NCBI GenBank assembly: GCA_016186825.1
Contig: JACPKW010000003.1
Location: forward strand, 1 to 34,119
DNA: 34,119 nt
Origin: Candidatus Giovannonibacteria bacterium
GTDB taxonomy: Bacteria > Patescibacteriota > Minisyncoccia > JACPKW01 > UBA11713
Direction: 5' to 3'
Positions 1 to 34,119 of the stretch are shown piece by piece. Both the position numbers and the translations under genes were made by a program. Under the pieces are notes generated by a model. That model ran no database searches, was not told where the DNA came from, and worked only from the letters and a program-made list of their open reading frames with translations. The stretch's first letter is position 1, and each line of letters opens with the position of its first letter.

Positions 1-90
1 TTTGGTGAAGACATTTAAAACTTTATCGGCTTCTCCCGTATCAAAGTAGCTCAAAATTATTCCTTCAGTTTGGTATAGCCCGTTTGCCAT
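1..90 (-). CDS. recO: DNA repair protein RecO, N-terminal part (runs off window)
   Basis: Minus-strand translation from the ATG at 90: MANGLYQTEGIILSYFDTGEADKVLNVFTK..., matching the RecO N-terminal pattern (EGIVL...GEADRIL..T). Confidence 0.72.
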   Translation of the reverse strand, partial: MANGLYQTEGIILSYFDTGEADKVLNVFTK

Positions 91-145
91 TTTTGCCTAA
101 ATTTTAAATTGAACGGATTATTAAATAATCAATTGCCTTTTTACT

Positions 146-1855
146 TTAAATGACTTCATTTTGATAACATTTTTTGCAGTAAACAATCGGGGCTTCTTCT
201 TTGGTGTATTTCGTCTGGAAAGTGGCGCCGCATTTATCGCAGATCCGCTCAATCAAGCGCAGATTTCTCACCCAGATATTAAATTTCTCCTGAATTCGGC
301 AGAAGGGGCATTGTCGCGGTAGTGGCAGATTCCTTTCGCGCAGGAATTTCAATTCCATCGGAATTACTCGAAAGCCTCGCTCGCATTTATTGCACCCGAT
401 TACTTCATCCAGAATCGAATCCGGTGCATCCTTGATATGATCCGGCAAATTCTCTGCCGGAATTGTCACACTATAAGTTTTTATCTCCGGCTCCTTCCAT
501 TTGTATCCATTTGCTTCAACTTCTTCTTTCGACATCGGGAAAAAGTTTGAGGCAATTGTTTCGTTATACGCAAAAGGAGAAAGCTCAATCGGGAAAAACT
601 CGCCGTATTTATATATTCTTCCTTTTTTATCCACGTACGGCATCTCACTCATATGTTGGATTATTTTTAGGCGTAATTTCTCGTATTCTTCTTTTTCATA
701 TCGTTTATTTAAAATAATATAATCGCCTTTTTTTACGGAAACACAGCCAAAATGATTAGAACCTCCTGTAGAAAGCTTGCAATATTCAGCGTTTACAAGC
801 CCTAAGCCTGATTCGTTGCAAAATTTTAATCCACTTGCCTGTTCGCCAACATTAGAACACTCATATGATAACGATAAATTATCTCCCCAACTTGATATGT
901 CATAACAATCTTTAATTGGGGGATTTGGCATTAGAAACAAAAATTTACTATCTTCAGCTCCGACAACTTCAAAACATTGTTGACAATTTTTTGATTGAAA
1001 AAAATGGCTGCCTGAAGAATTGACCGACATCTCCTCCTCCACTGGCTTAGGCGGAAATAATTTCCAATGATCCTCTGCTAATTTCTGAATTTCCTTATAT
1101 GTTTTAAACGATCCAAGATTCCATTTCTTTATTTCTTCAAAATATTTTTCTCCGGAATAGGGCTTATTAAAAATGTGGAATTTTTTATTTCTTAAGTTTG
1201 CAGATGCAAAACAATTTTGACAATTGAATGAATCCTTTAAAAAGAAGCAGTCAATGCAATTTACGACTTGGCTTCTGCTCCCGACGCAGCGGCTGTCTTT
1301 ATATGAATGCATAGAATCATAGCAAAGCTCACAAGATATTATTGCAGAAGAATCCAAAATTTCATTGCAATGATCAACGTAAAAACCGTAAGCCGAATTT
1401 TCCGTATACCCCGCATGAAAAAGGAGATATGAACTTTTAATATCGCCAGCATGATTATTCCAGGGAGACGTCTTCATGGTTTGGATGTCTATGGATAACC
1501 CTAAAAGGGGAACTTTATGCCAAAGTTCTTGGAATTGCTCAAAAAATGGGCGTGAGAAATCATAATCTCTCCCGTAATCAAACCCGCTCCACTCATCAGA
1601 CCACCAACATGGGGGGCAGTACACTGCATACGGAGAATCCGGCGCATACATAGAGATCGTTTCTTGCTTACAAAGATCACATTTTCTTTGATACAAATTA
1701 AAAATATTAAAAAAAGCGAGCCTTCGCTGCAAACGGCACTCCGGACAAAAAGTCGGCGGGGGGACTTGTATCTTTTCGTAAAATTTAAAATCCGAAGCGT
1801 CTATTTCAAATTCGCATTTGCAATTCTGACAGGCTCGTTTTTCAGAATTAGCCAT
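146..1855 (-). CDS. Large Cys-rich protein with N- and C-terminal zinc-ribbon/treble-clef-like modules, unknown function
   Basis: 569-aa ORF. N-term CQNCKCEF...FYEKIQVPPPTFCPECRLQRRLA...CDLCKQ...VYCPPCWW; C-term CNKCERGFRVIP...PLPRQCPFCR...CDKCGATF...VYCKKCY. Homologous to ORF 17828..19630. Confidence 0.88.
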   Translation of the reverse strand: MANSEKRACQNCKCEFEIDASDFKFYEKIQVPPPTFCPECRLQRRLAFFNIFNLYQRKCDLCKQETISMYAPDSPYAVYCPPCWWSDEWSGFDYGRDYDFSRPFFEQFQELWHKVPLLGLSIDIQTMKTSPWNNHAGDIKSSYLLFHAGYTENSAYGFYVDHCNEILDSSAIISCELCYDSMHSYKDSRCVGSRSQVVNCIDCFFLKDSFNCQNCFASANLRNKKFHIFNKPYSGEKYFEEIKKWNLGSFKTYKEIQKLAEDHWKLFPPKPVEEEMSVNSSGSHFFQSKNCQQCFEVVGAEDSKFLFLMPNPPIKDCYDISSWGDNLSLSYECSNVGEQASGLKFCNESGLGLVNAEYCKLSTGGSNHFGCVSVKKGDYIILNKRYEKEEYEKLRLKIIQHMSEMPYVDKKGRIYKYGEFFPIELSPFAYNETIASNFFPMSKEEVEANGYKWKEPEIKTYSVTIPAENLPDHIKDAPDSILDEVIGCNKCERGFRVIPMELKFLRERNLPLPRQCPFCRIQEKFNIWVRNLRLIERICDKCGATFQTKYTKEEAPIVYCKKCYQNEVI

Positions 1856-1859
1856 ATAT

Positions 1860-1970
1860 TTAATTTAGAGCAAGCGAAGTCCAGCACCAAGCTTTGCTTT
1901 GGTGCTGTGGCTCCGGCTCAATCGTGAACTCTTTTTTACAGTTTTGGCAAATTTTTTGCTCCTCTGGCAT
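1860..1970 (-). pseudogene. Truncated N-terminal fragment of a third Cys-rich zinc-ribbon paralog
   Basis: ATG at 1970 reads MPEEQKICQNCKKEFTIEPE-PQHQSKAWCWTSLALN*. The first 20 residues match the paralog start MSPQTKICQNCKNQFTIEPEDF (17828..19615), then the sequence enters a palindrome. Confidence 0.75.
1885..1908. repeat. Palindromic element agcaccaa-gctttgct-ttggtgct at the truncation point of the paralog fragment
   Basis: 8-bp perfect inverted repeat with 8-nt loop, read directly; coordinates approximate to within a few nt. Confidence 0.6.
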
Positions 1971-1971
1971 T

Positions 1972-4900
1972 TTATTTTTCTATCCCGATTTGCATTTGAG
2001 AATCATCAAGTTTTATTTCTTTCTGACTCCCAGCCTTGCCGGAAAATTTAAGTTCGGAAATGTTGATTTCTTTTTTTATAAGCGCGGAATTTTTTTTGAG
2101 AATTTTTTCAATTTCTTTCGGGGCATTTACCGAGAGCATAACTTTATCCTGCGGCTTCAATTTGAGTTCCTTACGGAAATCCTGAACTTGCCTGATAAAT
2201 TCGCGCACAATCCCTTCTTCTTTGAGATCTGCGGTAATTTCCGTATTCAATTCAAAATCTTTTTCCAGTGTTTTATCGAATACAATCTTTTTGACGTTAA
2301 TTTCTCCCAAAATAAGTTCAACAAGTTCTTTACTTATTTCCTCCCCCTTAACTTTCAACATCGAAAGAGGCTGGCGGATTTTTATTCCCGCTTTCTGCCG
2401 CTCTTCCAAGCCACGCGACACAATCTCTCGGACTTTTCTCATATCCTCCAGAAGTTTATGGTTTATTTTTTTTAGTTCATAGTTCGGAAAATCTTCCAAG
2501 TGCACACTTTCCACCTTCCCTTCAAGCCCGTGATAAATTATCTCCGCGCTAAAAGGAATATACGGCGCCAATACCTTTGAGAGTTCCAACAATAAACGAC
2601 CAAAAACTTCCGAGCACTCTTTCGCCTCGCTTGAATTTTCCTTCATGTAAGAACGGATGCGCCTGATATGCCAGTGCGAAATATCATCAATTATAAAATT
2701 TTCGACCGTCCTCGCCGCTGAAACAACGTCATACTTATCGAGATTCTCTGTAATCTCGCTTAAAACTTTATTCCATTTCGCCAAAACCCATTTATTGATT
2801 ACTAATTTGGGGTTCATTAATTTTTCATTTTGATTTTTAAATTTTGAATTTACATTATATGTCTTCCAATACAAAAACGAGTTCCAGAGAATCATAAAAA
2901 ATCTTCTTTGAGCATCGCGGACATCTTCTTCTTTAAAAAGCTTCGGATCCCAGGGCTGATTGATTGTAAAAAAATACCAGCGCACCGGATCCGCTCCGTA
3001 TTTTTCCATCAAAGCCATTGGATCGACAATATTGCCGAGTGATTTGGACATCTTCTTTCCGTTTTTATCCAAAAGATGCCCTAAAGAAATAACATTCTTA
3101 TAAGGAGCTTTAAAACCCAAAAGTGTCCCCACGGCGAGGAGATTATAAAACCACCCGCGTGTTTGATCTACCGCTTCAACAATGTAATCTGCGGGGTATG
3201 GAAGTTTTTTCTTAGGCTTGCCTGGAGCGAAGTCGAAAGGCCAGTTCTCTGATGCAAACGGCATCGCACCAGAATCAAACCAGACGTCCACAACTTCCAA
3301 AACGCGCCGCATCTCGCCCCCGCACCCGCCAGCAGACGGATCACATTTCAATTGGATTTCATCAATATACGGCTTATGCAAATCGAGCTCGCCTTCATTA
3401 TTGTATGGCCAGTTGTGAAAACGAATCTTGTTAAATTGATTTGGATAAAAAGCGCGAGCTCCTTTTTCGTAATCTTTTTCAGAAAGGGCATCATGCGCGC
3501 CAAAAAAGACAAAAGCTGGTACGCCATGGGTTAAAATTAAAATCTTTTTCCCGCGATGCTTCCTCACAATTTCCAAAACGGCTTTCATGACCCGCGCGCG
3601 CACTTCTCTGTAATTTTCCGCACCTTCAGGTTTTTTATAAAAGTGTTCTTCAAAACTTGAAAATCTGCTATTGAATCCGCCTTGTCCATCAAACGCTGGA
3701 CCAACTAATTGATCATAGAGTTCCGGAATAATTTCAATATTAGAAACCCCGATTTCTTTTCCCACAATTTCTGCGGTTTGTTTTGCCCGAAGTGATGGAG
3801 ATGAAATAATCACTTCAATTTTTTCTTTTTTTAGTTTTTTCGCCGATTCTTGGGCGTCTTTTCTCCCTTTAGCAGTCAAGAAAGCGGCGGAGTCGGTTTC
3901 CGGAGATACCGCCCAGGTATCAGAAATATTATGCACAGCTTCGGCATGCCGCATGACAATAAGATCCGTGGGATTCGGATCTAACGCATCCATCTCCGAA
4001 AGAGACCCTGGAACTTTTATAGATTTGCACTTCTCGCATCTCCAAACCGGCAACGGAGTCCCCCAATAGCGTTCGCGCGAAAACGCCCAGTTTTTCTTTT
4101 CTTTCAGCCATTCGCCGAAGCGCCCGTCCTTAATGTGCTCGGGATGCCAATTGATCTCCTGATTATTTTTTATCAACTCTTCGCGCCTCGCATTAACATC
4201 CACCCACCAGGCCTTTCTCACAAAGTACATCAACGGATTTTTACAACGCCAGCAAAACGGATAATCATGTTCGTATTTTTCTTTTTTATAAAGCAGCGCG
4301 CGCGCGCTTAAATCTTCCATAATCATAGAATCGGCTTTTTTGAACCATGTTTTATCCCACGCATTTTTCGGAGTTTGCATAAGCCCGTCTGCATCTGTTG
4401 TGATAAGGACGGGCAAATCATCTTTTTTTGAAATTTGAAAATCGTCTTCACCAAAAGCCGGCGCAATATGGACAATCCCCGAACCGTCTTGTGTCGAAAC
4501 GAAACCGCCAAGTACTGCGTGATACGGCGCGGAGTTCGGATATAAACTTTCATATTCAACGCCCTCAAAACTCGCTCCCTTAGCGCGATTGATAATTTTA
4601 TACGGCCCGTCGAGAACGCTAAGCCGCGCTTCAGCCAAAATCAGCCATTCCTCGGGATATTTTTCGAGTTCAACCGTGACGTATTCAGTTTCTGGATTCA
4701 GCGCAAGCGCGACATTTCCAGGGAGCGTCCAAGGAGTAGTTGTCCAAACCAAAAAATAGGCACGTTTCCTGCCTTTTTCTTCCCCTTTCAACTGAAATTT
4801 AATATAAACGGAATCTTCTTTTATCTTTTCATATCCCTGCGCAAGCTCATGGGAGGAAAGCGCCGTCCCGCAGCGCGCGCACCACGGAACTACCTTGTAA

Positions 4901-5475
4901 TCTTCGTAAAGCAGTTTGCTGACTGAAAAATTTTTTATAATCGCCCATAGCGATTCAATATAAGAATTTTCATAGGTGATATAGGGGTGTTCCATATCAA
5001 TCCAAAAACCCATGCGATCTGTCAGCTTTTCCCAAAGTTCTTTGTATTCCCAAACGGACTGGCGGCATTTTTTGTTAAATTCGGCGATGCCGTATTTTTC
5101 AATATCTTTTTTGCTTTTGAGTCCGAGTTTTTTTTCGACTTCAACTTCTACGGGAAGCCCGTGCGTGTCCCAACCGGCTCGGCGCGGCACGTGAAAACCG
5201 CGCATAGTTTTATAGCGAAGAATAATATCTTTGAATGACCGCGCCTCAACGTGGTGCGTGCCAGGCATGCCGTTTGCAGTTGGGGGTCCTTCAAAAAACG
5301 CAAAGCGTTTTTTGCCCTGAGCTTGCCGAAGGGCAACCGACTTTTCAAAAATATTATTTTCTTTCCAAAACAAAAGAATCTCCTCTTCAGCCCGAGGAGA
5401 CAACTCACTGTATTTAAATTTATCCGTTTTTGCGGACACGCCTGCCTTTTCGACAGGGCCTTTCTCATCGGCCAT
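1972..5475 (-). CDS. ileS: Isoleucyl-tRNA synthetase with inserted histidine-phosphatase domain
   Basis: FFEGPPTANGMPGTHHVEAR, GWDTHGLPVE, WAFSRERYWGTPLPVW, VVDVWFDSGAMPFA and GKKMSKSLGN signatures. An internal ~195-aa block carries VMRHAEAVHN...SSPSLRAKQTAE...LILTHG. Confidence 0.96.
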   Translation of the reverse strand: MADEKGPVEKAGVSAKTDKFKYSELSPRAEEEILLFWKENNIFEKSVALRQAQGKKRFAFFEGPPTANGMPGTHHVEARSFKDIILRYKTMRGFHVPRRAGWDTHGLPVEVEVEKKLGLKSKKDIEKYGIAEFNKKCRQSVWEYKELWEKLTDRMGFWIDMEHPYITYENSYIESLWAIIKNFSVSKLLYEDYKVVPWCARCGTALSSHELAQGYEKIKEDSVYIKFQLKGEEKGRKRAYFLVWTTTPWTLPGNVALALNPETEYVTVELEKYPEEWLILAEARLSVLDGPYKIINRAKGASFEGVEYESLYPNSAPYHAVLGGFVSTQDGSGIVHIAPAFGEDDFQISKKDDLPVLITTDADGLMQTPKNAWDKTWFKKADSMIMEDLSARALLYKKEKYEHDYPFCWRCKNPLMYFVRKAWWVDVNARREELIKNNQEINWHPEHIKDGRFGEWLKEKKNWAFSRERYWGTPLPVWRCEKCKSIKVPGSLSEMDALDPNPTDLIVMRHAEAVHNISDTWAVSPETDSAAFLTAKGRKDAQESAKKLKKEKIEVIISSPSLRAKQTAEIVGKEIGVSNIEIIPELYDQLVGPAFDGQGGFNSRFSSFEEHFYKKPEGAENYREVRARVMKAVLEIVRKHRGKKILILTHGVPAFVFFGAHDALSEKDYEKGARAFYPNQFNKIRFHNWPYNNEGELDLHKPYIDEIQLKCDPSAGGCGGEMRRVLEVVDVWFDSGAMPFASENWPFDFAPGKPKKKLPYPADYIVEAVDQTRGWFYNLLAVGTLLGFKAPYKNVISLGHLLDKNGKKMSKSLGNIVDPMALMEKYGADPVRWYFFTINQPWDPKLFKEEDVRDAQRRFFMILWNSFLYWKTYNVNSKFKNQNEKLMNPKLVINKWVLAKWNKVLSEITENLDKYDVVSAARTVENFIIDDISHWHIRRIRSYMKENSSEAKECSEVFGRLLLELSKVLAPYIPFSAEIIYHGLEGKVESVHLEDFPNYELKKINHKLLEDMRKVREIVSRGLEERQKAGIKIRQPLSMLKVKGEEISKELVELILGEINVKKIVFDKTLEKDFELNTEITADLKEEGIVREFIRQVQDFRKELKLKPQDKVMLSVNAPKEIEKILKKNSALIKKEINISELKFSGKAGSQKEIKLDDSQMQIGIEK
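3220..3241. repeat. In-frame REP-like palindromic element in ileS (encodes PFDFAPGK)
   Basis: gcctggagcgaagtcgaaaggc, resembling the common short palindrome CCCTGAGCGAAGTCGAAGGG. Confidence 0.55.
3325..3342. repeat. In-frame 18-bp palindrome-like insertion splitting the IleRS zinc knuckle (C-DPSAGG-CGGEM)
   Basis: cccgccagcagacggatc (minus: GATCCGTCTGCTGGCGGG) sits between the two Cys codons of an expected KCxxCGGEM knuckle. Confidence 0.5.
3385..3980 (-). other. Histidine phosphatase (phosphoglycerate-mutase-like) domain embedded in IleRS
   Basis: DLIVMRHAEAVHN (His510), SSPSLRAKQTAEIVG, PEGAENYREVRARV, KILILTHG (His650). These match the RHG/R..T/E/H motif set of the His_Phos_1 family. Confidence 0.88.
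5312..5336. repeat. In-frame REP-like palindrome in ileS (encodes LRQAQGK)
   Basis: ttgccctgagcttgccgaagggcaa: 7-bp perfect stem plus inner GC pairing. Confidence 0.65.
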
Positions 5476-5510
5476 AAAAAAATATTAACAAAAAAATCTA
5501 TAAAAGCAAA

Positions 5511-5544
5511 GATTCCCTGTATCGGTAGACCGATACAGGGAATC
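5511..5544. terminator. Perfect inverted repeat between the 278-aa gene and ileS; possible intrinsic terminator on the minus strand
   Basis: gattccctgtatcggt-ag-accgatacagggaatc: two 16-bp perfect arms. Minus-strand continuation tttgcttttatagattttttt is T-rich. Confidence 0.7.
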
Positions 5545-5546
5545 AA

Positions 5547-6383
5547 TTAACGCTCGACACTTCTGATAAGCTCTTTTTTAAGAGCTGGAAATAGACACTC
5601 ATCATCTACTACCAGCCCTTCAACCAATTCGGCAAAGCCCTCCCAACCACCTGCTCCCATATAAAGATAAGGCAAGAGAGGACCTCTCGTACTTTTCAGC
5701 ATGGTGCCAAAGTATATTCGGCCTTCTGTGAATTTTTTTGGGAAAAAGTTTTTGTTTCCTAAAACAATAGTATGCATTTCTTCCCAAATACGGCAATCAA
5801 AAAGAAACTTGCCGCTTTTTTCAACTTCTGCCACAAAAGACAAAAAAGCGGGAACCGTGAGCGTAGTCACGCGATTTGAAATCATGAGCAATTCAGTCTC
5901 TTCCAAATCGATTTCAACCAGATCACTTCTCGTTATTGGATGGCACGGCTGTAACGAAAAGTAACTTAAAGGCTTGGCATAATCGATTCGTATGAGACAT
6001 TGCCCTCCTTTCTCCTTAATATCCGGAAGCAGGACAGGGGATAACGGCCTGAGCAAATCGGATAATTTTGTAAAATCGTCACCCGGGAGAAAATATAGCA
6101 GCGAAAAATTATACCTTAGCCACGTTCTCGTTTCTTCATCTAGGCCCGAGGGGGAAAGTAGCTCCTGAACCCTCGAATCAAAGGCCGCAAGAACCGCTGG
6201 AGAAGGCTTTGGGGCCGGGTCGGCCGCGCAAAGATTGCCTGGGGATACTCTTTGCCATAATTCCGAAATGTCTAAGACACGCAGCAAACGAAGAAAGCCC
6301 AAAATTTCAATGGCTCTCCTCATTTCTTCATCATCTAACGAGCCCCTTAATTCCAGAAAACTTCTTTCAAGGCTATCTGCCAT
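5547..6383 (-). CDS. Hypothetical protein (278 aa)
   Basis: Long ORF with a strong tandem Shine-Dalgarno (TATAGGAGGAATTATAGGAGGAGTTATG). No family recognised. Confidence 0.8.
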   Translation of the reverse strand: MADSLERSFLELRGSLDDEEMRRAIEILGFLRLLRVLDISELWQRVSPGNLCAADPAPKPSPAVLAAFDSRVQELLSPSGLDEETRTWLRYNFSLLYFLPGDDFTKLSDLLRPLSPVLLPDIKEKGGQCLIRIDYAKPLSYFSLQPCHPITRSDLVEIDLEETELLMISNRVTTLTVPAFLSFVAEVEKSGKFLFDCRIWEEMHTIVLGNKNFFPKKFTEGRIYFGTMLKSTRGPLLPYLYMGAGGWEGFAELVEGLVVDDECLFPALKKELIRSVER

Positions 6384-6511
6384 AACTCCTCCTATAATTC
6401 CTCCTATAAACTAGGTTACAAAGAACATAGAATATAGTATGTCGAAGTTAAAAATAATACAACTTGAATAAAGTTGAATTCGTAGTTGAATTTTTTATGA
6501 TATATTGGCTT

Positions 6512-7312
6512 ATGATTGGAGTTTTTGATTCGGGATATGGCGGGCTTACGGTATTTCGCGAGCTCGATAAGAAATTTCCAAAATACGATTTAATTTACTT
6601 CGGCGACAACTCCCGCGCGCCTTACGGTTCTCGCTCTCCGGAAACAATCTACGAATACACGTGCGAAGCGGTTGATTGGCTTTTTCGAAACGGATGCCAA
6701 CTTGTTATTTTGGCATGTAATACAGCATCCGCTGTTGCGCTTCGAAAAATCCAACAGGAATATTTGTCTGAAAACTTCTCCGAAAAACGTGTGCTTGGAG
6801 TTTTAATTCCGATTGCTGAAGAAATTGCACAAACAAACGGGAAGGAAACAATCGGCATTTTGGCTACTCCGGCCACAGTGGAATCCGGCGCTTATATTCG
6901 TGAAATAAAAAAAATCGATCCAGACGCAAACATTGTTCAAGCCGCCGCACCCTTGCTCGTTCCCATTATCGAGAGTGGTATGATATATCATAACAGTACA
7001 AAAGACATTATCAGAACCTATCTCGAGCCGTTAAAAAAAGAAAACATAAAAAATCTTGTTCTTGGATGCACACATTATCCCTTTATTAAACATTTAATCC
7101 AGGCAGAAATGCCGGATGCGAAAATTTTTGATTCGCCCTCAATAATTCCCGCATCGCTCGAAAATTATTTATCACGCCATCCGGAAATTGAAAATAAATT
7201 AACAACAAAACGCCAGAGGTGCTACATCACGACTGGCGATCCAAAAAGATTTTCAGAATTTGCAAAAAAATTTATTGGTCTAGAAATTTACGCAGAAAAG
7301 TTGTCCAAATAG
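6512..7312 (+). CDS. murI: Glutamate racemase
   Basis: MIGVFDSGYGGLTVFREL, YFGDNSRAPYG, ACNTASAVAL, GCTHYPF. ATG at 6512 preferred over 6464. Confidence 0.95.
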   Translation: MIGVFDSGYGGLTVFRELDKKFPKYDLIYFGDNSRAPYGSRSPETIYEYTCEAVDWLFRNGCQLVILACNTASAVALRKIQQEYLSENFSEKRVLGVLIPIAEEIAQTNGKETIGILATPATVESGAYIREIKKIDPDANIVQAAAPLLVPIIESGMIYHNSTKDIIRTYLEPLKKENIKNLVLGCTHYPFIKHLIQAEMPDAKIFDSPSIIPASLENYLSRHPEIENKLTTKRQRCYITTGDPKRFSEFAKKFIGLEIYAEKLSK

Positions 7313-7314
7313 CA

Positions 7315-7350
7315 GAGAGCCCCGATACGAAAAAGGGACTCTGCTTAGGA
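7315..7350. terminator. Hairpin downstream of murI / convergent with the 62-aa gene
   Basis: agcagagagcccc-gatacgaaaaa-gggactctgct inverted repeat; approximate ends. Confidence 0.5.
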
Positions 7351-7373
7351 AGGCCTTTGATCAGTTGGTAAAA

Positions 7374-7562
7374 TCATTTCTTGTCTTTGAGCCTGACCTC
7401 GTTCTCTCTGACAAAGACAAGCTCACAACCCTCCTCGAATTTTACACCCCAATCCAAAGTGCTGTCTTTTCGCACGATTTTTCCTCCTTCATCCTTCCGA
7501 ACGAAAAGATTGTTCAAGCCCCGCAAATTTTTGTTAGCAAGAACTTCATCGCCAATTTTCAT
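7374..7562 (-). CDS. Small hypothetical protein (62 aa)
   Basis: MKIGDEVLANKNLRGLNNLFVRKDEGGKIVRK... with strong SD (AAAGGAGGATTTTTATG) on the minus strand. Overlapping plus-strand ORFs lack this. Confidence 0.75.
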   Translation of the reverse strand: MKIGDEVLANKNLRGLNNLFVRKDEGGKIVRKDSTLDWGVKFEEGCELVFVRENEVRLKDKK

Positions 7563-7642
7563 AAAAATCCTCCTTTCTTTTGAACCTAGCCTTCCTAATT
7601 TTTAGCCTAACACCGTGTTTGCAGAAGATGCAAGAGGAAATC

Positions 7643-9148
7643 CTACATCTTCTCCGGTCTCGAGATTTCGAGAAGAGATAACAAATCCGCAAGAGTTTCT
7701 TTTGTTTTTGAAACTAAATACAGAAGCTCTGCCTCGCGCTCGGAGCCGACGACCTTAACGTCGCGATAAAATGCGGAAAAAGTTTGCGCAAGTTCATAAG
7801 CATACGTTGTTAACCGATGCACCTGATAATCTTTTGAAACCTCTTCAATCAAATCTTGATAGCGCAAAACTTTCATGATTAAATTTCGCTCCGCCGCATG
7901 TCCAAAAGCAGTTGGAAGTTTGGCCTCCAAGTTAGATTTTGCAAGAATGCTTGCCATGCGCGTGTGCGCATATTGCACGTAGTACACCGGATTTTTTTCG
8001 GATTTTTCTTTTGCTAAATCCAAATCAAAATCCATATGTGTGGAAAGCGCTTTTTCTAGGAAAAACCAGCGCGCCACATCGATAGGAATTTGTTCTAAAA
8101 GTTCATCCAAAGTTACAAATGCGCCCGCGCGTTTCGACATCCTCACTTCTTCTCCTTTCGACATCAAACGCACAAGCTGCAAAATAAGAATTTTTAATCT
8201 TCCGGGTTCGATTCCAAGCGCCGCAATTCCTTTTTTAACCTGAAGCGCTTCAGCATGATGATCTGCGCCTAAAATAATTATGGCTTTATCAAATTTCCTT
8301 TCGATTAATTTATTTCGCAAATACGCAATATCAATGAGAAGATAGGTTGGATCTCCATTAGATTTCACAAAAACCCGATCGCCAAACCAAACAGCGCCAT
8401 CTCTCTTTTCCAAAAGCCCTCTTTTTTCAAAATCATAAAGCGTTTTATCAAATTCTTTAGTTTCTCTTAAATTTTTTTCCTCCGAAAACCAAACATCAAA
8501 TTTTATTCCAGCTTTTTCGAGAGACGATTGAATCTCGCCCAGCAACTTTTGAATTGCCTCCTCGGTACTTTTGCCCATAAGCTCTTTTATATATCCACCC
8601 TGATAGTACTCCTCCTTCACCTCGCGCTTTCCTTCGGCGGCTTCAATGGATTCGCCTAAAAGCCTCACTTGATTGCCCGCGTCATTAATATAGTATTCGC
8701 GCGTAACATCATATCCGACTTTCGCTAAAATGTTCGAAAGCACATCGCCATAAAAACCGCCGCGTCCGTTTGCCATCGTAAGCGGGCCTGTGGGATTTGC
8801 CGAAACAAATTCAACGTTGATTTTTTCTTCCCTTTTTGGAAAGGAAATTTTTTCTTCAAGAGTCGAAATTAAAACACTGTCTTTCAAAAAAATATTTACA
8901 AATCCGTTTTTTGCCTCGCTTCGCTCGATAAGAGTGTAGCGGCCTCGGCGCAGTCGAAGGGCTAAACTTTCGGCAACTTCTTGCGGCGGTTTTTTTAATT
9001 TTCTTGAAAGTGAAAAAGCAGCGTTTGTGAAAAAATCTCCGTTTTCGCTCCTTTCAGGCTCGCTTACTTTAAATTCAAAACCTTCCTCTCCTTTTGAGAC
9101 TTCGGCCACAGCTCGTTTTATTTCTTTTGAAATCTTATCCTTTAACAT
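7643..9148 (-). CDS. argS: Arginyl-tRNA synthetase
   Basis: INVEFVSANPTGPLTMANGRGGFYGDVLSNIL, GADHHAEALQVKKGIAALG, MSKRAGAFVTLDEL. Confidence 0.96.
   Translation of the reverse strand: MLKDKISKEIKRAVAEVSKGEEGFEFKVSEPERSENGDFFTNAAFSLSRKLKKPPQEVAESLALRLRRGRYTLIERSEAKNGFVNIFLKDSVLISTLEEKISFPKREEKINVEFVSANPTGPLTMANGRGGFYGDVLSNILAKVGYDVTREYYINDAGNQVRLLGESIEAAEGKREVKEEYYQGGYIKELMGKSTEEAIQKLLGEIQSSLEKAGIKFDVWFSEEKNLRETKEFDKTLYDFEKRGLLEKRDGAVWFGDRVFVKSNGDPTYLLIDIAYLRNKLIERKFDKAIIILGADHHAEALQVKKGIAALGIEPGRLKILILQLVRLMSKGEEVRMSKRAGAFVTLDELLEQIPIDVARWFFLEKALSTHMDFDLDLAKEKSEKNPVYYVQYAHTRMASILAKSNLEAKLPTAFGHAAERNLIMKVLRYQDLIEEVSKDYQVHRLTTYAYELAQTFSAFYRDVKVVGSEREAELLYLVSKTKETLADLLSLLEISRPEKM
8913..8962. 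repeat. In-frame REP-like repeat(s) in argS (encodes LRRGRYTLIERSEA)
   Basis: gcctcgcttcgctcgataagagtgtagcggcctcggcgcagtcgaagggc. Contains ctcgcttcgctcg and cctcggcgcagtcgaaggg, a relative of CCTGAGCGAAGTCGAAGGG. Confidence 0.5.
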
Positions 9149-9187
9149 TATCTTTCAGTCTAGCGGAGTTTTGCCCAAAAACACAAA

Positions 9188-9222
9188 GGCACTCTTCGAC
9201 ACAACAGCATCGAAAAGTGCCC
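9188..9222. terminator. Intrinsic terminator-like hairpin between argS and the 9244 gene
   Basis: ggcactcttcga...tcgaaaagtgcc followed by tttttt on the plus strand; T-rich on the minus side as well. Confidence 0.65.
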
Positions 9223-9243
9223 TTTTTTGACTGGACGCCCATT

Positions 9244-9666
9244 CTAATTGCATCCTTTGAGCTCATGTCCGGCGCGAAGCAAATCAATCCTGAAAGCCAA
9301 CAAAAGAATCCGAAACCTGAGAGTTTCCTCTTTGGCTACTTTCTCTACGTCTTTAAGAGACGAGGGAATTCGGAATGTAGTTCCGATAGCTTTTCCGCCT
9401 CGCAGTTTTGCGCGATACGAAAATACCGGGGAGCCCTCCACTGAACCCTCGCTGAATCTCAAATCGCATAGAGCTTCAAACTCGCTTTTTTCAACCGCCT
9501 TCAGAATCCTCCTTGAATGGGAAAAAAGCTCTTCGTATACCCTGTGCGCCGAGCTTTTTATCATCGCAAACTCGGAGTTTTTCACAGGCCGATACGTAGC
9601 TTGAGAAATGCCCGCAACCGAATAAAGGAAAAGCATCGCCACAGCCGAAAAGAACATTTTTTTCAT
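9244..9666 (-). CDS. Putative exported small protein, unknown function
   Basis: Signal-peptide-like start MKKMFFSAVAMLFLYSVAGISQATY. Head-to-tail with the 9663..10055 gene (4-nt overlap). Confidence 0.72.
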   Translation of the reverse strand: MKKMFFSAVAMLFLYSVAGISQATYRPVKNSEFAMIKSSAHRVYEELFSHSRRILKAVEKSEFEALCDLRFSEGSVEGSPVFSYRAKLRGGKAIGTTFRIPSSLKDVEKVAKEETLRFRILLLAFRIDLLRAGHELKGCN

Positions 9667-10055
9667 ATCATTTCTCCCGCGGCTTCTTGGCCGACATTTT
9701 CTTCTGTTCCCCCCAACGCCGAAACGACTTTCTTGAAAGCCTCTTCAACGGCCCTTTTAGTGTGGTACGGACGATAAGAGTCGGTGGTTCTGATTGTGAT
9801 AACTGAGTAATGGCTCTCAATCAAGAGCGCGATATGAAATCCGCCATGCTCTTCAAATATATAGATTTCCGAAAGAAGAAGAGAAAACTCATGCCCTTCG
9901 CGTGCCCACCGAAATAATTTTTCACGAAGTCCAGCCGCAAATTCGTTAAAGTTCGGCGATCCATTTTTCTGAATTCTGACATGAATCGTCTTCTTTTCGC
10001 AGCTGAACAGCGCGACGAGCAGACTCGCAAATACAATGAGCAGCTTATACCTCAT
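9663..10055 (-). CDS. Putative small lipoprotein, unknown function
   Basis: MRYKLLIVFASLLVALFSCEKK has a lipobox-like LFSC. SD AAGGAGGGGC lies upstream of the ATG. Confidence 0.75.
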   Translation of the reverse strand: MRYKLLIVFASLLVALFSCEKKTIHVRIQKNGSPNFNEFAAGLREKLFRWAREGHEFSLLLSEIYIFEEHGGFHIALLIESHYSVITIRTTDSYRPYHTKRAVEEAFKKVVSALGGTEENVGQEAAGEMI

Positions 10056-10086
10056 ATGCCCCTCCTTGAGTTAAAGATTTTTTCAT

Positions 10087-10518
10087 TCAGATTATAGCTC
10101 TATTTAAAAAAAATTTAAAAATTGCGCACAAATCAAAAGGGCCGTTCTTGCGAGCGGTCCTTTTTTTAGACGCGTAGTAATCGTTTACAAACGTGGCCGC
10201 GAGAGCTGCGGCAATAATACCCGCGGGCACCTCTTCTTCTGGATAGACGACGGATGAAAAAACAGTTTCCCGTTGATCGCCTATTTCCACAATTACAATA
10301 ATATGCCGCTTTATTGTGAAAAATCTGATTAGAGCGGTTTCCTCGAATTTTTCCTCTTTCGCAAGAATGAAAAAAATTGAGGCAAATTGCCGTCGAAAAG
10401 CTTCGGGCGCCCTGCCGGAAAAGATTGGATTAATCTTTTCTGCGGCTCCTGCGACACCTGCGGCTCCGGTTTCGAAAAACAAAAAAAAGAACGAGGCCAG
10501 CATTATTACTCTAAACAT
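10087..10518 (-). CDS. Putative exported small protein, unknown function
   Basis: MFRVIMLASFFFLFFETGAAGVAGAAEK signal-like N-terminus; SD CAGGAGGGGG upstream. Confidence 0.7.
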   Translation of the reverse strand: MFRVIMLASFFFLFFETGAAGVAGAAEKINPIFSGRAPEAFRRQFASIFFILAKEEKFEETALIRFFTIKRHIIVIVEIGDQRETVFSSVVYPEEEVPAGIIAAALAATFVNDYYASKKRTARKNGPFDLCAIFKFFLNRAII

Positions 10519-10576
10519 AAAGTCACCCCCTCCTGTGTATTTCGCTTAGATTATACCGGATTCAAGAATAAAAAAA

Positions 10577-10615
10577 GGCCGCGGCGGTTCGCACAGGGCG
10601 AACACTACCGCGGCC
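10577..10615 (-). terminator. Strong intrinsic terminator of the receiver-domain gene
   Basis: ggccgcggcggttcgcacagggcgaacactaccgcggcc hairpin; minus-strand continuation is an uninterrupted T-run. Confidence 0.82.
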
Positions 10616-10631
10616 TAGAATTCCCGGAGAC

Positions 10632-10973
10632 CTATAAAAGCACACTTCGGAGGTCCTCAACTCCGAAAGGCTTCAGAAGCACATTCCCGTATTTTGAAAG
10701 ATGCCTAACGGTTTCCGTGCGGGAATCTGCCGTCACTAACACGCAGCGAAGATTTTCGTTTCTCCACTTCGCCGCAACGGTCAGCTCCACTCCAGAAATT
10801 TCCGGATACCTTTCCTCCACAATCAGGACTTCGAATTCCAAAGCCCCGAATTCCACAGCCTTTAAGGCATCCGTCACGCTTCCAGGTGCAACTATCTCAT
10901 GTCCCATTCTACCCAACATCACCCCCAAAATTTCTCTAACATCTTCGTTTGACTCAAGCAACAAAATTTTCAT
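10632..10973 (-). CDS. Stand-alone response-regulator receiver domain (CheY-like), possibly a pseudo-receiver
   Basis: MKILLLESNEDVREILGVMLGRMGHEIVAPGSVTDALKAVE...FEVLIVEERYPEISGVEL...VLVTADS...LLKPFG; SD AAGGAGGTG. Confidence 0.85.
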   Translation of the reverse strand: MKILLLESNEDVREILGVMLGRMGHEIVAPGSVTDALKAVEFGALEFEVLIVEERYPEISGVELTVAAKWRNENLRCVLVTADSRTETVRHLSKYGNVLLKPFGVEDLRSVLL

Positions 10974-11047
10974 AGAACACCTCCTTGAAATTTTCCAACA
11001 CTTTACTATACATTCATATTTTCGTCAAGACGTGGTAAAATAAATAA

Positions 11048-11494
11048 ATGGGTGTTCTGCTCGAAAACAAAAAAGCATATTTCAATTATGAAATACTCGA
11101 AAAATATGAGGCTGGTTTGGAATTGTTAGGACTTGAAGTAAAATCGCTCAAGCAAAAACACGGAAACATTGCGGGCGCGCGCGCAATCATAAGAAGTGGC
11201 GAGGCATATCTTGTCGGAATGGACATACCGCCTTATCAGCCGAATAACACGCCGAAAGATTACGAACGGGAGCGCACGCGAAAACTTTTATTGCATAAAG
11301 ATGAAATTTCTCGTTTGGCAGGGCGCGCGGAAGAACGCGGGTTGACTGTGATCGCAACTAAGGTGTATACTCTCGGCGGCAGAATAAAAGTTGAAATCGC
11401 GGTCGTTCGCGGAAAAAAGAAATTTGAAAAAAGAGATAAAATAAAAAAGCGCGACATCGAAAGAGAAATCGGAAAAACTTTAAAACGGGGATGA
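11048..11494 (+). CDS. smpB: SsrA-binding protein SmpB
   Basis: KKAYFNYEILEKYEAGLELLGLEVKSLKQKHGNI, YQPNNTPKDYERERTRKLLLHKDEI. Confidence 0.97.
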   Translation: MGVLLENKKAYFNYEILEKYEAGLELLGLEVKSLKQKHGNIAGARAIIRSGEAYLVGMDIPPYQPNNTPKDYERERTRKLLLHKDEISRLAGRAEERGLTVIATKVYTLGGRIKVEIAVVRGKKKFEKRDKIKKRDIEREIGKTLKRG

Positions 11495-11812
11495 TCGGCC
11501 TCGAGAGGAAATGGAAAAGCTCGTGTTCAGGCGGAGGATGCAGAACCACTCCTTAAACTCCTGCAAAACACATAAGTGCAAACTTATTCGGAAAGACGTT
11601 GGAACCTGCTTACGCAGTAGCCTAATGTCTCTTCCCGCGTAATGCGGGACATCCTTCCTTCTGATTCTCGCTGGGAAGAGCGGGGTGTCATACAAGCGAG
11701 ACCAAAATTGGAAACGCCTTGGCCAATTTTGCGATAAAGAGGCAACAAATTTAAGCCTGTCAACCACTGCTTGGAAATTTTCTCCACGCGGGTTCAATTC
11801 CCGCCATCTCCA
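11487..11812 (+). ncRNA. ssrA: tmRNA
   Basis: 5' GGGGATGATCGGCCTCGAG pairs with 3' CATCTCC-A. T-arm GCGGGTTCAATTCCCGC. Tag ORF GCA AAC TTA TTC GGA AAG ACG TTG GAA CCT GCT TAC GCA GTA GCC TAA at 11578..11625. Adjacent to smpB. Confidence 0.95.
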
Positions 11813-11813
11813 C
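11795..11813 (+). repeat. Direct repeat copy A (tmRNA 3' tail) CAATTCCCGCCATCTCCAC
   Basis: Exact 19-bp match to 11987..12005. Confidence 0.9.
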
Positions 11814-11864
11814 AAATACAAAAAATCAGCCTGCGCAAGCGGGCGATTTTTGTTTGTGGAGATG
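11805..11864. repeat. Long inverted repeat overlapping the tmRNA 3' end and terminator
   Basis: catctccacaaatacaaaaaatcagcctgc-gcaa-gcgggcgatttttgtttgtggagatg. Confidence 0.85.
11821..11851 (+). terminator. ssrA intrinsic terminator core
   Basis: aaaaatcagcctgc gcaa gcgggcgattttt. Confidence 0.75.
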
Positions 11865-11986
11865 AGCGAGCAAACTGCTTTGCTCGCGCGCGGAATTGAA
11901 AGCCGGAGCGTTGTCGCGCGAGCGCGCGCGACCGCGAGGCAGGGTCGAGAAAATTTGCGAGCGGCGGCGAGCAAATTATTCGTGAC

Positions 11987-12005
11987 CAATTCCCGCCATC
12001 TCCAC
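11987..12005 (+). repeat. Direct repeat copy B of the tmRNA 3' tail
   Basis: caattcccgccatctccac, identical to 11795..11813. Confidence 0.9.
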
Positions 12006-12046
12006 GCCAAAATCTGACTTTCTGTAATCGCGATTGCCGAACTGTT

Positions 12047-12076
12047 TTGATCACTTATTTTCGGCTATAATATAAT
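12047..12076 (+). promoter_or_regulatory. Candidate sigma70-like promoter for infC-rpmI-rplT
   Basis: TTGATC (12047-12052), N18, TATAAT (12071-12076); an overlapping TATAAT at 12066-12071. Confidence 0.45.
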
Positions 12077-12079
12077 CAT

Positions 12080-12592
12080 CTGGCTACACAAAGAGTAAGA
12101 ATAAATAATCAAATAACAGCTACGCCTGTACGGGCGATTGGAGACGATGGCGCCAATTATGGCGTCATTGATATTTCCGAAGCCTTGAGAATTGCAAAAG
12201 AAAAGGGGCTTGATCTGATCGAAATTTCCCCTACTGCAAACCCGCCAGTAGTCAAAATCATGGATTACGGCAAATGGCAGTACCAGGAAGAAAGAAAGCG
12301 GCGCGAATCCCAGAAAAAATCGCATGAAGTTGAAGTCCGCGAGGTCCGTGTCGGGATGGGAACGTCTGAACATGATCTTGAAATGAAAGCTAAAAAAATA
12401 GGCGAGTTTCTCGATGCCGGTGATAAAGTGAAAATTGATTTGATGCTCCGGGGACGCTCCAAATACATGGACAGGAATTTCATTAAAGAAAGGCTTGAAC
12501 GGATCTTGCATTTTATCCCAAGAGACTATAAAATAGCTGACGGACCTAAGCAAGGCCCCCGCGGGATCTATGTGATGCTCGAAAGGAAGTAA
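12080..12592 (+). CDS. infC: Translation initiation factor IF-3 (non-canonical start)
   Basis: In-frame upstream extension of ORF 12185: (CTG)ATQRVRINNQITATPVRAIGDDGANYGVIDISEALRIAKEKGLDLIEISPTANPPVVKIMDYGKWQYQEE... Confidence 0.88.
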   Translation: MATQRVRINNQITATPVRAIGDDGANYGVIDISEALRIAKEKGLDLIEISPTANPPVVKIMDYGKWQYQEERKRRESQKKSHEVEVREVRVGMGTSEHDLEMKAKKIGEFLDAGDKVKIDLMLRGRSKYMDRNFIKERLERILHFIPRDYKIADGPKQGPRGIYVMLERK

Positions 12593-12621
12593 TCCCGCTT
12601 TTATTTATTAATTTCGAAGCT

Positions 12622-12816
12622 ATGGCAAAAACAAACAAGTCATTTTCAAAGCGCTTGAAAATAACGAAACGCGGAAAAATTTTATCCCGAATCCCCGGGC
12701 AAAACCACTTTAACGCTAAGGTTCAGCGCGTTAAACAATTGCATCAAAAAGGGCTTAAAAGCCTCGATATTTCGGTGAAGACTTTAAAAAGATTCATGCC
12801 AACAGCTAAAATATGA
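12622..12816 (+). CDS. rpmI: 50S ribosomal protein L35
   Basis: MAKTNKSFSKRLKITKRGKILSRIPGQNHFNAK, located between infC and rplT. Confidence 0.93.
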   Translation: MAKTNKSFSKRLKITKRGKILSRIPGQNHFNAKVQRVKQLHQKGLKSLDISVKTLKRFMPTAKI

Positions 12817-13157
12817 CCCGAGTAAAACGAGGAAAAATTTCATTAAAGCGCCGCAGAAATGTTCTTGCGAGAACCAAAGGATTCCGTTGGGGCGGCAAGT
12901 CAAAGGAACGCCAGGCGCGCGAACGCCTTTTGCATGCCGCGATTCATTCTTTTCAGGACCGCCGGAAGAAAAAAAGAAATTTCCGAAAGCTTTGGCAAAT
13001 TAAGATAAACGCCGCTTCTCGCGAGAATGGAATGTCTTACAGTGTTTTAATAAACAAGCTCAAAGGAGCGAATATTGAGCTTGATAGGAAGGTTCTCGCT
13101 GAAATTGCCCAAAAATATCCAAACGCTTTCAAATCACTGGTTGAAAACGTCAGGTAG
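12813..13157 (+). CDS. rplT: 50S ribosomal protein L20
   Basis: MTRVKRGKISLKRRRNVLARTKGFRWGGKSKERQARERLLHA..., 4-nt overlap with rpmI. Confidence 0.96.
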   Translation: MTRVKRGKISLKRRRNVLARTKGFRWGGKSKERQARERLLHAAIHSFQDRRKKKRNFRKLWQIKINAASRENGMSYSVLINKLKGANIELDRKVLAEIAQKYPNAFKSLVENVR

Positions 13158-13184
13158 ACCCCCCATTAAAAAATTTTCTCCAAT

Positions 13185-13216
13185 AAAACGCGGATAAAAT
13201 CTGTGTTTTAATTTTG
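13185..13216 (+). terminator. Terminator of the infC operon
   Basis: aaaacgcggat-aaa-atctgtgtttt followed by aatttt. Confidence 0.6.
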
Positions 13217-13218
13217 GC

Positions 13219-13995
13219 CTACGAGCTTGATCGTTTGAAAATTATCGAGATCAAAAAAAAGCCGCCCATAATTATCACAAAGACAGGCCCTGGGGGAAAT
13301 TTATAAAGATCAGAAAGATAAATTCCGAGCAGAGACCCGAAAATCGCGATCGCTCCGCTCGACAAAAAATACGACTTCATTGACGGCGCAAGATTTCTTG
13401 ATGTCGCCGCAGGAATAATTATTAAAGAACCCATCAAAAGCGCGCCAACGAATTTTATTCCAACCGCAACCGCAAGCGCGAAAATCAGAAGGAAAAAAAG
13501 TTCCAGCCGATGGGGCGAGAAACCGACGGAACGGGAAAGATCAGTTGATATTAAGGTAAGCGTCAAACGCTTCGAGAAAAATAAAAGGAAAAATATTATT
13601 ACTGCCGAAAGTGTAACTGCCCACCAAAAATCAAATATCGTTAGCGACAAAATATCTCCAAAAAGCGCGTCCAAAATTTCTTCCTCCGGCGTTAAGAGCG
13701 CTCCCACTGCGAGCGAGAGCGAGAAAAAAACTCCAACCACCGTATCCACGGGAAGTTTTGTCTTATGCTCCGTAAGCCAAATCAGAAAAGTGCCCGCAAT
13801 GAGAAATACGAGAGAGCCAAGCAAAATATTGAAATTAAAAAGCAAGCCCAGGGCGATCCCCGGAAGCGCTACATGAGATAAAGCATCGCCCACAAGCGCC
13901 ATTCTTCGAAGCAATGCAAATGATCCAAGCAGTCCTCCCGCTGCCGCGATAAAAGCTCCCGCTACCAGAGTCTGCCCAAGTGTTAATTCCGACAT
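13219..13995 (-). CDS. ABC-3 family metal (Zn/Mn-type) transporter permease
   Basis: Multi-TM; GLLGSFALLRRMALVGDALSHVALPGIALG is typical of ZnuB/MntB-like permeases. Confidence 0.9.
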   Translation of the reverse strand: MSELTLGQTLVAGAFIAAAGGLLGSFALLRRMALVGDALSHVALPGIALGLLFNFNILLGSLVFLIAGTFLIWLTEHKTKLPVDTVVGVFFSLSLAVGALLTPEEEILDALFGDILSLTIFDFWWAVTLSAVIIFFLLFFSKRLTLTLISTDLSRSVGFSPHRLELFFLLIFALAVAVGIKFVGALLMGSLIIIPAATSRNLAPSMKSYFLSSGAIAIFGSLLGIYLSDLYKFPPGPVFVIIMGGFFLISIIFKRSSS

Positions 13996-14006
13996 TCGTT
14001 TTTTAT

Positions 14007-14702
14007 TTAATGAAGATGATGATAATAGGTCCGCTCACCTCCATATAATTTGTTAAGTTCGCTCGGCGTCAGTACGTCTTGAGGCGCGCCGTAGCAAATT
14101 TGTTTTTTATTTATGCAGAGCACTTTGTTGGTATATCGATAAACCACGCTCAAATCATGCGAGATCAAAATTAGCGTGAGTTCATGTTTATCCTGAAGCT
14201 CGTGCAACAGCTCGTAAATGGTTTCCTGCCCTGCGATATCTATCGAAGCCGTCGGTTCATCGAACAGTAACAAATTCGGATGCCCTAAGATCGCCCAAGC
14301 GATCAGAGTTCGCTGAAATTCGCCAGAAGAAAGCGCGCTGATTCCTTTTTTGGCATAATCCTTTGTGAGATGAACTTCAAAAAGAGCTTTATTAATTTCA
14401 TCATCAGAAATTTTTTCTCCGCGGGCGGATTTCAATCTAAAAAATTCTTCGATCGTAATCGGAAGATCGCGTTCCAAATCTATTTTTTGCGGGACATAGC
14501 CGATTCGAATGCCTTTAAGGAAGTTAATTTCACCTTTGTATGGAAGCGCCCCGATTAAAGCGCGAAAAAGGGTGGTTTTGCCCGCGCCATTTGGACCAAC
14601 CACCGCGACAGCATCGCCTTTTTCCACCGAAAAAGAAATTTCATCCAAAAGTTTGCTTCCGGCTATTTCGACGCTTAGGTTTTTAACTTCGAGAATTGGC
14701 AT
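14007..14702 (-). CDS. Metal ABC transporter ATP-binding protein
   Basis: GPNGAGKTTLFRAL Walker A, LSSGEFQRTLIAWAI, LLLFDEPTASID. Confidence 0.94.
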   Translation of the reverse strand: MPILEVKNLSVEIAGSKLLDEISFSVEKGDAVAVVGPNGAGKTTLFRALIGALPYKGEINFLKGIRIGYVPQKIDLERDLPITIEEFFRLKSARGEKISDDEINKALFEVHLTKDYAKKGISALSSGEFQRTLIAWAILGHPNLLLFDEPTASIDIAGQETIYELLHELQDKHELTLILISHDLSVVYRYTNKVLCINKKQICYGAPQDVLTPSELNKLYGGERTYYHHLH

Positions 14703-14704
14703 TT

Positions 14705-14956
14705 TTAGAATTTAAAACCCTCGTTTCTTAATAATAGCATCTTGCGCCGTGCTCCTCTATTATATCCGCCGGTTTTTCCATCAGAGCGGATAACGCGATG
14801 GCAGGGGATTTTAGGATCGTAATTTTTATTTAAAACATTTCCAACCGCGCGAAAAGCTCGGGGCGAGCCGGCTCGTGTTGCAACTTGCTTATAAGTTAAA
14901 GTTTTCCCGCGCGGAATTTTCTTGACCACATTAAGAACTTTTTTTGAGAAATTCAT
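14705..14956 (-). CDS. Methylated-DNA-protein cysteine methyltransferase catalytic domain (Ogt/MGMT-like, 83 aa)
   Basis: VKKIPRGKTLTYKQVATRAGSPRAFRAVGNVLNKN...IPCHRVIRSDGKTGGY; PCHRV motif intact. Confidence 0.92.
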   Translation of the reverse strand: MNFSKKVLNVVKKIPRGKTLTYKQVATRAGSPRAFRAVGNVLNKNYDPKIPCHRVIRSDGKTGGYNRGARRKMLLLRNEGFKF

Positions 14957-15359
14957 CAGCTGATATTAGAGCTTTTTTCATGGTTGATAATTTTTTTAGA
15001 GCTTCATCCAAACTCGCCCATTCGTAAATATCGTGCTCAAAAGATAATTTAATTTTTTCATTTTTCGCCTCTGCCAAAAAAACCGCGACAAACTTCGGGA
15101 TTGTTTTTTCCTCGCGTTTTATAAAATAGCGTGCTGTAAATTTGAAATCTTCAATAAATTTAAAATTTTCGATTCCGGTTTCTTCTTTGACCTCTCGCTT
15201 GGCAGCCTCAATTCCGCTCTCCCCTTTTTCAAGCTCGCCTTTCGGAATATCCCAAAATTCCGGCCGGTCATCTTTCCTTGCCGCGCGCAAAATCAAATAT
15301 TTCCGCCCTTCCGGCGTATTTCTAAAAATAATTATTCCAGCTGAACGAGAAACCGGCAT
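14931..15359 (-). CDS. Nudix hydrolase
   Basis: GELEKGESGIEAAKREVKEETGIENF matches the Nudix box GX5EX7REUXEEXGU; overlaps the MGMT start by 26 nt. Confidence 0.93.
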   Translation of the reverse strand: MPVSRSAGIIIFRNTPEGRKYLILRAARKDDRPEFWDIPKGELEKGESGIEAAKREVKEETGIENFKFIEDFKFTARYFIKREEKTIPKFVAVFLAEAKNEKIKLSFEHDIYEWASLDEALKKLSTMKKALISADEFLKKSS

Positions 15360-15372
15360 TACTTCATTTTAA

Positions 15373-15726
15373 TCAAGCCCCAGGCCGATGCAGAGCCAGC
15401 ATTGGCGTAAGTGGCAGCCCCAATCTAGGCTTCAAGCGGCAATGCTCAAACTCGCCACCGAGACCCACACTTCGAAACGATACTTCGGCTACAAATAGGT
15501 CAGCCTCTTCTACCCACTGATAATCAATGTCTCGGAAAGAATTATGATTGTTTTTTGTTGGATCTCCAACCTGATCCAAAAAAACCTTCACCGGATCTGT
15601 TGACCCGTTATGCCTCGAAGGTACATCTATTCCACGCCGTTCGAGATTCTTGATGATAACTGAAACAATAGCACAGTACTCCTCACCCTGACCGCTAGCA
15701 GCGGCGACAAAAGCGCTTTTTTTCAC
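15373..15726 (-). CDS. Nucleoside 2-deoxyribosyltransferase/DNPH1-like protein, apparently short at the C-terminus
   Basis: EEADLFVAEVSFRSVGLGGEFEHCRLK... resembles the D-x-V-A-E-V...S-G-x-G-x-E motif; SD AAAGGAGGAGAT upstream. Confidence 0.6.
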   Translation of the reverse strand: MKKSAFVAAASGQGEEYCAIVSVIIKNLERRGIDVPSRHNGSTDPVKVFLDQVGDPTKNNHNSFRDIDYQWVEEADLFVAEVSFRSVGLGGEFEHCRLKPRLGLPLTPMLALHRPGA

Positions 15727-15787
15727 AACTATCTCCTCCTTTTTGAACTTTGAAAAAGTTTAACATTTTTGAAAAAAGATTTCAATA

Positions 15788-17530
15788 TTATTTCAACGAT
15801 TTCAAAAATTCCTTCAATGATTTCGTATTTAAAATATTCTCTTTTGTGCACCAGGCGCGGCGGGCCTGAGCAATCCCATATTCCAAATAATGCATTTCGT
15901 AAGTAGAGTGCGCATCAGTATCAATCACCATTTTTACTCCGGCTTCGCGAGCCATACGGATATGCTCATCCTTCAAATCCAGCCGCCACGGATGCGCGTC
16001 TATTTCCAAAATCGTCCCGGTGCGTTTAGCCGCGTTAATAATTTTTTCCATATCAACGTCATAAGGCTTTCTTTTATTTATCACGCGGCCGGTTGGATGA
16101 AAAATAGTATCGACGTTCGGATTTTCCATAGCTTTAATTATCCGCGCGGTTTGATCTTCGCGCGAAAGATTGAAAAGAGAGTGCACCGCCGCACCGACAA
16201 TATCTAATTTTGCGAGCGTCTCATCGTCAATATCCAATAATCCGTCTTTCATGATGTTTACTTCAGCACCCTTAAGAATTTTCACTTTATAATTTTCAAT
16301 TTTCAATTTCTGATCAATTTTATCGATTTCGGACATCTGTCGAAGTAACTTCTTCTCGTCTGATCCGCCAGTCATGGCAAGCGATCTTGTGTGATCGGTA
16401 ATCGCAATATATTCGTGCCCAAGCTTCTCCGCTTCGCGCGCCATTTCTTCAATAGAATTTTTTCCGTCCGTCCATGAGGTTTGAATCTGGAGATCGCCCT
16501 TAAGGTCGCCATAACCGATAAGCTCGGGAATTTTTTTATTTAGCGCAAGCTCAATCTCTCCCTGATTCAATCTCATCTCCGGCGGCGGCATTTCCATCCC
16601 AAGTTTTTTATAAACCTCCTCCTCGGTTTCAGCCGCTATATTTTTCTTTCCGCAAAAAAGGCCATATTCATTTAATTTATATCCGCGCTTAATTGCAATT
16701 TTACGGACTTCAATATTATGATCTTTGTTACCTGTAAAATATTGAAGTGCTGCGCCGAAAGATTCCCGCGGCAAAACCCGCAGATCAGCATCAATTCCTT
16801 CGCGAGCCGGCGAATTTAAACGGACCAAAACTTTCGTCTCACCTTTCGCGTAAACATGATTTACTTCTGGCATTTTTGAAAAATATTCGCAGATTTTTTT
16901 CGGCTCTTTCGAAATTGCCAGAAAATCTAAATCTCCAATCGTCTCCTGCATCCGGCAAATTGATCCTGCAATTTCAACTTTTTCAACACCATTCACTTTT
17001 AATAACCGTTCGCGAATTTTCCGCGCTAACGGCAACATTTCGCCAAGCGCAAATCTTTTCCCGCCACCGTCTCCATTTTGAAATGCGATGCCTTTTAAAA
17101 TTTTTGCTTCAAGCTTCTCGCCCATTCTGGGAAGTTTCCGGAGTTTTCCCGCGCGCGCGGCTTCTTCAAGTTCTTTTACGTTTTTTATTTTGAGTTTTTC
17201 GTACAAAACTTTGATCGCTTTCGGCCCCACGCCTTCAATCGCACTCAAACCCGAAATATCTACAGGAAATTTTTTCTTCAGTTTGTCATACTCCTTAATG
17301 TGGCCGGTTTTCAAATATTCTTCGATCCGCTCGGCGATTCCTTTTCCGACATTCGGAATTTTTTCGAGTCCCTTTAAGCCTTCCTTTTTATAAATTTCTT
17401 CAATATCGTCCGATAAGACTCCGAGCGCTTCATACGCGCGTTCAAAAGCCCTTGGCTTAAAAGGTATTTCCTGCATTTCGTAAAATTCCGCGAGTTCAAA
17501 TAATATTTTCGAAATCTCCTGGTTTCCCAT
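15788..17530 (-). CDS. polX: DNA polymerase/3'-5' exonuclease PolX (pol beta + PHP domain)
   Basis: N-terminal helix-hairpin-helix motifs (IPNVGKGIAERI, IEGVGPKAIKVL), GSICRMQETIGDLDFL, PHP GDLQIQTSWTDGKNSIEEMAREAEKLGHEYIAITDHT. Confidence 0.95.
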   Translation of the reverse strand: MGNQEISKILFELAEFYEMQEIPFKPRAFERAYEALGVLSDDIEEIYKKEGLKGLEKIPNVGKGIAERIEEYLKTGHIKEYDKLKKKFPVDISGLSAIEGVGPKAIKVLYEKLKIKNVKELEEAARAGKLRKLPRMGEKLEAKILKGIAFQNGDGGGKRFALGEMLPLARKIRERLLKVNGVEKVEIAGSICRMQETIGDLDFLAISKEPKKICEYFSKMPEVNHVYAKGETKVLVRLNSPAREGIDADLRVLPRESFGAALQYFTGNKDHNIEVRKIAIKRGYKLNEYGLFCGKKNIAAETEEEVYKKLGMEMPPPEMRLNQGEIELALNKKIPELIGYGDLKGDLQIQTSWTDGKNSIEEMAREAEKLGHEYIAITDHTRSLAMTGGSDEKKLLRQMSEIDKIDQKLKIENYKVKILKGAEVNIMKDGLLDIDDETLAKLDIVGAAVHSLFNLSREDQTARIIKAMENPNVDTIFHPTGRVINKRKPYDVDMEKIINAAKRTGTILEIDAHPWRLDLKDEHIRMAREAGVKMVIDTDAHSTYEMHYLEYGIAQARRAWCTKENILNTKSLKEFLKSLK

Positions 17531-17593
17531 ATTTCTGCATTAAAATGTTATCCACATAGACGCTTGCGATGCTACATGATATTATAAATCCAG

Positions 17594-17660
17594 ATTAAGG
17601 GTTTTGCGATAAAGGCTTTCTCAAGCCTAAGTCTGCGCAAAGAGGTCCTTAATTTTTTTA
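17594..17660 (+). ncRNA. Candidate small structured RNA with terminator-like end
   Basis: Nested stems ATTAAGG..CCTTAAT, TTTTGCG..CGCAAAG, AGGCTT-tctc-AAGCCT, followed by TTTTTTATTTTA. Possible upstream -10 TATTAT/TATAAA. Confidence 0.4.
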
Positions 17661-17764
17661 TTTTAGGGACAAAACACACTCACGTCGCGAGGATTCGGCT
17701 CGAAATCCCCTTTCCCTCCAAACTCTGCATAGTTCTTAGAAAATTCAGTTCTTTATTCAAGTGA

Positions 17765-17829
17765 TGTCCCTACATCAATTTTCTTTCGCCATTTTTTGGT
17801 GGGCGAAAACTGATGTAGGGACTTTTTTT
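17765..17829 (+). terminator. Long terminator-like hairpin (plus-strand T-run)
   Basis: gtccctacatcaattttctttcgccattttttggtgggcgaaaactgatgtagggacttttttt. Confidence 0.75.
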
Positions 17830-19615
17830 AAACTACTTCAGTGAGATAACACTCCTCGCAATAAACTATTTCAGGGCGATCCGGGGCGTATGTTGTTTCG
17901 AATTCATTAGTACAAGGATTTGCGCCATGCTCATGGGTAATTGTGTTTTGATAAACTCCATTTGAAGAGATATCCCCCGCGCATTGGCAAGTTCTTTCCC
18001 AGAGTTTCAAAGGACTACGGTGTTGAAGTCTTTGATAATGACGGCAATTTGGGCAAAGCCGAGGCAGTGCGATATTTTGATTCCTCAAAAAATCCAATTC
18101 TTGAGAAATAATGCGGAAGGCTTCGGTGCAGTTCTCGTTACAGTCGCCCTTATGTTCGCATTCAATAATTTCGTCCAAAATCGAATCTTTGACATCTTTT
18201 ATATGATCGGGAATATGTTCACTTTTTAGGGTGGTCCGGTAATCCCTTGCTTTTGGCTCTCTCCATGAAAGTCCTCTGATCAAAGCTTCATCTTTTAATA
18301 AAGGAAAGGTATCGTGCGCTGTCGTTTCATTATAGCCAAAAGGGCTTAATTCAGAGGGAAAAAACTCGCCATATTTGTAGATTCTGCCAAGTTTATCTAC
18401 ATAGGGATTTCGATTCATTTCACTAATAATTTTCGCCTTAATATTTTCATATTCCTCTTTTGTGTATTGTTTATTTAAAATACAAAATTCTTTATTTCTC
18501 AAGCCGACAGAGCCAAAAATATTTTTACTCCAGACTACAAATTGACAATATTCTATATCCTGACAGCTGCGGGCCACGAACCAGGAAAAACGGATACGAG
18601 ATATCATATCTCCCGCCTGCATCGCTTCGTATACCAATTCGCAGTTTTCTCCGTAGTGCGTAAAATCATAACAATCAGTCACTTTAGGGACAGTTATCAG
18701 GGAACAATATCGGGAATTTTCTGTATCCGTAACAATAAAAGAATCTTTAACATTTTTCGAATTGTAAATATAGTCACCCGAGACATTAAAGTTTCTGCGC
18801 TCATGAAAATACTTATTTGGAAATTTATTCCAGAAAGAAAAACCCTCATTGCCAAGCTTCGTTAAACTTTCATAAGAGCTTTTTAAATATTTTTGTGCTA
18901 ATTGCTGGTATTCTTCCTTAGAATATTGTTTGTTAAAAATACAATATTTTTTATTTCTTAGATTTACGCAGCCGATTAAATCGGAGCACCCAATGCAGTT
19001 TTTAGAAAAAGTGACATTAAGGCAAGATTCGCAATCAAGCGAATAAAATACCCTATTACAATCACGACAGTTGACCGCTTCATAACATAGTTCACTATTT
19101 ACCAGCATCATGTTGTCTATGCTATCTTTGCATCTGTCAATACCACTTCCATAGGAGCAGTTTTCACTATGATCACTGTTTGTTATGAGATAACAATTTT
19201 TCAAATAGCCGACCATGTTGGTATAGTCCGAATTTTCAAGAGTGCTATAATAGCCAAAAAGATTCATAACTGGAACTCTCTGGAAAAGATCATGTAGTTG
19301 AACCAAAAACGGTTTGCTCGGATCATACTCAAAGCCGTAACTCATTGCATCCCAGTCGTCAGACCACCAACAAGGACTACAGTAAACTGTTGCTCCACAG
19401 TCATTATGAAAAACGGATATGATATTTTTTCCGCATTTATCACAACTCCTCTGGTATAGATATTTTTCATTCCTCCACGCAAGACGTCTGATCAATCTAC
19501 ATTCGGGACAAAACGTCGGCGGAGGGACTGACATTTTTTCATAAAATTTAAAATCCTCCGGTTCGATCGTGAACTGGTTTTTACAGTTTTGGCAGATTTT
19601 TGTTTGAGGACTCAT
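17828..19615 (-). CDS. Large Cys-rich zinc-ribbon protein (paralog of 146..1855)
   Basis: MSPQTKICQNCKNQFTIEPEDFKFYEKMSVPPPTFCPECRLIRRLAW...VYCSPCWWSDDWD..., C-term CPNCRHYQRL...CEECYLTEVV. ATG at 19615 preferred over 19630. Confidence 0.88.
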   Translation of the reverse strand: MSPQTKICQNCKNQFTIEPEDFKFYEKMSVPPPTFCPECRLIRRLAWRNEKYLYQRSCDKCGKNIISVFHNDCGATVYCSPCWWSDDWDAMSYGFEYDPSKPFLVQLHDLFQRVPVMNLFGYYSTLENSDYTNMVGYLKNCYLITNSDHSENCSYGSGIDRCKDSIDNMMLVNSELCYEAVNCRDCNRVFYSLDCESCLNVTFSKNCIGCSDLIGCVNLRNKKYCIFNKQYSKEEYQQLAQKYLKSSYESLTKLGNEGFSFWNKFPNKYFHERRNFNVSGDYIYNSKNVKDSFIVTDTENSRYCSLITVPKVTDCYDFTHYGENCELVYEAMQAGDMISRIRFSWFVARSCQDIEYCQFVVWSKNIFGSVGLRNKEFCILNKQYTKEEYENIKAKIISEMNRNPYVDKLGRIYKYGEFFPSELSPFGYNETTAHDTFPLLKDEALIRGLSWREPKARDYRTTLKSEHIPDHIKDVKDSILDEIIECEHKGDCNENCTEAFRIISQELDFLRNQNIALPRLCPNCRHYQRLQHRSPLKLWERTCQCAGDISSNGVYQNTITHEHGANPCTNEFETTYAPDRPEIVYCEECYLTEVV

Positions 19616-19644
19616 ATTTTTACTCCACAAGTTTCATGTTTTAC

Positions 19645-19664
19645 AGGTATGATATATCATACCT
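19645..19664. promoter_or_regulatory. Perfect 20-bp palindrome upstream of the Cys-rich gene (candidate operator)
   Basis: AGGTATGATATATCATACCT. Confidence 0.45.
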
Positions 19665-19673
19665 ATATCAACA

Positions 19674-20297
19674 TTAAAATAACTTCTCTTGTAATTCAAC
19701 ATCGGCTGATTTTTTGACAAGTCGAGATTCAGGGCGGGGCGGAGGATTTTTTAAGAGTCCGGGGATTTTTTTGAAATCATTTTCGAGTTGTTTTAAAACA
19801 TTTGTCGAGCGGAGCGCGGCTGCGGGATGATACAAAGGCAAAATAAAAAAACCATTGGCATAAGCGGGCTCGCCGTGGCTCAAGGAAATTTTCGCATCCG
19901 GCAAGAAATAATTCATGGAAAATCTTCCGAGGGTCGCGATCATTTTCGGATTTAAAATCGCGATCTGCCGCTCAAGGTAGGGCTTATAGGCTTCGATTTC
20001 TTCAGGCAAAGGATCCCGATTTTCTGGCGGACGCCTTTTTACAATGTTTGTGATATAAACAGATTCGCGCGGACATCTGATTTGAACCAAAAGTTTGTCT
20101 AATAGTTTTCCAGCCAAACCAACGAAGGGGCGCATCTGCCGGTCCTCATGAAAACCGGGCGCTTCGCCAATAAATACCACTTCGGCATCCGGATTCCCTT
20201 CTCCAAAAACCAGATTCGCCGCAGCGCAAAGCGGAAGATCGCGATTCGCCACCATTTCCGCCTTCAACTTTTCGAGCGTATCTTTTTTCGATTCCAT
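19674..20297 (-). CDS. Uracil-DNA glycosylase, family 4-like
   Basis: VFIGEAPGFHEDRQMRPFVGLAGKLLDKLL, YITNIVKRRPPENRDPLPEEIEAYKPYL, LPLYHPAAAL. Confidence 0.93.
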   Translation of the reverse strand: MESKKDTLEKLKAEMVANRDLPLCAAANLVFGEGNPDAEVVFIGEAPGFHEDRQMRPFVGLAGKLLDKLLVQIRCPRESVYITNIVKRRPPENRDPLPEEIEAYKPYLERQIAILNPKMIATLGRFSMNYFLPDAKISLSHGEPAYANGFFILPLYHPAAALRSTNVLKQLENDFKKIPGLLKNPPPRPESRLVKKSADVELQEKLF

Positions 20298-20304
20298 TGA
20301 TCAA

Positions 20305-21438
20305 TTAAAACAAAGTTATCACTTCGCGGAAAGCCCCTATTAAAATCAGCGCGGCAAGCGGAAAAATCCACCAAAGCCGGAGCTTAAACCCGAGAAATTC
20401 GGAAACTTTTTTGCGCTCGCTCCAAGCCATCAAAATAATAAATACTCCGAAAATGCCGAGTCCTACCGCCCCCACAAAATGCAAGATTTCAATTAAATTC
20501 GAAAATCCTAAAATAAAAAGCAGAAAGGAAGGCAAAAATGTGAAGAGCCAGGCGGGAATTGGGGGAACTCGGTAATCATATTTGAAAGCGAGTTTTAAAT
20601 CAGCCCCGAGCGCTATATATGTTCTCAAAATTACAAGAAGCCCGATCAGTGAACCCATAGCAATCGTCCCTTTTCCCAAAATATTTTCGAGCCCCTTGAA
20701 TGCATTTTTGCTTACAGAGGCGCCGAGCGCTCCTAAAATTGAAAGTGAAAAAATTAAATAGAATAAAGCGCCGAAACAGAGCCCGAGCGAAATAATTTTT
20801 TTATAACTTTTGGAAGATTCTCCGCCTAAAACATCATGAACGTCGGGAAGCGCAGAGTAAGCGCCGAAAGCAAATAGAAAAATCCCGTATGGAAGAAAAT
20901 AATCCGGCTGAACGTAGGCAAACAAGTTGCTCGAATCAAAAAATGGAAGCAGTTTGAAAGTCAGGAAAATAACGAAAAGAAAAAGAAAGAGCGAAAGATA
21001 AAAATCTATTTTTGCGACTGAATCGAGCGATAAAAAAAATAAAAAACCGCCCAAAAGCATAAAAACGGAACCGCTTAGCAAGGCGGGCATGCCCGTGAGC
21101 GCTTCCAAAAATTCTCCCGCAAGCACGCCATAAGCAAGCATTACGCCTTCAAAGCTGATGAATGTAAAAAGAAATGCTATTTTTTCGGCGCGATCGCCCA
21201 GATAAATTTTTGCGTATCCTCCAAAGCGGTGTTTCCCGGGTGTGATATAAATTACAGCCGCATAAAGGCGATGCAGAAGCAAGCTCAAGCCCAAGACGAG
21301 AATAAATAAACTCGAAGACCAGATAAAACCGCCTTTCAAAAAAGTGTAAGGGAGCGCGAACATTCCTGCGCCGATCAGCATCCCCAAAAAAAGCCCGGTC
21401 GCTTCGATTGTACGGGCACTTTGGCTTAAGCGGGACAT
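20305..21438 (-). CDS. Amino acid permease (tryptophan/tyrosine permease-like)
   Basis: ATGLFLGMLIGAGMFALPYTFLKGGF; ~11 hydrophobic segments. Confidence 0.82.
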   Translation of the reverse strand: MSRLSQSARTIEATGLFLGMLIGAGMFALPYTFLKGGFIWSSSLFILVLGLSLLLHRLYAAVIYITPGKHRFGGYAKIYLGDRAEKIAFLFTFISFEGVMLAYGVLAGEFLEALTGMPALLSGSVFMLLGGFLFFLSLDSVAKIDFYLSLFLFLFVIFLTFKLLPFFDSSNLFAYVQPDYFLPYGIFLFAFGAYSALPDVHDVLGGESSKSYKKIISLGLCFGALFYLIFSLSILGALGASVSKNAFKGLENILGKGTIAMGSLIGLLVILRTYIALGADLKLAFKYDYRVPPIPAWLFTFLPSFLLFILGFSNLIEILHFVGAVGLGIFGVFIILMAWSERKKVSEFLGFKLRLWWIFPLAALILIGAFREVITLF

Positions 21439-22017
21439 TTAGATTTCAACCATCTTTTGCTGGTTGATGAGCGCGATTACTTTTTCAACAAGAATCTTCG
21501 GATTTTCATCGTAGGCAATTATTCCCGGGCCGCGATGCCCCTTTTCGATTATCTCTTTAAAAAGTTCGTCGGTATCCCAAGCTCCTCTAAGGATACCCAT
21601 CGGTTTTTTATCTTCGAATGCAATTGTAAATTCGTTCATAGTGCCGATGCGTCCGCACCCGAAGATAACGGCGTCAGCTGAACGCGTCAAAAGCAAATTT
21701 CGTCCGGCATATCCAAAGCCCGTATAAATAATGATATCTTGGTAATCCAGAGGAAGTTTATATTCCTCGATGTGCTCTCGCTCGGATTTTGCGGGAGAAA
21801 GCCCGACAGAAAAACCGCCGATTTCCTTTGCGCCGATGCAGGCCCAGTATGGAACTCCGGTCGTCGCACCGGTAACCAAAACTGCGCCTTGGCGGGCGAC
21901 TTCGCGTCCTAGTTCTTTCGAAACTTCGAGAGCCTCTGGTCCGCAATAATCAGTTTCGGCCGCACCCGAAACGCAGATTTTAATTTTTAAATGTGAATGC
22001 GCTGGAGGATTAGTCAT
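21439..22017 (-). CDS. LOG/SLOG-family Rossmann protein (TIGR00725-like)
   Basis: KIKICVSGAAETDYC...GAVLVTGATTGVPYWACIGAKEIGGFSVGLSP...GCGRIGTMNEFTIAFEDKKPMGIL. Confidence 0.8.
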   Translation of the reverse strand: MTNPPAHSHLKIKICVSGAAETDYCGPEALEVSKELGREVARQGAVLVTGATTGVPYWACIGAKEIGGFSVGLSPAKSEREHIEEYKLPLDYQDIIIYTGFGYAGRNLLLTRSADAVIFGCGRIGTMNEFTIAFEDKKPMGILRGAWDTDELFKEIIEKGHRGPGIIAYDENPKILVEKVIALINQQKMVEI

Positions 22018-22029
22018 AAAAATATTTTA

Positions 22030-23379
22030 TCACAACTCATAGCTTTCGCCGTAATGCGGCGCGATTGCTTCAAGGCCCAAGTAGTCCCGGAGCCGCTGGA
22101 CAAAAAATAACTCCCCTTCCGGCTCGCCCTGCAGCACAAAAACTTTTTCAAGACCGTCGGAAACCTTTTTTACAAAGTTGAAAAGCCCCTCCATATCTGG
22201 GTGCGCCGAATATCCCGTAAGAACGGCAACCTTTGCCCGTACGCGAACTGGTTCTCCGAGAATCGTTACTTCCGTTGCGCCATCCTGAATAATTCTTCCA
22301 AGCGATCCTGCCGCCTGATATCCGATTAAAAGCAAGGTGCTTTTCGGATCCTGCAAGTAACGCCGCTCATGGTGAATGATGCGCCCGCCGTTCGACATTC
22401 CAGAGCCCGCAATAACTATTTTGGGAGCGGGGACTTCATTAATGGTCTTTGATTCCTCGGTTGTAAGCGTAAATTTAAGGCCGGGAAAACGAAAAAGATC
22501 GTCGCCTGATTTTATGCGGTCATTCGCGTCTTTATTAAAATATTTTTCATATTTTTTATAAATCGCGGTCGCTTTAATCGCCAAAGGAGAATCCAAAAAA
22601 ATCGGAACTTCCGGAATGCGCCCCGATTCAACCAAATCGTTTATTTCAAACAGAAGTTCTTGCGTGCGCTCGAGTGAAAAAGCCGGGATCATCAGAACGC
22701 CGCCTGCTTTTATCGTGTCTTCAATTACGCGCTCCAGTTTGGTTTTCCGCTCCGCCCGGTTCTCATGAGTTCTTCCGCCGTATGTCGACTCTATTAAAAG
22801 ATGCGTTACTCCCTTGATGCTTTCAGGATCTGAAAGTAGCGGGGTCGGCGGATTGCCAAGATCGCCAGTAACAACAATTTTTTTGCCTTCCGTTGAAATT
22901 TGAACCATTGAAGAGCCCAAGACATGCCCGGAGTTAAAAAGGCTCACTGCAAAATTACCGACTTTTTTCTCTTTGTGATATTCGAGCGGATCCCAAAGCC
23001 CGAAAGCATCCGCAATATCTTCTTCGCCGTAAAACGCTTGTCCAGTTTCTTTTTCAAGCACGCCAAGACTATCGATAAGCATCAGCTCTGAAAGTTCGCG
23101 CGTAGGAGCTGTTGAATAAATTTTTCCGCGAAAGCCGTCTTTAACTAATTTCGGTATCCTCCCGGTATGATCAATATGCGCGTGTGTTACGAAAAGGGCA
23201 TTAATTTCTGCGGGATTGAATGGAAAAGGATCTTTGGAGCGCGGATCGGAAAATTTGGGCGTTTGAAACAGGCCGCAGTCAACCAGAATTTTTGTCTTAC
23301 CATCTTGCGATTCGTTTTCAAAAAGAAAACAGGAGCCAGTAACTTCTTGAGCTCCGCCGAAAAAAGAAATTTTTAGCAT
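22030..23379 (-). CDS. MBL-fold beta-CASP ribonuclease/exonuclease-like protein
   Basis: FFGGAQEVTGSCFLF, VTHAHIDHTGRIP, SGHVLGSSMV, GDLGNP, IAGSGMSNGGRIIHH, GYSAHPDMEGL. Confidence 0.95.
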   Translation of the reverse strand: MLKISFFGGAQEVTGSCFLFENESQDGKTKILVDCGLFQTPKFSDPRSKDPFPFNPAEINALFVTHAHIDHTGRIPKLVKDGFRGKIYSTAPTRELSELMLIDSLGVLEKETGQAFYGEEDIADAFGLWDPLEYHKEKKVGNFAVSLFNSGHVLGSSMVQISTEGKKIVVTGDLGNPPTPLLSDPESIKGVTHLLIESTYGGRTHENRAERKTKLERVIEDTIKAGGVLMIPAFSLERTQELLFEINDLVESGRIPEVPIFLDSPLAIKATAIYKKYEKYFNKDANDRIKSGDDLFRFPGLKFTLTTEESKTINEVPAPKIVIAGSGMSNGGRIIHHERRYLQDPKSTLLLIGYQAAGSLGRIIQDGATEVTILGEPVRVRAKVAVLTGYSAHPDMEGLFNFVKKVSDGLEKVFVLQGEPEGELFFVQRLRDYLGLEAIAPHYGESYEL

Positions 23380-23397
23380 GAGTTAATTATCGCAGAT

Positions 23398-23823
23398 TTA
23401 TGAGTTCTTAGTCGAGCGGGAATGCTTTATGAAAAGAAAATGGGCAAACGCGCCTCCTAAAAGATCCATCAGCAAATCGGACAAAGTGTCCTCGAGCCCG
23501 AGCTGGGAACGCGGAATAATTCCACGATTTGCAAAAAAGAAATCAATTAAAAATTCAAAATACTCCCAAAGCAAACCCAGCAGAGAAACCAGCCCCAAAA
23601 TTATAAAAAAATAAAGCACGAGAGGGCGCGGATTTTTTATCTCCAGCCTCGGGAGCAAAAAAGAAATCGAAGCCGTGCCCAAAATGAACCCGCCCAAAAA
23701 ATGGAGCAAAAGATCAAGCCACCAAATATAAAAATAACCGGAACTAAAAATAGCCCAGAAGTGAATCGCCAAAACTAGCACAATAAGCCCGGCGAGATAG
23801 CCTCGATTCGGATTTAAGTACAT
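23398..23823 (-). CDS. Small integral membrane protein
   Basis: Four hydrophobic segments; DLLLHFLGGFILG, SDLLMDLLGG. Confidence 0.75.
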   Translation of the reverse strand: MYLNPNRGYLAGLIVLVLAIHFWAIFSSGYFYIWWLDLLLHFLGGFILGTASISFLLPRLEIKNPRPLVLYFFIILGLVSLLGLLWEYFEFLIDFFFANRGIIPRSQLGLEDTLSDLLMDLLGGAFAHFLFIKHSRSTKNS

Positions 23824-23834
23824 GAAATTATTTT

Positions 23835-23913
23835 ACCCCGTTACAAAAAAACTGCATAATTCGATAGAAACGAAAATTAATCTGGGTTATTGAAAAAAGT
23901 TTTGTAACGGGGT
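23835..23913. repeat. Inverted-repeat element with 14-bp perfect arms
   Basis: accccgttacaaaa (23835-23848) ... ttttgtaacggggt (23900-23913), AT-rich interior. Confidence 0.8.
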
Positions 23914-23921
23914 TAACGCCA

Positions 23922-24085
23922 AAAAATAAAAAAACCCTGTAGAGGGCCTTACAAAAAGATATCGCCTGCTTAACTCGCCTAGTCCAAGTGGGATCGCGGC
24001 TTTCAGCTTTGCGCCGAAAGCACTTCTGAACCCTTTGTTACATAAAAATCGAGTAGCATACAACGATATCTTTGATTTCATATTA
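23922..24085 (-). ncRNA. Candidate structured RNA or small ORF region
   Basis: AAAGATATCG (23955-23964) / CGATATCTTT (24064-24073) enclose further stems; minus-strand CCCTCTACAGGGTTTTTTTATTTTTT resembles a terminator. A 70-aa ORF also spans it. Confidence 0.35.
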
Positions 24086-24207
24086 TTACTTCTATGCAAA
24101 ATTGGAAGTTCCGAGAGGAATATTAATGTGTTCTAATCGAGGTTAAAATTAAAATACATGGGAATGCTATGTAAAAAGGTGTTAAAAAACTGTAGATAAT
24201 CCGTGGA

Positions 24208-25278
24208 TTAAAGCCCGAGCGCTAGGGATATCTGCTTAATTAAACTCACCGTTACAGCCTGCGGAAGTAAACTATACGAAAGAACTCCGCGGTCGTCATT
24301 AGCAGTCCATGGTTCTTCAATTACGCGTACTTTGCCCGAGCTTTCAAGTTCGTAGCGGTAGGCTGGTGTAATTTCATAGTCATCTACAAAATCCGCGGCT
24401 TTATCAACTGGGACGCTGTTTCTTAAAAGTATTTTTGGAACGCCTTCAAGCCTACGGAGCGTTTTCATTACTTCCTCATCAACTTCAATGCGGTTTCGAA
24501 TTGCTTCAATCCCAAGCTCGTCGCCCTCTTTCGAAACCATTCGCGCCTGCTTGCAAGAAAAGTTATCGCAGACCAGATAAAAATTTTTAGATTCGGAATC
24601 GTAGCCCACCTCTTTAGTCCGGAGCAACTTCAAATTCCGCGGCGTATGGCAGACCGGGCAGACCACGCGGTAGCGCATGCGCTCGTGAATGACCGATTCG
24701 GGCAGATCGATGAAAACAAAAAGATCGGGATCATCGCGATATCCGATCAAAGATCTGAAATAAAGCGAGTAAGAAATCTGATCAAGATTTCTGGGAAACC
24801 CGTCAATAAAAATCGCTTTGCGTCCGATTTTATCAATTTCTTTTTCGACAAGCGCCAAAATAAATTCACTCGGAAGAAGCGAAGAAGTGTCTCTGCCCGT
24901 CAGAGCGTCAATCGCCTTATCGATAGAAATAAAACCGCGATAGCGCCTTTTCATAAAATCCAACAGTTCTTTCTTTTTCGCCGAATCTTCGAAATCTTTG
25001 TGCGCCTCGCGGACAATATCTCCAACTGAAACGTGGGCAATCCGTTCGGGGCCGACTATTTCTGAAAAAAGCTTCGAATAAGTGCCCTTACCGGAATTCT
25101 TTTTCCCGAGTAAAATCGCAACAAAAGTGTTTGTTTCAAGCCAACCCCTAATTTTCTCAATTTCCGGACCTGCTTTAAATTCAAAATACTTCCGGCGCTC
25201 GACAGGATCTTCCAAGCTGAATTTTTCGTTTTTACCTTCGATTTTCGTTTTGAAAATCGGAAATTCGAGATCTTTCAC
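24208..25278 (-). CDS. Adenylate kinase-like nucleoside monophosphate kinase with N- and C-terminal extensions
   Basis: VAILLGKKNSGKGTYSKLF P-loop, FIDGFPRNLDQ, VCPVCHTPRNL...CDNFSCKQ zinc-lid-like region. Confidence 0.82.
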   Translation of the reverse strand: MKDLEFPIFKTKIEGKNEKFSLEDPVERRKYFEFKAGPEIEKIRGWLETNTFVAILLGKKNSGKGTYSKLFSEIVGPERIAHVSVGDIVREAHKDFEDSAKKKELLDFMKRRYRGFISIDKAIDALTGRDTSSLLPSEFILALVEKEIDKIGRKAIFIDGFPRNLDQISYSLYFRSLIGYRDDPDLFVFIDLPESVIHERMRYRVVCPVCHTPRNLKLLRTKEVGYDSESKNFYLVCDNFSCKQARMVSKEGDELGIEAIRNRIEVDEEVMKTLRRLEGVPKILLRNSVPVDKAADFVDDYEITPAYRYELESSGKVRVIEEPWTANDDRGVLSYSLLPQAVTVSLIKQISLALGL

Positions 25279-25325
25279 GCTAAAACAAAAAAGCCCGAGG
25301 CTTTTAATAAATTTATTTAATAATA

Positions 25326-26174
25326 CTATTTTAATGTTTCCAGAGTCAAGTTTTTTCCGTCGCTTCTGATCTCAATCCTCGAGTTTAGGTCCGTTCTGAA
25401 AATTTTTGCTCCAACAGCGCCCAGATTATTCATTACTTCAACGCTTGGGTGGCCAAACTTATTTTTGCGCCCAACTGAAATTAAAGCATATTCTGGGCGC
25501 ACGCGATCCAAAAATAAAGGATTGGATGAAGTTTTTGATCCGTGATGGCCGACTTTTAAGACCTCGCTTTTCAAATCATCTCCGAAAGAGACCAGGGAGA
25601 GCTCCTCCCCCTTTTCAGCATCGCCAGTCAGCAAAAAATCTGTCTCGCCGAATGAAAGTTTGGAAATTACGCTGTTATAATTCGGGTCGCCCGAAACAAG
25701 TTGCTCCGGCCATAAAACAGAAAACTCCGTCCCTGTATCAAGCTCTAATTTCATTCCGCGCCTTGCCTGAATTCGCTTGATGCCCTTTTTTTCTGCAAGT
25801 TTTTTGAATTCTTCATAATCAGGCAGGGCGTAAAAATCTCCCGTATCTAAAATCATACCTACTTTATAGTTATTCAAAACATCGACCAGCCCCGCGATAT
25901 GGTCGAGGTTCGGATGGGTAAGAACAACCAAATCAAGCGCGCGATCATAAAACGGCATGACCGAACCTAGTTCTTTTAAAACTTTTTTGTCCGGACCGCC
26001 ATCCACAAGTACTTGATTTCCTGAAGGCGTTTCAATAAAAATAGAATCGCCCTCGCCCACATCGAGCATAATAAATTTGAGCCGCGAATCTGCTGCTGAA
26101 ATAGATTCGCGAGAAACCACGAAAGCCGCAAAAAAGAGAATTAGCAAGACTGAATATTTATATTTTCTTTTCAT
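25326..26174 (-). CDS. MBL-fold protein, ComEC C-terminal (DNA-internalisation MBL) homolog
   Basis: LKFIMLDVGEGDSIFIETPSGNQVLVDGGP, LTHPNLDHIAGL, LLTGDAEKGEE, KVGHHGSKTSS. Confidence 0.92.
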   Translation of the reverse strand: MKRKYKYSVLLILFFAAFVVSRESISAADSRLKFIMLDVGEGDSIFIETPSGNQVLVDGGPDKKVLKELGSVMPFYDRALDLVVLTHPNLDHIAGLVDVLNNYKVGMILDTGDFYALPDYEEFKKLAEKKGIKRIQARRGMKLELDTGTEFSVLWPEQLVSGDPNYNSVISKLSFGETDFLLTGDAEKGEELSLVSFGDDLKSEVLKVGHHGSKTSSNPLFLDRVRPEYALISVGRKNKFGHPSVEVMNNLGAVGAKIFRTDLNSRIEIRSDGKNLTLETLK

Positions 26175-27633
26175 CTATTACTTTTTTATCCTGAATCGAA
26201 AAAATCATCAAGGCGAGGAAAGCATAAAAAATTGCTACAAGCCAGCCCGAAAATTCCGCAAACTCAAAAGTTAGAAACGAAAAACGCGAAAAAAATTCTG
26301 CGACCGCGACTTCATATGATAAAAAGAAATAAGCAAACCACGAAAATAGAGCTGCGAGCGGCGCAAAAATATATGCCGCAAGCCCCGTAATAAATCCGAG
26401 AAACATCGTAAGCGGGATCGGGGGCAGAATCAAAAGATTCGCAGGAATGCTAAAAAGAGAAAAAGTGCCATTCGCCTCAAGCAGGATTGGCAAAACAAAA
26501 AGCTGGGTTGAAATAGTTGCAAGCAGATGCTCGCGGATTTTAAAAAAGTTAGTAACCCACAAAAAATACTTTTCAAGGCGCGGCATGAGCAAAATGAGCG
26601 CGAGCGTTGCCATGAAGGAAAGTTGAAAAGATTTATCGAATCTCAATGTTTTCGGATTCAGAAGTACCATCAGAAAAGCCGCGAAAAAAAGCGCAGTGAG
26701 CGCCTGATAAATTTTTCCGGTTTCACGCGCGTAAATAAGCAAAATGCCCATAATGGCGGCCCTGACGACTGTTGCTGAACCACCAGTCAAAATAGAGAAA
26801 AGAACTATTGAAAAAGTCGCAAGCAAAACATTGAAAATCCGAGAAATCGGAAGGTAGCCCATGAGTTTTAAAACGCTGTCTGAAACAATTGAAATATTAT
26901 ATCCGGAAAGAACCAAGATATGGATAATACCGGCACGCCGAAAGTTTTCTTCCATTTCGTCCGTTAGCCCGGAACGATCCCCTGCCGTGATCCCCTTTAA
27001 AAGCGCGTTTTGCGGTTCCGGAACAAATTTGGAAAGATTGTCCATAAAAGAATGTTTGATTTCGAAAAGAAACTTTTTTAAGGGGCCGATTAAGGCATGC
27101 CCGTTCGAGTTTTCTTGCGAGAGTATTTTTGGTAAAAACATCTGAAAATAAATATCTTCCCTCGCGAGATAATTTTTCCAGTCAAATTCGCTGAAATTTT
27201 CGGGAACTTCCAACTTCCCCTCAATCTCAAGAATATCGCCGTAACTTACGCTCGGATAGTGCGGGAGCGTTAATAGAATCTTGCCCTGCTCTGAGGTAAA
27301 AACCGCGCGCGTAAATTTTTCAAGATTTTCAGGATCTTCGGAAATATAACCCGTGATTTTTATACGTTCTCCCGTTTTTTCCGACAAGTCCGGAAGATTA
27401 GCCTTCGATTCTTTTAAGTCATAGCGGAAAATCCCAACCCCAAAAGCTAGCAAAAAAATTGCCCCTGAAATATAGATAAATTGCCTCCGCAAAAAATAAA
27501 TCCCTAAGAGAATAATGCCAGTCGCAATAAAAAGGTATGCGATTTCAGGATATAAATAAAAAAACGAGCGCACTGATACGCCCGTGAAAAAACCGACGAT
27601 AAACGTAATGGCCCAGAAACGCGGCATACTCAA
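26158..27633 (-). CDS. comEC: ComEC/Rec2 competence membrane channel (without MBL domain)
   Basis: LLKGITAGDRSGLTDEMEENFRRAGIIHILVLSGYNISIV; GGSATVVRAAIMGILL; multiple TMs. Confidence 0.93.
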   Translation of the reverse strand: MSMPRFWAITFIVGFFTGVSVRSFFYLYPEIAYLFIATGIILLGIYFLRRQFIYISGAIFLLAFGVGIFRYDLKESKANLPDLSEKTGERIKITGYISEDPENLEKFTRAVFTSEQGKILLTLPHYPSVSYGDILEIEGKLEVPENFSEFDWKNYLAREDIYFQMFLPKILSQENSNGHALIGPLKKFLFEIKHSFMDNLSKFVPEPQNALLKGITAGDRSGLTDEMEENFRRAGIIHILVLSGYNISIVSDSVLKLMGYLPISRIFNVLLATFSIVLFSILTGGSATVVRAAIMGILLIYARETGKIYQALTALFFAAFLMVLLNPKTLRFDKSFQLSFMATLALILLMPRLEKYFLWVTNFFKIREHLLATISTQLFVLPILLEANGTFSLFSIPANLLILPPIPLTMFLGFITGLAAYIFAPLAALFSWFAYFFLSYEVAVAEFFSRFSFLTFEFAEFSGWLVAIFYAFLALMIFSIQDKKVIDEKKI

Positions 27634-28073
27634 AAGAGCGTTTCAGGCTCGGGGCGATTTAAAGCTTCGTTAACCATTCTGTCCGCTTCCCTGTTTTTTT
27701 CGCGCGGAACATGCTTGAAAGAAATTTTTCCAAATTCAATTTTGTAGTTCCAGATTTTAATAAAAAGCGGGAATAATCTTTCTTCCTCTATTTTATATTC
27801 CCCATTTAACTGGCGCGAAACGAGTTCTGAATCCATCCGCATTTCAATTTCCATTTTTTTTATTTTCTCTCCTCCATAAAGCGCCTTAACTTTCTTTAAA
27901 GCCGAAACAACCGCCGCATATTCCGCTTCGTTATTTGTTTTCGTGCCGAGCGCTTCTCCATATTTTTTTATCGTGTTTCCTTTGGCATCCTGAATCACTA
28001 CTCCCAGCGCCGCCGGTCCAGGGTTGCCTCTCGAACCGCCATCGGTATAAACAATCAATTTATTTTTTTCCAT
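27630..28073 (-). CDS. rnhA: Ribonuclease HI-like protein
   Basis: LIVYTDGGSRGNPGPAALGVVI, TNNEAEYAAVVSAL, MRMDSELVSRQLNG, HVPREKNREADRMVNEAL. Confidence 0.94.
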   Translation of the reverse strand: MEKNKLIVYTDGGSRGNPGPAALGVVIQDAKGNTIKKYGEALGTKTNNEAEYAAVVSALKKVKALYGGEKIKKMEIEMRMDSELVSRQLNGEYKIEEERLFPLFIKIWNYKIEFGKISFKHVPREKNREADRMVNEALNRPEPETLF

Positions 28074-28876
28074 GGAAATTTTTTACTCGCCTGAAAGGAA
28101 AATCCGGCTGATTCCTTGTGCCCTCCCCCGCCGAATCTGCGCGCAATTTTTGAGACATCAAAGCTCGAAGTCGAACGCAGATCAACTTTAATCATATCTC
28201 CTCTTTTTGACCAAGCAAAAGCAAAGGGCGGTTTTTTTACTGCCAGCGCATGACAAAGTCGATCAACAAATAAAGGCGAATTGACAGCAAAAATACGATG
28301 CCCGGCGAAACTAACAACCTCCGCGTTTGAAATCAAAAACTCGATCGCGCGTTTTTCAAATTCCAAAATATTTTTTCCATATTTCGCAAATTCGTTTCTA
28401 TTATTTTTATTCTCAAAGTCTTTCGAGAGCTCGTCCCATAACTCAAAATCGAATTTCTTCGTATGAATATATGCGGAGAGTTCTCCTGTATTCGGAAGTT
28501 TGGATCTCCAGAGATCGTAGTCTTCAAGATAAAAAACAAGCTTTGGCGGAGCTCTCTTGTGAAAATAGCGCCAAGCAAGATATGCTGCAGAATTTTTTAA
28601 ACTGAAAACCGAATTTGGAATTATTTTCGGGATATCCTTATTGGTCAGGTGATGATCAATTAAAATAACTTCGTTTTTTTCTAAAAGCGCTTTCATTTGG
28701 GAATGTCCGTAAGAAATATCTAAAAGAAAAATAATTTTATTTATTGTTTTAAGCGGTGTGTCGGAATGTTTGATCGCAAGATAATCGGCTTTTTTGCCGA
28801 ACTTTTTCCAGGCCGCCCATGCAGCTCCGAAACCGTCATAGCAGTCTTTGTGATATAAAACTAAAATATTCTTCAT
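28055..28876 (-). CDS. DHH-family phosphoesterase
   Basis: MKNILVLYHKDCYDGFGAAWAAW, VILIDHHLTNKD, RRFGGGGHKESAGFSF. ATG at 28876 preferred over 28921. Confidence 0.92.
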   Translation of the reverse strand: MKNILVLYHKDCYDGFGAAWAAWKKFGKKADYLAIKHSDTPLKTINKIIFLLDISYGHSQMKALLEKNEVILIDHHLTNKDIPKIIPNSVFSLKNSAAYLAWRYFHKRAPPKLVFYLEDYDLWRSKLPNTGELSAYIHTKKFDFELWDELSKDFENKNNRNEFAKYGKNILEFEKRAIEFLISNAEVVSFAGHRIFAVNSPLFVDRLCHALAVKKPPFAFAWSKRGDMIKVDLRSTSSFDVSKIARRFGGGGHKESAGFSFQASKKFPWKKIN

Positions 28877-29682
28877 TATTTCAAATACCCAATCTGGCGC
28901 AACCAATAATCGTTTTCCCATTCCCAGAGAGTTTTTGCCGCCATAAACGCTTTAACATCGCGGTAATAATAAGGAAATTCTTTGAGTTCCACGTCGCCCA
29001 CGGGGTCGCACCAAACATGCTCTTCTTCGCTGCACGGCTTAACCCCGTTTGTCCGCCGACTGGCAGATCCATTTTTTATTTTTGTGCGCCCTCCTTTCTC
29101 GCGAAGCGTAGCCCCGCACTTTTCGCACACACGATGCTGATTTATGCGTAAAATCCAGCGCGTCTGGATATCTTCGGGTAAACCTATGGACATCTTTACA
29201 GAATATTCTTGGAGAGCTTGAAGATATGCCGCAGTTTGCAGGTTATATTCGGGGTAAAAGTTGGGCGAAGTCTTGATATCTAAAACACCGAATTTCCCAT
29301 CAATCGTGCAAAGAGCATCAACCGTTCCGGCATAGCGGTGAGCCACGGACCATACGGGGCGCTCGATAAATTCGGGATAAAAAATAATACCTTTCTCTGC
29401 TCGAAGTTTCTCAAATGAAGATACGGCAGGCGCAATTTCGCGAGGTATCTCAACTGGTTCGCCCACAGCGACTTTTTGAACCACGGCATGCACGAGTGAT
29501 CCTTCCTCCGCCGATTTATTCTTCACTTCTTCAGCCGCCGAATAGCTTTCCATTTCCTTCAAAAAAAACTCGATTGCGGGCTTCGCTTTAACATCTAAAA
29601 TTTTTGTAACCCGCGGAAACCAAAAACCGTTTACCTCATGCCCGCAAGTGCTCTTAAAATGTTCGCCGTCCCTAAACCACAT
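28876..29682 (-). CDS. PD-(D/E)XK (RecB/Cas4-like) nuclease with zinc-ribbon insertion
   Basis: AGTVDALCTIDGKFGVLDIKTSPNFYPEYNLQTAAYLQAL catalytic pattern; CEKCGATLREKGG...CSEEEHVWC. Confidence 0.82.
   Translation of the reverse strand: MWFRDGEHFKSTCGHEVNGFWFPRVTKILDVKAKPAIEFFLKEMESYSAAEEVKNKSAEEGSLVHAVVQKVAVGEPVEIPREIAPAVSSFEKLRAEKGIIFYPEFIERPVWSVAHRYAGTVDALCTIDGKFGVLDIKTSPNFYPEYNLQTAAYLQALQEYSVKMSIGLPEDIQTRWILRINQHRVCEKCGATLREKGGRTKIKNGSASRRTNGVKPCSEEEHVWCDPVGDVELKEFPYYYRDVKAFMAAKTLWEWENDYWLRQIGYLK
29051..29070. repeat. In-frame palindrome-like element inside the nuclease zinc ribbon (encodes GSASRRT)
   Basis: gtccgccgactggcagatcc: near-palindromic, resembling the ileS element GATCCGTCTGCTGGCGGG. 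Confidence 0.45.
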
Positions 29683-29696
29683 TAGAAAATTATACC

Positions 29697-30773
29697 TTAT
29701 TTCCTTTTCAATGCTTCAATTCCGGGAAGAGTTTTGTTTGAAAGGAAATCCAGCATAGCCCCGCCGCCTGTAGAGATGAAAACATTTTTGGGAAATTTTC
29801 CTTCCAAAAAATCCGCCGTATCCCCGCCGCCAATAATTATTTCGGCTTTGGATTTTTTCAAAATTGAAACAAGTTTTTTTGTGCCTTCGATATAACCTTT
29901 TTCCATAAACCCTAAAGGCCCGTTCCAGACAACAAACCGGCTCATTTTTACTATATTCGCCCATTCTTTCAAACTTTCAGGTCCGACATCATAGATGCGC
30001 ATTGAAGAGTTAATCTCATTTGAAGGCATGACCTTTTTGCCATCTGAAGTTTCAATAACAACGTCGTGAGGAAGTATTATTTTTTTCAAAACAAAATTTC
30101 GAGACGGTTTTACTTTGCCAGTTAAAAAATCATTTGCAATAATTCCCCCGAGCAAAACCTGATCGGCCGTTTTTGAAAGTGCATATAAAAGCGGGAGCTT
30201 GGTTTCTGTCTTCCCGCCGCCAAGAATAAATAGAAACGGCTTTTTCGGCCGAAAAGCGCGGGATATATTTTTCACCTCATTTTCGAAAAGCATTCCCATC
30301 GATGATGGAAGCAGCTTCGGCATCAAAACAATTGAAGCGTGGCTCCGGTGAGAAACAGAAAATGCTTCGTTGATATAAAAATCAGCCAGCTTAGATAAGT
30401 TCCGGGCGAATTTTTTATCGCATTTTTTTTCACCAGGATCGATTCTTAAATTTTCGAGAAACACCATTCCGCCTGGCCGAAGGTTCGCTACTAATTTTTC
30501 AGTTTTCCCTCCGAAAAGCTCGGGCGAGAAAATTAAACTGCCGAAGTATTTCGATTTCAATTTTTTTGCGAGTTCGCGAGTTGAAGGAATTTTTTTATCG
30601 TTGGATTCCGCGTGCGTCGCGAGAATAACTTTTGCACCTTGCCTTAGAAGAAATCTTATTGTTGGAAGTGTCCTGATAATTCTCGGCGCGTGCATATCGT
30701 AATTCGGAACATTAAAATCCACTCTCACAAAAACGCGTTTATTTCTGAATTTAATTTTTCTAAGATGATTCAT
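29697..30773 (-). CDS. pgk: Phosphoglycerate kinase
   Basis: NKRVFVRVDFNVP, HRSHASIV, FLFILGGGKTETKLPLL, VVWNGPLGFME, EIIIGGGDTADFL. Confidence 0.96.
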   Translation of the reverse strand: MNHLRKIKFRNKRVFVRVDFNVPNYDMHAPRIIRTLPTIRFLLRQGAKVILATHAESNDKKIPSTRELAKKLKSKYFGSLIFSPELFGGKTEKLVANLRPGGMVFLENLRIDPGEKKCDKKFARNLSKLADFYINEAFSVSHRSHASIVLMPKLLPSSMGMLFENEVKNISRAFRPKKPFLFILGGGKTETKLPLLYALSKTADQVLLGGIIANDFLTGKVKPSRNFVLKKIILPHDVVIETSDGKKVMPSNEINSSMRIYDVGPESLKEWANIVKMSRFVVWNGPLGFMEKGYIEGTKKLVSILKKSKAEIIIGGGDTADFLEGKFPKNVFISTGGGAMLDFLSNKTLPGIEALKRK

Positions 30774-31519
30774 ATTCTCTTTGCAATCTCAATGATTTTC
30801 CAGAATTCATCGGGCTTTAAGCTCGCCCCTCCAACAAGCGCTCCGGAAATGCACTCAACTTTCAAAAAAGATTCAGCGTTTTTTGAATTCACAGAACCGC
30901 CGTATAAAATAGGCATTCGCATTGCCGCGTTGCGCCCCCAGATATCAAGCAGGACTCTTTTTATAAAAATTCCCATTTCAAAAAGATTTTGCGGGTTATC
31001 CGGACGCGCGCCTTTTGTGGTCGAAATCGCCCAGACAGGCTCATAGGCGATCAGGACGCGAGAAGAAAATTTCTTCGTAATTCCTTTCAAGCCCTCTTTT
31101 ATTTCCCTACGGACCATTTCGGGCACAGCTTCCGGCTCGCGCACTTTTTCCCCCACGCATAAAACGACTTTTAGCCCCTTTGACAGTGCGGATTTTATTT
31201 TTTTATTGATCAGCTCGTCTGAATCTCCGAGTTCCCTTCTTTCGGAATGCCCGACAATTACATGAGAAATTTTTAAGGCTTTCAACATGCTCGCGGAAAT
31301 CTCCCCAGTCCAAGGACCTGTGTCTTTGAGAAAAACATCCTGCGCCGCGAGCTTTACAACGCCGCTTTTTAAAACGGGCAAAAAAACAAATGGCGCAGCG
31401 ACCATAAGTTCAACTTTTTTTGCCTTCCTTGCTACCCTACGCACAGACTCGAAAAGACGTTTCGCTTCCTTTGCGTTAGTCGGATTCATTTTCCAATTAG
31501 CAATTATTATTTTCTTCAT
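30770..31519 (-). CDS. tpiA: Triosephosphate isomerase
   Basis: KKIIIANWKMNP, VIVGHSERRELGDSDELI, IAYEPVWAISTTKGA, ILYGGSVNSKNA. Confidence 0.97.
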   Translation of the reverse strand: MKKIIIANWKMNPTNAKEAKRLFESVRRVARKAKKVELMVAAPFVFLPVLKSGVVKLAAQDVFLKDTGPWTGEISASMLKALKISHVIVGHSERRELGDSDELINKKIKSALSKGLKVVLCVGEKVREPEAVPEMVRREIKEGLKGITKKFSSRVLIAYEPVWAISTTKGARPDNPQNLFEMGIFIKRVLLDIWGRNAAMRMPILYGGSVNSKNAESFLKVECISGALVGGASLKPDEFWKIIEIAKRI

Positions 31520-31535
31520 GGATTCATTTTCTCCC

Positions 31536-31616
31536 GATTTTGTTCAAATTTCCAATTTGAATACAAAATCGCGGATCCTCGAAAAATTTGCAAAATCAAA
31601 GATTTTGAATTTTTCG
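31536..31616. repeat. Two adjacent AT-rich palindromes upstream of tpiA
   Basis: GATTTTGTTCAAATTTCCAATTTGAATACAAAATC (31536-31570) and CGAAAAATTTGCAAAATC-AAA-GATTTTGAATTTTTCG (31580-31616). Confidence 0.8.
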
Positions 31617-31619
31617 GGA

Positions 31620-31645
31620 CAATTAGCTATGATTATTTTCTTCAT
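31620..31645 (-). pseudogene. Duplicated tpiA 5' end (MKKIIIAN fragment)
   Basis: caattagctatgattattttcttcat vs true start caattagcaattattattttcttcat (31494-31519): 24/26 identical. Confidence 0.7.
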
Positions 31646-31663
31646 AAGTTTGCAGGCAGGAAA

Positions 31664-32278
31664 TTATTGTTTAAAATCATTTCTGTTTTTAATAATGTGC
31701 CAGACGCCCGGGATAAACGAAATAATTATTACGGCAAGTATTACCGGCAGAAGATAATTATCAATATTGGGTACCACGCTTCCTAAAAAATATCCGAGGA
31801 AGCTCAATCCAAAAGTCCAGATAAACCCGCCAAATAAATTATAAAAAACAAATGTTCTATAATGCATCCTTCCAACGCCAGCCAAGATCGGTGCAAAAGT
31901 CCTCACAATTGGCACAAAACGCGCAAGCACAATCGTCGGCGGGCCGTTTTTCTCATAATAACTTTGTGCATAATGCAAATATTTTTTTTTAAAAATTCTG
32001 GAATCTTCCCGAGAAAAAAGCGCGGGGCCGATTCGTCGGCCAAAAGCATAACCGAAGTTATCGCCAAGCACTGCGCCTCCGAAAGCTATAAAAGCAAGTG
32101 CCCAGATATTTATGAAATTTTGCGAAGCTAGAAATCCTGCCGTGAATAAAAGACTGTCCCCCGGCAGGAAAAAGCCCACAAAAAGGCCCGATTCAGCGAA
32201 AATAATGCCGAAAACGCCTAGATATCCGACCGTTTTTATTAAGGTAACTAAATCGATGCCGCCAAAAATTTCAGTCAT
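31664..32278 (-). CDS. DedA family (SNARE-associated/VTT) membrane protein
   Basis: GIIFAESGLFVGFFLPGDSLLFTAGFLAS, FGGAVLGDNFGYAFGRRIG, RFVPIVRTFAPILAGVGRM. Confidence 0.94.
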   Translation of the reverse strand: MTEIFGGIDLVTLIKTVGYLGVFGIIFAESGLFVGFFLPGDSLLFTAGFLASQNFINIWALAFIAFGGAVLGDNFGYAFGRRIGPALFSREDSRIFKKKYLHYAQSYYEKNGPPTIVLARFVPIVRTFAPILAGVGRMHYRTFVFYNLFGGFIWTFGLSFLGYFLGSVVPNIDNYLLPVILAVIIISFIPGVWHIIKNRNDFKQ

Positions 32279-33288
32279 ACCTTAGCCGCCCTCAAAATTT
32301 TAGCAGCATTTTCCGGGAGAATTCTTACAACTTCAATCCCCGTGCCAAGTTCAACCCCTCCCCAAATGTTCGTCCGCGGCAGAATCTCGAAATGCCAATG
32401 ATAATGTTTGTAATTCTTGCTTTTTGGAGGGGCCGTATGAATGAAAAAGTTATAATCGGGATCATGCAAAGCCTTATTTAATTTGGCAAAAACAACGCGG
32501 ACCGCCTCTACAAAACTATCGTATTGCGCTTCATGCATGTCTTCAAAGCGCGGATTGTGGGTAATAGGGAATAGCCTTATTTCGGCTGATACATGCGACG
32601 CGTAGGGACAGATCACGATAAAATGCTTATTTTTGTAAATCACTCTTTTTTTTGCCCTGCTTTCATCCTTGATCACTGTGCAATGCACGCAGCGCTTATG
32701 CTTTTCATAATAGCGGCTGGAGCCGTCGAGGCTCCTTTTCACATCGGTCGGAATTATCGGCAATGCGACAATCTGCGAATGCGGATGGCCCACCGTTGCT
32801 CCCGCTTTAAGGCCGTTGTTGTGATAAATTAATACATACTCTACGCATTTTTCCGACGAAAGAGCGCGGTAGCGCTCGCGGTAAGTTTCGAGCACCAGTT
32901 TTAGCTCTTCTCTCGTCATAAAGCCTAGCGAACGCGCGTGATTTCGCGTTACCACGATTTCGTGAAAACCCACTCCCCCAAAACTTTGCTCTGAGCCATT
33001 CTTAACAGTCACAGGACAAACTTTGTGTGGATTTAGTATTGGAAATTTATTTTTTACGACCTGGACAAACCAAGATGAGAATTTTTCCCGATTCTCACCG
33101 GACGCAGTAGGCAGCGGACGCCAAAAGAGCGCGTCTCCATTGCCGCTTTTTTGCGGATCTTCGAATGGACACTTTTTTATCGATGTCTTCTTTCTTCGAT
33201 CTTCTTTTAAAAAATGGGGACGCTTCGCGCTCCCGGACGCAACTAAAATCCAATCGCCCGATACAATATCTTTTCTAAACTCGCTCAT
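32275..33288 (-). CDS. galT: Galactose-1-phosphate uridylyltransferase-like
   Basis: FRKDIVSGDWILVASGSAKRP, NNGLKAGATVGHPHSQIVALP, NFFIHTAPPKSKNYKHYHWHFEILPR. Confidence 0.92.
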   Translation of the reverse strand: MSEFRKDIVSGDWILVASGSAKRPHFLKEDRRKKTSIKKCPFEDPQKSGNGDALFWRPLPTASGENREKFSSWFVQVVKNKFPILNPHKVCPVTVKNGSEQSFGGVGFHEIVVTRNHARSLGFMTREELKLVLETYRERYRALSSEKCVEYVLIYHNNGLKAGATVGHPHSQIVALPIIPTDVKRSLDGSSRYYEKHKRCVHCTVIKDESRAKKRVIYKNKHFIVICPYASHVSAEIRLFPITHNPRFEDMHEAQYDSFVEAVRVVFAKLNKALHDPDYNFFIHTAPPKSKNYKHYHWHFEILPRTNIWGGVELGTGIEVVRILPENAAKILRAAKV

Positions 33289-34037
33289 AAATTATATTTC
33301 CGCCTGGATAAATACCACCGAATTTTTACAACTTCCCACAAAAAGTGGATATAGCTCGAAAGCTTAATGCTGCTTTGGGCGCTGTTTATCCAGCGCGCAG
33401 AAACGATTCCGATTTTATAATCGAACTTCTGGGCAAGCGCAAGCACTTCCACATCGAATGCCCAGCGATTAATTTTTGCCATTTTGAATATTCTTTCTGC
33501 CGCCGTATCACGAAATGCCTTAAAGCCGTTTTGCGTGTCCCAAATCCCCCGAACCGTAAGGAGCTGTATGATAAGATTCCCGACATTTCCGAAAAGCCGC
33601 CTCCACCAGGGCTGGCGCACTTCTTCTCCGCCGGGCGCATCCCTTGGATCGCGCGAAGAAATTACAACTTCATAGCCTCGATCGAAAAAGGAGCGCATTT
33701 TATCGAAATGCGCGATGTCTGTACCATTATCAGCATCCATAAAAAGTCTGATTCTCCCCGAGGCCGCGAGCATTCCCTCTCTAACTGTAAAACCTTTGCC
33801 GCGATTTTTATGCCGCTCGAGAACCTTTAGATTTTTGATCTCGGGAATCAGATTTTTTGCTATTTCAATTGTATTGTCGCGCGGCCCATCTGTAGCAACG
33901 ATGATTTCGTATGTAAATGGCTGGGTTGAAAAATATTCTTGCAGCCGATGCAGAGTATTCGTGATATCCTTAGAAACGTTGTAGGCGGGAACAATCACAG
34001 ACAGATAAATATCGCTCGCGTTTTTGCGTTCGCCCAA
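33285..34037 (-). CDS. Family 2 glycosyltransferase (dolichyl-phosphate glucosyltransferase-like); 5' end may extend beyond window
   Basis: LSVIVPAYNVSKDITNTLHRL, VATDGPRDNT, FMDADNGTDI, DTQNGFKAFR. The frame stays open to 34119. Confidence 0.88.
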   Translation of the reverse strand: MGERKNASDIYLSVIVPAYNVSKDITNTLHRLQEYFSTQPFTYEIIVATDGPRDNTIEIAKNLIPEIKNLKVLERHKNRGKGFTVREGMLAASGRIRLFMDADNGTDIAHFDKMRSFFDRGYEVVISSRDPRDAPGGEEVRQPWWRRLFGNVGNLIIQLLTVRGIWDTQNGFKAFRDTAAERIFKMAKINRWAFDVEVLALAQKFDYKIGIVSARWINSAQSSIKLSSYIHFLWEVVKIRWYLSRRKYNL

Positions 34038-34119
34038 AACAGAAACATTGGTTAAAATCGCTTTTGACGGATAAACCCCTACACCAATATCTACAACTCT
34101 TGTGCTTTTCGCCGATTTG

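What the first reader, a model, noticed from the sequence alone, without database searches (positions are those of the whole stretch)
11795..12005. tmRNA tail duplicated around a palindrome-rich ~190-bp segment
CAATTCCCGCCATCTCCAC (19 bp, tmRNA T-arm/acceptor 3' side) is repeated exactly at 11795 and 11987. An inverted, interrupted copy lies between them: GTGGAGATG-[agcgagcaaactgctttgctcgc]-GCGCGGAATTG around 11856-11897, with the bracketed insert itself a hairpin. tmRNA 3' ends are classic integrase attachment sites, so this could be an integration scar, a minimal non-autonomous element, or palindrome-driven tail duplication.
Basis: partly seen in the sequence, partly recalled or inferred. 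Interest (0 to 1): 0.7.

Follow-up and report, generated by a model that had tools for sequence, protein, structure and literature searches.

The report
tRNA-tail-copying structured insertion element
Behind the tmRNA gene sits one copy of a previously uncatalogued family of about 150-base structured elements that insert at the 3' ends of tRNA and tmRNA genes across a bacterial phylum and carry both a direct and an inverted copy of whichever tRNA tail they sit next to; no mobile-element enzyme tested explains how they move.

Summary
In detail: the 19-nt tmRNA tail (T-loop C56 to one base past the discriminator) recurs exactly at 11795 and 11987, with an interrupted inverted copy between. It is not a one-off scar. 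A conserved core (CCGGAGC-hairpin-GCGAGGCRGGGTCG-hairpin-TGACC) was searched without any tRNA sequence in the pattern; all 14 hits in 38 relatives lie directly 3' of a tRNA or tmRNA gene. A covariance model finds it in 103 of 289 genomes of the class (up to 13 copies each) and 56 of 373 drawn from the phylum. Among 104 elements examined, 87 follow a same-strand tRNA/tmRNA (21 kinds), usually with a copy of that tRNA's own tail. Covariation is strong: 27 of 28 pairs change on both sides. Copies in one genome can share 91-97% identical cores yet carry arms matching different tRNAs. Empty sites occur in relatives (this tmRNA in G002; tRNA-Ser-TGA in G049). No Rfam family, phage, plasmid or viral match was found. 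Several multi-copy genomes lack reverse transcriptase, Y1 transposase, IS110 transposase and serine recombinase; one lacks tyrosine recombinase. Best reading: a non-autonomous structured insertion element whose arms derive from its target. Insertion mechanism and any RNA function are unproven.

The parts
11487..11813 (+). tmRNA (ssrA) gene, the insertion target; tag ANLFGKTLEPAYAVA; no CCA encoded (ACAA follows the acceptor strand)
   Evidence: ARAGORN and Rfam RF00023, 108.5 bits
11795..11813 (+). first tail copy: T-loop C56 to one base past the discriminator; functional tmRNA 3' end
   Evidence: exact 19-nt direct repeat; DR of 19 nt is the commonest length in the family
11814..11855 (+). 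linker: terminator-like hairpin (AAAAAATC-AGCC..GGC-GATTTTT) forming the tip of a long fold-back in which the tail pairs with the inverted arm
   Evidence: inverted repeat 11805-11822/11847-11864, 89% complementary; fold
11856..11864 (+). inverted arm 1: complement of the tmRNA acceptor 3' strand (GTGGAGATG)
   Evidence: sequence; fold
11866..11887 (+). hairpin H: 9-bp stem GCGAGCAAA/TTTGCTCGC, loop CTGC, at the acceptor/T-stem boundary
   Evidence: stem of at least 8 bp at this place in 71 of 104 elements against 2% of shuffles; 60 distinct stems; loop CTGC in 30
11888..11900 (+). inverted arm 2: complement of T-stem and T-loop down to T54 (..GCGGAATTGAA); 5' strand of P1
   Evidence: sequence; P1 81% paired over 105 elements with two-sided changes in all 9 pairs
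11901..11941 (+). core part 1, P2: GCC-GGA-GCG..CGC-GA-GGC hairpin with GGA/GA internal loop
11942..11986 (+). core part 2, P3: GGGTCG...TGAC(C) hairpin with conserved G-U pair(s); P3 closes on C11987
11887..12001 (+). covariance-model R1 match as a whole (88.7 bits, E 1.7e-27; a member of the model's own alignment)
11987..12005 (+). second (displaced) tail copy; its downstream flank matches the empty site of sister genus G002

Best explanation
The segment is one copy of a family of small, non-coding, non-autonomous insertion elements that target the 3' ends of tRNA and tmRNA genes. SHOWN by sequence: inserted units sit directly behind a tRNA/tmRNA gene; the gene's tail (T-loop position 56/57 to the 3' terminus, including CCA where encoded) is repeated downstream of the element; an inverted copy of the same tail, often split by a 9-bp hairpin, lies at the element's 5' side; a conserved core folds as a three-way junction (P1 made of the inverted and direct tail, plus P2 and P3). 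INFERRED: copies have moved between tRNA genes within genomes, and at each new site both arms came from, or were quickly matched to, the new target. The fold-back of tail, tRNA terminator and inverted tail suggests the inverted arm forms by self-templated (snap-back) copying at the terminator hairpin, but hairpin H between the arms is not explained by that. INFERRED: conserved G-U pairs on the tRNA-sense strand, and conserved unpaired letters, suggest the folded form is an RNA read from the tRNA's strand, or single-stranded DNA of that strand. The enzyme that moves the element is unidentified and presumably acts in trans.
For: A core-only pattern gave 14 of 14 hits behind a tRNA/tmRNA, none with the reversed control pattern. 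87 of 104 elements have a same-strand tRNA/tmRNA ending within 330 nt upstream, 21 kinds; median direct-copy score 18 of 20 to the own tail against 6 to others, own best in 75 of 87. The commonest DR is 19 nt from C56. Covariation: 27 of 28 pairs with two-sided changes, 89.8% of cells paired against 30-41% when slid; on the unfitted alignment 88% against 35-45%. G025 tm, Tyr and Leu cores are 91-96% identical and G019 Arg and Glu 97%, with arms that fit each tRNA. Inverted arms reproduce TGC instead of TTC T-loops (G000 Leu-GAG, G001 tmRNA, G234 Met) outside the P1 pairs counted. Empty sites: the second tail's flank matches G002 at the tmRNA (score 107 against 77 for the first tail's flank) and G049 at Ser-TGA (253 against 98.5). 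Tandem copies in G001, G019, G025 and G248. Family present in 103/289 class genomes and 56/373 phylum genomes.
Against: No enzyme is linked: G019, G020 and G030 have several copies but no RVT_1 listed for G019/G020, no Y1_Tnp, IS110 or serine recombinase, and G272 has 9 copies but no tyrosine recombinase detected. No excised or circular form, and no transcript, could be observed. Strong covariation is unusual for a pure selfish DNA repeat and could mean a host function. 17 of 104 elements had no tRNA found upstream, although two of these are behind a tmRNA that ARAGORN missed. The split inverted arm with hairpin H does not follow from any known insertion chemistry.
Confidence: 0.72

Rival explanations
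1. A functional RNA domain of pre-tRNA/pre-tmRNA 3' trailers: the inverted arm can pair either with the tRNA's own 3' half or with the downstream copy, so it acts as a tRNA-folding or processing switch, spread between tRNA genes by recombination and kept because it is useful.
For: Strong covariation and G-U pairs on the tRNA-sense strand. Equilibrium folding of 76 tRNA-element transcripts predicts the tRNA tail paired to downstream sequence with median probability 0.69. Orthologous placements are shared in some species, e.g. Ser-GCT in G019 and G149.
Against: Patchy between relatives and found behind 21 kinds of tRNA/tmRNA. The direct copy does not restore the tRNA fold in the model (6 of 76 tRNA-like with it, 21 of 76 when core and copy are cut off). 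Downstream copies decay in some loci while the tRNA stays intact.
Confidence: 0.25
2. Mini-islands integrated by a tyrosine recombinase acting in trans (the host Xer or a helper's integrase) at the T-loop, with the 19-nt repeat as attL/attR.
For: A displaced fragment beside a restored tRNA gene is the hallmark of integrase islands (PMC4383910). The repeat starts in the T-loop and ends at the tRNA end. Tandem arrays would fit repeated integration.
Against: An integrase does not change its element's internal inverted arm to fit each new tRNA. No PF00589 hit in G272, which has 9 copies, nor in G055, which has one. Elements hold no gene.
Confidence: 0.12
3. RNA-mediated insertion: a tRNA-like element RNA joined to an 18-20 nt 3' tRNA fragment is reverse transcribed and returned to the tRNA gene.
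For: Direct copy ends at the tRNA 3' terminus including encoded CCA; sense-strand G-U pairs; fold-backs centred on a terminator-like hairpin in some loci.
Against: Several multi-copy, nearly complete genomes (G019, G020, G025) have no RVT_1 reverse transcriptase.
Confidence: 0.2
4. Local accident: palindrome-driven duplication of the tmRNA tail during replication, without a mobile or functional element.
For: Long inverted repeats are present.
Against: The conserved core recurs at tRNAs across the phylum with covariation.
Confidence: 0.02

Closest known systems
Integrative islands in tRNA/tmRNA genes (tyrosine-integrase tDNA islands, as in Islander, PMC4383910)
   Same: Restored tRNA gene plus displaced tail fragment; target at the tRNA 3' end; tandem arrays
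   Different: About 150-190 bp instead of kilobases, no integrase or any gene, internal inverted copy of the tail, one core at 21 kinds of tRNA/tmRNA
MITEs and other non-autonomous transposons (from memory)
   Same: Small, non-coding, multi-copy, presumably moved in trans
   Different: No constant terminal inverted repeats; the inverted and direct arms change with each target; strict placement behind tRNA genes
REP/BIME and Rickettsia palindromic elements (from memory)
   Same: Short palindrome-rich bacterial repeats spread through a genome
   Different: Those carry fixed palindromes and no target-derived arms; G019, G020, G025 and G030 lack Y1 transposase
Group I/II introns, retron ncRNA, bridge RNA and other mobile structured RNAs (from memory)
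   Same: Conserved folded core with arms complementary to the target
   Different: No Rfam match even at E<1 other than tRNA, tmRNA and sub-threshold noise; carriers without RT exist; no IS110 gene

Membership tests
tyrosine-integrase tDNA island | displaced fragment of the target gene next to a restored tRNA/tmRNA gene | tested here: met
   19-nt direct repeats; empty sites
tyrosine-integrase tDNA island | element encodes, or has as helper, a tyrosine integrase | tested here: not met
   no room for a gene; G272 has 9 copies and no PF00589 hit; a helper absent from the assemblies cannot be excluded
MITE | constant terminal inverted repeats shared with an autonomous parent | tested here: not met
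   outer arms differ at each site and follow the local tRNA
REP/RAYT system | Y1 (TnpA-REP) transposase in the genome | tested here: not met
   G019, G020, G025 and G030 carry 5-10 copies without PF01797
retroelement / group II intron | reverse transcriptase in the genome and a group II RNA core | tested here: not met
   no RVT_1 in G019, G020, G025; no Rfam intron match
known Rfam RNA family | match above gathering score | tested here: not met
   only tmRNA/tRNA
structured RNA | compensatory changes in base pairs | tested here: met
   A3 was fitted to the model, A1 was not
structured RNA | is transcribed | not testable with these tools
   no expression data

The most novel reading that the evidence does not exclude
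A phylum-wide class of mobile structured RNA-like elements that invade tRNA 3' ends and re-template both of their arms from each new target tRNA, making a tRNA-like (acceptor plus T-stem) RNA capped by a conserved three-way junction: a mobility mechanism that matches no known transposition, integrase or retrotransposition scheme.
Probability: 0.4. Interest if true: 0.95.

Novelty: categorically new. Interest (0 to 1): 0.85.

Why it matters
A structured element that takes its arms from whichever tRNA gene it enters would be a new way for a genetic element to choose and re-learn its target. It is abundant in small-genome bacteria in a region (tRNA 3' trailers) that annotation pipelines usually skip. 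If transcribed, it is predicted to pair with the tRNA 3' half, so it could also affect tRNA supply or tmRNA maturation. The family gives many natural target-switch events for working out the mechanism.

Tried and rejected
Rfam at gathering and at E<1: no family besides tRNA/tmRNA and sub-threshold noise. Vehicle in viruses, phages, plasmids: 55 viral contigs match the loose pattern but none is convincing under the model (best 23.1 bits); no BLAST match in phages or plasmids. Enzymes: RVT_1, Y1_Tnp, tyrosine recombinase, IS110 and serine recombinase, none universal in carriers. Intron in the T-loop: rejected, because where one copy decays it is the downstream one and the upstream tRNA stays intact (G018 Trp, G028 Trp and Glu). 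Decoy hypothesis (the downstream copy frees the tRNA from the inverted arm): not supported by equilibrium folding. Inverted arm as a copy of the tRNA 5' strand: rejected, since it complements the 3' strand where the tmRNA has a G-U pair (GGAGATG, not GGGGATG) and includes T-loop bases. Naming host organisms through genome contigs failed (cap reached, 58). Open-access literature searches found no description of such an element; subscription journals and preprints were not searchable.

Full report
OBSERVATION. The 19-nt tail is exact at 11795-11813 and 11987-12005, unique to this locus in the genome and never seen in shuffles. The first copy is the 3' end of a genuine tmRNA. Between them are a terminator-like hairpin, the complement of the acceptor strand (11856-11864), a 9-bp hairpin with loop CTGC (11866-11887), the complement of the T-arm (to 11900) and an unlabelled stretch to 11986. 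The whole segment folds far below shuffled energy.

THE CORE. In sister genus G001 the tmRNA is followed by two tandem segments with the same skeleton but with arms that fit G001's own, different tmRNA tail. The shared letters gave a pattern, CCGGAGCN{10,38}GAGGNRGGGTCG, that holds no tRNA sequence. In 38 relatives it hit 14 places in 11 genomes, the reversed control none. All 14 lie 3' of a tRNA or of tmRNA, and nearly all carry a copy of that tRNA's tail. G000 itself has four copies by the model: tmRNA, tRNA-Phe, tRNA-Leu-CAA and tRNA-Leu-GAG.

STRUCTURE. Alignment A1 of 14 elements (MAFFT, not fitted to a structure) supports P1 (inverted arm with direct tail), P2 and P3: 88% of cells paired against 35-45% when slid, 18 of 28 pairs with two-sided changes. 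With 105 elements (A3, fitted to the model, so biased towards it) 27 of 28 pairs have two-sided changes and 89.8% of cells pair against 30-41% slid. One pair is G-U in 96 elements and another is G-U in 52 and G-C in 35, which fits folding of the tRNA-sense strand. Hairpin H, about 9 bp and often with loop CTGC, precedes the P1 arm in 71 of 104 elements against 2% of shuffles, with 60 different stems.

DISTRIBUTION. Model R1 finds matches in 103 of 289 genomes of the class and in 56 of 373 genomes drawn from the phylum. Host names are not shown by the tools; the 0.76-Mb genome and gene content look like a Patescibacteria/CPR member (inference). Of 104 elements inspected, 87 follow a same-strand tRNA/tmRNA within 330 nt, 21 kinds, and the downstream tail copy fits the own tRNA (median 18 of 20) far better than others (6). 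In more distant genomes the repeat runs to the encoded CCA. Loci were mostly taken from the best-scoring hits, and R1 includes T-arm-like letters in P1, so the tRNA fraction from R1 could be biased upward; the core-only pattern is free of that bias.

MOBILITY. Direct repeats most often measure 19 nt from T-loop C56. Empty sites: G002's tmRNA runs from the tail straight into the infC leader; aligned, it fits the flank behind G000's second tail (score 107) better than the sequence behind the first (77). Ser-TGA in G049 is empty and fits the second-tail flank of filled G149 (253 against 98.5). In three species of one genus, orthologous tRNAs are variously filled, empty or carry remnants. Within G025 the tmRNA, Tyr and Leu elements have cores 91-96% identical but arms that fit each tRNA; G019 Arg and Glu cores are 97% identical. 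The inverted arm reproduces TGC in place of TTC where the tRNA has it, outside the P1 pairs counted, so the arm reflects the target rather than only pairing with the direct copy. In some loci (G000, G025 and G140 tmRNA, G210 Phe) tail, linker and inverted arm form one long fold-back centred on a terminator-like hairpin. One copy (G264) sits in what looks like a coding 3' end with a 57-nt direct repeat.

MECHANISM. Shown: target class, repeat boundaries, conserved core, arms matching the target, filled/empty variation. Inferred: movement with re-templating of both arms, perhaps by snap-back copying at the terminator hairpin. Not explained: hairpin H between the two inverted arms, and the enzyme. 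RVT_1 is absent from G019, G020 and G025, Y1 transposase from these and G030, IS110 from 12 of 12 carriers tested, serine recombinase from G019, G020, G030 and G108; genomes have about one tyrosine recombinase with or without elements, and G272 has none detected with nine copies. A regulatory role remains possible: equilibrium folding predicts that the inverted arm captures the tRNA 3' half (median probability 0.69), though co-transcriptional folding and modification could prevent this.

COMPARISON. It works like a tDNA island in leaving a restored gene and a displaced fragment (PMC4383910), and like a MITE in being small and gene-less, but fails a tested defining feature of each: no integrase, no constant terminal repeats. 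No Rfam family matches. I found no description in the open-access literature searched, which is not proof of absence.

VERDICT. The real finding is larger: a phylum-wide family of structured tRNA-tail-copying elements.

Noticed in passing
L125, L139, L151, L152, L114, L086 (G030, G019, G049, G149): A second core type (B: AGGAAGGGGTCGGGAAAC..GTTTCCCGTGGMGGAA..) with the same inverted-plus-direct tail layout behind tRNAs, sometimes in tandem with the first type.
   Followed up: partly
L089 versus L150 (tRNA-Ser-TGA, G019 and G149): The flank after the upstream tail in one species resembles the flank after the downstream tail in the other and vice versa, as if the two flanks had been exchanged.
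   Followed up: no
L105 (G264 C3:39230-39344): Element in what looks like the 3' end of a protein gene, with a 57-nt direct repeat instead of a tRNA tail.
   Followed up: no
L133, L134, L147 (G019, G049): Type A elements truncated after the first third and fused to another palindromic repeat (TTTTGTCTCCCTTTGGAGGGAGTACCCGTAGGGGGAGGGTGGATAAAATRTAA), probably a REP-like family.
   Followed up: no
window 1972-5475 (-): Isoleucyl-tRNA synthetase-like protein of 1167 aa with a histidine phosphatase domain (PF00300, E 9e-25, residues 505-654) embedded between synthetase segments.
   Followed up: partly
window 11048-11494 (+): smpB lies directly before the tmRNA gene and its last codons overlap the tmRNA 5' end (11487-11494).
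   Followed up: no
window 146-1855 (-) and 17828-19630 (-): Two similar cysteine-rich proteins (569 and 600 aa, repeated CxxC ribbons), apparently paralogues, without any Pfam match.
   Followed up: no
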